This document shows, in pieces, positions 1 through 45,594 of a DNA stretch of 45,594 bases. Both the position numbers and the translations under genes were made by a program. The notes below the pieces were generated by a model that was not told the DNA's origin, ran no database searches, and saw nothing but the letters and a program-made list of their open reading frames with translations. The stretch spans positions 1 to 45,594 of the IMG/VR virus record IMGVR_UViG_3300041402_000679. One strand, given 5' to 3'. The stretch comes from a virus. The first letter of the stretch is position 1. Every line of letters begins with the position of its first letter.

Positions 1-125
1 TCTACCTGACATTGCATAACTTTCTTTATAGCCTGTATCAATCATTGCTTTGGCCTTATTAAAGCCACTTGTGCAGTAGTTATGCGCTAATGTATCAATA
101 GTTTCTTGATTTGCTATAGATGGCA
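1..125 (-). CDS. terS: Terminase small subunit, N-terminal part (cut by window edge)
   Basis: On the minus strand the first 42 codons of the same protein encoded in full at 43537-43965 run off the left edge of the window. The start codon at 125 overlaps the TAA of the upstream 35-codon gene (TAATG arrangement), which suggests translational coupling. The part present carries the predicted helix-turn-helix region of phage small terminases (CTSGFNKAKAMIDTGY). It is a duplicate caused by terminal redundancy, not a second gene. Confidence 0.85.
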
Positions 126-127
126 TT
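1..127. repeat. Terminal redundancy block 1 (matches 43840-43966)
   Basis: The first 127 bases recur without a visible difference at 43840-43966. After this block the two copies diverge, then match again in three further blocks: 149-222 with 44459-44531, 403-610 with 44711-44918, and about 788-983 with 45398-45594. The window therefore reads once round a circular or terminally redundant genome and ends in a second version of its own start. The unit length is near 43.8-44.6 kb depending on which version is kept. Confidence 0.9.
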
Positions 128-233
128 ACTTACCCTTCAAATCGCATTTGTCTTTGAAGATACACTTGTCATTTACCCAGTATCGGCAGTATTTAGTACA
201 ATATCGTAATTTCCAGCCTTTTAGTGGTCTCAT
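126..233 (-). CDS. 35-residue cysteine-rich protein (left variant)
   Basis: A 35-codon frame begins MRPLKGWKLRYCTKYC and has four cysteines (positions 12, 16, 24, 30). It ends in TAA overlapping the terS start. A nearly identical protein lies at 44435-44542, so the gene is conserved between the two terminal variants even though its neighbours differ, which supports it being real. Function is not recognised; spaced cysteines and basic residues suggest a small metal-binding or nucleic-acid-binding protein (inference). Confidence 0.6.
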   Translation of the reverse strand: MRPLKGWKLRYCTKYCRYWVNDKCIFKDKCDLKGK

Positions 234-251
234 AAGTCCTCTATCGTAGGA

Positions 252-386
252 CTAATTTTTTCCTTCTTTTGCCCATTGCTTTAGTGCCTCTTTGTATTCT
301 TCACAGTCCTTACGGCAATCATAACTTTTATTTGTAAAATACATCAAGGAACAATATTCACAAGGGTCAGGATAACTACTGCTCAT
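252..386 (-). CDS. 44-residue cysteine-rich protein, only in left variant
   Basis: A 44-codon frame (MSSSYPDPCEYCSLMYF...) follows a good Shine-Dalgarno site (AAGGAAAAG before ATG). Cysteines come in two pairs, C9-x2-C12 and C24-x3-C28, the pattern of a small zinc ribbon. The gene is absent from the right-hand version of the region, where the same position holds other small genes, so it is part of the variable gene content. Function unknown. Confidence 0.55.
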   Translation of the reverse strand: MSSSYPDPCEYCSLMYFTNKSYDCRKDCEEYKEALKQWAKEGKN

Positions 387-402
387 CTTTTCCTTTCGCG
401 TT

Positions 403-474
403 CACTTAAAATAGGGCGGCAACTCTCTTTACATCCGTTAGTATTTATGTATCGTTATCCGCCCTGGTTAAATC
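403..474. repeat. GGGCGG stem element, copy 1
   Basis: Read on the minus strand, AGGGCGG (465-459) can pair with CCGCCCT (419-413), with an additional AAC/GTT pairing inside. It is flanked by TTAA-rich ends. The same arrangement occurs at 44711-44782 (near-identical) and 44925-44994 (same flanks and stem, different interior). The element overlaps the 3' end of the 54-residue zinc protein gene. Role unknown; it marks a place where the two terminal variants exchange gene content. Confidence 0.5.
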
Positions 475-609
475 AGAAATCTCTACACTGCCCTTGCCAC
501 TGCACATAGGACAAACTTCAAGTAATGGCAAACCCTCATCGTTTGTATTCATCCCACGTATTTTGCCTTTGCCATAACTGCATATTGGGCATTTTTCAGT
601 GTGTGCCAT
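445..609 (-). CDS. DnaJ-type zinc-finger microprotein, 54 residues (left copy)
   Basis: The frame MAHTEKCPICSYGKGK ... VCPMCSGKGS contains two CxxCxxGKG-like half sites (C7/C10 and C33/C36), the signature of the cysteine-rich zinc domain of DnaJ chaperones in a stripped-down form. Many phages carry such stand-alone ribbons; their function is usually unknown. An almost identical copy, with a synonymous change, is at 44753-44917. No strong SD is visible at this start. Confidence 0.65.
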   Translation of the reverse strand: MAHTEKCPICSYGKGKIRGMNTNDEGLPLLEVCPMCSGKGSVEISDLTRADNDT

Positions 610-786
610 TTGGTAGTCTCATAATAAACCGAGTTCCTTCTCAGCACCTTACTGAGTTTTGTATCTTTCAAACAAACGAGACCAACCGCTTATACCGAGC
701 AAATTTATAATAAAACATCCCTGCTTCATATATACTTATAAATACGGCATTGCTGAGGGAGAGTCAACAGAAAAATTAGCTTATTT
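610..786. other. Left-variant control gap
   Basis: No supported gene lies between the 54-residue protein start and the structured leader RNA. The stretch is AT-rich and holds the candidate leftward promoter at 739-767. It differs almost completely from the matching stretch of the right-hand variant, which contains extra small ORFs and a terminator. Confidence 0.4.
739..767 (-). promoter_or_regulatory. Candidate leftward promoter (left variant)
   Basis: On the minus strand TTGACT (767-762) is followed after 17 bases by TATTTA (744-739). The better-preserved equivalent in the right variant has TTGACA, a 17-base spacer and TTTAAT (45377-45349), and both share an AATGCCGT stretch in the spacer. 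It would drive the leftward terS-terL transcript. The left copy matches the -10 consensus poorly. Confidence 0.4.
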
Positions 787-983
787 CGTAAAGCCAGCTA
801 TGTAAAGGGCTTAGCAGCAAGTCTTAATTACTTAATGTCTATTTCCATTTTATGTTTGCACTTTTGGCGGGGATGGTCGATAATTTATATAGCTATGAGA
901 CATAAACCCACAATAATTTATTCCGAATTTTGCAGAGCTGGCCGACTTAATCCCCGTCTCATAGCGGAGCTGGTCGGCTCTGC
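787..983 (+). ncRNA. Structured leader RNA of the rightward operon (left copy)
   Basis: Inverted repeats suggest a complex RNA. GTCTATTTCC (837-846) can pair with GGGGATGGTC (869-878). GCTATGAGAC (892-901) pairs perfectly with GTCTCATAGC (956-965). GCAGAG and CCGAC (932-946) pair with GTCGG and CTCTGC (973-983). The last two helices interleave as A-B-A'-B', a pseudoknot layout. The final helix is followed by TTTT and then the SD and start codon of the next gene, so it could act as a 5' UTR switch or attenuator. The right-end copy (45395-45594) keeps about 110 bp unchanged and preserves the first helix by compensating changes. No known riboswitch class was recognised. Confidence 0.55.
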
Positions 984-1000
984 TTTTATGAGGTGAAACT

Positions 1001-1270
1001 ATGAAAACCTACAAAGAATTCCAAAAAGAAAAACGCCGTTTTCGGCGACAAGAGCTGAGAACCATTGAAAGCCATTTACACCCATCACCTGACAAGCTCA
1101 ATAACTGCAACATCTTACATGAACACAAGGGGCAGTATATTTATTTTTCGGCTTGGCTTGGCGATAACAAAGTCAATACAAAATCGTTGAAATATCACCG
1201 GTTGACCATACTAAACGATAGACACTTTTACAATAATCATTCAGATGATTTCAAGTGGCTTGCAGCTTAA
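1001..1270 (+). CDS. Unknown 89-residue protein, first gene of rightward operon
   Basis: The frame starts at ATG 1001 behind GAGGTG and ends in TAA inside the first attC-like hairpin. The product is basic at the N-terminus (MKTYKEFQKEKRRFRRQE) and ends in a mixed region (FKWLAA). It looks like a real small phage protein but I do not recognise the family. Its position directly behind the structured leader RNA makes it the prime candidate for control by that RNA. Confidence 0.7.
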   Translation: MKTYKEFQKEKRRFRRQELRTIESHLHPSPDKLNNCNILHEHKGQYIYFSAWLGDNKVNTKSLKYHRLTILNDRHFYNNHSDDFKWLAA

Positions 1271-1324
1271 CAGCCCACCCCAAAGCCCTGTTATCCGGCA
1301 GGGCTTGCCTGTATGCTGTTAAAT
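1265..1324 (+). repeat. attC-like hairpin, copy 1
   Basis: Sixty bases start with GCTTAAC, containing the upstream gene's stop codon, and end with GTTAAAT. TTAACAGC pairs with GCTGTTAA. After a symmetrical 9-base internal loop, AGCCCTG pairs with CAGGGCT around an 8-base loop. The outer ends fit the integron attC core patterns RYYYAAC and GTTRRRY. A second copy at 1629-1686 keeps the outer ends but has a different inner stem. Confidence 0.6.
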
Positions 1325-1349
1325 CAGGAAACTGTTAAGAGGTGGTAAA

Positions 1350-1634
1350 ATGGAACACACAAAATGGAAAATGCGGGACATTTGCAAATCTACTTATTTT
1401 ATTGAGTTAGATGATGATGAAGGCTGTATATCAGTTTTTGCTAAAACGCCCGAGAAAGCAGAGAAAACTGCCCGCTTGATAGCCGCCGCCCCTGCCTTGC
1501 TGAAGGCTTGCGAAGATGATGCTTATTCTTCCGAAATAGCTATCAACGCAACCTGTACAAGCGAAAGGCGAAACAGGCTCACAGAAATCAATATACAACG
1601 ATTAGCCGCCATAGCTATGACACAAAACAGCTAA
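1350..1634 (+). CDS. Unknown 94-residue phage protein
   Basis: ATG 1350 lies behind AAGAGGTGG. The middle contains AEKTARLIAAAPALLKACEDD, the ARLIAAAP-LL-AL motif common in small uncharacterised phage proteins, often found near replication genes. The TAA stop begins the second attC-like hairpin. Together with that hairpin the gene forms a gene-plus-element unit bounded on both sides by GTTAAA sequences. Function unknown. Confidence 0.75.
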   Translation: MEHTKWKMRDICKSTYFIELDDDEGCISVFAKTPEKAEKTARLIAAAPALLKACEDDAYSSEIAINATCTSERRNRLTEINIQRLAAIAMTQNS

Positions 1635-1686
1635 CAGCCGACTCTGAGCATAGCGTAGCATCTATGCTCCCTGTATGCTGTTAAAC
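1629..1686 (+). repeat. attC-like hairpin, copy 2
   Basis: The outer stem TAACAGC/GCTGTTA matches copy 1, and the shared 3' side reads CCTGTATGCTGTTAAA in both. The inner stem is quite different (GAGCATAG/CTATGCTC, 8 bp) but occupies the same place, so structure rather than inner sequence is kept. The left core AGCTAAC misses RYYYAAC at one position; the right core GTTAAAC fits GTTRRRY. It overlaps the stop codon of the 94-residue gene. Confidence 0.6.
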
Positions 1687-1717
1687 CCTTAACCCTTGTC
1701 TTTATTTAAGGTGTGAA

Positions 1718-1909
1718 ATGGCCGCTCGTAGGAGATTTTACTTTGTAAATTGCAATAGCTTTCCTGAACGATGCACAAAGCCCAATTACGAACTTTGGAA
1801 AAAAGACTTTAAGGTAATATCGCTCGATGCTACTAAACATATACGAGGCTGGAGCGAAAAAGTTATTAACAGCTTTGGTGTAACTGTTGGATATATCTGT
1901 GGGAGATAA
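1718..1909 (+). CDS. Unknown 63-residue protein
   Basis: The start at 1718 has AAGGTGTG just upstream. The product (MAARRRFYFVNCNSFPERC...) is basic with three cysteines and an alternating hydrophobic C-terminus (VINSFGVTVGYICGR). It is followed after three bases by the next gene, consistent with one rightward operon. No family recognised. An opposing minus-strand frame overlaps it but has no operon context. Confidence 0.6.
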   Translation: MAARRRFYFVNCNSFPERCTKPNYELWKKDFKVISLDATKHIRGWSEKVINSFGVTVGYICGR

Positions 1910-1912
1910 AAA

Positions 1913-2086
1913 ATGAAACGAACCGTAACTTTAACAGAAAAAGAAATTAAACATCTCCGTAGCGTTGTTATACACCAAGAAGGGTATGGCTTTAACGAAT
2001 GTTCAATTTGTAATAAGAAATGGATAAGACGGTCAAGTGCCGAGACGAGAGAGCACTTGAATTGCATAGCCTCACCTTTAACCTAA
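1913..2086 (+). CDS. 57-residue C2HC zinc-finger-like protein
   Basis: A 57-codon frame starts three bases after the previous stop; GGGAGATAAAAA supplies an SD. C30-x2-C33 and H48-x2-C51 form a C2HC-like metal site following a predicted helical, basic N-terminus (TLTEKEIKHLRSVV). This resembles small phage zinc-finger regulators, but no specific family can be named. The stop codon directly precedes a GC-rich hairpin and the tRNA-shaped element. Confidence 0.6.
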   Translation: MKRTVTLTEKEIKHLRSVVIHQEGYGFNECSICNKKWIRRSSAETREHLNCIASPLT

Positions 2087-2104
2087 CCCGCCTAGCTTGG
2101 CGGG
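2087..2104 (+). other. GC-rich hairpin ahead of tRNA-like element
   Basis: CCCGCC (2087-2092) pairs with GGCGGG (2099-2104) around TAGCTT, starting right after a stop codon. It has no T-run, so it is not a typical intrinsic terminator. It could protect or separate the upstream mRNA from the following structured RNA (inference). Confidence 0.45.
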
Positions 2105-2115
2105 GACACGAGAAT

Positions 2116-2231
2116 AACCGGCGGCAGCGTGTAGGAAACGTAGCCAGAGATAATAAGATTAGGCGGCCGATAATAGAGGACTTAAACTCTGGTGGTTAGC
2201 AACAAGTAGGTGCAAATCCTGCCCGCCGGTT
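2116..2231 (+). ncRNA. tRNA-shaped structured RNA element, copy 1
   Basis: AACCGGCGG pairs with CCGCCGGTT as a 9-bp closing stem. Two bases later a D-arm-like hairpin forms (GCGT, loop GTAGGAA, ACGT). A long middle arm follows (GCCAGAG with CTCTGGT). Then a T-arm-like hairpin (GTAGG, loop TGCAAAT, CCTGC) abuts the 3' closing strand with no gap, exactly as in a tRNA. At 116 nt with a 64-nt middle section and no CCA, it is not a normal tRNA. A second element of the same plan is on the other strand at 13632-13752. Confidence 0.55.
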
Positions 2232-2268
2232 TGCAATAATAGGCTTATATGAAATAGGAGATAAGAAA

Positions 2269-2514
2269 ATGAGCGAATGTCCTGAAAAAATCGAACAAAG
2301 CGAAAAATACCCTAATGAGACCACCAGTTTTATATTAGGTAATTGCTATGATGAAAAAGAAACCGCCGAACTCGTCAAGTGGTGGAATTGCCGCGATGCC
2401 TTGCTGGAGGCGTGCGAGAGGCATAAGAAAATAACTATAGCCAATTATGGCAATCTCCATTGGGACGCCAATTATAAGCAAATGGAAGCCGCCCTTGCTG
2501 CGGCAAAGGAATAG
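2269..2514 (+). CDS. Unknown 81-residue phage protein
   Basis: ATG 2269 follows AGGAGATAAGAAA, a strong SD. The acidic product contains WNCRDALLEACERHKK and ends MEAALAAAKE. The ALLEACE segment also occurs in the proteins at 13262-13555 and (as ALLKACE) 1350-1634, hinting at a shared small helical fold. It is the last gene of the rightward operon, just before the terminator. Function unknown. Confidence 0.7.
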   Translation: MSECPEKIEQSEKYPNETTSFILGNCYDEKETAELVKWWNCRDALLEACERHKKITIANYGNLHWDANYKQMEAALAAAKE

Positions 2515-2517
2515 AAA

Positions 2518-2548
2518 ACTTAGGGCAAGAGCCTAAGTGTTTGTTTTT
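2518..2548. terminator. Bidirectional intrinsic terminator between convergent operons
   Basis: ACTTAGG (2518-2524) pairs with CCTAAGT (2532-2538) around a 7-base loop. On the plus strand GTTTGTTTTT follows; on the minus strand the stem is followed by TTTTCTATT. It lies between the last rightward gene and the last leftward gene, whose TAG stop is inside the stem, and so would stop both transcripts. Confidence 0.75.
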
Positions 2549-2706
2549 GCCGGACTTATCAAGGGCTTTTCTGCCTTTTCTACCCAACGCTCAACTATCC
2601 TTCCGCACCAGCCGCACCATTTATCATATCGCCAAGGCCGGTCAATAACATTCGGTCTTTTGCAGAACGGGCATTTTTCCTCTTTATGCTTTGTCGTCCT
2701 TGACAT
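2533..2706 (-). CDS. 57-residue zinc-ribbon protein
   Basis: The frame MSRTTKHKEEKCPFCKRP ... KWCGWCGRIVERW has a CPFC knuckle (C12/C15) and a CGWC knuckle (C31/C34), a classic zinc ribbon of the kind seen in Lar-like and other phage microproteins. It is the most distal gene of the leftward transcript, and its stop lies in the bidirectional terminator. Function unknown. Confidence 0.65.
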   Translation of the reverse strand: MSRTTKHKEEKCPFCKRPNVIDRPWRYDKWCGWCGRIVERWVEKAEKPLISPAKTNT

Positions 2707-2765
2707 CTAAAGTCTCGATTACTATTCCTGTAATAATTCCGTCCACGTCTTAAAGCCGTGAGATT

Positions 2766-3236
2766 TCATAAGCCTACCTGCTTTAATACTTTGCCCCCAT
2801 CCATTACCCGCTCAACATATTTATCTGCATTTTCCATTCGCCTGAATTTCTCTATGTTTTTCCTGGTCACTTCCTTTGGGATATTCTGCATCACTAAGAT
2901 TATCTTCTCATCTGGATAGTATTTTTCCATCCGCTTAAATTTGGTCACATCTTTCTGTTTAAGATGGCCTTTGGTTTCGTGCCAGTAATGTGTTCTATCC
3001 ATACCACCATCTTCGGCTTCGTGGCCATACAACACAAGAAAATCGGGAGTATAAAACACCGTGCCAGAGCGTATCTTCTCAAACTCAAACTTGCGTGGCT
3101 CATAACTCCAGTCTACAATTTCGCCTGCCTGTTTCAAAAACTCAAGGTATTCTGCCCAGCGGACCTCAAAGCCAGAACGGAACCAATATCGCTTACCGCC
3201 CACTTCGGCCCAGCCCTGCTTGAAATTACTTGCCAT
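2766..3236 (-). CDS. DUF1064-like PD-(D/E)xK endonuclease (Holliday-junction-resolvase type)
   Basis: The 156-residue product has the order seen in DUF1064 and T7 endonuclease I-like nucleases: an early acidic helix (GFEVRWAEYLEFL, residues 22-34), YTPDFL with the likely catalytic D65, and ETK (87-89) as the ExK half of the PD-(D/E)xK site. Such enzymes cut branched DNA during phage recombination and packaging. The start at 3236 has AAGGAG upstream. Family placement is by motif and length; junction specificity is inferred. Confidence 0.65.
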   Translation of the reverse strand: MASNFKQGWAEVGGKRYWFRSGFEVRWAEYLEFLKQAGEIVDWSYEPRKFEFEKIRSGTVFYTPDFLVLYGHEAEDGGMDRTHYWHETKGHLKQKDVTKFKRMEKYYPDEKIILVMQNIPKEVTRKNIEKFRRMENADKYVERVMDGGKVLKQVGL

Positions 3237-3257
3237 CTAGCTTCTCCTTCTGCTTTG

Positions 3258-3443
3258 CTATGCAGGTTCAACTGTTGATATAGAAGCTATATCTACGCGC
3301 TTTTGGGTTATATATACACTTATTTTTGTTTTACAACCACACTCACATCGTCTTATATGAGTTCCGCTCCGCTTTTGGACATAGTGCCAACTGCCGCATT
3401 TTCGACATCGCCAGTAATTTCCGTGATACCATTTCTCGCTCAT
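3258..3443 (-). CDS. 61-residue zinc-ribbon protein
   Basis: Start chosen at 3443 (MSEKWYHGNYW) because AAGGAGAAG precedes it and the ATG overlaps the upstream TGA. A longer frame to 3497 would overlap the neighbour heavily. CRKC and CECGC pairs form a rubredoxin-like zinc ribbon. A 19-bp sequence covering this gene's SD is repeated before the next gene at 3240-3258. Function unknown. Confidence 0.65.
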   Translation of the reverse strand: MSEKWYHGNYWRCRKCGSWHYVQKRSGTHIRRCECGCKTKISVYITQKRVDIASISTVEPA

Positions 3444-3616
3444 TCTGGCTTCTCCTTCTGCTTTGCCTGCCGCCAGAGCCACATCCTCTTTCTGCACGGT
3501 GGAGTAAATATCATAAATAATAATTCTGGCAAAGAAGGCTCAAAGCCATAGCAGATATGCTCGGTTTTGTATAATGTGTGATTTACAAATAAACGGCTTT
3601 CGTATTTACTCATCAT
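3440..3616 (-). CDS. Unknown 58-residue protein
   Basis: The frame MMSKYESRLFVNHTLYKTE... may start at either of two adjacent ATGs (3616 or 3613). It overlaps the neighbours at both ends by a few bases, as most genes in this operon do. The C-terminal third is basic and aromatic. No family recognised; supported mainly by tight packing with its neighbours. Confidence 0.5.
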   Translation of the reverse strand: MMSKYESRLFVNHTLYKTEHICYGFEPSLPELLFMIFTPPCRKRMWLWRQAKQKEKPE

Positions 3617-3761
3617 CACCTAGTCCCCATACTGCGGCATCTTTTTCGTAATATACACATATCTTTGGTTCTCCTGTGGGGTATCCTTCCACCCTTAATT
3701 CACAAGGGGACGTTACAGGACAACCCCTTTCACTCCAACTTTCACATATCCATATTTCCAT
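3606..3761 (-). CDS. Unknown 51-residue acidic protein with paired cysteines
   Basis: The frame MEIWICESWSERGCPVTSPCELRVEGYP... has cysteines at 6, 14, 20 and 35 and an acidic tail. It resembles small phage proteins that describe themselves only by a WICESW-type start (known from many tailed phages, function unknown; my family recollection is tentative). It overlaps the next gene by the start codon region. Confidence 0.55.
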   Translation of the reverse strand: MEIWICESWSERGCPVTSPCELRVEGYPTGEPKICVYYEKDAAVWGLGDDE

Positions 3762-3808
3762 ATCTATCCTGTTTTTTCCTTATCATAGCTCGTTACATTC
3801 TGTTCCTT

Positions 3809-3994
3809 TCAGGCAACAGAAACTGTAAATCCTTGCCGATTTAGAAAGTTATCAGTAACTTTTTCCGGCCAAGTTTTAGGCCAAGGTATTTCAACCAACA
3901 CATCATCATCGCACTCCACATACAAAAATATTTCACCACTATCGTTTATGGCTTTTAGTCTGCATTTAGTTATGCTCCTATCCATCTTAGCCAT
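3809..3994 (-). CDS. Unknown 61-residue protein
   Basis: AAAGGAGCAGA directly precedes ATG 3994. The product (MAKMDRSITKCRLKAINDSGEIFLYVECDDD...) reads as a compact beta-rich protein. It sits 10 bases after the DUF551-type gene stop, in the same leftward operon. No recognisable domain. Confidence 0.6.
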   Translation of the reverse strand: MAKMDRSITKCRLKAINDSGEIFLYVECDDDVLVEIPWPKTWPEKVTDNFLNRQGFTVSVA

Positions 3995-4004
3995 TCTGCT
4001 CCTT

Positions 4005-4631
4005 TCAGGGCTTTGGTAGAATTATTGGCTTCCAGTAGGTATAGTTGTCTTTGATATGCTGTATATTAGAGCATGTCCCTAAACAAATCCCACCAATGTT
4101 TCCATACTCCATACTTGGATTTATAAATTCCACCCAACCATCTATTTTCTGAGAAATCTCGCTTACAGGTATCCAGCGATTCTCCCCCTCAAGCTCCTTG
4201 ATTTGCTTGGCTTGAGCTTCGAGATGGGTTCCCCATACACCGATATACCAAGAAACAGGGTCGCTTAAATTCTGGTGTTCGTCCATCAATTCAGACAAAG
4301 GCATTTTAACAACTCTTCCAACAACTAAGGCTTCAACCTCTATCTCGCCCACAGGGGGCTTATTAAGCTGCTGTTCTGGCCGACGGCTACCTTGCTTTTT
4401 GGTTTTGCAGGCAGGGCAGGGAATCCAAGCGTTTTCACTATCTCTTAATTTTCGTTCTTTCCAGCCACTTCCCCCGCACTCAGAGCACGGCTTGGGGAGA
4501 AGGGAGATGGCTTTAGTGTTGCGAGCAGCTAATGTTTGCATTTCAGCATTAGGCTTGCTGGTTTTTTTAATATCTGCAAATTGTGCTTTGTTATCTTCCA
4601 GCAACTCCCTGATTTTGTCATCTACTTGCAT
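4005..4631 (-). CDS. DUF551-containing protein with internal zinc ribbon
   Basis: Start set at 4631 (MQVDDKIRELL) because GGGAGG lies just upstream; an earlier ATG at 4655 lacks this. The 208-residue product has an N-terminal helical segment, a DnaJ-type zinc ribbon (CSECGGSGW ... CPAC), and a C-terminal DUF551-like domain beginning RWIPVSE and ending WKPIILP. DUF551 is common in phage and prophage genes of unknown role. The combination with the ribbon is unusual but plausible. Confidence 0.7.
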   Translation of the reverse strand: MQVDDKIRELLEDNKAQFADIKKTSKPNAEMQTLAARNTKAISLLPKPCSECGGSGWKERKLRDSENAWIPCPACKTKKQGSRRPEQQLNKPPVGEIEVEALVVGRVVKMPLSELMDEHQNLSDPVSWYIGVWGTHLEAQAKQIKELEGENRWIPVSEISQKIDGWVEFINPSMEYGNIGGICLGTCSNIQHIKDNYTYWKPIILPKP

Positions 4632-4792
4632 TTTGGCCTCCCAATCTTCCACCATTTGCGTTCATACCAACCACAGTATTCGCCTGTTCTTAACCAAAGC
4701 CCACGAGAACACTTATGGACTGTCAACCCATGATACAATCCATAAATGTAAATCTTAAACTTTTTACAATCCTTACACCGCTTCTCTTTCAT
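4622..4792 (-). CDS. 56-residue cysteine-rich protein
   Basis: Start taken at 4792, where ATG overlaps the TGA of the Lar-like gene. The product MKEKRCKDCKKFKIYIYG ... HKCSRGLW ... YCGWYERKWW has a CKDC pair and two further cysteines, as in small phage proteins with a four-cysteine zinc site. It shares its first residues (MKEK) with the Lar-like neighbour. Function unknown. Confidence 0.6.
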   Translation of the reverse strand: MKEKRCKDCKKFKIYIYGLYHGLTVHKCSRGLWLRTGEYCGWYERKWWKIGRPKCK

Positions 4793-4962
4793 TTCTTTAG
4801 CCTCCCGTTCCAAGCCTTGATAGCTTCAGCTTCAGTTTGTTTGTTAGGCCCGCTTGCTCCACATATCATACAGTGAACATTCCAATGGTCATCCCGATAA
4901 CGGTCTTGATAAATTTCTTCCTTTTCTTTACAAAAAGGACACGGTTCAAGTTTCTCTTTCAT
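4789..4962 (-). CDS. Lar-like restriction-alleviation zinc protein
   Basis: The 57-residue frame shows the Lar family pattern: CPFC (C8/C11), WNV-C-x2-CGASGP (C31/C34), then TEAEAIKAWNGR. Lar proteins modulate host type I restriction-modification, favouring modification of phage DNA, but many family members are untested. It overlaps the methyltransferase stop by ATGA and so is probably translated together with it, which fits a shared anti-restriction role (inference). Confidence 0.75.
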   Translation of the reverse strand: MKEKLEPCPFCKEKEEIYQDRYRDDHWNVHCMICGASGPNKQTEAEAIKAWNGRLKK

Positions 4963-5657
4963 TCAAATAGTCCTTTCTGGCCTTGTCTCTGCTCTTTTAC
5001 AGGAACGCCGGTATCTACGGCCTTGAGCCTCATTCTGGCTATCTCACAATACTCGCTCGAAATGTCTATGCCTATGTAGCGGCGGCCTAACATCTTGGCG
5101 GCTACGCAGGTTGTGCCAGAGCCACAGAAGGGGTCGAGGATTAGGTCGCCTTCTTTTGTAGAATTTACAATCAGATACGCAATCGGCTTTAATGGTTTTT
5201 GGGTAGGATGTTTTCTGTTTGCCCCCATTACAATTCCCTCTTGGATAATATCGTCCCAACAATTATTTAATCTATGAAGTCCTTTACTGCCGTATAAAAT
5301 CGGTTCATACCTGAAATTGTATAGTTGTGGCGGTTTTGGCTGTCCGTGTTTTTTGTCCCAAATTATGATGTTATGCAGTTTGAAATATGTTTGGAATATC
5401 GGCAAAATATCTAAAAATCTCGTAGAGGCTGCAAACATATAAATCGCACCGTCCTTTTTTAATACTCGATGCAATAGTGGCAAAGGAATAAGCGACATAT
5501 TAACAGTATCGCCAATCATATATGGTTCACCTTTTTTTTTGTAAGCCACCCCATACGGCGGGTCTGTCAGCACCAAATCCACCGAATTATCCTCAAAATC
5601 TTTGAGAACCTCAAGGCAGTCTCCGCATATAACTGTATTGATTTTGTCTATGGTCAT
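4959..5657 (-). CDS. Site-specific DNA methyltransferase, beta class (N6-adenine or N4-cytosine)
   Basis: The 232-residue protein has TDPPYG (residues 31-36, catalytic motif IV) before DPFCGSGTT (175-183, AdoMet-binding motif I), the beta-class order, and HPTQKP (150-155) typical of this group. It would methylate phage DNA, probably against host restriction. No cognate restriction enzyme is adjacent, although an HNH gene lies two genes upstream. Start and stop overlap both neighbours by ATGA. Confidence 0.9.
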   Translation of the reverse strand: MTIDKINTVICGDCLEVLKDFEDNSVDLVLTDPPYGVAYKKKGEPYMIGDTVNMSLIPLPLLHRVLKKDGAIYMFAASTRFLDILPIFQTYFKLHNIIIWDKKHGQPKPPQLYNFRYEPILYGSKGLHRLNNCWDDIIQEGIVMGANRKHPTQKPLKPIAYLIVNSTKEGDLILDPFCGSGTTCVAAKMLGRRYIGIDISSEYCEIARMRLKAVDTGVPVKEQRQGQKGLFE

Positions 5658-5881
5658 AGGGTTTTTTGTTTGAACTTTTCTTTTTTGGGGTCAACCTTGA
5701 CCAGCTTGTAAACAGCTTTTGTTTCACCAGATAAAGCTTTAAGTTGCCTAATCGCTTGAAGAATTGTCATTGGCTTGGTAAAAGAAGCAACCTTACATAA
5801 ATATCGTTCATCAAATACATTCTTGCCATAAACAACCTGATTGCGTTGCTCAAAGCCCACAACATAATTATATTTTCTCAT
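5654..5881 (-). CDS. Unknown 75-residue protein
   Basis: The product starts MRKYNYVVGFEQRNQVVYG and ends with a lysine-rich tail. A beta strand-helix pattern with QAIRQLKAL in the middle suggests a small folded domain. GGAAGG precedes the ATG, and its stop overlaps the methyltransferase start. No family recognised. Confidence 0.6.
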   Translation of the reverse strand: MRKYNYVVGFEQRNQVVYGKNVFDERYLCKVASFTKPMTILQAIRQLKALSGETKAVYKLVKVDPKKEKFKQKTL

Positions 5882-5900
5882 TTCTTACCTTCCCTTTCTG

Positions 5901-6203
5901 TTAAGATTTCTTTGATAAGTTAGTGGTGCAAACGTAATCCTCTTGTGTAATCTCTGTTTGTTGCAAAATCATTTTCTCGTCAGCGGGGATTCTATGCTCG
6001 TAATAATGCAAATCTCCGTGACATCTTTTACACAAAACAATTAGGTCGTTCATTTTCTCGCTACCCAATCTTTCATAAGTTAGGTGGTGAACATCTAATT
6101 CCCACTTCCGATTGCACTCTTCGCATTTATATCCAACCTCTTTAAGTTTTCGCCACCGAACTTGTGCCCACGCTTCGCTGTTTATATATTCTGTATAATT
6201 CAT
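5901..6203 (-). CDS. HNH endonuclease
   Basis: The 100-residue protein carries a complete zinc-supported HNH motif: C27-x2-C30, LDVHH (36-40), N52, and C58-x2-C61-H62. Phage HNH proteins of this size either nick DNA in packaging or act as homing-type nucleases. Here it lies in the replication block rather than beside terminase, so its role is open. ATG overlaps the TGA of the DnaC-like gene. Confidence 0.85.
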   Translation of the reverse strand: MNYTEYINSEAWAQVRWRKLKEVGYKCEECNRKWELDVHHLTYERLGSEKMNDLIVLCKRCHGDLHYYEHRIPADEKMILQQTEITQEDYVCTTNLSKKS

Positions 6204-6919
6204 CGTTTGCTTTTGCCGCCTAATCTGAAAACATTAAAAATCCGCAACCTGTCGCCGATTCTCTCATCGAAACTACTGGCCAGGTTTTCTACGCTTTTGT
6301 TTGAGGTCACAAAGGTTGGCCGATAATGTTCCAGCCTCATATCGAGCAAGACTAAAAATGTCTTTAGGCTGAAATCAGACTCCAAGCTGCCGATACTCTT
6401 GGTCGTACCCACATCCTCAATAAAGAGCTTATCACAGTTTAAGAATGGCTGAATAATGCCCCATTCGGTCTGTATAGCTTTGGGGTTAAAGGTATCTCTT
6501 AGCCGAAGGCACAACAGCTCGTAATGTATCCTTTCAACAGTAAAGCCTTCGGTTATATATTTCTTGGCTAAAGCTGACATCGCATAGGTCTTGCCCACCC
6601 CCGCAGCACCCCAAAGTAGTATGCCCGTATCAATTTCCTTACTGAATACGGCCTGTAATGCATGTGGCAACTTGGCAATTTCAGCCTTGATATACCGCTC
6701 TGGCACTGTTTCAAGTAATAATATCTCTTGCTGCTCTGCTGGTAGCGCCTTGTACCCTATTGCACGCTGGCAGACGTGGCATAGCTTGCCAAGTAAGCCG
6801 TCGGCGGCACGAACTTTGCATATTTCGCATTTACTCGATGGTTTCACCAATATTTGAGTCTTGGGCGGCGAAATCAGTTCGCCTATTTTGACTGTGTTTT
6901 TCAGTTTTCGGGACTCCAT
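6200..6919 (-). CDS. DnaC/IstB-like AAA+ helicase loader
   Basis: Start set at 6919 (MESRKLKNTV) because GGAGTAATT precedes that ATG; the open frame extends back to a TTG at 7006. The 239-residue product has an N-terminal CxxC...CxxC zinc knuckle (C31, C34, C47, C50), Walker A GAAGVGKT (104-111), Walker B LFIEDVG (165-171), and a TSN sensor segment (205-207). It should load the host replicative helicase on phage DNA with the neighbouring replisome organiser. The first 89 bases overlap that neighbour in another frame. Confidence 0.85.
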   Translation of the reverse strand: MESRKLKNTVKIGELISPPKTQILVKPSSKCEICKVRAADGLLGKLCHVCQRAIGYKALPAEQQEILLLETVPERYIKAEIAKLPHALQAVFSKEIDTGILLWGAAGVGKTYAMSALAKKYITEGFTVERIHYELLCLRLRDTFNPKAIQTEWGIIQPFLNCDKLFIEDVGTTKSIGSLESDFSLKTFLVLLDMRLEHYRPTFVTSNKSVENLASSFDERIGDRLRIFNVFRLGGKSKR

Positions 6920-7517
6920 AATTACTCCAAGTGATAATTTTTTGCTTCCAATTCCGAACTTTTTTGCCCTTGCTATCAACCCACCCTGATTCAGTAAAAT
7001 AGTCAAAGAATGTTTTTGCGTTCAATGTGTATTTTTTTTCTTGAATGTATTTTTCAACTTCTTGAAAGGTTGGTGGTGTGAATACTTTTTTGTTTTGTTT
7101 TACTTTACTTTCTTTTGTTTTATTTGGTTGGTTCGATGGCTGAACCGTGGTTGAACCGTGGTTAAACCGTGGTTGCCGTGCCGCCGCGCTTGCAAGTCCT
7201 GCTTTACGCTGATGTTGCAAGAATCTCTTTGCCTTAGCCAACTCTTTCCGCACTCTTTTGTGTGTTAAATAGCCATTTTTCTCAGCAAACTTTTTTTGCA
7301 CAGTTTTCCAGCTTGATTCAAAATTTATATCGGTATTACATAGTTTTTCTATGCGTTTCGGGTCATTCAAAATCTTGCCGTTATTGAGATACATATAGAA
7401 AATCACACTACAATATATCCCCCGCTCCGTGCTGTTCATTAGCTGAAAGTCAGGGTCGGCAAGGAAATCCCCCGATTCCAACTGGACATACTTTATATTA
7501 CCCATTTTATCATCCAT
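6831..7517 (-). CDS. Replication organiser / DnaD- or DUF1376-like initiation protein
   Basis: The 228-residue product (start chosen at MDDKMGNIKYVQLESG) has an N-terminal winged-helix-like region with the DUF1376-type phrase FLADPDFQLMNSTERGIY. A Gln/Asn-rich linker follows, then a C-terminal segment (YFTESGWVDSKGKKVRNWKQKIITW) typical of phage replication initiators ahead of a DnaC-like gene. It probably binds the phage origin and recruits the loader. The starting ATG is uncertain among three nearby candidates. Confidence 0.75.
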   Translation of the reverse strand: MDDKMGNIKYVQLESGDFLADPDFQLMNSTERGIYCSVIFYMYLNNGKILNDPKRIEKLCNTDINFESSWKTVQKKFAEKNGYLTHKRVRKELAKAKRFLQHQRKAGLASAAARQPRFNHGSTTVQPSNQPNKTKESKVKQNKKVFTPPTFQEVEKYIQEKKYTLNAKTFFDYFTESGWVDSKGKKVRNWKQKIITWSNYGVPKTEKHSQNRRTDFAAQDSNIGETIE

Positions 7518-7666
7518 AAGAAAAAAAGCCCCTTTGGTTGGTAGCAAATACGACAGAGTCGAAATGCACCGCAGGGGCTAATTTGAGCTTAATTAGATAT
7601 TCTATCGTACTCACTACCATTTCCCCTATCATACCCCCTACCAGGCTATTGTCAAGTAAAATATGA

Positions 7667-7915
7667 TTATTTTTTCGCTTTTACTTTCTCCAGTTTTATG
7701 CCGTTCTTGAGCTGGGTTAGCTTTAGCTTGCATTTGGTGTTCTTGCGGAGCTTGAGGGCAGGGAAATACCTTTCAAATAAATCGACACAAAAGCTATACA
7801 ACTCATCGCCATCAAAATCGCCCGTTACTTTTGCCCAAGGCGGTTCTTTTGTCCAAAGGGCGTAATCCCATTTATCTCTACTCAACCACAATATCCTTGT
7901 CTTTTTCTTTGCCAT
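7667..7915 (-). CDS. Unknown 82-residue basic protein
   Basis: ATG 7915 is preceded by AGGGAG. The product MAKKKTRILWLSRDKWDYALWTKEPPW ... ends in a lysine-rich tail. The tryptophan-rich core suggests a small folded protein. Its start lies inside the end of the 47-residue gene upstream. Function unknown. The 149 bp between its stop and the replication organiser hold no supported gene. Confidence 0.65.
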   Translation of the reverse strand: MAKKKTRILWLSRDKWDYALWTKEPPWAKVTGDFDGDELYSFCVDLFERYFPALKLRKNTKCKLKLTQLKNGIKLEKVKAKK

Positions 7916-8021
7916 AATTTAACTCCCTTTTGGCTTCCCTTGCCTTTTTCAGACCTTCAGCGGTTACTTTCAATAGGTTATAGACATTTCTTGCATTGGC
8001 TTCGTATTGCTGTTTAGTCAT
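7878..8021 (-). CDS. Unknown 47-residue helical protein
   Basis: The frame MTKQQYEANARNVYNLLKVTAEGLKKAREAKREL... is strongly helical and charged. It overlaps YopX-like and 82-residue genes on either side, which suits this overlapping operon. No family is recognised; the alternative is that only the neighbouring frames are used. Confidence 0.45.
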   Translation of the reverse strand: MTKQQYEANARNVYNLLKVTAEGLKKAREAKRELNYGKEKDKDIVVE

Positions 8022-8388
8022 TGGTTTTCTCCTCGTGGATGTTGCCGATGACTTCAAGGTCTGTAAAATTCCATAGCGGTAATTGTCCTACTTTTTTAAT
8101 ACAAAATGCACCATCAAGATATTTTATTTCTGCTGTATGTAATTCATCTGAAGAATGTGTTTTATATTCAACTATATCCCCCTCATATATCTCTTTGCCG
8201 TTCTTGTCCTTGAGGCCGGTGAACTGCATAAGGATATAATTTTCAAATTCTTGGAGTTGAATTTCTGCTGTCATACTTGTCTGGTGAGTAACTACGGCTA
8301 TTTGTCCAGCAAGAGAGCCTATCCAGAAAGCTTTAACCATTCGCTTGTATTTTGTGTCCCACGCTCTAAACTTTATATCTCTGCTCAT
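8014..8388 (-). CDS. YopX-family protein
   Basis: The start at 8388 (MSRDIKFRAWDTKYKRMV) gives the typical YopX beginning, and the middle reads LMQFTGLKDKNGKEIYEGDIVEYK, the hallmark of the family, with the ending LEVIGNIHE. YopX proteins are frequent in phages and prophages of many bacteria; their function is unknown. A longer frame to 8418 adds ten residues without a better ribosome site. Confidence 0.9.
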   Translation of the reverse strand: MSRDIKFRAWDTKYKRMVKAFWIGSLAGQIAVVTHQTSMTAEIQLQEFENYILMQFTGLKDKNGKEIYEGDIVEYKTHSSDELHTAEIKYLDGAFCIKKVGQLPLWNFTDLEVIGNIHEEKTND

Positions 8389-8627
8389 TTCGGTTTCTCC
8401 TGTAGGGCTTGTAACCATTTTTTATAGCCCTTATCCCCCATTGATTCGCAAAGGGCATCTAACATAATATCACTTAGCTCGTCCCAACCAATTGATTCAT
8501 CGCTTAGGTGGTGCTTACGATATGCTACCTGTACCACATTTAATAATTTGCCGTTTTTGGCTTGGGATTGTTCAAGTTCTTCTTGCAATAAACACACTTT
8601 ATTTTGAGTGGTTACTGACGTTGGCAT
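8385..8627 (-). CDS. Unknown 80-residue protein
   Basis: Start chosen at 8627 (MPTSVTTQNKVCLLQEELEQ) with AAAGGAAAATAGAG upstream. The longer frame to 8753 runs through the neighbouring gene. The N-terminal helix is coiled-coil-like, followed by YRKHHLSDESIGWDELSDIMLDALCESMG, a segment seen in small phage proteins of unknown role. Confidence 0.65.
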   Translation of the reverse strand: MPTSVTTQNKVCLLQEELEQSQAKNGKLLNVVQVAYRKHHLSDESIGWDELSDIMLDALCESMGDKGYKKWLQALQEKPK

Positions 8628-8629
8628 CT

Positions 8630-8938
8630 CTATTTTCCTTTCTGTAGTTCTTTGCTTAATTCTTCTACAATATAAGCAGGGATACTGAATGTTACTTTTT
8701 CTTGGCCTTCGGGTATTGTTTCTGGGAAGGCGCTTAATAGTTTTTTCGCACAAGCTATCAGCTGCTTGTTCTCGGCTTGGAGCTGCTTGATTAGCTTGCT
8801 TGTATCTGCAAGCCCTTTTGCCAAAACCTTAGCCCCGCCTATTTCTATTTCTAATTCCCCCTCAAGCCGCTCGTTCTCGGCTTTCAGCCGTTCATTTTCT
8901 TCTTCCAAATCCTTAAATTCTACTGGATAGGTTCCCAT
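8630..8938 (-). CDS. Coiled-coil protein, 102 residues
   Basis: The start follows AGGAGAACGAA. Residues 8-55 are an almost continuous heptad-like helix (DLEEENERLKAENERLEGEL... LIKQLQAENKQL). The C-terminal part (TFSIPAYIVEELSKEL) is separate. Probably a dimeric helper protein; function unknown. It lies within the SSB-to-YopX accessory stretch. Confidence 0.65.
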   Translation of the reverse strand: MGTYPVEFKDLEEENERLKAENERLEGELEIEIGGAKVLAKGLADTSKLIKQLQAENKQLIACAKKLLSAFPETIPEGQEKVTFSIPAYIVEELSKELQKGK

Positions 8939-8969
8939 TTCGTTCTCCTATGCCTCTGAAAAGTGTTTG

Positions 8970-9320
8970 TTATCTAACTCCTATATCAAGGTGCTTGTTG
9001 TATGAGCGCCAAATATCCGCATTGTGCTTGGCAATGTCTATCTTTTTGTTCAGGATTTTCCATTTCATATCTGCCATTTTAGCCTTCAGCGAGACACCAT
9101 TTCTGGCAAGAACCGCCTCCGCCTTCTTTTTTCTGACAGTAACGGGCACATCGTTACTGGCAAGGCATTCAAGGGCTATATCAAATTCCTTTTCATATTC
9201 CACCTCAGTTTCTACCTTTTCCTTGCCATGAGGCCAGAGTTTTTCGCCAAGCTCCTCCTGCTTTTTTGCACACTTCTCAAGTTCGCAGGCCACTTGGAAG
9301 GGTTCTAATAGCTTGTCCAT
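8970..9320 (-). CDS. Unknown 116-residue helical protein
   Basis: AAGGAATTAGCCG precedes ATG 9320. The product is mostly helical and charged, with a conserved-looking middle (VRKKKAEAVLARNGVSLKAKM) and an ending WRSYNKHLDI. Proteins of this shape often sit beside phage single-strand-binding or recombination genes, as here. No function assigned. Confidence 0.65.
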   Translation of the reverse strand: MDKLLEPFQVACELEKCAKKQEELGEKLWPHGKEKVETEVEYEKEFDIALECLASNDVPVTVRKKKAEAVLARNGVSLKAKMADMKWKILNKKIDIAKHNADIWRSYNKHLDIGVR

Positions 9321-9331
9321 CGGCTAATTCC

Positions 9332-9859
9332 TTAAAATGGCGTGTCGGTTTCTTCTCGTGCCCGTTCTTCAGTTCTATCTTGTTGTTCTGTTATGTCTGG
9401 GTGTGGGTCTGGGATTTTTGAAGGCGGTAACGGGGCACGGCCAGTCATAACGTAATTCTTCCAATACTCAATGTCCATATTGCTTTTGACCTTAAACTGC
9501 CCGGACTGAATAGCCGCCCCAACGAGAACGAGCCTAATCTCTGCTACTGCTATGCCTTCGGCGGGTTTAGGCTGCTGTGCGGCACGTGAAGGGGCTTGTG
9601 GGGAACGCTGTGAGGTGGACTGACCACCGTATTGAGGGTTATACTTACGGAAGTAGTTGTATTCCCCTTGTTCGCCCGGTTTTACCTCGACCGTAACGCT
9701 AATAGGCGTATTTACCTGATAGCCTTGCTTTGAGCCAATTCTGCCATACCAAGACTTACCTGCCTGGTCAACGATAGTAATTTCTTGATACCTGACGTTA
9801 TACTGGCCAGATGGTTCACTTGCCTGGCCTACCAGTGTTATCGTTCCTGTGATTATCAT
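9332..9859 (-). CDS. ssb: Probable single-stranded DNA-binding protein
   Basis: The 175-residue product starts with a beta-rich OB-fold-like region (MIITGTITLVGQASEPSGQY). A Gln/Ser/Pro-rich disordered linker follows, and a second beta segment is present near residues 104-125. The tail ends acidic with ETDTPF. That ending resembles the SSB C-terminal tip (D-D-x-P-F) that binds host replication proteins. AAAGGAG precedes the start. It would protect ssDNA during replication. The fold is inferred from pattern only. Confidence 0.6.
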   Translation of the reverse strand: MIITGTITLVGQASEPSGQYNVRYQEITIVDQAGKSWYGRIGSKQGYQVNTPISVTVEVKPGEQGEYNYFRKYNPQYGGQSTSQRSPQAPSRAAQQPKPAEGIAVAEIRLVLVGAAIQSGQFKVKSNMDIEYWKNYVMTGRAPLPPSKIPDPHPDITEQQDRTEERAREETDTPF

Positions 9860-10001
9860 TGCTTTTCTCCTTTATTTCATTGAGTTTGTTTTTGTAATCG
9901 TGCATGGCTGCCTCCACTGTAGCTTTTAGCATATCTAATTGACACCAATCACATAGCTTGTCATCTGGCAGTTTTTCGCATCTTTCGCATCCGTTTTTCA
10001 T
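9816..10001 (-). CDS. 61-residue zinc-knuckle protein
   Basis: The frame begins MKNGCERCEKLPDDKLCDWCQ with CxxC...CxxC spacing, then a helical tail. It starts in the ATGA overlap with the upstream gene and its 3' end overlaps the SSB start by 44 bases in another frame. The cysteine pattern supports it being coding. Function unknown. Confidence 0.55.
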   Translation of the reverse strand: MKNGCERCEKLPDDKLCDWCQLDMLKATVEAAMHDYKNKLNEIKEKSNDNHRNDNTGRPGK

Positions 10002-10312
10002 TTTGGCTCTTCGCTTTCTGTTAATTCTCTGGCTTTTGCCAAAAGGTTTTCGTGTTCAGCAATGGAATCTTCACAACACTCATAGTCTGTTTTGTCAACA
10101 CAATGATAGCCACAAAACGAACACTCATAATGCCCTTCGTTGTCTATTTCAAGGTCTTCAAATTCATCGCAATGACGCTTAATTTCATCTCGAAGCGACT
10201 CTGCTTTTCTATACTGCATACCCCTGAGTTCTTTTTCTGTTTTGCCCTTTCTTAACCAAGGCTTTTCTACAAATACTTTCACAAACATTCGGTCTATTTT
10301 GTAGTTAATCAT
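9998..10312 (-). CDS. Unknown 104-residue protein with zinc-like cysteines
   Basis: The C-terminal half holds YECSFCGYHCVDKTDYECCEDS, a cluster of six cysteines and one histidine compatible with a zinc ribbon. The N-terminal half is basic (KPWLRKGKTEKELRGMQYRKAESL). It is tightly packed between the OB-like gene and the 61-residue gene. No named family. Confidence 0.65.
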   Translation of the reverse strand: MINYKIDRMFVKVFVEKPWLRKGKTEKELRGMQYRKAESLRDEIKRHCDEFEDLEIDNEGHYECSFCGYHCVDKTDYECCEDSIAEHENLLAKARELTESEEPK

Positions 10313-10313
10313 T

Positions 10314-10775
10314 TTATTCTCCTGTCGTTATGTATTTAACGAGTGCTTCTATTGCCGGTTTGTCGATTTCCTTGCCTGCTTTTACAAAAGAACATACAAG
10401 CCCGTGCCTTATTTTGCCTTCGATTTCCTTGTTCCACTTAGCTTCAATCGCCTCTTGCTCCTCTTCCCATTCAGCCATTGTTGTAGTAGGGAAAGTACAC
10501 TCATGGACAAGTAATTTCTTGCGGTCTTTGCCTAAGTATTCGGCTTCTTGGACTTCACATACAACAATCCTGATACTACTGGCTCGTCCCCTTATAGGAT
10601 TGTATTTCGTGCCGATATTGACATCGGCCGGCATTTCGCCTGTTGTATCCATCAAAATCACCTGTTGAAACCATACCTTGCCGACTTGAAAGTTTTTCTT
10701 AAAGGTTTTAATGGACAGTTCAAACCCACCAACTTTTTCTCCTATTGGCATTGCTAATAGTTGCTTTATAGTCAT
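10314..10775 (-). CDS. OB-fold-like protein, possible second nucleic-acid-binding protein
   Basis: The 153-residue product begins MTIKQLLAMPIGEKVGGFELSI and has alternating beta strands (VWFQQVILMDTTGEMPADV, IRIVVCEVQEAEY) like an OB-fold domain. An acidic helix (MAEWEEEQEAIEAKWNKEIEG) and an ALVKYIT ending follow. Phages often place such a protein next to recombination or replication genes. Function is inferred from the fold pattern only. Confidence 0.5.
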   Translation of the reverse strand: MTIKQLLAMPIGEKVGGFELSIKTFKKNFQVGKVWFQQVILMDTTGEMPADVNIGTKYNPIRGRASSIRIVVCEVQEAEYLGKDRKKLLVHECTFPTTTMAEWEEEQEAIEAKWNKEIEGKIRHGLVCSFVKAGKEIDKPAIEALVKYITTGE

Positions 10776-11035
10776 TTTTTGCTCCCATTATATTTATTGG
10801 TTGCTATTTTCAGTTTTTTGTTTTCAACATAATCATCGTAAGGAATAGTTTTGCCAGCGCCCTCACGGCCTATTTTAGAGGCCAACATTCGACACCAGCG
10901 ATTGTAAAGTCTGTGATATTTGTCTCTGGGCATTGCCAGCCGTCTTTTGAATTTGTCCAGCCAGCCATCCGTATCACGCCAAATAAGGTGGTGTCTTTTG
11001 TTGTACCCAAAGCTATTTTTGTCAGCTTCGTTCAT
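10772..11035 (-). CDS. Unknown 87-residue basic protein
   Basis: The protein is rich in Arg, Lys, Trp and Tyr (YNKRHHLIWRDTDGWLDKFKRRL...). ATGA-type overlaps join it to both neighbours. Its composition suggests nucleic-acid binding, but no motif is recognisable. Confidence 0.6.
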   Translation of the reverse strand: MNEADKNSFGYNKRHHLIWRDTDGWLDKFKRRLAMPRDKYHRLYNRWCRMLASKIGREGAGKTIPYDDYVENKKLKIATNKYNGSKK

Positions 11036-11478
11036 TTGGTGATTTCCCTTTTCTTTCTTTCTCTTTTTTGGATTTTCTGTAATTCTTCGATAAGCCCATC
11101 CAAATGGCTTGGGTATAGAAAAAAGACGTTCTGCTCTGGGGCATTTTGGCTTATATATAGGACCGAAGTACCCATAAACTTCTTTTTGGTTTCGTGGGGG
11201 ATTAGATACAGTGAAGATGATGAAAAGTGGTGGTCATCACAAGATACTTCAATAATTTCAGGGTGGGCCCTGATAAACAAATCCATTCTCTTCATTGCTT
11301 GGTAGCCTTTAACCTTTGAAAAGTCTACCTCTTTATATTTTCTCTTGGATGGAGTTAAATCGTTTTTCCACCCTAAATTCAAAGCGTAATACCATTTAGC
11401 TAAATGCTTTGTTAGGGCGTGCCATACTTTATGGATTGAATCTACTTCTTTCATCATTTGCTCAAATTCTTTACTCAT
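11032..11478 (-). CDS. Unknown 148-residue protein
   Basis: It begins with a helical acidic segment (MSKEFEQMMKEVDSIHKVW), has a beta-rich centre (HHFSSSSLYLIPHETKKKFMGTSVLYIS), and ends with a lysine/arginine-rich helix. A small gap of four bases separates it from the winged-helix gene. No function recognised. Confidence 0.65.
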   Translation of the reverse strand: MSKEFEQMMKEVDSIHKVWHALTKHLAKWYYALNLGWKNDLTPSKRKYKEVDFSKVKGYQAMKRMDLFIRAHPEIIEVSCDDHHFSSSSLYLIPHETKKKFMGTSVLYISQNAPEQNVFFLYPSHLDGLIEELQKIQKRERKKREITK

Positions 11479-11482
11479 TTCT

Positions 11483-11767
11483 CTATCCTCTAAAAGACAA
11501 CTCTTCCGAAAACTTTACAAGACGGTTAATCCGAACCTGCTTACCATACCCTCCTGTCTTAGTACCAATTTCAATAACAGCACCCTTATCTCTTAATTCT
11601 GTTATCCGGCCAGTTACACGGTTAATACTAATTTTCAAATAAGCTGCTATCTGTAAATCTGTGGCTTCGCCAAGAAACAACAAAGCCCGTACCACCGCCG
11701 CTTGGCTTTCGTTAAGGTCGATTCCGTGATAAGCCTCAATGCTATTTGGATGTACTTGGGTTTTCAT
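11483..11767 (-). CDS. Winged-helix DNA-binding protein
   Basis: The 94-residue product contains a clear helix-turn-helix (FLGEATDLQIAAYLKISINRVTGRITELRDKG) followed by a wing-like strand pair (AVIEIGTKTGGYGKQVRI). This matches MarR-like or replication-associated winged helices. It is the only obvious sequence-specific regulator in the leftward early block besides the ribbon-helix-helix-like gene at 13763, so it may control early transcription (inference). Confidence 0.7.
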   Translation of the reverse strand: MKTQVHPNSIEAYHGIDLNESQAAVVRALLFLGEATDLQIAAYLKISINRVTGRITELRDKGAVIEIGTKTGGYGKQVRINRLVKFSEELSFRG

Positions 11768-11991
11768 TTGGCTTTTTCTTCAAATTGTTTTCCCCGCCTG
11801 ATATTCGCAGTTGCTCTGTTGTCTCGCCAAAAATATATTTTGACTCTTGTTTTTAATGGCAAAATTACAATTTTGTGAGTCAAGCCACAATCACAGCAAC
11901 TAAAATTCATTGCTGTCCCTTTTATTTTAAGAACTCGTTTGTATAACAAAGTAATTGCTTCGCCGTTTTTGGTAGATTTATATTTTCTCAT
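11764..11991 (-). CDS. 75-residue CxxCGLxH protein
   Basis: Start set at 11991 (MRKYKSTKNGEAIT), which overlaps the upstream gene's end; a longer frame to 12111 lies inside that gene. The product has FSCCDCGLTHKIVI and later WRDNRATANIRR. This CC-DCGLTH / RDNRAT pattern recurs in small phage proteins of unknown function. Confidence 0.65.
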   Translation of the reverse strand: MRKYKSTKNGEAITLLYKRVLKIKGTAMNFSCCDCGLTHKIVILPLKTRVKIYFWRDNRATANIRRGKQFEEKAK

Positions 11992-12169
11992 TTTTTTTAG
12001 GGCTTCTATGAAATTTTTTAATACATTTTTTACAGGTAACAGGTAACAAACTTTCGTCATCTGTAGCAATATGAGTCTTTTCATAACTAAGTCCGCAAAG
12101 TGTTTTTGCATCGTTACAATTCCAAGTAGCAGACATATAATGTACCTTGTATTTCGTTTCTTTGCTCAT
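11978..12169 (-). CDS. 63-residue VTCKKC protein
   Basis: The product (KVHYMSATWNCNDAKTLCGLSYEKTHIATDDESLLPVTCKKCIKKF) matches a common phage microprotein shape: a histidine/tyrosine start, CG-type site in the middle and VTCKKC near the end, suggesting zinc binding. Function unknown. ATGA overlap upstream. Confidence 0.7.
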   Translation of the reverse strand: MSKETKYKVHYMSATWNCNDAKTLCGLSYEKTHIATDDESLLPVTCKKCIKKFHRSPKKNEKI

Positions 12170-12312
12170 TGCTTCACCTCAAACTCTCTAACCCCCCACG
12201 CCAGAGCCTCAAATATCTCTAAGTTTTTTATGCCCTGTTCTGCTTGTTGTCTTTCCTTGCCTTCAGGCATTTCGCTAACTATTTGCTTCATTTTTTCTAT
12301 TGCTTTACTCAT
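12166..12312 (-). CDS. 48-residue protein sharing a C-terminal motif with the lysin
   Basis: A short helical protein (MSKAIEKMKQIVSEMPEGKE...) ends EALAWGVREFEVKQ. The EALAWGVRE segment is also the C-terminal end of the 3D-domain lysin two genes upstream, and the underlying 26 bases are identical (12185-12210 and 12528-12553). The gene overlaps both neighbours by the ATGA pattern. Function unknown. Confidence 0.6.
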   Translation of the reverse strand: MSKAIEKMKQIVSEMPEGKERQQAEQGIKNLEIFEALAWGVREFEVKQ

Positions 12313-12512
12313 TTTTTTATATCAAGTTCTGGCATTTGGAATCTTGTCTTGTCCCATCTGGCAATAATAGTAATTGCGTCTCCATCGTTTCTAATGCGAA
12401 CACTGTCGTTTGGAATACAAATATAAAGATGATGAAATCCACCACTACACTTTGATGAAAACCCTCCAACTGAATCTGAATGTCTTGATATGGTTATTTT
12501 TTGTTTTTTCAT
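12309..12512 (-). CDS. Unknown 67-residue protein
   Basis: Begins MKKQKITISRHSDSVGGFSSK and reads as a compact beta-rich protein with a YICIPNDSVRIRNDGDAI strand pattern. It lies between the lysin and the 48-residue protein and overlaps both. No family recognised. Confidence 0.6.
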   Translation of the reverse strand: MKKQKITISRHSDSVGGFSSKCSGGFHHLYICIPNDSVRIRNDGDAITIIARWDKTRFQMPELDIKK

Positions 12513-12961
12513 TGCTCAAGCCTCATTTCTCTAACCCCCCACGCCAGAGCCTCTTCGTGTCCATCTTTACCGCCGAAGAAAACATCGAGTCTGTTGCCTT
12601 GAATTGCAGAACCTCTGTCCTCTATGACTACCATACGGCCTCCTGCGTAGCCTGGTATGGATAATCTCATCCCAAAGGGGTATTCAGGCGGGGCAGCTAC
12701 AAATCTATCGCCAGGCTCTATGATATGACCACTTGCCGTTATCCCATCCGCAAAATCGCCACAGCAACAGAAATTTTGGCAATAGGCGGTAACTGTAAAA
12801 ATCGGGGCAGGTTGTGTAGGAGGAGTTTGGGAGGGAGAACCTGCCCCTGTATCACGGCTGGCTTCGGGTGGTGAAAAGCAAACTACCGCTAAGATACCTA
12901 AGATAATTCCTGCAATCAAGGCAACGATTACATCAATAATATCAAACTTGTTTCGGGTCAT
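12509..12961 (-). CDS. Membrane-anchored 3D-domain lysin (putative peptidoglycan-degrading enzyme)
   Basis: Residues 8-28 form one transmembrane segment. A Pro/Thr/Ser linker (31-53) leads to a double-psi beta-barrel 3D domain: FTVTAYC at 55-61, DGITASG, YPFGMRLSI, VVIEDRG with D115, and RLDVFF with D126. This domain occurs in MltA-like lytic transglycosylases and Bacillus YabE/YocH-type proteins. It is the best endolysin candidate, but lies in the early block away from the holin-like genes, and a signal-anchor form suggests SAR-like export. The last residues repeat a motif found at 12166-12312. Confidence 0.75.
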   Translation of the reverse strand: MTRNKFDIIDVIVALIAGIILGILAVVCFSPPEASRDTGAGSPSQTPPTQPAPIFTVTAYCQNFCCCGDFADGITASGHIIEPGDRFVAAPPEYPFGMRLSIPGYAGGRMVVIEDRGSAIQGNRLDVFFGGKDGHEEALAWGVREMRLEQ

Positions 12962-13257
12962 AATTTTTCCCTTACTTTGACTGGTTTGGGTGGAGGTACA
13001 AGGCCAGCCTCTCTGTTCATTTGTTGAAATAACCGCCTAAGCCGCCTTCTAACGATACTATTGTCATATAAATAATAATGCGTTGTTGTTTCGTCATAGA
13101 TGCTCAGAGTCACTTTCTGCATAACCTCTGCGTCCCGTTTGAACGCATCAACTTGCACATTCAGTACTCGGTAATGAGAACTTTTCTCTAATTCCTTTGC
13201 TATCATTTCAGCATTATCGAACAGAAATTGTGCAAGACGTTTTATGTCTGTTTTCAT
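12958..13257 (-). CDS. Unknown 99-residue protein
   Basis: N-terminal helix (MKTDIKRLAQFLFDNAEMIAKEL), beta-rich centre, and a basic C-terminus (RRRLRRLFQQMNREAGLVPPPKPVKV). Stop overlaps the lysin start. It may be a regulatory or DNA-binding protein given its arginine cluster, but no motif is diagnostic. Confidence 0.6.
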   Translation of the reverse strand: MKTDIKRLAQFLFDNAEMIAKELEKSSHYRVLNVQVDAFKRDAEVMQKVTLSIYDETTTHYYLYDNSIVRRRLRRLFQQMNREAGLVPPPKPVKVREKL

Positions 13258-13261
13258 TTTC

Positions 13262-21300: not shown

Positions 21301-23310
21301 CTGCGGGGAGGGTATTTTGCCCAATCTCACCTTGCCAAGACGATTCTTGGATTCCAGTTCTTTAATAGTTTGTCGCAGGTCGCCAACGGCGAGCTTGCGT
21401 TCAAACTTTTCTATTCCAGCCTCAACTTCATCAGTGAGTTTCTGCAATCCTTTAAGCATCTTGACTTTGTTTGCCCGATTGATAAATCCCGTCCGCAGTT
21501 CTTTGGGGATGGCAGTTATCATAGAAATGGCATCATTACGCAGAGAATCCTTAAATTCTTTTGCTGCTCGGATTTTGGCTATCTTGGCTTTAGAACCTTC
21601 AATGGTTTGTTCTAACTTTATTCCCGCTTTCTCTTTGAACTTGACGAGAGATTCCTCTTTCTTGGCTATTTCTTGTGCTTTAGTCTTTGCGACAGCGAAT
21701 TGCTTCTGGGCAAGTAGTTCGTTCCTGCGGGTCTTTAGCTTGGCAATTTCATTTTCCTTGGTCTGTAATAGCCCTCTGGTTTTAGCATCGGCTACAATGC
21801 GTACCTTCTCACCTTCGCCCGTGATGAGATTTGACTTTTTCAGGGACAACGCCTCTCGCTTGGTGAGAATTTTGACAGGCTTGACCTTTGCAGCAGGTTG
21901 GGTTTTTATGGCTAACGCTGCTTTTGCAGCTTCTATTACTGCCGCCTCTTTAACTTTAGGAACTTGCTTTATTACTTTGCCAACCAATTTGGCTGGTTTT
22001 TCTATCTCTGCCATACCAAGACGAAAGCCCTTGGGGGCTATTCTTCTGGCGATTGGAACAGGCCGTTGAAATTCGAGAGATATGAGACGGTTTTCTTTTA
22101 TTGTTTTTAATATATCAGTAATTTCGTTCTTGGAAAATTGCGGGAATTTTTTTGATAATATAGAAGCCTGTCTACTGACGGGAATATCTCTGATGGCTGT
22201 GACCATTTTGCTGAGTATCACACCAGTTAGTGCGCCAATTCCAGTCGCCGTCGCCACAGACCTTGCCCGTTCCTCGAAGGTCTCGCCTGCCCTTGGCGCC
22301 TGCAATAGTTCTACTAATCCAAATTTTGTGCCAACACCAATAGCTGCCTTGACGGCGGGCGTAAGAGAAGCAAAAACAGCCGCCTTGCTTGGGTCAGGCA
22401 TAAGGGTAAATTTTATTAGCGTGGCAGATATTTCGCCCGACTCCAAGCCGATACGAGTTAATAATCTTGGGTCTTCTTCGGCCAACTGTTCTCTGATTCG
22501 TGCAACAGAACGAATCCAGATAGATTGAGAGCCTTTGGGTATGCCGAGTAAATTCTCTACAGGACTTAGACCCTTGCGGGAAACGTATTCGGGAAGGTTA
22601 AAAGCAAGTGAATTGAAAAAATCCGTGCCAAGCAGGACAATTAAAGGCTTTTCCTGCATAGCATTGATGACATCGGGAATTGTTTCTTTGATTTTTATTT
22701 CGTCATTTACAGATTGAAGCAGTCCTTCTTTGAACTCTAAAGGATTACTAAAGATGGTATTCTTTATAACATTAAGGTCTTCTACGGAAGCTACTTTGAG
22801 AATGTCAGCCATTTCAGGCTCAACGGGCTTGGGCATCTCGCCTGGTTCAGCAGGAAGTTCCAAAATAAAATCCTCAAGCGGGTCTTTGCCTTCGGGGCGC
22901 TTAAGCCCAAGAAAATCCTTTACGGCCTTGGTGCGTTCTTTCCTATCTAAGTCTATGGATTCTTTGAGGGTCGGAACTTTCTCTCCACCAACAATGCCAA
23001 GTTGGTCTAAAGCGTGGCGTGGGATAAACTGACCTTCTTCCCGCCACCAAAGCTCAAGTCTCTTTTGCTGCTCGACCGATGTGGGAGGAATTAAATCATC
23101 AACGCCGACAGCTTTGTTTAGGGACTGGCCTACTATTTCAATTCTATCAGATGTCCAGTCTTTTGCTTCTAATTTGCCTTGGGCTTCAATGGGCGGCATC
23201 CACGACAATCCAGGCAAGGCGAGTGGCTGGAAAGTTATTGCAGGAGGTTCAGATGGGTCAACCAAGGCCTCGGTCGCTAAAAAATTATCCAGTTGTTTAT
23301 CGGTTATCAT
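18379..23310 (-). CDS. Large internal virion / ejection protein (T7 gp16-like position), 1643 residues
   Basis: The largest gene. The N-terminal third is Pro/Glu-rich, the middle (about residues 430-720) is long Lys/Ala/Glu coiled coil, and the C-terminal half has membrane-compatible helices (FSVAAWKKGLKWAIGTGIASTLAAFGIF). Position and size match the internal channel/ejection protein of T7-like phages and large polyvalent proteins. I do not see the catalytic region of a lytic transglycosylase at the N-terminus, so cell-wall digestion during ejection must be done otherwise or is absent. Opposing plus-strand frames up to 376 codons are shadows. Confidence 0.75.
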   Translation of the reverse strand: MITDKQLDNFLATEALVDPSEPPAITFQPLALPGLSWMPPIEAQGKLEAKDWTSDRIEIVGQSLNKAVGVDDLIPPTSVEQQKRLELWWREEGQFIPRHALDQLGIVGGEKVPTLKESIDLDRKERTKAVKDFLGLKRPEGKDPLEDFILELPAEPGEMPKPVEPEMADILKVASVEDLNVIKNTIFSNPLEFKEGLLQSVNDEIKIKETIPDVINAMQEKPLIVLLGTDFFNSLAFNLPEYVSRKGLSPVENLLGIPKGSQSIWIRSVARIREQLAEEDPRLLTRIGLESGEISATLIKFTLMPDPSKAAVFASLTPAVKAAIGVGTKFGLVELLQAPRAGETFEERARSVATATGIGALTGVILSKMVTAIRDIPVSRQASILSKKFPQFSKNEITDILKTIKENRLISLEFQRPVPIARRIAPKGFRLGMAEIEKPAKLVGKVIKQVPKVKEAAVIEAAKAALAIKTQPAAKVKPVKILTKREALSLKKSNLITGEGEKVRIVADAKTRGLLQTKENEIAKLKTRRNELLAQKQFAVAKTKAQEIAKKEESLVKFKEKAGIKLEQTIEGSKAKIAKIRAAKEFKDSLRNDAISMITAIPKELRTGFINRANKVKMLKGLQKLTDEVEAGIEKFERKLAVGDLRQTIKELESKNRLGKVRLGKIPSPQREKLIAIIDEISTKRISTELEPPPEEAKAFTELDVKARQGREQLLGADLKSLQQVTQRLSSELAGGLEGLDADTEAALRLPNERVRQLNLLTQKNVNEIDVDDIKLITQSLESLAHNAKLKGQLLTKTGLRPLDGAIKTITEKEIAPTGAARRKGVRVAEGKAVDVTKGKLQKTAEFGKRVLKLDDAHLDTLVGLSTKPGSTVMKQILDTDLHGGMRKSAGKLVEWIDKSAERFEKIGFNDTDQISEEVEVVLGGKKIKVEKDFLVKLELHSRSPDNLRAILTTEGWSVGKETIDYPVDIDRLAELKEALKIVREDSMLKGIADWTNELTPVRAEAINEASQILNGYDIAREPTYTSRPRALPRRVEGGKDISVPPEQEGRYLPRTGGTKRLRLERWSGDFLSGLESDATLFGMAIPLRNARILASSDAFQKAMKEAGRELELQNMITILRRTQGVTTSRSTLEVFGGKVQRGVVVSALGFRVSTVGTQAMSYPAAFSEIESFMRPMLPVGGETLARIIEDSPLMALRWKGRRIGVEVGTSASFEAFETLIFGKSKKLSNQSLRWLITGDKFAIGNIYKQGVVPELLSTPRNSKNVDPFTWEGEKVADLPVMDNPDSKAFRYVAARRLEYVVRRTQPMFDMLDRSVSLSNPNIIERSIFIFRTALEAQENIIIRATDAYAKSAKTLADKEELTKDIGSVVLSAFSVAAWKKGLKWAIGTGIASTLAAFGIFKFDDKKERESLPTEIGEDTVKNIVRLSKLGKFAVEIGERIANSIAGDGYNWNRNSFDAPILDVLQTGADATVAISQAIADAGLTDEFVEEITSADKEFNKQLEEKLLNDIEKAIKSSFEFGVRITGQPFLAPVQEWLRPLLADSKIKIIKEVTFADVESPHQFSERVFALFEKRTELRSKSKTKRLTREEEASLKTLDSFSAKANKLADIVKEIEDPALRRLRFSLFEVSISSAESRLRILQ

Positions 23311-25004
23311 CTTATTCCTAATACATCAAAGACTCTTTTTAGTGCTGCTTTGCCGAGGTGAGATTTTCCACTAATCTTTTTCTTCTTTATTTCGCCTTTT
23401 GTGCCTTCGCTGTCAAGAAGACCAAGCGATACAGCTTCTTCCATTACTGCCTTGGCATCTTCCCTTCTACCTTCTTTTTCAAAGGATGATATTATTTTTA
23501 TTATTTCATCCTGTTGCGCTTTGAATGTTTCTGCTTCTTTTAATACTCTTGCGGAAACTGCTCTGGTTTGCTGTTCTGTTGAAAGGCGATATTTCCTGAT
23601 TAAATCATCTACTTCACTGTCTACTTTTTTCTTAAACTCTGCAAGTGTTCCTTCCGTAATATCGCCTTCGTCAAAATTGTCCCTGAAGTGGATTACGGCT
23701 ATATTGGCAAAGTCTTCCAATATCTCATCAATCTCTTCTGGCGGAAAAAGACTAAATTGGGTTTCAATAGCATCCCGTACTTGCTTTTCCCTGCGACTTA
23801 AGACAGATTCTCGCCGCTTGGCTTCGGTATCCTTTGCTGATTTAGCAGCAGTAAAAATTTGATTTATAAATACTTTGCCATCAGCCCCATTCACCTCTTT
23901 GTCTTTTGCCATCCTCTTGTATGCTTCCAACCCCTCGTCTTCTGTTAAATCGCCACCACGAACCCAACCTATAATTTTCAATGCTTTTATTCGTGTGGAA
24001 TTTGACGTAACAATCTTTTTATCGATAGCAGAGTTCCAAGTGCTAAAAAATGTTCTTATCTTTACGGCAGCAATGTTGCTATCGCCATCTAAAATATTAG
24101 GGTCAGTTTGGATTTCCGTAATCATTGATGTAATATTTGTATCACCACTCATAATTTTAGCATAACTGTTTTCTACGGATGCGCTTGCTGCGGTTTGGGA
24201 GTCAGACTCTATAATATTAGTCCTTGCTTTTTCTGCTGAATTTATGGTATTTCTTAATGTGGTTTGTTGTGGTTCTGGTATTAGAGAGTTCTTTGCTAAT
24301 TCTCTTGCTACTTCAAAACTACCTGCCTCCATCGCAGCGTGAACATTACTAATTGCAATTTCTCCCCTTGCTTTTTGGCCTGCCATAATTGCCGTTTTGA
24401 GTGTGGCTCTCATTTCGCTATCATCCATAAGCATAGGAGCAATTTCAAGAAAACGTCTGCTTGCATCTTTCTGGTCTTGCTCCGTCCCGCTTGAATATGC
24501 CTCTACCACATTATCTATAATAGCAGCCTGTGTATCTTCTTTCTCTCGGCGGGTTTCGGCTATAAGAGAATCGCCCAATGCGTCCTGTAGCTTTGCTTGA
24601 AATTTTGTATTTACTAATAATTGAGCATCCTCCGACATATCAAGGGTGGAGATTTGCGATTCGGCTTTCTTTAGGCGCTCTTGCAAGTCTTTGCTCCAAG
24701 TTGTAGTATCTGCATTTGTGTTTCTAAATGCTGTGTTTTCATCTATTGCTGTTGTTATAAAAGAATCAGCAGTAATAGCTGACCGTGCATCAAGCATCTG
24801 TTGGCGTCTCTGTGCAATTTTAATAGCCGTCTGCTGATTCTTCTGTGCTATTTTAATAGCCTTCTCGCCCAAGGCCAGACCAGCCTGTCCTATCGCTGCC
24901 CCCACCTCTCCTTCGCCGGTTTGTACATCTATGTCAGCCCGCACAGCAGTAGTGGGGACGAAGCCTAATTCTTGCCTTGCTTGAACTATTGGAAATTTAG
25001 CCAT
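23307..25004 (-). CDS. Internal virion protein (T7 gp15-like position), 565 residues
   Basis: Highly helical protein (AGLALGEKAIKIAQKNQQTAIKIAQRRQQML...), rich in Ala, Glu, Lys and Asp with no enzymatic motif. Located between the 177-residue and 1643-residue internal proteins, where T7-like phages have gp15. It probably forms part of the inner core or ejection tube. Stop overlaps the start of the next gene by ATGA-type spacing. Confidence 0.7.
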   Translation of the reverse strand: MAKFPIVQARQELGFVPTTAVRADIDVQTGEGEVGAAIGQAGLALGEKAIKIAQKNQQTAIKIAQRRQQMLDARSAITADSFITTAIDENTAFRNTNADTTTWSKDLQERLKKAESQISTLDMSEDAQLLVNTKFQAKLQDALGDSLIAETRREKEDTQAAIIDNVVEAYSSGTEQDQKDASRRFLEIAPMLMDDSEMRATLKTAIMAGQKARGEIAISNVHAAMEAGSFEVARELAKNSLIPEPQQTTLRNTINSAEKARTNIIESDSQTAASASVENSYAKIMSGDTNITSMITEIQTDPNILDGDSNIAAVKIRTFFSTWNSAIDKKIVTSNSTRIKALKIIGWVRGGDLTEDEGLEAYKRMAKDKEVNGADGKVFINQIFTAAKSAKDTEAKRRESVLSRREKQVRDAIETQFSLFPPEEIDEILEDFANIAVIHFRDNFDEGDITEGTLAEFKKKVDSEVDDLIRKYRLSTEQQTRAVSARVLKEAETFKAQQDEIIKIISSFEKEGRREDAKAVMEEAVSLGLLDSEGTKGEIKKKKISGKSHLGKAALKRVFDVLGIR

Positions 25005-25009
25005 AATAA

Positions 25010-25543
25010 CTACCTGCCAATATGCCTACTAAACAAATCACTTCCTGTGAAAGTAGTCCCTGTTGCGGTTCTGCCAGTTGTAGTTCCGCCGCCACCAAAG
25101 CCGCTCAAAAACGTTGTACCTAATAATGCTAATTGTGTACCAAACTGAATATTAGCCCGCCTCGCAGCGTTTTTGCCCTTTTGCCTTGCGAGCCTGCCCT
25201 GAAGCCTGTCAAGTTCGGCCTGAGACTCGGCACGCCTTCCTGCTGTCTCACCTTCGAATTCTATTAGTAATCGTTCGAGTTCAATTTCAGCGGCCTGCTC
25301 GGCAGCCAAGTCGCCGGCCACGAGACTACCGAGACCTCCTCCCTTAGCCAATTTGGCAGTTAAGGCGCTTTTTATCTCCTCGCCTTTTTTAACTAATCGC
25401 TTTTGGCCAAAGGCGGCTTTTTTTCTTTGTGCCTCCGCTTCCTGTTCTGCAACAAGAGCGTTATAGTTTGCTATATTCTGGGCACTCCTGCCTTCAGCCC
25501 TTAATCCTTTTGCACCGCTTAATGTTTCAAATAAACCTGACAT
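25010..25543 (-). CDS. Internal virion protein (T7 gp14-like), 177 residues
   Basis: Helical N-terminus with repeated AEQEAEAQRKKAAFGQKRL..., a Glu/Arg-rich centre (AQAELDRLQGRLARQKG-like), then a glycine-rich hydrophobic segment (LALLGTTFLSGFGGGGTTTG) that could insert into membranes. This matches T7 gp14-type proteins which help form the ejection channel in the outer membrane. Assignment is by composition and synteny. Confidence 0.65.
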   Translation of the reverse strand: MSGLFETLSGAKGLRAEGRSAQNIANYNALVAEQEAEAQRKKAAFGQKRLVKKGEEIKSALTAKLAKGGGLGSLVAGDLAAEQAAEIELERLLIEFEGETAGRRAESQAELDRLQGRLARQKGKNAARRANIQFGTQLALLGTTFLSGFGGGGTTTGRTATGTTFTGSDLFSRHIGR

Positions 25544-25971
25544 TATATTATCCTTACATACAAATAAGCATCGCTTTTATCCGGCATATACTGTTCCATT
25601 GTACTCTCACGCTTGAATCCGAAAAACTCTATCATTTTTATAGCCTGTTCAAATTCCGTCCTTACCGCAGCCTCCGCCCGCCAGAGATTGTTTTTCTTGA
25701 TTAGAAATTCCATCTTGTCTTTTATGGCCTCCAAAGCAAGCAAGCCATAAATGCCGTGTTTTCTGCAATCAGCGGTCAGCATTAACCATAATAATCCCAC
25801 GCCTTCCCATTTCACTTGTAGCCCGCCCACAGCCACTATGGCACTTTCGTAGATAACTGTATAACAGTTGTCATCAGGCACTTCCATATATGGATAGTTC
25901 TTAACCGCTCCCTCAAAAGGATTTTGCCGAACAAAAGCCAAATCTTCCTGTGTGGTTTTTCTAAATTCCAT
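25543..25971 (-). CDS. GNAT-like internal virion protein (T7 gp13-like)
   Basis: 142 residues with an acetyltransferase-like layout: MEFRKTTQEDLAFVRQNPFEG, strands around AIVAVGGLQVKW, a helix after GIYGLLALEAIKDKMEF, and IKMIEFFGFKRESTMEQYM near the end. T7-like phages carry such a GNAT-fold protein right after the nozzle gene. Whether it acetylates anything is unknown. It overlaps both neighbours by one base. Confidence 0.7.
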   Translation of the reverse strand: MEFRKTTQEDLAFVRQNPFEGAVKNYPYMEVPDDNCYTVIYESAIVAVGGLQVKWEGVGLLWLMLTADCRKHGIYGLLALEAIKDKMEFLIKKNNLWRAEAAVRTEFEQAIKMIEFFGFKRESTMEQYMPDKSDAYLYVRII

Positions 25972-28900
25972 TATCTACTTGTCTTTTCGACCCTTGGTAC
26001 TATCCCTCTTACCACGCAGGGCAAAGGGTCTGACTGTGAAATAATTAGCGTATCATCAATGTCAAAACCGCCGTCAAAGGCAACTACAATATCTCCGGTA
26101 AATAATCCATCGACTATACTACTGTTCTTCCATCTCACATTATCCCAGTCAATAGGAAACAATTCCGTATCAGAAGAACCATATTTTGCATTCACGGTAT
26201 TGTGGAAGCTGAAAACAACTTCCGATATTTTCTTGATACTACCGTGAGTAGTTCCTGCAACCGTGCTAACATCCATTCTCATCGGTATTGCCTGTGAAGT
26301 GTAGGGAAGTCCGCCCCTCACGTTTCTTGCAGCAGTTGAAAGCGTAATCTGGCCATTGGTTACTACTTGCTTCTCCAGTACCTCGCCATCAGCTAAAATT
26401 GCAACGGTTTTTTCTTCAAGATGGTCGTATCCAGTTATGACAGTTATCGGCTCACCATTATAAATAACACCACTATCAACGAAGAAAGCATTTTCCTTTC
26501 TAATGTCGAGTAGTCTCGACTGGAATTTCTCTATGTAGATTTTGTTTTCACCATCAATAGCCCTTACAATCGTAATCCAAACCTCATCTTCCAAAGCGGC
26601 GGGAATAACCATAACGGACTGCACTAACCCATCCATAGGATGCTTTGCCCAGGCAACAACGTTCTGTTCCCGCTCGTAACTTAATGTAATTAAATCCCCG
26701 TTAGCAAGTACGCACCACAAAATCGAATCCGGATTCCTCTGGTGAGCGAAACAAACTATTCCAGAAACCGTGATATGCTCGGCCAAAGCGGTCAGGTCAG
26801 GTGCAATGTATTTTTGCCTTTCTTCCCTGAATGTGAATTCTCTTACTTTTCTGCCAACGAAATCGACGAATAATATCACAGAACCAACTTCTATTATTTG
26901 TATGTCCGCACTACCATACGCCGTCTGTTTTTTCATATCCCAGTTTTTCGGGGTCAGGGATTCATCTAAGGGCGCTCTTATACGCCATTCATCCCCCGCC
27001 GTACCTGCAGCCAATGTTTCAAGCGAACCCAGCCATTTGCCACGATTAGCAGTTGGAAGCGTTAGTGAAAATGAATCCGCATCATTTATTCCAGCTTCGA
27101 AATCTTCAAATTTTCCCGTTTCGCTTAACCAAATATCCTGCTGGTCTGAATTAGTGAATCCATACACAGAACGCTCTTCAAAGAGCGTAATCGCCGCCGG
27201 ATAACCTCTCACTCCTGACCAAGCTCCTTCTGCCCACCTCTTTGTTTCAATCGTCTGGCCGACCGCTGAAACAACTGTTATTTCAGCAGTTTTATTGGAA
27301 GTAATTCCGTTTATTCGTACAATCCCCGACTGCGTACTTGACGTGGCTGCCAAGTCTGCTTCAAGAGTTCCACTCGTATAAGCGGTTACATTTATTCGGT
27401 ATTTTACATTATCGTCTTCTTCGCTTTGTTCAAGCTGAACATTCCTGCTGCCCACACCGTCTGTTATTACCGATATATACGTTCTGTACGGTTCCCAGCC
27501 GGCATCATCTTCGTTTCTTTCCAAGGCAACAGTGGCATCCCAGTTTCCGTGGGTGTTGAAATTAAAATCACCTTTTATATCGAGTGGAATTCCTATTGTC
27601 CCTACACTCGTTGCAGAGCCGCTGACCGAACTGGTGTTAGCAATGAGACTGGCGGATATTGTTCCATACGAGTGTGATGTAACATTTATATGGTACTGGA
27701 CGTTTTCTGTAGTTTCCGTAGCTTTATAAGTCTGTGGGCCACTTGTGAAATTTACCACATTTTCCCTGGTCACCCAGTCATCATCAGTTTTTTGGAGAAA
27801 TACACTACCTCCCCAGCCAGTGGAAGTAATAGAAAAAATATAGTCGCCGTAAACATCTATCACCTCACCTATGATTCCGGTCTGAGAGCCGGTTTTCTTT
27901 CCATTTGTCTGCCGATTCACACGGGGATGGGTAAGTTTGAACAAGGCGCCGATGTGCCCGCTCTGAAACGTTCCTGCCGAGCGGGTAAGGATTCCGGCGT
28001 CCCCCTCATTAGTTACATCGACATTCATCGTAACACCATCATCATTTGCAATGTCGTTTCTTTCAATAAACGGCCCCTTCTTAAATACAATATCTTCAAG
28101 TACAAAAGTTGTTGGTGTTGTTCTTTTTAATTGAGCTTGAGGATAAGATGGATGGGTAATCCACATAACATCAGCACTTTGTTTTGTCTGAAGCTGAAGT
28201 AAATCGGAAGATTGATAAGGAGTTACTGTCTCAACGTGAACTTCGCCAGCTCCCAACAACGGTTCTTCGTTGAAATAAAACCTTGCATATTTGTCACCAA
28301 ACTCAATCGGATACGCTATGGTAGAAGAGAATATAAACGGCATCATTCTTACAGTATCGAGGGGAGCTAATGTGTTAGGCAATTCTATCGTTACACTTAA
28401 CGCAAGTGTGGAAGGTATAACGGTTACATTCTGCTCAATCGTAACAGAAATATCATTAAGAGATAGGGATAATGACAATACAGCCGGTAAAACAATAACA
28501 TCTATAACAACCGATGGGGCAAAAAGGGTAAGAGTTGAAGTCAATGCTGATACTCCGTGCGTTTTGTCCACTACAACAGAGGGCGCATTTAGCGTTGCCG
28601 TTAAGGTTACGGCATCAGGAAGTATTGTAGGGCTATCATCAATATCGATAGAAGTAGACAAAAGGCTCAAAGATAAAGCTAATACATCCGGCGTCACTGT
28701 TATTGCAACATTCGTTTCCTTAAAAGCTGCAACGCACATACACCAGTCATCAGCTCCGCCATAAAGACCCGCACCGTAAACTCCAGCCCCATAAACGCCT
28801 GTTGTCCAGTCCGTGGCTATGGCAGCGGCAACCGCCTGTAGGGTATATTGGTTGCTGTCGGAATAAAGACCGTTATCGGTTGCGTTCAATTCTGTCCCAG

Positions 28901-29378
28901 ATTGGTCTATCGGGGCATAATCCTGACCAGAACCTAATACCCCGACAATGACCGCTCCGTTTACAGTTGGTGTTACCGATACGGAAGGACTGGCGGAGAG
29001 TCCGATATTGCCGCCTTCAACATCAAGAGCGCTTGTAAAGCCAGAAGCTACATTATAACTCGATGCCTGGACGTGTAAGGTTAAAGAGGTGGGATTTGGA
29101 ATGCTGATTTGATATGCAGCACTAACGTCTGGTTCTAAAAGATACCACAACTCACAACCTGTTTCAGGACGCCTACTGGGTACTCTTGCTTCGTCGGCCT
29201 GGGTTAATTCAACACCATTATAAGTCGGCGCACCGCCTGAGCGCTTTGCAATCCGACCAGCAGCCTTAATTACTATGCCAATAACAAGAAGTGTAGCATT
29301 CGCCCCACAGGTATAGGCACTCGTAAGCGGATTTGAGTTTCCGGTAAACCTTAAGTTGGTATCAAACGTGTGCGCCAT
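25971..29378 (-). CDS. Chimeric nozzle protein: unrelated N-terminal domain plus main body of tail tubular protein B
   Basis: 1135 residues in three parts. Residues 1 to about 225 are a domain of the type MAHTFDTNLRFTGNSNPLT...ANATLLVIG. Residues about 226-338 are a run of beta repeats (VTPDVLALSLSL, ILPDAVTLTATL, VLPAVLSLSLSL, VIPSTLALSVTI). From about residue 340 (TVRMMPFIFS...FGDKYARFY) the sequence is the main body of T7 gp12-like nozzle/stabilisation proteins, including ERSVYGFTNSDQQDIWLSETGKFEDF and EWRIRAPL. The usual N-terminal end is missing here and found separately at 30473-30649. The protein forms the distal tail tip. Confidence 0.8.
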   Translation of the reverse strand: MAHTFDTNLRFTGNSNPLTSAYTCGANATLLVIGIVIKAAGRIAKRSGGAPTYNGVELTQADEARVPSRRPETGCELWYLLEPDVSAAYQISIPNPTSLTLHVQASSYNVASGFTSALDVEGGNIGLSASPSVSVTPTVNGAVIVGVLGSGQDYAPIDQSGTELNATDNGLYSDSNQYTLQAVAAAIATDWTTGVYGAGVYGAGLYGGADDWCMCVAAFKETNVAITVTPDVLALSLSLLSTSIDIDDSPTILPDAVTLTATLNAPSVVVDKTHGVSALTSTLTLFAPSVVIDVIVLPAVLSLSLSLNDISVTIEQNVTVIPSTLALSVTIELPNTLAPLDTVRMMPFIFSSTIAYPIEFGDKYARFYFNEEPLLGAGEVHVETVTPYQSSDLLQLQTKQSADVMWITHPSYPQAQLKRTTPTTFVLEDIVFKKGPFIERNDIANDDGVTMNVDVTNEGDAGILTRSAGTFQSGHIGALFKLTHPRVNRQTNGKKTGSQTGIIGEVIDVYGDYIFSITSTGWGGSVFLQKTDDDWVTRENVVNFTSGPQTYKATETTENVQYHINVTSHSYGTISASLIANTSSVSGSATSVGTIGIPLDIKGDFNFNTHGNWDATVALERNEDDAGWEPYRTYISVITDGVGSRNVQLEQSEEDDNVKYRINVTAYTSGTLEADLAATSSTQSGIVRINGITSNKTAEITVVSAVGQTIETKRWAEGAWSGVRGYPAAITLFEERSVYGFTNSDQQDIWLSETGKFEDFEAGINDADSFSLTLPTANRGKWLGSLETLAAGTAGDEWRIRAPLDESLTPKNWDMKKQTAYGSADIQIIEVGSVILFVDFVGRKVREFTFREERQKYIAPDLTALAEHITVSGIVCFAHQRNPDSILWCVLANGDLITLSYEREQNVVAWAKHPMDGLVQSVMVIPAALEDEVWITIVRAIDGENKIYIEKFQSRLLDIRKENAFFVDSGVIYNGEPITVITGYDHLEEKTVAILADGEVLEKQVVTNGQITLSTAARNVRGGLPYTSQAIPMRMDVSTVAGTTHGSIKKISEVVFSFHNTVNAKYGSSDTELFPIDWDNVRWKNSSIVDGLFTGDIVVAFDGGFDIDDTLIISQSDPLPCVVRGIVPRVEKTSR

Positions 29379-29406
29379 TTATTTTATTCCCAACGAGTTT
29401 TGAAAA

Positions 29407-29886
29407 TTACTGTGCGCCCATTGCCATTACATTAAATCCCCTGTCTATTGCAGCGCCAGCGTGAGTAAAGGTATAAACGTCGACAGAGCCAACCAATTGA
29501 TTGGTATCGTTGGCAATTTCGCCGTTTGTACCGGCTACCATAGCCACAACAGCATAACCTGTGGAAGAGAAATCGGTGTCCCAAGTTACTCTATATTGCC
29601 CTGTTGCAAGTTTGCTTGTTGATGTTACATTATAAGACGCAAGGTCTGCTCCAGCGCCTGAAACTCTTGCCCATCCCTTTACAATCTGCTCCGTTGAAGC
29701 AGGATGTATTTGGTCATCTACATATTTCTTATTGGCAAGTTCAGCATCAGCCGTTGGGGCAGCAGATGTAGTTTGCGCAGCGCCATCGTCTACTTTGCCG
29801 TCAGCGTCTAAAGACACATCTGTGTAGGCATTTAGTTCGGTTCCCCAAGTTCCATCAGAACCACCCACCGTTGGTTTTGTAGCCAT
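29407..29886 (-). CDS. Tail-fibre-like structural protein, 159 residues
   Basis: Starts ATKPTVGGSDGTWGTELNAYTDVSLDADGKVD, a stretch seen at the N-terminus of many phage fibre or minor structural proteins. TADAELANKKYVDDQ follows and then a beta-rich C-terminal domain (YRVTWDTDFSSTGYAVVAMV). AAAGGAG precedes the start. It lies inside the insertion that splits the nozzle gene. Confidence 0.7.
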   Translation of the reverse strand: MATKPTVGGSDGTWGTELNAYTDVSLDADGKVDDGAAQTTSAAPTADAELANKKYVDDQIHPASTEQIVKGWARVSGAGADLASYNVTSTSKLATGQYRVTWDTDFSSTGYAVVAMVAGTNGEIANDTNQLVGSVDVYTFTHAGAAIDRGFNVMAMGAQ

Positions 29887-29901
29887 TGCTTATCTCCTTT
29901 G

Positions 29902-30309
29902 TCACGCGAGAGTTATAATTCCGCTTGCATTCCACTGGATGGTGAACGTACCGGCAGCGACCGTCTTTGCCCCGCCAAAATCTATGGAGCAAATAAGGCT
30001 ATTAGCCGCCGTGTCGTCCCATATCACAGCGTGATAAGCTGTAAAAGTTGCAGACGTCCACGCAGTATCGCTACCGTCATCATCCCACTTAGTCGTCGCA
30101 CCTTCTGTAACAGCTGGTGAAGACAATGTAGCACCGCCCTGAGTGTAACCACCTGTAGATGCTAATTCATTGTCTGTAGTATAAGTATGATGGGTTGCTG
30201 TAAAACCGTGTGAGTTGTCATACAGTGCTACCTTGATAGTATCAGCTTCCAAATCCACCACTTTGTTCATCAGATTTGCCTTGAAGCGATTATAGATGCC
30301 AGAGGCCAT
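29902..30309 (-). CDS. Virion decoration or fibre-like protein, 135 residues
   Basis: The product MASGIYNRFKANLMNKVVDLEADTIKVALYDNSHGFTATHHTYTTDNELASTGGYTQGG... is a widespread phage structural family: N-terminal helix, IKVALYD strand, GYTQGGATL, a WDD centre and a TIQWNASGIITL ending. Exact role (head decoration or tail) is not settled in the family. It is one of three small genes inside the nozzle split. Confidence 0.75.
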   Translation of the reverse strand: MASGIYNRFKANLMNKVVDLEADTIKVALYDNSHGFTATHHTYTTDNELASTGGYTQGGATLSSPAVTEGATTKWDDDGSDTAWTSATFTAYHAVIWDDTAANSLICSIDFGGAKTVAAGTFTIQWNASGIITLA

Positions 30310-30311
30310 AA

Positions 30312-30476
30312 CTATTCTCCTTTCTTAATATTACCCGCTATTTGTAAGCAGGGCACTTCAATAATAACGTCAACCCGACCGTCAGGATGACGAATCTCCT
30401 TTGCTGTTGCCTTAATAACGGGCTTGCCGGAAGAAGTATCCACTTCAACCAGTTTATTACCAATTCTCTTTTTCAT
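30312..30476 (-). CDS. Unknown 54-residue protein
   Basis: Starts at ATG 30476, overlapping the TGA of the nozzle N-terminal piece, with AAGGAGG upstream. Product MKKRIGNKLVEVDTSSGKPVIKATAKEIRHPDGRVDVIIEVPCLQ is beta-rich. Similar short proteins (HPDGR-DV-V-VP) occur beside fibre/decoration genes in phages. Function unknown. Confidence 0.6.
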   Translation of the reverse strand: MKKRIGNKLVEVDTSSGKPVIKATAKEIRHPDGRVDVIIEVPCLQIAGNIKKGE

Positions 30477-30649
30477 TTTGCCTCCTTTATAAATCTCGTG
30501 CCAGGCCTGCGCTCTATCGCACCATATATTCGAGGGAGAAAGTTATCCAGCTTGCGGCAGCCGGATTTGTATTTTTCAATATCAGACCTTGTGTCAATAA
30601 GGGGAGTGTAGAGGCCGCCATTAAGATTTACTATCGGTATATTTATCAT
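30473..30649 (-). CDS. N-terminal fragment of the nozzle protein (tail tubular protein B), 58 residues
   Basis: The frame MINIPIVNLNGGLYTPLIDTR... continues YKSGCRKLDNFLPRIYGAIERRPGTRF. This is the N-terminal signature of T7 gp12/stabilisation proteins, which normally run on directly into a R-x-I-P-F-x-F-S segment. Here the frame stops after GTRFIKEAK, and that next segment (VRMMPFIFS) is found at residue 340 of the 1135-residue protein 2.1 kb downstream. SD AAAGGTAG and ATGA overlap show the fragment can be translated as its own protein. Confidence 0.8.
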   Translation of the reverse strand: MINIPIVNLNGGLYTPLIDTRSDIEKYKSGCRKLDNFLPRIYGAIERRPGTRFIKEAK

Positions 30650-30652
30650 TTT

Positions 30653-31012
30653 CTACCTTTCTTTGTATACGTTAAGTACTTTACTCGACTGCGAAGACAA
30701 AACATCCAACTGGTCAGAGAGAGATTCCAGAGTATCGCTATCACTGCCGATAAGTGTCTCTGTGAAATTTTCACCTTCGATATAAGCACAATTAACTTCA
30801 GGACTTTCTTCGCCAAAACCAACATTTTTAGTTCCATCATTAACTACAGCTACATCTCCTACTACTACATTGGCATCAACAACTGTATAATAACCAGTAG
30901 AGCCTATTTCTGGCAAAGATGTACCGGCAGTCGTTCTTACTGTACCATCCGGTTGCAATGCTTCATAAGTAAGTGTTTCGCCGGGTTTCCAGCCAAATTT
31001 AAGCCTTGCCAT
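30653..31012 (-). CDS. Unknown 119-residue structural-region protein
   Basis: Sequence starts MARLKFGWKPGETLTYEALQPDGTVRTTAG and reads as a beta-rich domain with a helical end (LGSDSDTLESLSDQLDVLSSQSSKVLN-like). It shows one-base overlaps with the tail tube A-like gene. Such a YEALQPDG-type protein is found near connector genes in some phages. Function unknown. Confidence 0.65.
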   Translation of the reverse strand: MARLKFGWKPGETLTYEALQPDGTVRTTAGTSLPEIGSTGYYTVVDANVVVGDVAVVNDGTKNVGFGEESPEVNCAYIEGENFTETLIGSDSDTLESLSDQLDVLSSQSSKVLNVYKER

Positions 31013-31776
31013 TACCAGAACCTCTCATTCGTACCTGTTATTCCTAACCCGCCGTGACGAGCCAGATTCCAGTCGCTTCTGCCGCCGGTATCGGTTTCGT
31101 CCTCGTCTACTGCCAAAACCTTTGGCATTAGTTTTTTAAGGGCGGTGTCGATTTTTACTTGTATCTTTGCATCTCCGCCTGCCAACGGCCCAATCATTTT
31201 GTCAGCCAAGAGCCAAACAAAGACCTCGACAAATAACGAATCAAACTCGGTAACATCCGTGACCTTTTTAATGTATAAGAGACTTACCGCAGAAAAGTTG
31301 GTCAAAAACCTTTGCCCTTCGATGGCGTGTCTGTTCTTTCGGGAAGTAACTCCAGTCTCTTCGTTGATAGACCTGAATCTCGAAAAGTCGCTCGGCAAGT
31401 CCCACATAAAGTCCCATTCAAACTCCGGTGTATAATCACTCGCTACAAGAGTAGTCCAATTTGCGTGCGGAGGTTCGTTGGTGGAACTTGACGTATGAGC
31501 TACGGCACACTTATACCATACAGAATCATTCAATGTATATTGGTCGGTAGTATAGATACTGTCCGCAGCCCAGACCGAAGCAAGCCTTATTCTTACTCTC
31601 GAAAATCGCCACCAATAAGAACGAAGCAGAGCATCTCGTGTTGGTTCGTAATGAAGACGACATTGAATAGCCTGGAGAGAAGGGTCGGTCTCTACATTGC
31701 TTATCCTTGTAGCACCAAGCCTGCCAAGGCTCATATTGCACAGACTTGTTTCTGATAACGTTTCTGATAAGGCCAT
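31012..31776 (-). CDS. Tail tubular protein A / head-tail adaptor (T7 gp11-like)
   Basis: 254 residues. The start ETSLCNMSLGRLGATRISNVETDPSLQAIQCRLHYEPTRDALLRSYWWRF is the usual beginning of podovirus adaptor proteins, and the rest includes a carbohydrate-binding-like insert (YTLNDSVWYKC...NWTTL) and LFVEVFVWLLADKMIGPLAGG. It forms a ring between portal and nozzle. Gene order, after the capsid gene and before the nozzle, supports it. Confidence 0.85.
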   Translation of the reverse strand: MALSETLSETSLCNMSLGRLGATRISNVETDPSLQAIQCRLHYEPTRDALLRSYWWRFSRVRIRLASVWAADSIYTTDQYTLNDSVWYKCAVAHTSSSTNEPPHANWTTLVASDYTPEFEWDFMWDLPSDFSRFRSINEETGVTSRKNRHAIEGQRFLTNFSAVSLLYIKKVTDVTEFDSLFVEVFVWLLADKMIGPLAGGDAKIQVKIDTALKKLMPKVLAVDEDETDTGGRSDWNLARHGGLGITGTNERFW

Positions 31777-31961
31777 TATGCCTCCTTAATGATTACCTTA
31801 AGCCTTTTGCCAGATTGTATTAAATAGGTCAAGGCAGTAGCATCATCCTGTCTTACATGCAGCCCCTTACCAAATCTCACTTTGTCACCGTTTGTTTTGG
31901 TAAGAAACTCACACTGGTCAATCTCAGCAAAAAAAACACATCTGTCTTTTACCGTTGCCAT
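31776..31961 (-). CDS. Unknown 61-residue protein
   Basis: Product MATVKDRCVFFAEIDQCEFLTKTNGDKVRFGKGLHVRQDDATALTYLIQSGKRLKV resembles small tail-region proteins with a beta-barrel outline and a LTYLI...G helix. The stop overlaps the adaptor start. No named family. Confidence 0.6.
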   Translation of the reverse strand: MATVKDRCVFFAEIDQCEFLTKTNGDKVRFGKGLHVRQDDATALTYLIQSGKRLKVIIKEA

Positions 31962-31970
31962 AGCAACTCC

Positions 31971-32312
31971 TTACAGAGTAGTTGTACGAAGCTTATACTC
32001 AATAGTAACGTGAATCTGCTTGTCGGATTCGGTTTGGATATTGATAGCTCCTGCGATTCTGATAGGACTCTTGTACTCCCTGTGGTAATTATGTGTCCTT
32101 GGTTTTATCGGGCCGAGTCGCAGAGTGGTATCATCAAACAGTTTGAACCACGTATCGCTATGATTGATTTCAAACGAAACACTTATAATCAGATATTCAT
32201 TTCCAGCAGAAGCCGCCAAAAGTGCCGTACTTGTACTAACGTCTGTACTATAAGCGTCCAAAATAAGGGTACTGCCCTTTGTCGTAATCGCATTGACTGT
32301 AAACGCAGCCAT
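31971..32312 (-). CDS. Unknown 113-residue beta-rich structural protein
   Basis: MAAFTVNAITTKGSTLILDAYSTDVSTSTALLAASAGNEYLIISVSFEI... is an almost all-beta protein ending VTIEYKLRTTTL. Size and composition fit a virion decoration or adaptor protein between capsid and tail genes. Not recognised. Confidence 0.65.
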   Translation of the reverse strand: MAAFTVNAITTKGSTLILDAYSTDVSTSTALLAASAGNEYLIISVSFEINHSDTWFKLFDDTTLRLGPIKPRTHNYHREYKSPIRIAGAINIQTESDKQIHVTIEYKLRTTTL

Positions 32313-32322
32313 AATTTACTCC

Positions 32323-32505
32323 TTAATCGTGTCCAAAGATTTTTACGTAATTTTCTCTGTACTTCTTATTTGAGGGCATAGATATAATTCTGCCTGAACT
32401 TCTGTGATAACTCACCTTAGCCTCACGATGGCGTACTTCTTCCTTAACGGTTTCGGCGTTTTCGGTAAAAGACACTATCTCGCCACCAGATTTTGCTCGT
32501 TTCAT
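32323..32505 (-). CDS. Unknown 60-residue protein
   Basis: Start set at 32505 (MKRAKSGGEIVSF), where TAATG couples it to the zinc-ribbon gene; the frame also extends to an ATG at 32541. Basic and compact with a KIFGHD end. Function unknown; lies among head-completion genes. Confidence 0.5.
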   Translation of the reverse strand: MKRAKSGGEIVSFTENAETVKEEVRHREAKVSYHRSSGRIISMPSNKKYRENYVKIFGHD

Positions 32506-32681
32506 TATTTCCAAAATTTCAATCTCCGTAGCCAATGCCATTTCGGCATTAACCTATGCCCACAATCCCTGCACTTGTGAAACCGTACCCCATCCTTCAT
32601 ACGAGGAAAGACGAGGTACGATTTACATTTAGGGCATTGAGGACTTTGAGTTACTAAGCCAATTGTTGCCGTTGGAAACAT
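32505..32681 (-). CDS. 58-residue zinc-ribbon protein
   Basis: MFPTATIGLVTQSPQCPKCKSYLVFPRMKDGVRFHKCRDCGHRL has CPKC (C16/C19) and CRDC (C37/C40), a clear zinc ribbon, followed by a basic tail (WHWLRRLKFWK). Starts at a TAATG overlap with the 22-residue gene. Function unknown. Confidence 0.65.
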   Translation of the reverse strand: MFPTATIGLVTQSPQCPKCKSYLVFPRMKDGVRFHKCRDCGHRLMPKWHWLRRLKFWK

Positions 32682-32749
32682 TACTTCTTCCCGCCTTTTT
32701 TCGCATCTTTCGGGTCAACTCGCTGTCCTGTTTTCGGGTCAATCTTCAT
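32681..32749 (-). CDS. 22-residue basic microprotein
   Basis: MKIDPKTGQRVDPKDAKKGGKK, preceded by AAGGAACG and coupled by TAATG to the zinc-ribbon gene. The DPKTGQRVDPK phrase is repetitive. It is short, so coding status is inferred mainly from the ribosome site and coupling. Confidence 0.4.
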   Translation of the reverse strand: MKIDPKTGQRVDPKDAKKGGKK

Positions 32750-32807
32750 AATTCGTTCCTTAAAAAAGGATTAAGGGGCTGATTAAAGCCCCCCAATCGT
32801 TAAAAAC

Positions 32808-33593
32808 TTACGTACTACACATCAGGTAAATCTGCGGGCCTGCTATGCCCGAATTTCCAGAATTAAGAATGTAACCTGCATATTGTGATGCAGTAGTGAC
32901 ATCACTTGCTTCTTCCTGTATAGTTCCATTGTTCCACCAAAAGACAGTTCTTTCACTGCCTACAGGGTCATCTAAAGATGTGTTACCTGGGCTAACAAGA
33001 AGTGGCCCCCAAGTCTGCGCCCAGATGTTATATCCGGTTGCAGCCGTTACGGTAGGAACGCCCATCCAAGCACCATATTCGTTAGTTGCTTCAGAAACCA
33101 ATCTGTACGGATTCTCAAACACTTCAACCGCATCAGAAATAGTCATTTCAGCAGACAGACCAGCTTCAAGATAAAGCCTCGTAGTTGTGCCAGACGTAGC
33201 GTCATTACCGACAATATGCCTCTGTGTGGTATTATCAATAGTTGCTTTGTAAAGTGCAATCATAGCACCGGCAAATTGGTCTTCTGTAATGCCCGTATCG
33301 GTTATTACATATTCCGTATCACCGATAGCACCAGCAACAGCCGTAGTCCAGCCAGTGAACGCTTCGAGCGTATTTGCAACGCCGTGATACGATACACAAC
33401 CACCAGTAGTCAGACCCATATACTTATATACACGGCCGTCCCAAGTGATATAACGAGTGCCGTAAACAAACCTCTGGGTCGTTTCTGCAGGGCCAAATAC
33501 GCCAAACTCATGCGTCGAAAGAGCGAAGTCTCTCGGCGAACTTGCCTCTACAGCGTCAAGAGGCCCTCTGTTGTATCGAAATTCTTTACTCAT
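32808..33593 (-). CDS. Putative head-decoration or head-fibre protein, 261 residues
   Basis: Immediately downstream of the major capsid gene. Begins MSKEFRYNRGPLDAVEASSPRDFALSTHEFGVFGP and is beta-rich and Thr/Ala/Gly-rich, with AGYILNSGNSGIAGPQIYLMCST at the end. Such a protein normally decorates the capsid or joins the neck. No homologous family recognised with certainty. Confidence 0.65.
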   Translation of the reverse strand: MSKEFRYNRGPLDAVEASSPRDFALSTHEFGVFGPAETTQRFVYGTRYITWDGRVYKYMGLTTGGCVSYHGVANTLEAFTGWTTAVAGAIGDTEYVITDTGITEDQFAGAMIALYKATIDNTTQRHIVGNDATSGTTTRLYLEAGLSAEMTISDAVEVFENPYRLVSEATNEYGAWMGVPTVTAATGYNIWAQTWGPLLVSPGNTSLDDPVGSERTVFWWNNGTIQEEASDVTTASQYAGYILNSGNSGIAGPQIYLMCST

Positions 33594-33606
33594 AAGAGTC
33601 TCCTTT

Positions 33607-34527
33607 CTAAGCTATTTTATTGAGGCATTCGTGAACTTTTGCACCTTCCATTCTGACAGCGCCCAAATCCATCTTCGAGAAGAGTACCCAGGCATAATCA
33701 AGCCTTTCAGCCTCTTCTATACGAGTGGAAATGTCGCCAATGGAAGCCAGGATTAAGCCATCCTGTGCCCACGCTATTGTACGATTTGCAGTTGAACTTG
33801 CAGCATCAATGGTAAGCCGATTGCACCAGAAAAAGTTAAAACCGGCAAACGAATCGACTTTACCCTGAACAAGAGTTTTGACAGTGTTGTAATCAGCACT
33901 ACCAACCTCTGTAAGGTTCAGCATATCTTCGATGTCCTTTGGGGTAACAGCCCAATACTTGGGAATGTCAGGGTCAACGTCTTCATCGTTGAACAGCCTC
34001 ATCATAGTCAGCATCTTCTCAAGCGACATATCGGCCACGGACTGAACTGAAGCGAGTGTGCCAAGTGTAGTTACCGTACCATCGCCGTTGATTGACCTTG
34101 ACTCGGCCTGGAATGTTACCGAACTTCCTCCGGCTTTGCCGATGGAAGCCGTTCCTAAAGCTGCTGCAATTAGCAGGTCATCTTTTTTGCGCCCGAGCGA
34201 CCTGACCTGGTTCATCGCTACGGGACTCCGCGGGTCTGGCAGCATCCTGTCAAGGTCTTCCTTGTCCAGGGCTTTTTTGTTCGTCCACGGATAAGGTACG
34301 ACCCTTCTCCTGCCGAACTCAGCCTCGGAAATCGGAGTGCCCTGATGCCGACCCGTCTTCTGTGCTGTATCATCATCTTCAGCTAAGGTATCAAAGTATG
34401 CAAGTTCAGCACTGCTAACGGTTTCGTTACGTACCTTTGTTGCGAACTTCGAACCCATTTGCTGGGAGAGTAAATACAAAACAGAAGCGAACTTCTGTGC
34501 CGTCACTTGGTCTATTGTAACAGGCAT
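33607..34527 (-). CDS. Major capsid protein
   Basis: 306 residues, right after scaffold. Starts MPVTIDQVTAQKFASVLYLLSQQMGSKFATKV; contains EFGRRRVVPYPWTNKKALDKEDLDRMLPDPRSP and RKKDDLLIAAALGTA, typical for podovirus capsid proteins with the HK97 fold, and WVLFSKMDLGAVRMEGAKVHE near the end. A structured leader (hairpin at 34546-34564) precedes it. Fold is inferred from family resemblance and synteny. Confidence 0.85.
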   Translation of the reverse strand: MPVTIDQVTAQKFASVLYLLSQQMGSKFATKVRNETVSSAELAYFDTLAEDDDTAQKTGRHQGTPISEAEFGRRRVVPYPWTNKKALDKEDLDRMLPDPRSPVAMNQVRSLGRKKDDLLIAAALGTASIGKAGGSSVTFQAESRSINGDGTVTTLGTLASVQSVADMSLEKMLTMMRLFNDEDVDPDIPKYWAVTPKDIEDMLNLTEVGSADYNTVKTLVQGKVDSFAGFNFFWCNRLTIDAASSTANRTIAWAQDGLILASIGDISTRIEEAERLDYAWVLFSKMDLGAVRMEGAKVHECLNKIA

Positions 34528-34545
34528 AGTATTCTCCTTAACAAA

Positions 34546-34564
34546 TTGTCGTGTTGTTCGACAA
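34546..34564 (-). promoter_or_regulatory. Hairpin in the major capsid gene leader
   Basis: Minus strand TTGTCG and CGACAA pair around a 7-base loop about 20 bases before the SD (AAGGAG) of the capsid gene. It sits in a 125-bp untranslated gap, large for this genome. It could stabilise or time capsid mRNA (inference). Confidence 0.4.
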
Positions 34565-34652
34565 AGCTACCGTCAACGGAGACGACTATGCCTTCATTTT
34601 ACGCCTGATAGGTGGCCGTTTAGGTGCGGCGACCTCTGGATGCCTGTAGGCA

Positions 34653-35558
34653 CTACCCAGGCTTTTTATCGGGAAAGACTATATGATAAAGCCTATCCCT
34701 TTCTTTTTCGAGTCTATCATATTCTGGTCTGTTTGTGTCCTTCAATAATTGACCTTTTTCATCTGGTAACAAGAAGCCAGCTGTTGCTTCGATTTTTTGA
34801 TATTCAGTTTTAGCTTGACTTGGCATCATACCAGATGCTTGTTCCGTTTCTGTGACAATCCTATGCTCCTGAAATTTCGCACTTATAGTTCCAAGAAATT
34901 TTCCTACAATAGGGTCGTTGCCTATAACCTTACATAAAACCTGTTGTTCTTCTTGATTATCAGTGAAGTCTGCTATTAATTTATTAGCTCTTTGCTGCAT
35001 TATCGGCCAATCATCCTTGTACTCTTCCTTGTAAAAGTTTTCCATATCAAGAGTTGCCTTGGCTTCAGCTTTGGCAATAGTTTCCATTCCAGCCCTGATA
35101 CGCTTTTCTTCGAATTCCCATAGCCTATCGACTTTTTTCTGGTCGAAGCCCAACTCGAAGAACATATCCCTTGCTTCGGCTATAAGGTTCTCATCATAGA
35201 TTTCAGTTAAATCATCGGCAACTTTCATTTGAAACTGGTCTTTCGTGTCCGGCCTGCCCATCTCTCGGTGAAAATTATCCCACTCGGTCTCCGGTGACGC
35301 TTCGCCAGGTACAATAACGCCTTTTTTGCCTATCATATTCTGAAGGCTACCCAACATCTTCAGGCTACCGGCAACATCATCAAATGTATCAAAGACCTTA
35401 TCCGCCCTCATTTCCTCTGGGATGTACTGTTCCTTCCATCCCTGCGTAAATTTCCCGTCCGCACCTATAAAAGTTTGCGGTGCTTCAGTTTTTTGCGCTC
35501 CCTGTTCGGCAGACGATTCGGTCGCTACCTGCGTTTCAGACGCTACTTGTTCTGGCAT
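34653..35558 (-). CDS. Scaffold / capsid assembly protein
   Basis: 301 residues, acidic and helical, with a Gln/Ala/Glu-rich N-terminus (MPEQVASETQVATESSAEQGAQKTE). A FDTFDDVAGSLKMLGSLQNMIGKKG motif common to podovirus scaffolds is present. A basic C-terminus ends the protein (RLEKERDRLYHIVFPDKKPG). Between portal and major capsid genes, the normal scaffold position. It directs procapsid assembly and then exits. Confidence 0.8.
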   Translation of the reverse strand: MPEQVASETQVATESSAEQGAQKTEAPQTFIGADGKFTQGWKEQYIPEEMRADKVFDTFDDVAGSLKMLGSLQNMIGKKGVIVPGEASPETEWDNFHREMGRPDTKDQFQMKVADDLTEIYDENLIAEARDMFFELGFDQKKVDRLWEFEEKRIRAGMETIAKAEAKATLDMENFYKEEYKDDWPIMQQRANKLIADFTDNQEEQQVLCKVIGNDPIVGKFLGTISAKFQEHRIVTETEQASGMMPSQAKTEYQKIEATAGFLLPDEKGQLLKDTNRPEYDRLEKERDRLYHIVFPDKKPG

Positions 35559-35572
35559 AATTAAACTCCTTG

Positions 35573-35722
35573 CTAATTAAGTATCAACCTTGTATACGTG
35601 TCGCACTCACAATGAGTACATTTTACTATTTCAGGCTTTGGCGTACCCTTTGGCAATACGATAACTATTGTTTCGCCACAATTCTCGCATTTTATTCGTA
35701 CTCCATATTTTTTATTTTTCAT
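35573..35722 (-). CDS. 49-residue zinc-ribbon protein
   Basis: MKNKKYGVRIKCENCGETIVIVLPKGTPKPEIVKCTHCECDTYTRL with C12/C15 and C35/C38 in zinc-ribbon spacing. Lies in the short space before the scaffold gene. Function unknown; it may be a head-region accessory protein. Confidence 0.65.
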   Translation of the reverse strand: MKNKKYGVRIKCENCGETIVIVLPKGTPKPEIVKCTHCECDTYTRLILN

Positions 35723-35724
35723 AA

Positions 35725-35976
35725 TTAGCTAATTACCTTCTCTTGCTTCTTTTCTGTTTTTCGTTCCATCATACACCGTATATGTCTTATCACATCGTTC
35801 TTTCCGAGGTTAAAATCTGTTTTTCTGGCAGAAGTAACATCAAAAATATGCAGCATATTGTTTTCAAAACAATGTTTCGATAAATTCTCAAGCACAATTT
35901 TGCCGTGTTCGTTGGTAAACCACGCCTTATAAGCTGCTATTACCCGTTGTGTATCGTCTAATTTTGGCTCTGGCAT
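35725..35976 (-). CDS. Bbp19-like phage protein
   Basis: 83 residues: RVIAAYKAWFTNEHGKIVLENLSKHCF...FDVTSARKTDFNLGKNDVIRHI matches the Bbp19-type family (yarlF-x-Gr-vL-L layout, then an E/D-G-R-like segment). These small proteins occur between portal and scaffold genes of podoviruses; function unknown. Overlaps the next gene by one base. Confidence 0.7.
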   Translation of the reverse strand: MPEPKLDDTQRVIAAYKAWFTNEHGKIVLENLSKHCFENNMLHIFDVTSARKTDFNLGKNDVIRHIRCMMERKTEKKQEKVIS

Positions 35977-36171
35977 TTATTTTCCCTTTCCAGGAATAAT
36001 AACATTTTCTTCCCAGCCATCTTCCAACTCAGGTAAATTGTTCGCTTTGCAGAATTTAGCAAGTTCAGAATGCAACCTTCCACCGTGATGGCCGCCGCCA
36101 AGTAGGTGCTTTCTACTGCCGCTTACAATCCAACTAAAGAACCCATACAGCGCCTCTGTTTGATTTATCAT
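35977..36171 (-). CDS. Unknown 64-residue phage protein
   Basis: MINQTEALYGFFSWIVSGSRKHLLGGGHHGGRLHSELAKFCKANNLPELEDGW. The EALYGF...W start and FCKANNLP segment recur in podovirus structural blocks, always as a short protein near scaffold. Function unknown. Confidence 0.7.
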   Translation of the reverse strand: MINQTEALYGFFSWIVSGSRKHLLGGGHHGGRLHSELAKFCKANNLPELEDGWEENVIIPGKGK

Positions 36172-36178
36172 TTTTTCC

Positions 36179-36427
36179 CTACCTGCGAATACTACAAGTC
36201 GTAATTCTTTTTTCGTGGTCGGCCAGAGTCTCTTCTATTTTTTTGAATCTTGCATCCACGGTTATTTCTTTTTCTTTTGGTGTCCAACCCAATTCAAGTA
36301 ACCGTGCCACTTTAGCTGGGTCTTGGTTTACCTTAATCTGGCCTGCCACCGGCCCGGCTTTTGCCACTAATTCGTCAACCAATACATCTCTTTCCTGTTT
36401 TTCTGCTTCGGTCATTTCTTTCTCCAT
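36179..36427 (-). CDS. Unknown 82-residue helical protein
   Basis: Acidic/helical (MEKEMTEAEKQERDVLVDELVAKAGP...) with a conserved-looking KVARLLELGWTPKEKE segment and a coiled-coil end (FKKIEETLADHEKRI). Lies between portal and scaffold. Probably an assembly accessory protein (inference). Confidence 0.65.
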   Translation of the reverse strand: MEKEMTEAEKQERDVLVDELVAKAGPVAGQIKVNQDPAKVARLLELGWTPKEKEITVDARFKKIEETLADHEKRITTCSIRR

Positions 36428-36432
36428 TAAAT

Positions 36433-38058
36433 TTATGTTCCTGTAACTGCCTCCGCTAAAGACCCTGCTTCCGGCGCTGATGTAGTCTGACCATAAGCCT
36501 GACTGCCTGCCTGAATCGCTTCCAATGCCTGCTTTGCGGCTAAATCAATTCTGCGTTGCTCTCTTGCGGCTTCAATCTCTTCTTCAGTTGATAAATGTTC
36601 TACCTTTGTACCAAATGTGAAAGCAATATCCGGCAGTGCCCTGTCGATATTTATAATATCCTTCGCCCCTGGGAATACGGGGTCAAGGGCGGTTACAAGG
36701 TCGGCTAATCGCACAAATGCCTGAGACTGCTGGTCTCGCATCGCCAAGGCAAGCTCGCTGATATATTCAATACCAAAACCACGGCCTTGAAGTTCCGCAG
36801 GTGGTTTCGGTATTACACCATTTCTAATCAAGAGCAACACGCTTCTTGTAATAACAGGGGTAAGTAGTTCACTCTGAAGCCTATAAATAGGCCCAGCAAG
36901 TTTCTTTGCAGCTTGTCTTACCCTCTCCCTTATCTCGACTGTTGTGCGCCTGTCGCCTGGTAAATTCGCCAACGGTGCGAACACATCAACGAAAAAGATT
37001 CTATGGGCTATGGCTTGTACGAATTCGAGCATATCTTTTGTTATGGGGAAATTACCTCTAACCCCTTCGTCAAGTGCCCTTATAGCATCTGTCTGTGTAA
37101 CGATATTATTAGCTCCAGGTCTTACATCAACCTGCCCTTCAACCGCACCTGCAAGAGTTTGTCTTGGTGGGTTATTCCACTTATTACCACATTCGACAAA
37201 ATCCGCGTGCATTTGTTGAAGTTCCTTGGACACCGACAGGGCAATGGTTCCCTGTCCCCTGCCCCATACTTCATTGGATGATTTCTTCCATCTCGCCACG
37301 GCGTTGGGAAATTCTTCAAACCCGCCCTCTTCAATCGTGTGTTGTTCCTTCACGTTTACGAATATTGATTCAACGGGCATATTGAGAAAATCAGTAAACT
37401 TTCGATTTCGTTTTGTTCTTGGGCCAAGCCGATGAATAAACTCATATTTATTCTCCTGCGTTTCAGGTTTTCCCGCATCTTCTATAACTTTCTTGCCAGC
37501 GTTATCTCCGAACTCCTGAACGGCCTGCCTCGCCGTAAGTGGGTATTTTAATATGACCGTGTCGATAATCCCTGCACTGTTTTGTTTAATGGTGTAAAAA
37601 GATACGTCCCAGTCCTTGAAATTAAGACCAAGTTTCCATTCGGAAAACAGGTTTCCAGTACCAAATCCTATCAGGGAAGAAAGTGTCTCGTTTAACTGTA
37701 ACATAAAATTGGAGGCAAAAAGCTCATCGTGTGCAATCTGGGCAGCAAGTGCAAGATAGCGCTTAACGCCGTCTATGTTTGCAATCCTTCTGTCTTTTAC
37801 CGTAAGCCCAAATGCAAGTTCACCTGGTGGGAAGAAAACAGCAGATAAACCCGAAGCCATATCCTGCAAATCGAGCATCGCCGTTGGGTCGAAAATCTGT
37901 TGTGATTTGTCCTCGCCTGGCGTTCGGACACCTATTATCTGGTTCTCACGAGGAAGCATATGGTCTGCCACTTCCTGATATAAATTGCGGAAATTAGAGG
38001 CCTTCATCTCCTCTCGTTCCTGTTCGGCAATTGTCTTTTTTGCTTTATCGTCAGCCAT
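36433..38058 (-). CDS. Portal (head-tail connector) protein, T7 gp8-like
   Basis: Start chosen at 38058 (MADDKAKKTIAEQEREEMKA), overlapping the upstream stop. The longer frame to 38145 runs through the neighbour. 541 residues with FRNLYQEVADHMLPRENQI, MASGLSAVFFPPGELAFGLTV and the conserved GTGNLF region typical of podovirus connectors; later PPAELQGRGFGIEYISELALAMRDQQ. It forms the dodecameric ring for DNA packaging and ejection. Confidence 0.9.
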   Translation of the reverse strand: MADDKAKKTIAEQEREEMKASNFRNLYQEVADHMLPRENQIIGVRTPGEDKSQQIFDPTAMLDLQDMASGLSAVFFPPGELAFGLTVKDRRIANIDGVKRYLALAAQIAHDELFASNFMLQLNETLSSLIGFGTGNLFSEWKLGLNFKDWDVSFYTIKQNSAGIIDTVILKYPLTARQAVQEFGDNAGKKVIEDAGKPETQENKYEFIHRLGPRTKRNRKFTDFLNMPVESIFVNVKEQHTIEEGGFEEFPNAVARWKKSSNEVWGRGQGTIALSVSKELQQMHADFVECGNKWNNPPRQTLAGAVEGQVDVRPGANNIVTQTDAIRALDEGVRGNFPITKDMLEFVQAIAHRIFFVDVFAPLANLPGDRRTTVEIRERVRQAAKKLAGPIYRLQSELLTPVITRSVLLLIRNGVIPKPPAELQGRGFGIEYISELALAMRDQQSQAFVRLADLVTALDPVFPGAKDIINIDRALPDIAFTFGTKVEHLSTEEEIEAAREQRRIDLAAKQALEAIQAGSQAYGQTTSAPEAGSLAEAVTGT

Positions 38059-38236
38059 TTTTCGATACCAGTTTACCTTTCCTGTAAACAAATGTTTTTG
38101 CCGCTGAAGAGAAACTCGTCGGCTTTGCAATAAGCCGCCCATCAACTGCCCTTACCGACCTGCCATTACTATCGCAAACTCCACGCCTGTGACCTTCGGC
38201 AATCTTGGTCTTAATATCCTCTTCGTTTTTGAACAT
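38051..38236 (-). CDS. Unknown 61-residue protein before portal
   Basis: MFKNEEDIKTKIAEGHRRGVCDSNGRSVRAVDGRLIAKPTSF ends SKNG, its stop overlapping the portal start. Charged, possibly helical start; no function recognised. Confidence 0.6.
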   Translation of the reverse strand: MFKNEEDIKTKIAEGHRRGVCDSNGRSVRAVDGRLIAKPTSFSSAAKTFVYRKGKLVSKNG

Positions 38237-38424
38237 TAGCCTAGCGTTCCTTTTCCACTAACCTCTGGTATCAGCGCACCGGTTAAAAACGTCTCACGCC
38301 TGCCACGGGGACGCCTGCGCCTCGCTATGTCCTCGACCTCTATGTCCACCTCTGGTATCGGCAAAGGGGGAGGTGGAGGCGGAGGCTTAACTGTTTTACC
38401 ACCACCATTTAATAGACCACCCAT
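38236..38424 (-). CDS. Proline-rich 62-residue protein, tail-assembly-type
   Basis: MGGLLNGGGK then a run of seven prolines, an acidic segment (PEVDIEVEDIA), and an arginine cluster (RRRRPRGRRETFLTGALIP). Podoviruses often carry a short protein ending in a basic GR..T-LTG sequence near the portal (T7 gp7.3 is a distant analogue in layout). Role in tail assembly is inferred. Confidence 0.6.
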   Translation of the reverse strand: MGGLLNGGGKTVKPPPPPPPLPIPEVDIEVEDIARRRRPRGRRETFLTGALIPEVSGKGTLG

Positions 38425-38437
38425 TATTCATTCCCTT

Positions 38438-38809
38438 TCAATACATATTCTGTAAGTTGTTCTTAATCTGCGAAACCGATTGCTGAACTATTCTGCCAAA
38501 CATAGCCGATATGAAATCAGGTGTAAGGTCTTTGATTATTTGTTTCACTGCTTCGCCTGGCAAATTTCCGTGTTCTCCCCATCCGCTATCAAGAAATTCG
38601 GGTCTTTCCAATTCCTTTTTAATTTCAGCTTGGAAAAAAGCAGTTAGTTCTGCCTTGATTAAAACTTTCAATTCACTTTCAATAAACAAGGCGACTTCCT
38701 TCTGTACCAATTTATCCCATTCCAAGTCTGGAATAAACTCTATGAAACTGGCCTTGATTTTTTCCACCACCTTTGTCCGCAAATCTGTTGTTAATGCTAA
38801 GTCGTCCAT
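38438..38809 (-). CDS. Unknown 123-residue protein next to large terminase
   Basis: Helical and charged (MDDLALTTDLRTKVVEKIKASFIEF... LIKAELTAFFQAEIKKELERPEF), with no motif. Lies directly downstream of the terL stop. It may be a packaging accessory protein; nothing specific can be seen. Confidence 0.6.
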   Translation of the reverse strand: MDDLALTTDLRTKVVEKIKASFIEFIPDLEWDKLVQKEVALFIESELKVLIKAELTAFFQAEIKKELERPEFLDSGWGEHGNLPGEAVKQIIKDLTPDFISAMFGRIVQQSVSQIKNNLQNMY

Positions 38810-38821
38810 CTTAATTCCCTT

Positions 38822-40501
38822 TCATATTCTGGCATAATTGCTTATCACTTTTTCCTGTGTGGTTTTTTTATATCTCGAAACAGTCCTCAATCTATGCCCA
38901 CTTGCAGCTAAAATAAAATAATTCAATGCATTTCTAAAATGTTCCTGACGGTCGCCGGTAGGACGATACCTGTAAACTATAGTACCTTTTCGCTTGTCCT
39001 GTTCTTCAAACTTGGCACAATTACAACACTGACGAGCAAACTCATCTATCTCGGGACACTGACAAGGCAATACTATGCTTCTCTGCGAAAGCAACCTGTG
39101 AGTCTGGTCAAAAATACCTGTGCGATGAGTTTTAACTATTCCGGTATTTTCGTTAAATACCGAATCCACTATCTGCGTATCACTATATTCACAAAGAAAA
39201 GTCTTGTGACCAGAAGATTTCTGGTAATTCCTTGCCTCATCCTCGTAAGGACGTATGTCAACAACATCGCTTTTTACATGATACTTTTTAGCCAAATCAT
39301 AAACATCCTGAAAACTTTTTACCTTGCAAGCTCTGATTATCTCATATCGTTCTCTTGCAATCTTTATCCCGATTACAACATGCTTAATTTTGCCCACATC
39401 AACCCCCATGGCACAGGGGCCTTTGTGATTCGGAGCAGGAGAATCGTTTCCACAATTAGCAAGAACATCACTTTTCCTTAACTTTTCGTCCCTGTTAGAA
39501 TATGGTCTGCCTAATCGAAGTCTGTAAACATCAGCCAAATTGCCAAAGGGCGGATTAACAAAATCTTCAAGTATCTCAGCGGGGTCGTTACGAGGACTCA
39601 TTAATTGACTTCCCATATAACCCTGCATATATTTTGTCTTATCCGGATAATCAGGAACCCACTCGGCAGAACCTTCGCCAGCCCACATAGGAATCTCCTT
39701 GCCACATTTGTCGCAACCTATGTATCCAGTACCATCAGAACGAATTTTAACACATTGTGGGAAACTCTTCTCGGCACAAGTCCAATTGCCACGGGATGTC
39801 GTAGCAGCTGTAGTTGAAATTAAACCGCTACAATTACATTTCCTGAACCAATACCTTTGGTCGGATTGTTGGAAAATCAAGTGAATACCGAAATCTTCGT
39901 GGGAGGGATTACCTAAATATACTTCTTTTTTTAAATGCAAAGCACTTTCGCCCATCCGCTGCTTAAACTTCTCAATTACATTTACGTCCATATAATCAAC
40001 TTCGTCAAATACACACTTATCAACTGAAAATCCAGCAGTCTTAGATGATGTACTTTCAGATGTATCACCTACCTTTTCACTTAATCTTGCGCCACGAAGA
40101 AATAAAAATGCTTTCTTGACCATTTTCAAAGCATTCGTATCGGTACTGCCTTTTTGTGTTTTTACATATTTCCCTATAGCCTCATGATTGGCAGCAATTA
40201 ATGGCTTGAACCGAGATTTGCTAAATTCACCCACCTCATCATTCGTAGGAAATGTATGAAGCACGCCAAGAGGAAAATGACCATGTATCATACCATGTAA
40301 ATCTTTCAATATCTCTATTGCAGTAGCACCAAAACTTTGAGCTGCCTTAAGATAACACATGCGCCTGCCTGAAAAGCTCATAGGCTCTATCTGGTACTCG
40401 TGGTCGACAAATGAGAATGTAGATGCCTGGAGACGGATTTTGTGCAAAACAGCCCAATATCCGCAATCCTCACTTGCTATGTCTCGTGGAGTTAGTTCCA
40501 T
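38822..40501 (-). CDS. terL: Terminase large subunit
   Basis: 559 residues with a packaging ATPase followed by a nuclease part. The P-loop region is atypical (YLKAAQSFGAT, residues 50-60, comparable with the KxxQxGxT form of many phage terminases); Walker B is CVFDEVD (163-169). A cysteine-rich insert (CNCSG ... CDKCGKE) suggests a zinc ribbon, as in GpA-like terminases. The nuclease begins GPCAMGVDVG with further acids in DIRPYEDE. It cuts and pumps DNA into the capsid. Confidence 0.9.
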   Translation of the reverse strand: MELTPRDIASEDCGYWAVLHKIRLQASTFSFVDHEYQIEPMSFSGRRMCYLKAAQSFGATAIEILKDLHGMIHGHFPLGVLHTFPTNDEVGEFSKSRFKPLIAANHEAIGKYVKTQKGSTDTNALKMVKKAFLFLRGARLSEKVGDTSESTSSKTAGFSVDKCVFDEVDYMDVNVIEKFKQRMGESALHLKKEVYLGNPSHEDFGIHLIFQQSDQRYWFRKCNCSGLISTTAATTSRGNWTCAEKSFPQCVKIRSDGTGYIGCDKCGKEIPMWAGEGSAEWVPDYPDKTKYMQGYMGSQLMSPRNDPAEILEDFVNPPFGNLADVYRLRLGRPYSNRDEKLRKSDVLANCGNDSPAPNHKGPCAMGVDVGKIKHVVIGIKIARERYEIIRACKVKSFQDVYDLAKKYHVKSDVVDIRPYEDEARNYQKSSGHKTFLCEYSDTQIVDSVFNENTGIVKTHRTGIFDQTHRLLSQRSIVLPCQCPEIDEFARQCCNCAKFEEQDKRKGTIVYRYRPTGDRQEHFRNALNYFILAASGHRLRTVSRYKKTTQEKVISNYARI

Positions 40502-40524
40502 ATAAAACCTTTGTTAGGAAGTAA

Positions 40525-40656
40525 TTACCGGCCACTTCTTATTAACCAAGAATTTTCCATCTTAGCTGTAACATCTCTTACAAAAGCGTTCCACCAACTA
40601 TTCCAAGGCACAAACAAAAAACGTCTTGCACTGCCTATAAAAAACAAACCTTTCAT
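40525..40656 (-). CDS. 43-residue microprotein of the terL-terS array
   Basis: MKGLFFIGSARRFLFVPWNSWWNAFVRDVTAKMENSWLIRSGR starts inside the TAATGA junction with the next gene. Aromatic and basic; no recognised domain. Supported by coupling only. Confidence 0.5.
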   Translation of the reverse strand: MKGLFFIGSARRFLFVPWNSWWNAFVRDVTAKMENSWLIRSGR

Positions 40657-40808
40657 TATAAATCCTTTGTTAAAGAGGGGTTAGGTTTTGTCCCTTTCAG
40701 AATTTGCTGCCAAGATTTAATTTTTAGTTTTCTTGCCAGCGCTTCCCACGTTGATTGCTTGTCCCAATTTGCTGCTGATATACATGTTTCTATACCAACT
40801 TCTGTCAT
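40656..40808 (-). CDS. 50-residue microprotein of the array
   Basis: MTEVGIETCISAANWDKQSTWEALARKLKIKSWQQILKGTKPN has an SD (TTAAGGAATGG) at a workable distance. A different frame through the same DNA (40717-40950, ending LGQAINVGSAGKKTKN) also looks protein-like, so either or both could be translated. Confidence 0.45.
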   Translation of the reverse strand: MTEVGIETCISAANWDKQSTWEALARKLKIKSWQQILKGTKPNPSLTKDL

Positions 40809-40840
40809 TTTTCAGCCATTCCTTAATCTCGTAAAAGTCA

Positions 40841-40993
40841 TTATCCCGTAAAAGTCTCCTGCTCGTGCTGGAAAGAAGCCTCAACATAGCCCCTGACAAA
40901 TACCTGCTCCCAATAATCCTTGAAAGCCTGAGCCTCTTCTTGGGTCTCAAAAATAGGCTCCCAGTAAATATGGTCTTTAGGACGGATTATCAC
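40841..40993 (-). CDS. 50-residue microprotein with GTG start
   Basis: GTG 40993 overlaps the TGA of the preceding gene. The product begins VIIRPKDHIYWEPIFETQEEAQAFKDYWE and ends QEQETFTG-like. The IYWEPIFETQEEAQAF segment looks well structured. Function unknown. Confidence 0.5.
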   Translation of the reverse strand: MIIRPKDHIYWEPIFETQEEAQAFKDYWEQVFVRGYVEASFQHEQETFTG

Positions 40994-41118
40994 TCTTCTT
41001 CCTTTTCGACAGCGACAAACAAAAAGTCTACATAATAAGACAGGACTACTGAAAGTTGACCATCTTTACTTCTATACCAATACAGTTCGACATTATTTGT
41101 TGTGCTATCCTGTTTCAT
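40990..41118 (-). CDS. 42-residue microprotein
   Basis: MKQDSTTNNVELYWYRSKDGQLSVVLSYYVDFLFVAVEKEEE is coupled by ATGA to the upstream gene and by TGA/GTG to the downstream gene. Beta-rich outline, no family. The dense coupling supports translation. Confidence 0.5.
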   Translation of the reverse strand: MKQDSTTNNVELYWYRSKDGQLSVVLSYYVDFLFVAVEKEEE

Positions 41119-41258
41119 TTCTCTTCCTTGATTGCCCCCAAAGCCAATAACCGCCTGAAGTTAAGCTCCTCAATGACATTTTGGGCTTGCCTGGCTAAAA
41201 GATAACCCGATACCCGCTTCTTCCAATCCTTTGTCCTGTGCCGTGCCTTATCGCCCAT
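41115..41258 (-). CDS. 47-residue microprotein
   Basis: MGDKARHRTKDWKKRVSGYLLARQAQNVIEELNFRRLLALGAIKEEK starts within the last codons of the 69-residue gene. Basic start then helical. Short proteins of this form occur beside terminase genes; function unknown. Confidence 0.5.
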   Translation of the reverse strand: MGDKARHRTKDWKKRVSGYLLARQAQNVIEELNFRRLLALGAIKEEK

Positions 41259-41457
41259 CTTCTAACCGATACCAAGCTCCAGTCCCAAAAACTATCATAT
41301 CAGTAAAGACCCTGTCCAACTCTGATAAGTCTATCAGTTTTGATACCTCATGCCTGCAAATCCGAAGCCATTGACTTATCCGCTTGTATTCCTGCTGGGT
41401 TGTAGTTCGAGGCAGATTCTTAGTTAATAGAAATCTGAACCAAATTTCTTCTTTCAT
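41248..41457 (-). CDS. 69-residue unknown protein
   Basis: MKEEIWFRFLLTKNLPRTTTQQEYKRISQWLRICRHEVSKLIDLSELDRVF..., preceded by GAGGC. Contains a helix that might bind nucleic acid (EYKRISQWLRICRHEV). Part of the tiny-gene array; no name. Confidence 0.6.
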   Translation of the reverse strand: MKEEIWFRFLLTKNLPRTTTQQEYKRISQWLRICRHEVSKLIDLSELDRVFTDMIVFGTGAWYRLEDGR

Positions 41458-41469
41458 AAAGCCTCGTTT

Positions 41470-41613
41470 CTATCGAAATAACGGTGGCGGAACAGGAGGA
41501 CGGTTGGGCTTAAAACTGTTCTGCAATGCTCTTATGCCACAATGTATATTGACCAAAAATACAACTCCCAGGGCAACACCTACGGTTATTAAAATAATGT
41601 CCAAAATCTGCAT
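41470..41613 (-). CDS. 47-residue single-pass membrane protein
   Basis: MQILDIILITVGVALGVVFLVNIHCGIRAL contains one transmembrane segment (residues 4-22), then a proline-rich tail (KPNRPPVPPPLFR). It starts two bases after the neighbouring stop. Array member of unknown function. Confidence 0.55.
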   Translation of the reverse strand: MQILDIILITVGVALGVVFLVNIHCGIRALQNSFKPNRPPVPPPLFR

Positions 41614-41615
41614 AA

Positions 41616-41918
41616 CTACACTTTTTGCAATCTTCTTTGAGACAATTCGTCACAAACCATACGAAATACCTCAAAACTCGGTCTATAATGCGGGCCAATA
41701 CCGCCCATACCAACGTGAGTAAATATCGGCGAACGCAAAGACAACAGCTTAGAGTTGGGTATGTCGGATACTCCTGACTCACCTACAAGTAAATCATCGT
41801 GTAACTTCCTAATCTTAAAACAATGGGTAATCATTGAGTTTTGACAGGAAGCAATGGCAATGCCCAGCCCGATAAGCCCAACTGAAGCCAGTATGCCGAT
41901 AATTATCATTATAGTCAT
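41616..41918 (-). CDS. 100-residue membrane-anchored protein
   Basis: Start set at 41918 (MTIMIIIGILASVGLIG) because AAGGAG lies 8 bases upstream; the frame also has an earlier ATG at 41936 (MGKETK...). One transmembrane segment then a soluble region (KIRKLHDDLLVGESGVSDIPNSK). Unknown function. Confidence 0.55.
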   Translation of the reverse strand: MTIMIIIGILASVGLIGLGIAIASCQNSMITHCFKIRKLHDDLLVGESGVSDIPNSKLLSLRSPIFTHVGMGGIGPHYRPSFEVFRMVCDELSQRRLQKV

Positions 41919-41958
41919 TTTAGTCTCCTTGCCCATCTTAACTGTTTCAGTGGCCTAA

Positions 41959-41990
41959 TGTCCAGAATCCCTAAGTCCCATATATAACTA
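41959..41990. repeat. Array spacer S1
   Basis: TGTCCAGAAT, 14 bases, then TATAAC. First of five related spacers (S1-S5) in the tiny-gene array. On the minus strand it follows the TAG stop of the 70-residue gene directly. Confidence 0.6.
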
Positions 41991-42200
41991 CGCCTCCATA
42001 GAAGACTGGTAAGACATTGCCTCTATAACTGTCTTTGTCTCCGGTGTTCTTCCGTGAGTAGAAATATACATACCACAAAACGGACAACTGGCTATCTCCC
42101 ACCAACAAGGAACAGGACTTTTTGTTATAACCTTGTTCCCACATAATAAAGTACGACTTTCACCGTCATAAACAACGCTGTGTTTCGTTGTCTTACCCAT
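41988..42200 (-). CDS. 70-residue zinc-knuckle protein
   Basis: MGKTTKHSVVYDGESRTLLCGNKVITKSPVPCWWEIASCPFCGMYISTHG has CPFC and two more cysteines (C20, C32). Resembles small phage ribbon proteins. Its start region (GTTAAGATGGG) is repeated before the 41616 gene. Unknown function. Confidence 0.55.
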   Translation of the reverse strand: MGKTTKHSVVYDGESRTLLCGNKVITKSPVPCWWEIASCPFCGMYISTHGRTPETKTVIEAMSYQSSMEA

Positions 42201-42223
42201 CTTAACTTGTTACCAACCTCACT

Positions 42224-42257
42224 TGTCCAGAATAGCCAAAGGCTGTATATAATTCTT
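42224..42257. repeat. Array spacer S2
   Basis: TGTCCAGAAT, 14 bases, TATAAT, CTT. Placed between the 51-residue membrane protein stop and the next gene, same arrangement as S1, S4 and S5. Confidence 0.6.
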
Positions 42258-42258
42258 G

Positions 42259-42414
42259 CTATAGCGGGTTCCCTGGCAAGATAATTAGTTTGCACAAAAT
42301 ATACCCAGACAATACCAAAACAATAATCGTACCTGCCACAAGAAGTAAAAAACAAAAAAAACAACTAAGCCAGTATTTAATATCTATCCACAAATTAACA
42401 AGACGATAATCCAT
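42259..42414 (-). CDS. 51-residue single-pass membrane protein
   Basis: MDYRLVNLWIDIKYWLSCFFCFLLLVAGTIIVLVLSGYILCKLIILPGNPL contains a strong hydrophobic stretch (residues 18-41). Its TAG is followed by spacer S2. SD is weak. A longer frame in another register overlaps it (42125-42364) but has no spacer logic. Confidence 0.5.
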   Translation of the reverse strand: MDYRLVNLWIDIKYWLSCFFCFLLLVAGTIIVLVLSGYILCKLIILPGNPL

Positions 42415-42439
42415 TTTGTAAGTTGCCTATCTTAACACC

Positions 42440-42465
42440 TTGTGAAATCCCATATATAATTCTTA
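42440..42465. repeat. Array spacer S3 (partial)
   Basis: Keeps the CATATATAATTCTTA half but not the TGTCCAGAAT half. It immediately follows the TAA stop of the 58-residue gene on the minus strand. Confidence 0.5.
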
Positions 42466-42639
42466 GGTTTGTGCCACCAAATCACTTGGTTCCTGGATGG
42501 TCACGCCTAAATACTGCTTTAGATTTAGTAAATCGTCTATGGTAAAACCCAAAATCCTTCTCTCGCCCTTCACAAAAGCTGATAAAAACTGTGGGTCAGG
42601 CTCTAATAATAGGCCTAAATCGGGTTTGCTAAAAGCCAT
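42463..42639 (-). CDS. 58-residue unknown protein
   Basis: MAFSKPDLGLLLEPDPQFLSAFVKGERRILGFTIDDLLNLKQYLG, with GTAGGAG upstream. Mixed helix with no motif. TAA overlaps spacer S3. One member of the tiny-gene array. Confidence 0.5.
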   Translation of the reverse strand: MAFSKPDLGLLLEPDPQFLSAFVKGERRILGFTIDDLLNLKQYLGVTIQEPSDLVAQT

Positions 42640-42652
42640 TATCTACTCCTAC

Positions 42653-42687
42653 TGTCCAGAATAAGTGAATACCATATATAATTCTTA
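42653..42687. repeat. Array spacer S4
   Basis: TGTCCAGAAT, 14 bases, TATAAT, CTTA. It begins upstream of the 58-residue gene and abuts the TAA stop of the 116-residue gene. Confidence 0.6.
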
Positions 42688-43035
42688 CTGCGCAGAAACA
42701 GCTTTCGTATTTGAACTTGCGCCCTTTTTAATATCCTGCAGCAGTTTTTTCCCAATTAGCAAAGCCCTTGAACTGTCAAATACGCCAGCCCCCTCAAGAT
42801 TCGACCAGCAAGTAGAGGCTTCGCCAATAGCTATCTGAATAAATTCTTCCCAATTATTCAAAATATCAAGTTCAACACCGTACCATACCTCCCTTTTGTT
42901 ACTGGCAAGTTCGAAAGCATCTAAACAATTCATCATAAATTCAGCAAGTAGGAAATCTGGGGTGTTGGAATCATTCTCCCTGCTTTCGCTGTTTATTAAA
43001 TCCGTTAATCTTTTTTCTAAATTAGTTTTATCCAT
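42685..43035 (-). CDS. Conserved 116-residue phage protein (TPDFLLAEFM family-like)
   Basis: Contains ENDSNTPDFLLAEFMMNCLDAFELASNKREVWYG, a phrase I recognise from many tailed phages in the early/packaging region, function unknown. Helical otherwise. GGAGATAAAAG precedes the start. The most conserved-looking gene of the array. Confidence 0.7.
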   Translation of the reverse strand: MDKTNLEKRLTDLINSESRENDSNTPDFLLAEFMMNCLDAFELASNKREVWYGVELDILNNWEEFIQIAIGEASTCWSNLEGAGVFDSSRALLIGKKLLQDIKKGASSNTKAVSAQ

Positions 43036-43042
43036 CTTTTAT

Positions 43043-43076
43043 CTCCAAAATTTCCAATCCCCATATATAATTCTCA
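43043..43076. repeat. Array spacer S5
   Basis: CTCCAAAAT replaces TGTCCAGAAT, again 14 bases before TATAAT. Read on the minus strand it encodes MRIIYGDWKFWR, and the other spacers can encode related RIIYG...FW phrases. Confidence 0.5.
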
Positions 43077-43195
43077 TGAGACTATGCTCTACACAGACGG
43101 GGGCCACTTGGGGGTCTTCCTCTTTTTTAAGCCCCGCCCCCTTCCATTCTAAGCTGTTTTTCCATTCAATGACTATTCCTTCCTTTTGGCCTGGC

Positions 43196-43537
43196 TTAAG
43201 CTGTTACAGGGCAAGCTGGAGCGTCCTGGCCTGCTGTGACTCGCCACACGGGTATCCAAGTGCCCATCTCTTTCAGTTCGTCCAGTGTATGCTCTAATAA
43301 GTGGTTTATTGTATCCATGTACTCGGGCTCGCAAGGATAGCGATTGTATCTTTCCTGAACTACTATTGGTACGCAGGATGGTAGCTGCTCAGCACATTGC
43401 TTAACTGTTGCAACACTTGGTCTAACTGTTGCACTTGCAACGCCCTTTGCAACACTTCGGGCCAGCTTAGACCGGCAAGTTGACCCGCAAGTCTTGCCTC
43501 TGCCACTGTCATTGCCACACATAACACACTTATTCAT
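43196..43537 (-). CDS. 113-residue cysteine-rich protein downstream of terS
   Basis: Begins MNKCVMCGNDSGRGKTCGSTCRSKLARSVAKG, a zinc-finger-like start (C4/C7 and C17/C21), then a helical part and a beta end. ATG overlaps the terS stop (TAATG), so the pair is coupled. May assist packaging or bind DNA (inference). Confidence 0.65.
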   Translation of the reverse strand: MNKCVMCGNDSGRGKTCGSTCRSKLARSVAKGVASATVRPSVATVKQCAEQLPSCVPIVVQERYNRYPCEPEYMDTINHLLEHTLDELKEMGTWIPVWRVTAGQDAPACPVTA

Positions 43538-43965
43538 TATGCTGTCTCCCGTAACCTTATACCAGCTATGCGCTTAGCTTCAGACTTCTCTGATTCAGTT
43601 AATTGCCGCTGCTGGTCAGTGATGTCCTGGACCTTGTCAGTGTAAGCAGCTTCCGTGCGGCCTAAGCCCTCTACATTACGAGTGTAATTGACTAAATCGC
43701 CTTTTTCGAGCGATAAAGCCATTCCTGCCTCGTGTAATTCTCTTATGCGCTCGATTTTATCCTTGCTTTTATTCCTAATCTCCCTCATTTTGACCAGGAT
43801 TGCAGCCTTTACCTGTTCATTCTTGTATACCGCTTGGCCTCTACCTGACATTGCATAACTTTCTTTATAGCCTGTATCAATCATTGCTTTGGCCTTATTA
43901 AAGCCACTTGTGCAGTAGTTATGCGCTAATGTATCAATAGTTTCTTGATTTGCTATAGATGGCAT
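43537..43965 (-). CDS. terS: Terminase small subunit (full length)
   Basis: 142 residues. N-terminal HTH-like segment (LAHNYCTSGFNKAKAMIDTGYKESYAMSGRGQAVYKN, residues 13-49) and a central coiled coil (VKMREIRNKSKDKIERIRELHEAGM), the normal layout of phage small terminases. It recognises the packaging start site and loads terL. The same N-terminal segment is repeated at the left edge of the window. Confidence 0.85.
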   Translation of the reverse strand: MPSIANQETIDTLAHNYCTSGFNKAKAMIDTGYKESYAMSGRGQAVYKNEQVKAAILVKMREIRNKSKDKIERIRELHEAGMALSLEKGDLVNYTRNVEGLGRTEAAYTDKVQDITDQQRQLTESEKSEAKRIAGIRLRETA

Positions 43966-43989
43966 TGTTTATCCTTGAAAACGCACTTT

Positions 43990-44157
43990 TTAAGATTTCA
44001 AGAGCTTTTCAGCTCTTTTTATAAGTGGGCAGAGTATTGCTTGCCGGACTTTGTCAATTGCTTTATTGACTGCAATTGTTTCTGGCAGTTTATTGAATCT
44101 GTCCCAATTTTGCCTTATTTCTGTAGCTGTAAGTGTCTTTTCTTGGTTTTCGCTCAT
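43990..44157 (-). CDS. 55-residue unknown protein, only in right variant
   Basis: MSENQEKTLTATEIRQNWDRFNKLPETIAVNKAIDKVRQAILCPLIKRAEKLL with AAGG upstream. Helical, no motif. Absent from the left-hand variant. Confidence 0.5.
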   Translation of the reverse strand: MSENQEKTLTATEIRQNWDRFNKLPETIAVNKAIDKVRQAILCPLIKRAEKLLKS

Positions 44158-44169
44158 TCTGAAGCCTTA

Positions 44170-44403
44170 TTACTGATTTTCATACTTAGCTGGTCTCATA
44201 GCTTCCTCACCATAATCATCGTATGAAACACCTGTGATATTACAAATAGGATTTCCATCAAACCGAACAACAGGTCTATCTTTTCTTTCGTCCACACCTT
44301 GTTGACCACGACCAATACAGCGATAGCAACACCCTCCGCTGGCTGTAGTATCACGCCCACAGCCTAAACAACACATTATTTCAAAGTTTGGATTTACACT
44401 CAT
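44170..44403 (-). CDS. 77-residue cysteine-rich protein, only in right variant
   Basis: Begins MSVNPNFEIMCCLGCGRDTTASGGCCYRCIGRGQQG, three cysteine pairs, so a zinc-binding start, then an acidic tail. Absent from the left variant. Function unknown. Confidence 0.55.
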   Translation of the reverse strand: MSVNPNFEIMCCLGCGRDTTASGGCCYRCIGRGQQGVDERKDRPVVRFDGNPICNITGVSYDDYGEEAMRPAKYENQ

Positions 44404-44434
44404 TTTTTAGCTTTCTTATCTGGCTTTTCGACCC

Positions 44435-44542
44435 TTACTTATCCTTGAAATCACAGTTGTCTTTGAAGATACACTTGTCATTTACCCAGTATCGGCAGTA
44501 TTTAGTACAATATCGTAATTTCCAGCCTTTTTGTGGTCTCAT
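44435..44542 (-). CDS. 35-residue cysteine-rich protein (right variant)
   Basis: Almost identical to the gene at 126-233 (differences near LK/QK and the tail). Conserved between variants, which supports coding. An in-frame ATG lies two codons upstream. Confidence 0.55.
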   Translation of the reverse strand: MRPQKGWKLRYCTKYCRYWVNDKCIFKDNCDFKDK

Positions 44543-44606
44543 ATTCATAGTAAAGCTACCGCAATTTCCGCCTCCGGATGCGGCCAACGGTCGTGATTAA
44601 GTTGTT

Positions 44607-44702
44607 TTAGCACTGGCGGATGCCTTTAGTATAACCACCATCGAGTTCCCCGACAGTGGCGGGTATGCGTCCACACCTCTTAATATAAATCCTTTTAATC
44701 AT
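44607..44702 (-). CDS. 31-residue frame, weak support
   Basis: MIKRIYIKRCGRIPATVGELDGGYTKGIRQC. No strong ribosome site; right-variant only. Included because it is the only reasonable frame in this piece. Could be noncoding. Confidence 0.25.
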   Translation of the reverse strand: MIKRIYIKRCGRIPATVGELDGGYTKGIRQC

Positions 44703-44710
44703 TCATTACT

Positions 44711-44782
44711 CACTTAAAATAGGGCGGCAACTCTCTTTACATCCGTTAGTATTTATGTATCGTTATCCGCCCTGGTTAAATC
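44711..44782. repeat. GGGCGG stem element, copy 2
   Basis: Same as the element at 403-474, with AGGGCGG (44721-44727) and CCGCCCT (44767-44773) able to pair. It underlies the 3' end of the 54-residue zinc protein gene. Confidence 0.5.
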
Positions 44783-44917
44783 AGAAATCTCTACACTGCC
44801 CTTGCCACTGCACATAGGACAAACTTCAAGTAATGGCAAACCCTCATCGTTTGTATTCATTCCACGTATTTTGCCTTTGCCATAACTGCATATTGGGCAT
44901 TTTTCAGTGTGTGCCAT
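44753..44917 (-). CDS. DnaJ-type zinc-finger microprotein, 54 residues (right copy)
   Basis: Same protein as at 445-609 with one synonymous base change. Two CxxCxxGKG-like sites (C7/C10, C33/C36). In this variant a second stem element (44925-44994) follows its 5' side. Confidence 0.65.
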   Translation of the reverse strand: MAHTEKCPICSYGKGKIRGMNTNDEGLPLLEVCPMCSGKGSVEISDLTRADNDT

Positions 44918-44924
44918 TCCTTCT

Positions 44925-44994
44925 CACTTAAAATAGGGCGAGTACCTTTTTTATGTTCTTTGTACATTTGTTTGCTACCCGCCCTTGTTTAATC
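44925..44994. repeat. GGGCGG stem element, copy 3
   Basis: Shares the flanks (CACTTAAAATAGGGCG ... CGCCCTTGTTTAA) with copies 1 and 2 but the interior differs. The 10-bp stem AGGGCGAGTA (44935-44944) with TACCCGCCCT (44976-44985) still forms. Present only in the right variant. Confidence 0.5.
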
Positions 44995-44996
44995 AT
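44928..44996 (-). CDS. 22-residue frame over the stem element
   Basis: MIKQGRVANKCTKNIKKVLALF coincides with stem element copy 3. It may be coding, or the element may only be structural. Weak ribosome site. Confidence 0.25.
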   Translation of the reverse strand: MIKQGRVANKCTKNIKKVLALF

Positions 44997-45025
44997 ATGC
45001 TTGCTTTCGACTTGATTGTCCCTCA

Positions 45026-45063
45026 TTAAAAAGAAGCCGCCAAGAGGGAAATTCCTGACGGCT
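45026..45063 (-). terminator. Intrinsic terminator in the leftward leader (right variant)
   Basis: AGCCGTCA (45063-45056) pairs with TGGCGGCT (45042-45035), 8 bp with one wobble, followed by TCTTTTTAA on the minus strand. It lies between the promoter at 45349-45377 and the accessory/terS genes, so it would work as an attenuator unless antitermination occurs. No equivalent is visible in the left variant. Confidence 0.6.
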
Positions 45064-45191
45064 CAAGAGAACCTCAAAAACGAGGGTTAAATTAACATTT
45101 AACATATTTTTCGCTCTGTTTAGTAAATATCTAACATCTTAAATAAAGCAAGTTTAATCGGATTACAACCTCAGGTTTCAGGGTTTTTATA

Positions 45192-45341
45192 TCATAGACC
45201 TTTATGCGTTATTGCAGGGGAATGGCTCAGCACTTTGGTTATCCGATTTGTGCCTGACACGACCGGCGGGTTCCGATTCGTCCTTGCTTTGTCAGTTTCT
45301 CTTGCCATTGCCTTACATCCCTTGATTCGAGGTTCTCGCAT
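45192..45341 (-). CDS. 49-residue leader ORF, weak support
   Basis: The frame could start at 45341 (MREPRIKGCKAM...) or at 45305; AAGGGA precedes the second. Basic product (MARETDKARTNRNPPVVSG) without recognised domain. It lies between promoter and terminator. May be a leader peptide or noncoding. Confidence 0.3.
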   Translation of the reverse strand: MREPRIKGCKAMARETDKARTNRNPPVVSGTNRITKVLSHSPAITHKGL

Positions 45342-45348
45342 ATCTATT

Positions 45349-45377
45349 ATTAAAACGGCATTCTCAAGGATTGTCAA
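45349..45377 (-). promoter_or_regulatory. Leftward promoter at the right end
   Basis: Minus-strand TTGACA (45377-45372), 17-base spacer, TTTAAT (45354-45349). Close to the sigma70 consensus. The same place in the left variant has TTGACT and a weaker -10. It overlaps the back of the rightward structured leader, so the two operons diverge here. Confidence 0.65.
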
Positions 45378-45394
45378 TAGGAAAATTCACATAT

Positions 45395-45594
45395 TTTGTA
45401 AAGCCAGCTATGTAAAGGGCTTACAAACGAGTCTTATTAACTTAATGTCCATTTTCATTTTATGTTTGCACTTTTGGCAAAAATGGACGACACTTTATAT
45501 AGCTATGAGACATAAACCCACAATAATTTATTCCGAATTTTGCAGAGCTGGCCGACTTAATCCCCGTCTCATAGCGGAGCTGGTCGGCTCTGCT
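45395..45594 (+). ncRNA. Structured leader RNA (right copy, runs to window end)
   Basis: Second version of the element at 787-983. An extra outer stem TTTGTAA-GCC / GGCTTACAAA is possible here. The helix GTCCATTTT (45447-45455) with AAAATGGAC (45480-45488) is perfect, while its sequence differs from the left copy at several paired positions. The final ~110 bases, including both pseudoknot helices, are identical. The window stops 17 bases before the matching start codon. Confidence 0.55.

Follow-up and report, generated by a model that had tools for sequence, protein, structure and literature searches.

The window, that is, the whole stretch of DNA analyzed here, comprises the 45,594 nt of the IMG/VR virus record IMGVR_UViG_3300041402_000679. 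It represents the genome of a podovirus-like phage, with a portal protein (PF12236) and matches to terminase, capsid, and tail proteins, and relatives of this phage exist in IMG/VR. The gene at positions 1001–1270 of the plus strand encodes a protein of 89 aa, for which no family match was found and whose remote relatives are encoded on L003 and L004. Elsewhere in the window, we noted a tRNA-like or otherwise structured element at 2115–2232 (plus strand; fold of −38.8 kcal/mol) with a CCGGCGG/CCGCCGG closing stem, a T-arm-like GTAGG-TGCAAAT-CCTGC, and additional small stems, in which ARAGORN detected no tRNA, even with introns allowed. Furthermore, a 54-nt direct repeat occurs at 12157–12210 and 12500–12553, with 80% identity and CTCTAACCCCCCACGCCAGAGCCTC in common.

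Directly upstream of the 89-aa gene, two helices interleave in the order A-B-A′-B′ (site 1, positions 892–983, plus strand). Helix A pairs 892–901 (GCTATGAGAC) perfectly with 956–965 (GTCTCATAGC), and helix B connects 932–946 with 973–983 through 11 pairs and a 4-nt bulge. Both helices and their interleaving had been proposed in a preliminary description of this DNA and were confirmed in the sequence. Other registers of helix B (e.g., 932–948/967–983) yield even more pairs. The 5′ strands of the two helices are separated by loop L1 (902–931), which is poor in G, and B′ is followed by a U-run (TTTT, 984–987), the Shine-Dalgarno (SD) sequence GAGGTG (990–995), and the ATG at 1001. The best combination of A and B at site 1 reached −48.6 kcal/mol, a value from a simple stack sum allowing at most one mismatch, which ranks sites and is not a true folding energy; none of 1000 dinucleotide shuffles attained it (mean −19.4, minimum −37.1). 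The ordinary nested minimum free energy fold of 787–1003 was not unusual (z = −0.71), because nested folding is unable to hold helices A and B together; only the interleaved pair stands out. Alternative folds of the leader without a pseudoknot differ by a few kcal/mol only, too little to discriminate between the states. The SD region (987–992) can also pair with 958–963, in an alternative local hairpin with 964–971/976–983. Another helix, 793–806/929–942, which would provide the 5′ strand of B with a different partner, was set aside, as it lies upstream of the predicted promoter. We conclude that the A-B-A′-B′ pseudoknot of site 1 is real.

The same region carries a leader ORF of 33 codons (MRHKPTIIYSEFCRAGRLNPRLIAELVGSAFMR; 895–996, plus strand), which starts with the ATG at 895–897 inside the 5′ strand of helix A and stops with the TGA at 994–996. 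The preliminary description had read the region as a plain 5′ UTR; it was right about the structured leader and overlooked this ORF. A weak promoter is predicted at 855–884 of the plus strand (TTTGCA-N18-GATAAT or TTGCAC-N17-GATAAT). As 85 of 500 shuffles scored equally well and the right-end allele has GACACT in place of the −10 element, the RNA start at site 1 is only putative.

A second pseudoknot is located on the minus strand of the window (site 2, 7619–7527), ahead of a gene for a 224-aa protein with a DUF1376 domain (6831–7505). Here, helix A is formed by TGGTAGTGAGTACGATAGA (7601–7619) and TCTGTCGTATTTGCTACCA (7539–7557), and helix B by AGCCCCT (7573–7579) and AGGGGCT (7527–7533), followed by TTTTTTCTT (7526–7518). 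The leader ORF spans 36 codons (MVVSTIEYLIKLKLAPAVHFDSVVFATNQRGFFSYG; 7510–7620), and a TTGACA-N16-TATGAT promoter is predicted at 7628–7655.

The preliminary description had compared site 1 with its copy at the right end of the window and had taken 110 unchanged bases around the pseudoknot, together with a compensatory change in a third helix, as signs of selection on RNA structure. The exact copy in fact comprises 101 bases (884–984 = 45494–45594, plus strand) and ends on the last base of the contig. The left end of the window shows a further exact overlap of 127 bases (1–127 = 43840–43966), and 127 is a usual largest k-mer in de Bruijn assemblers. Between the exact overlaps, the right end matches the left one in a diverged and rearranged form (1–985 versus 43840–45594). 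On the simplest reading, the genome is probably circular, with a size of approximately 43.8 kb, and derives from two coexisting strains, the second allele of the variable region (43967–45493) being placed at the contig end. The 101 unchanged bases would then mark the point where the strain alleles merge, so that this invariance reflects an assembly boundary and provides no evidence of constraint. The copy at 45494–45594 is probably the same locus in the allele of the second strain and not an independent one; in view of the exact overlaps of 127 and 101 bases, we rejected the terminal copies as independent homologues. The third helix (837–846/869–878, plus strand) does retain 9 of 10 pairs in both copies, and a single pair (845/870) shows a true two-sided change. 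This has a probability of 0.011 given the changed positions, but with seven comparable helices in 753–883 to choose from, it is not significant. Since the helix overlaps and precedes the predicted promoter (about 855–884), it is probably absent from the site 1 transcript, and we judged it (837–878) to lie outside the RNA. Thus, the change cannot serve as covariation evidence. In the same terminal regions, we observed a hairpin-like repeat, GGGCGG...CGCCCTATTTTAAGTGA, at 402–465, 44710–44773, and 44924–44985 (minus strand), upstream of small minus-strand genes.

Sequence searches (blastn of phage records, exact patterns in viral contigs, and blastn of the relatives) yielded no homologues of the leader. 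Homologues emerged once we inspected the corresponding intergenic region, ahead of the first rightward gene, in related phages, where the A-B-A′-B′ order is kept and the letters are entirely different. In G004, an 18-bp helix A (GATGATTACTTGGCTAAA/TTTAGCCGAGTAATCGTT) and a 12-bp helix B (GCCCGCTGGCAC/GTGTCGGCGGGC) precede TTTATTTAAGGAG..ATG; in G009, both helices are bulged and TTTTATAAAAGGAG..ATG follows. Altogether, related phage contigs contained about 18 pseudoknots beyond the two of the window, with unrelated stem sequences. Of the 20 distinct members kept by hand, ten come in pairs from the window, G004, G006, G009, and G016, and the other ten occur singly, in G005, G007, G021, and seven fragments. 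Six further candidates (G004c, G009c, L031, L134, L139, and L165) had a strong B-like stem and were left out because helix A or the context was unconvincing. One of these contigs, L165, was a scan outlier, with interleaved inverted repeats of great length (14 and 29 bp, −82 kcal/mol) at about 2850–2995 of the plus strand and no U-run. Nothing convincing was found in G014, G015, G017–G020, or two named out-group phages. L003 and L004, which carry the relatives of the gene after site 1, have no such leader, and in the DUF1376 relative L066 coding sequence occupies its place.

A topology scan of 539 kb, performed without any rule on neighboring genes, returned six non-redundant sites at or below −44 kcal/mol, a count that leaves out the right-end repeat of site 1, which is cut by the contig end. 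All six had TTT directly after the structure and a start codon no more than 25 nt further on, and one of the six was site 2 of the window. Scans of gene starts were compared with shuffles that keep base composition only. For starts with an SD sequence, 26 real hits at or below −36 contrasted with 2 shuffled ones, and requiring an upstream ORF as well left 14 real versus 0.7 shuffled. Among 10,814 distinct gene starts from all loci, 19 real and no shuffled cases reached −40 kcal/mol or lower with a U-rich tail. The test on individual leaders, which keeps dinucleotides (1000 shuffles each), revealed that 12 of 13 leaders beat all their shuffles; the remaining one was matched by two.

Comparisons between members provided additional information. 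In the contigs L158 and L159, the 279 nt through the promoter show 92% identity, nothing is shared thereafter, and both have a long A-B-A′-B′ structure. From the sequences, it looks as if leader and gene had been swapped together as a cassette at the promoter–leader border, with the fold kept. In an alignment by eye of G004a and G007a, helix A showed a single two-sided change and a single replacement of U-G by C-G, with every pair intact; the reading frame is restored by indels in L1 and B, and B still forms. The pooled L1 loops of the members contain 46% A and 7% G. The genes after the element encode small proteins or a DUF1376 protein and show no relationship among themselves, indicating that the element is not tied to one gene. 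The leaders very probably constitute a family of RNAs under selection. The preliminary description had already claimed a selected structured leader; about 20 sites, always just before a gene, support that claim, while the arguments originally offered for it were weak.

In 19 of 20 members, allowing for a choice among nearby start codons, a leader ORF is open through the structure and begins with ATG (once TTG) 97–136 nt upstream of the gene; L159, an exception, has a stop codon inside the leader. Dinucleotide shuffling predicts that only 2.5 of 13 leader ORFs would be open. As three of the scans had selected members by fold, SD sequence, and gene start, and not by this ORF, its openness is largely independent evidence. 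The ORF starts in or adjoining helix A. Of the 12 structures drawn, 10 have the start codon within the helix, as does G009b by inspection (AAAATGCACGGT/ACCGTGCATTTT). The stop falls within −8 to +1 of the next gene's start in 12 of 20 members. Codon usage of the leader ORFs was neutral (about 0, versus 0.18 ± 0.09 for 36-codon pieces of structural genes), and the window's other small genes likewise scattered around 0. Only openness and this calibrated value were used, since stop codons in the other frames account in part for the outcome of the frame-wise comparison. The leader peptides, compared across the members, are not conserved and have no codon run in common that could act as control codons. 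Neutral codon usage and unconserved peptides suggest that the act of leader translation, rather than the peptide, is likely what counts.

A predicted sigma70-like promoter is usually found just upstream of the element. Nine of the 13 curated members have a TTGAC-type −35 element close upstream and a −10 element that would place the RNA start at or shortly before helix A; two members, G016a and G016b, have no clear promoter. Several of the transcripts would be leaderless or nearly so with respect to the leader ORF. In most members, a U-rich tract directly follows the GC-rich B:B′ stem, and many of these tracts are short and interrupted by A. A terminator scan permitting only short loops called no intrinsic terminator. 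The next genes mostly possess a good SD sequence 15–25 nt past the stem, which the pseudoknot leaves free.

The element was compared with known systems. Covariance models of Rfam 15 gave no match at the gathering score for the window and eight member loci, and relaxed thresholds returned chance-level matches only; a known riboswitch, ribozyme, or other Rfam family was rejected for this reason. No published description of such an element was found in a search that covered mostly non-subscription literature, so that this absence is weak evidence. In the IncI-alpha plasmid ColIb-P9 (repY-repZ) and in IncL/M plasmids (repA), an antisense RNA controls the pseudoknot that activates a single replication gene. 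For these leaders, PMC10724649 cites Asano and Mizobuchi (1998) and Athanasopoulos (1999). The phage element appears similar in that a leader peptide ORF stops close to where the next gene begins and interleaved helices, beyond what shuffles produce, lie upstream of the SD sequence; in the IncI type, the leader pseudoknot decides on translation there. In contrast, the phage pseudoknot is the larger one, contains the start codon of the leader itself, has a U-rich tract behind it, and precedes many unrelated genes, for small proteins or a DUF1376 protein, instead of a plasmid replication initiator. Because the regulated gene differs, we do not claim membership in the IncI type, whose leader-peptide/pseudoknot control is the closest working analogy.

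The trp, his, and pyrBI attenuators combine a promoter-proximal short ORF, a GC-rich stem, a U-rich tract, and ribosome-dependent folding. The phage leaders seem to resemble them in the arrangement of a short ORF ahead of a GC-rich stem and a U-rich tract. They differ in lacking a run of control codons and a conserved peptide, and their terminator-like stem, whose loop measures about 30 nt, is one of the two helices of a pseudoknot, whereas the classical attenuators use a simple hairpin and a rival antiterminator. At the 5′ end of the T4 gene 32 mRNA, the product of that gene binds a leader pseudoknot, and there is no leader ORF; the phage element shares the pseudoknot at the mRNA 5′ end and differs by its leader ORF and its mutually unrelated next genes. 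The Downstream-peptide and glnA motifs (RF01704 and relatives), which also occur in aquatic bacteria (PMC2864571), likewise combine a structured leader RNA with a short ORF. In those motifs, the RNA has the ORF downstream of it and is conserved in sequence; neither applies to the phage element, which matched no Rfam family.

Our preferred explanation, which we put forward tentatively, is a leader-ORF-coupled pseudoknot attenuator that checks the nascent mRNA for a ribosome. The sequences show the anatomy, recurrence, statistics, and open leader ORFs described above; the transcription starts, termination, coupling, and the sign and level of control (transcription or translation) are inferred. 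The functional order would be promoter, helix A at or near the RNA 5′ end, A/C-rich loop, B, A′, B′, U-rich tract, SD sequence, and gene, with the leader start codon usually in the 5′ strand of helix A and the leader ORF usually ending at or near the next start. A ribosome would have to load on the leader AUG while RNA polymerase transcribes the roughly 60 nt up to A′. Once loaded, it would keep A and B open, allow RNA polymerase to pass the U-tract, and reach the next gene's start by termination–reinitiation. Without a ribosome, A:A′ would lock the leader AUG and B:B′ would form as the U-rich tract is made, so that transcription would end or leader and next gene would remain untranslated.

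The attenuator is supported by the recurrent topology with unrelated stems, the shuffle statistics, the open leader ORFs with stops near the next start, the AUG in helix A, the TTGAC-type −35 elements, the GC-rich stem with its U-rich tract, the unrelated genes, and the swap between L158 and L159. Against it speak the short, A-interrupted U-tracts, the absence of calls in the short-loop terminator scan, the neutral codon usage, the unconserved peptides, the stop in L159, the weak site 1 promoter with the altered −10 element of its allele, and the missing clear promoters of G016a and G016b. In members with a long helix A and a short L2 (e.g., G005a), the full helices may be alternatives rather than parts of one pseudoknot, and the sign of control could be reversed. 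The preliminary description had left the choice between a switch, an attenuator, and a stand-alone phage RNA. A switch or attenuator is the best reading, and a stand-alone RNA is unsupported, since all members lie immediately ahead of gene starts.

The main rival is a coupling of the repY-repZ type that acts on translation only, in which the pseudoknot bars ribosomes, leader translation opens it, and reinitiation occurs at the next gene, with no termination at the U-tract. The position of the leader stops at or near the next start, the alternative site 1 hairpin that pairs 958–963 with the SD region (987–992), and the apparent lack of own promoters in G016a and G016b are consistent with this mechanism. 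It is nevertheless somewhat unlikely, given that the good SD sequences mostly lie 15–25 nt beyond the stem, where the pseudoknot itself leaves them free, and that it has no need for the U-rich tract found directly after B′ in most members. Alternatively, a pseudoknot at the 5′ end could guard the mRNA against 5′-dependent decay or shape a ribosome standby site, without any switching and with the leader ORF as a by-product. Such a role would agree with the position of helix A, whose start in most members coincides with the predicted RNA 5′ end or is close to it, with stem letters that are free to vary, and with neutral codon usage; we consider it improbable, as it leaves unexplained why the ORF stays uninterrupted across the structure and terminates at the next start and why a U-rich tract occupies a fixed place. 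Binding of a specific ligand, or of a protein from phage or host, as in a riboswitch or operator, appears very unlikely: two interleaved helices and a G-poor, A-rich loop recall ligand-binding pseudoknots in outline, but binding sites usually keep some letters, and the members have neither a conserved core beyond the A/C-rich L1 nor an Rfam match. Chance pairing combined with an assembly duplicate, which would account for the terminal copies, the third helix, and the ordinary nested fold, is scarcely credible in view of about 20 sites versus none in shuffles, the tests on individual leaders, and the second site in the window.

Taken together, the data point to a new kind of gene-expression control element at the start of several transcripts of these uncultivated phages, in which fold, ORF, and position before a gene are kept while the letters are almost completely different. 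Because its members share almost no alignable sequence, RNA discovery based on sequence would miss the element, which was found through topology and context. Leader-peptide control and pseudoknot control are each known; a pseudoknot inside a leader ORF, repeated in one phage lineage before unrelated genes and lacking conserved stem sequences, had no counterpart in Rfam or in the literature covered. It is possible, rather than probable, that the start codon of a near-leaderless ORF is locked by the pseudoknot, which closes on a pseudoknotted terminator, with exchangeable stems and in several operons per genome; such a cassette would verify in general that the polymerase has a ribosome behind it, and would move as a module together with its gene. 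If the terminator is indeed opened by translation, the element would offer these phages a compact, sequence-independent way to tie transcription to translation.

Follow-up and report, generated by a model that had tools for sequence, protein, structure and literature searches.

A tail nozzle encoded as two separate genes in an uncultured podovirus and its relatives

Introduction

Central to the short phage tail is the nozzle, a gated component whose subunits each consist of one chain in the solved structures that we cite. According to the description of the T7 tail in PMC6702177, the 45-residue N-terminus of the nozzle protein contributes three strands to the C-terminal platform barrel; the platform is turned towards the adaptor, and the docking sites of the fibres are found on the outside, between adaptor and nozzle. 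Phage proteins encoded in two pieces have been described among enzymes: the NrdA of Aeh1, the large subunit of the T4 topoisomerase and the DNA polymerase of phage 25 are thought or shown to reassemble, and they were split, as reported in PMC2988022, by homing endonucleases or intercistronic sequence.

A two-gene nozzle can also be recognized in cultured phages. In the Xanthomonas citri phage CP2, ORF19 (463 aa) matches residues 11-314 of the Carin1 nozzle (PDB 8ck1) and ORF20 (570 aa) matches residues 316-826; the two ORFs overlap by one base in the annotated coordinates and fill the families phrog_20269 and phrog_15566, respectively, almost end to end. The Xanthomonas phage Olaya has the same two nozzle genes. 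The annotation of the CP2 record does not name ORF19 and ORF20 as a split nozzle. CP2-like phages form plaques and are described as podophages (PMC8143317), so that encoding the nozzle in two chains is compatible with infection, and the two CP2 chains may likewise assemble. No description of a split nozzle was found in searches of the open-licence PMC literature.

We present here the analysis of a nozzle locus in the record IMGVR_UViG_3300041402_000679 of an uncultured podovirus, whose whole stretch of 45,594 bases is referred to as the window.

Results

The nozzle of the window is divided over two open reading frames

The features of the locus are compiled in Table 1. The order on the minus strand is adaptor, 119-aa gene, N58 (the detached N-terminal nozzle segment), the 54-, 135- and 159-aa genes (g54, g135 and g159), the 1135-aa body and a GNAT-like internal virion protein; with the adaptor upstream and internal virion proteins downstream, this is the expected setting of a podovirus nozzle. 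All five ORFs of 58, 54, 135, 159 and 1135 aa lie on the minus strand where the first-pass annotation had placed them.

Table 1. Features of the nozzle locus and one further gene of the window.
Feature	Position	Strand	Evidence or remark
Adaptor (tail tubular protein A type)	31012..31776	-	phrog_394, E 2.7e-35
119-aa gene	30653..31012	-	separates adaptor from N58; the nearest relatives have it upstream of their intact nozzles
N58, detached N-terminal nozzle segment, 58 aa	30473..30649	-	phrog_376 positions 4-60, E 3.3e-16
g54, 54-aa gene	30312..30476	-	start overlaps N58 stop by 4 bases
g135, 135-aa gene	29902..30309	-	phrog_644 (function unknown)
g159, 159-aa tail-fibre-like gene	29407..29886	-	phrog_3484 tail fiber, E 5.8e-12
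Body gene, whole, 1135 aa	25971..29378	-	open reading frame
Body residues 1-228, added N-terminal domain	28695..29378	-	absent from unsplit nozzles tested
Body residues 229-340, repeats rich in beta structure, with a linker up to the break	28359..28694	-	alignment
Body residues 341-1135, remaining nozzle (beta-propeller, C-terminal platform part)	25971..28358	-	phrog_376 positions 64-708, E 3.2e-155
GNAT-like internal virion protein, directly after body	25543..25971	-	phrog_4177 and phrog_308
Fibre-like ORF, 768 aa, separate from the nozzle locus	16065-18371

N58 and the body together span the 712-position profile of phrog_376. The body match covers its residues 341-1131, and only three profile positions are missing at the break, which agrees with the earlier proposal that the gene is cleanly interrupted at a single position and both parts are retained. 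The body also matches the tail nozzle of PDB 8ck1 (E 6.9e-74). About 2.1 kb separate the end of the N58 gene from the first nozzle codon of the body, and the window departs from the encoding in one chain that is usual in the phrog_376 family. A complete nozzle N-terminus elsewhere in the genome had been named as the observation that would speak against a split; a phrog_376 search of the whole record, which is possibly incomplete, detected N58 and the body and no other nozzle copy or complete N-terminus. The nozzle of this phage, like that of its split relatives described below, is encoded in separate genes, here two, instead of one. It is a variant in gene number, and its membership of the nozzle fold is not thereby excluded. 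Compared with the nozzle of Cobetia phage Carin1 (gp36), the window shares the sequence family over both pieces and differs in having two chains, the body carrying an added domain and repeats.

Genes in the gap and the added domain

No PHROG match was found for g54, and its single Pfam match is weak and at chance level; the gene is kept in the clade of the window at 57-75% identity. The gene g135 is kept at 61-80% identity and has relatives in Gordonia, Caulobacter and other phages. In the alignment of g159, the first ~60 residues are constant and the remainder is variable, like a fibre with a constant anchor. Two loci (L001 and L014) have one further ORF inside the cassette. The T7 tail-fibre anchor PF03906 gave no match anywhere, controls included, and this search is hence uninformative.

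The added domain of the body is present in all split records of the clade and in none of the eight unsplit records tested. Its identity among relatives is 58-84%, similar to that of the core; it is well conserved, unlike a fast-changing receptor-binding domain, which counts against a receptor-binding cassette. No match to this domain was obtained in GenBank phages or NCBIfam, and none of the PHROG or Pfam matches of the body fall within residues 1-228. Related domains do occur in five further loci (L126-L130), among them unrelated phages in which the related domain lies next to head genes (L128) or within a repeat protein (L129). After the added domain, body residues 229-340 contain about five beta-rich units of ~22 residues, as counted by eye; the repeats are missing from L126.

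Position of the break in the nozzle structure

The window's own body was poorly predicted by AlphaFold (17 sequences, mean pLDDT 48.8), and the nozzle fold was seen for an unbroken relative, L139, of 752 residues (58-row alignment, mean pLDDT 91.9, pTM 0.86). Its model superimposes on the Carin1 nozzle 8ck1 with a Z of 41.5 and an rmsd of 2.0 over 649 residues, a result with which Foldseek agrees, and on T7 gp12 (6r21) with a Z of 26.6 and an rmsd of 3.4 over 535 residues, in both cases from the first residue of the model. The likeness to T7, whose nozzle is a single chain, is a match of fold only.

The break of the window, hereafter site 1, maps to the beta-hairpin loop 56-63 of this model, between the strands 50-55 and 64-69. 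A second break point found in relatives, site 2, maps to the loop 361-367, between the strands 356-360 and 368-371. Several propeller-only structures align with the model from about residues 33-52 onward. From these alignments and the platform role of the T7 N-terminus (PMC6702177) we infer, by transfer from T7 to the window, that N58 would contribute the strands of the platform together with strand one of the propeller. Since the N-terminal segment completes the platform barrel in T7, the detached N58 probably still joins the nozzle, in trans. By the same homology, the cut would fall at the boundary between the adaptor-facing platform and the propeller, contrary to the earlier suggestion that the inserted domains are displayed at the tail tip.

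Conservation and selection in the split clade

Both split and unsplit nozzles were found among the relatives, as an answer to the search for other phages that the first-pass annotation had recommended. The same split arrangement is present in related contigs from other samples, with 59-77% identity over the body. Searches with the body identified six relatives, five with a whole body and one cut by the contig end; searches with N58, the core and the added domain enlarged the clade, and wherever it was read the stand-alone N58 has about 58-61 residues. The median dN/dS is 0.076 for N58 (17 of 55 pairs with finite, unsaturated dS), 0.091 for the body (12 of 21 pairs with finite dS), 0.098 for g135 (22 of 45) and 0.156 for g54 (20 of 36). 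In close relatives the split is retained and strongly constrained by purifying selection, and its recurrence across samples together with the low dN/dS of N58 rules out chance or a slip of assembly.

We also compared the detached (n = 25) and attached (n = 42) N-terminal segments of the same clade. The conservation of their columns is correlated (Spearman 0.85), and all 17 columns conserved in the attached segments are conserved with the same residue in the detached ones; the sequences are related, and the comparison is not an independent test. Drift would be expected at these positions in a segment that had left the nozzle, so that the shared constraint favours a retained role for N58. With the loop position of the break in the model of the unbroken relative and the two-gene nozzle of a cultured phage, it agrees with the earlier view that both parts probably still assemble into one nozzle.

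Recurrence of the break

We classified 206 loci. In 147 of them all three segments were present, namely the N-terminal one, core part A including its start, and core part B; the other 59 loci were dropped, and 41 repeats of the same stretch were merged. Among the 106 distinct loci that resulted, the nozzle is whole in 79; it is broken at site 1 in 14, at site 2 in 10 and at both in three. As the loci came from searches seeded with split sequences, the 27 of 106 is not a prevalence. At the breaks that were read out, a stop codon is usually followed by a new start codon within about 0-30 nt, and all three stop codons are used, so the breaks look like gene ends and not like read errors. A further locus, a MAG contig assigned to the Phycisphaerae (L207), comes from a prokaryote collection and has a detached N58 with the core directly after it; it was the only contig found in a scan of prokaryote genomes with N58, and a scan with the body alignment found no relative there.

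In a tree of 102 rows that includes the window and excludes loci with too little of core part B, 26 of 59 rows are broken in one fully supported clade and one of 43 outside it. A second tree of 56 hand-chosen rows (two outgroup rows, the other 54 taken from the 59-row clade) requires on its well-supported branches at least four changes of the detached state and at least four of the site-2-only state. Judged from these trees, the break is recurrent and not a single event. Change counts are blind to gain versus loss, and one origin with later re-fusions may therefore account for the pattern instead of repeated breaks. The 2.1-kb insertion postulated in the first-pass annotation is too narrow a reading if taken as a single event, given the recurrent break, the second break point and the cases in which the N-terminal segment is present twice and joined to other domains. 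That most breaks fall in two loops does not apply to all cases: break 2 of L149 and L172 sits some residues downstream of the other site-2 breaks, and L020 and CP2 are broken at a third place. CP2 resembles the window in having a nozzle of two chains; its genes are adjacent and its break comes after about 310 residues of 8ck1.

Other architectures at the break

The relatives show a variety of arrangements at site 1. In L126 and L127 an unfused N58 is followed by another copy to which a Laminin_G_3 domain is joined (E 1.2e-10 and 2.6e-12; both pass the cut-off), and then by a relative of g135; in L126 the added domain is joined to the core without repeats, and L127 ends inside the added domain. 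Three loci have two copies of N58 and a core that begins at the break, the N58 fusions measuring 191 residues in L138, 338 in L150 and 85 and 871 in L165, where the longer one matches GLUG. In L195 a pectate-lyase tailspike gene separates two short N58 genes from the core. A bare core that starts at the site-1 break with N58 kept was found in L138, L150, L189, L195 and L207. At site 2, roughly 200-600 added residues often stand at the head of the downstream fragment, and in L135 they include GLUG motifs; in L140, L184 and L200 the fragment starts almost directly with the core.

From these arrangements we derive a broader and tentative proposal, to which we give somewhat less than an even chance: the N-terminal segment would be a general docking tag, its copies would be fused to different adhesins so that one hexamer could hold mixed receptor-binding chains, and repeated fission of the loops would install new receptor-binding domains. 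Examples of such fusions are laminin-G in L126 and L127, GLUG in L165 and further domains in L138, L150 and L192.

Unbroken relatives and the downstream tailspike gene

The nearest unbroken relatives have 42-51% identity in the core. We opened seven of them downstream of the nozzle (L046, L047, L048, L050, L051, L053 and L068), and in all seven the intact nozzle is followed by a tailspike-like gene of 600-830 residues, present in L050 as two ORFs of 339 and 236 residues, and then by the GNAT-like protein or small genes before it. In the split clade, the body directly adjoins the GNAT-like protein with no gene between. PF12708 was matched in none of eight split and in seven of eight unsplit records; these counts come from fragment records, and in one unsplit record (G011) the match fails the cut-off and lies at a distance from the nozzle. 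More than 1.2 kb between the nozzle and the GNAT-like gene is missing in 22 of 23 broken versus 6 of 21 unbroken loci (44 measurable loci of one clade). With one to three independent pairs, a tie between splitting and loss of the downstream tailspike is a hint, not significant once kinship is counted.

In-frame insertion of a domain at site 1 in unsplit members was considered and rejected: the loop has 1-11 residues (median 3.5) in all 78 unbroken ORFs measured, so that none carries such a domain there. The seven GenBank phages that we opened have the body in one ORF (Vibrio 1.182.O, BPP-1, Shamal, HTVC203P, epsilon15, Piluca and Carin1). The N58 match lies in the same ORF in six of them; in Shamal it was missed by tblastn and found by the profile, also in the same ORF.

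Discussion

The explanation that we favour, and regard as probable as a whole, is a nozzle made of two separately translated chains. N58 would give the first strands of the nozzle, those of the platform and probably the first strand of the propeller, and would dock non-covalently on the body, whose C-terminal part would form the remaining platform. Cutting the chain in a surface loop would create a free N-terminus of the body, bearing the added domain and a stalk of repeats, and one of the genes in the gap would encode a small protein resembling a tail fibre, its anchor constant and its end variable. Taken together, these parts would be a probable receptor-binding cassette, replacing the tailspike gene found after the nozzle in the nearest unsplit relatives. 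Docking in trans, one N58 per body in the hexamer and an adhesive role of the added domain are inferred parts of this scheme. The lectin, GLUG and tailspike modules at the breaks of relatives support a receptor-binding cassette, and as far as sequence can tell they suggest that these phages interrupt the nozzle chain in order to attach parts that bind cells.

The same modules bear on a reading that accepts the two-chain nozzle but takes the added domains and inserted genes as structural or decorative, with receptor binding left to another gene such as the fibre-like ORF. We consider it unlikely, though a serious contender. The presence of that separate gene means that the window may not need a cassette for binding, the identity of the added domain is similar to that of the core, and its relatives occur in unrelated phages, beside head genes and in a repeat protein; against this, the corresponding place is taken in relatives by laminin-G, GLUG and pectate-lyase tailspike modules, and g159 varies as a receptor-binding protein does. 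We give little credence to the idea that N58 is a leftover, or an assembly helper outside the nozzle, replaced by the added N-terminal domain or another protein. N58 is a putative component of the particles, but its conserved positions are those of the attached segments, its dN/dS is low, it is kept in the five loci where the core begins at the break and no other domain takes the place of N58, and duplicated copies are also kept.

The joining of the pieces into one chain by RNA splicing, an intein, frameshifting or bypassing is very improbable, even with the precedents for such joining known in phages. The window and seven related loci have no intron or other Rfam family, PHROG, Pfam and NCBIfam scans of N58 and the body detected no intein or endonuclease family, and the gap is filled with conserved genes under selection. 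In L126, L144 and L189 the following gene either overlaps or lies immediately adjacent in a different reading frame, and each of the three stop codons occurs at the breaks; RNA and protein splicing were rejected on these scans and on this pattern of stop codons and frames. Most members are metagenome contigs, which would leave room for an artefact of assembly or sequencing, but the same structure in many contigs of different samples and in the MAG contig from bacteria, and the two-gene nozzle of the cultured CP2 and Olaya, make this explanation close to negligible.

Returning to the two-chain nozzle with a receptor-binding cassette, it is like the split phage enzymes in that one protein is made as two chains, with unsplit relatives in the case of the window. 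It differs from them in concerning a part of the virion, and in that the break holds structural genes and the ends it creates bear domains. No homing endonuclease or intercistronic mobile sequence was found at the break, where the gap genes match phrog_644, a tail fibre or nothing. Reassembling split phage enzymes are already known; a split nozzle is described in none of the open-licence PMC literature searched.

Split nozzles suggest why such nozzle parts occupy separate PHROG families, as phrog_20269 and phrog_15566 do. If the proposed explanation is true, a clade that time and again breaks its nozzle into two or three pieces, for the most part at two loops, and furnishes the resulting ends with other domains would show the merging of receptor binding with the ejection gate, and it would offer a naturally split protein by which other proteins could be docked to a phage tail.

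Genes at the nozzle break and relatives of the added domain

The detached N-terminal nozzle segment of 58 residues (N58) is fused in three related loci to a common tail of about 86 residues, in which CYEN/CYQN-like motifs are repeated. In a further locus, a tailspike gene of the pectate-lyase type separates the detached nozzle N-termini from the nozzle core. Relatives of the added domain (residues 1-228 of the window's nozzle body) stand at the beginning of separate repeat proteins of unrelated phages, one of which has 1810 aa with SPSPS-like repeats.

Adaptor and other genes of the window

The tail tubular protein A-type adaptor carries about 50 additional residues around positions 66-120 in the window and in one relative (L001), and most relatives are without them. 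The sole match of this stretch in the window was the carbohydrate-binding family PF02839, at chance level (E 0.46). A search of 15 other records, split or unsplit, returned no relative of the fibre-like ORF.

Positions of the features described
Feature	Locus	Positions	Strand	Remarks
DNA methyltransferase	window	4959-5657	-	PF01555, E 1.4e-38
Fibre-like ORF	window	16065-18371	-	768 aa; repetitive, beta-rich (judged by eye)
Adaptor	window	31012-31776	-	
Repeat proteins	L128	5001-6485		
	L129	4953-10385		
N58-tail fusions	L165	5998-6414		
	L153	6001-6429		
	L192	5141-5563		
Tailspike	L195	6489-8063		
CP2 nozzle genes	L209	1793-4896		NC_020205.1 15292-18395
Detached nozzle segment	L207	5989-7145		JAQURJ010000015.1

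Separate nozzle genes in a cultured phage and a MAG contig

Two adjacent genes encode the nozzle in the cultured Xanthomonas phage CP2, the first of which is annotated as a hypothetical protein. The detached nozzle segment (N58) is present on a phage-like contig that binning had assigned to a Phycisphaerae MAG, a placement that may hint at the host or may else be a binning error.
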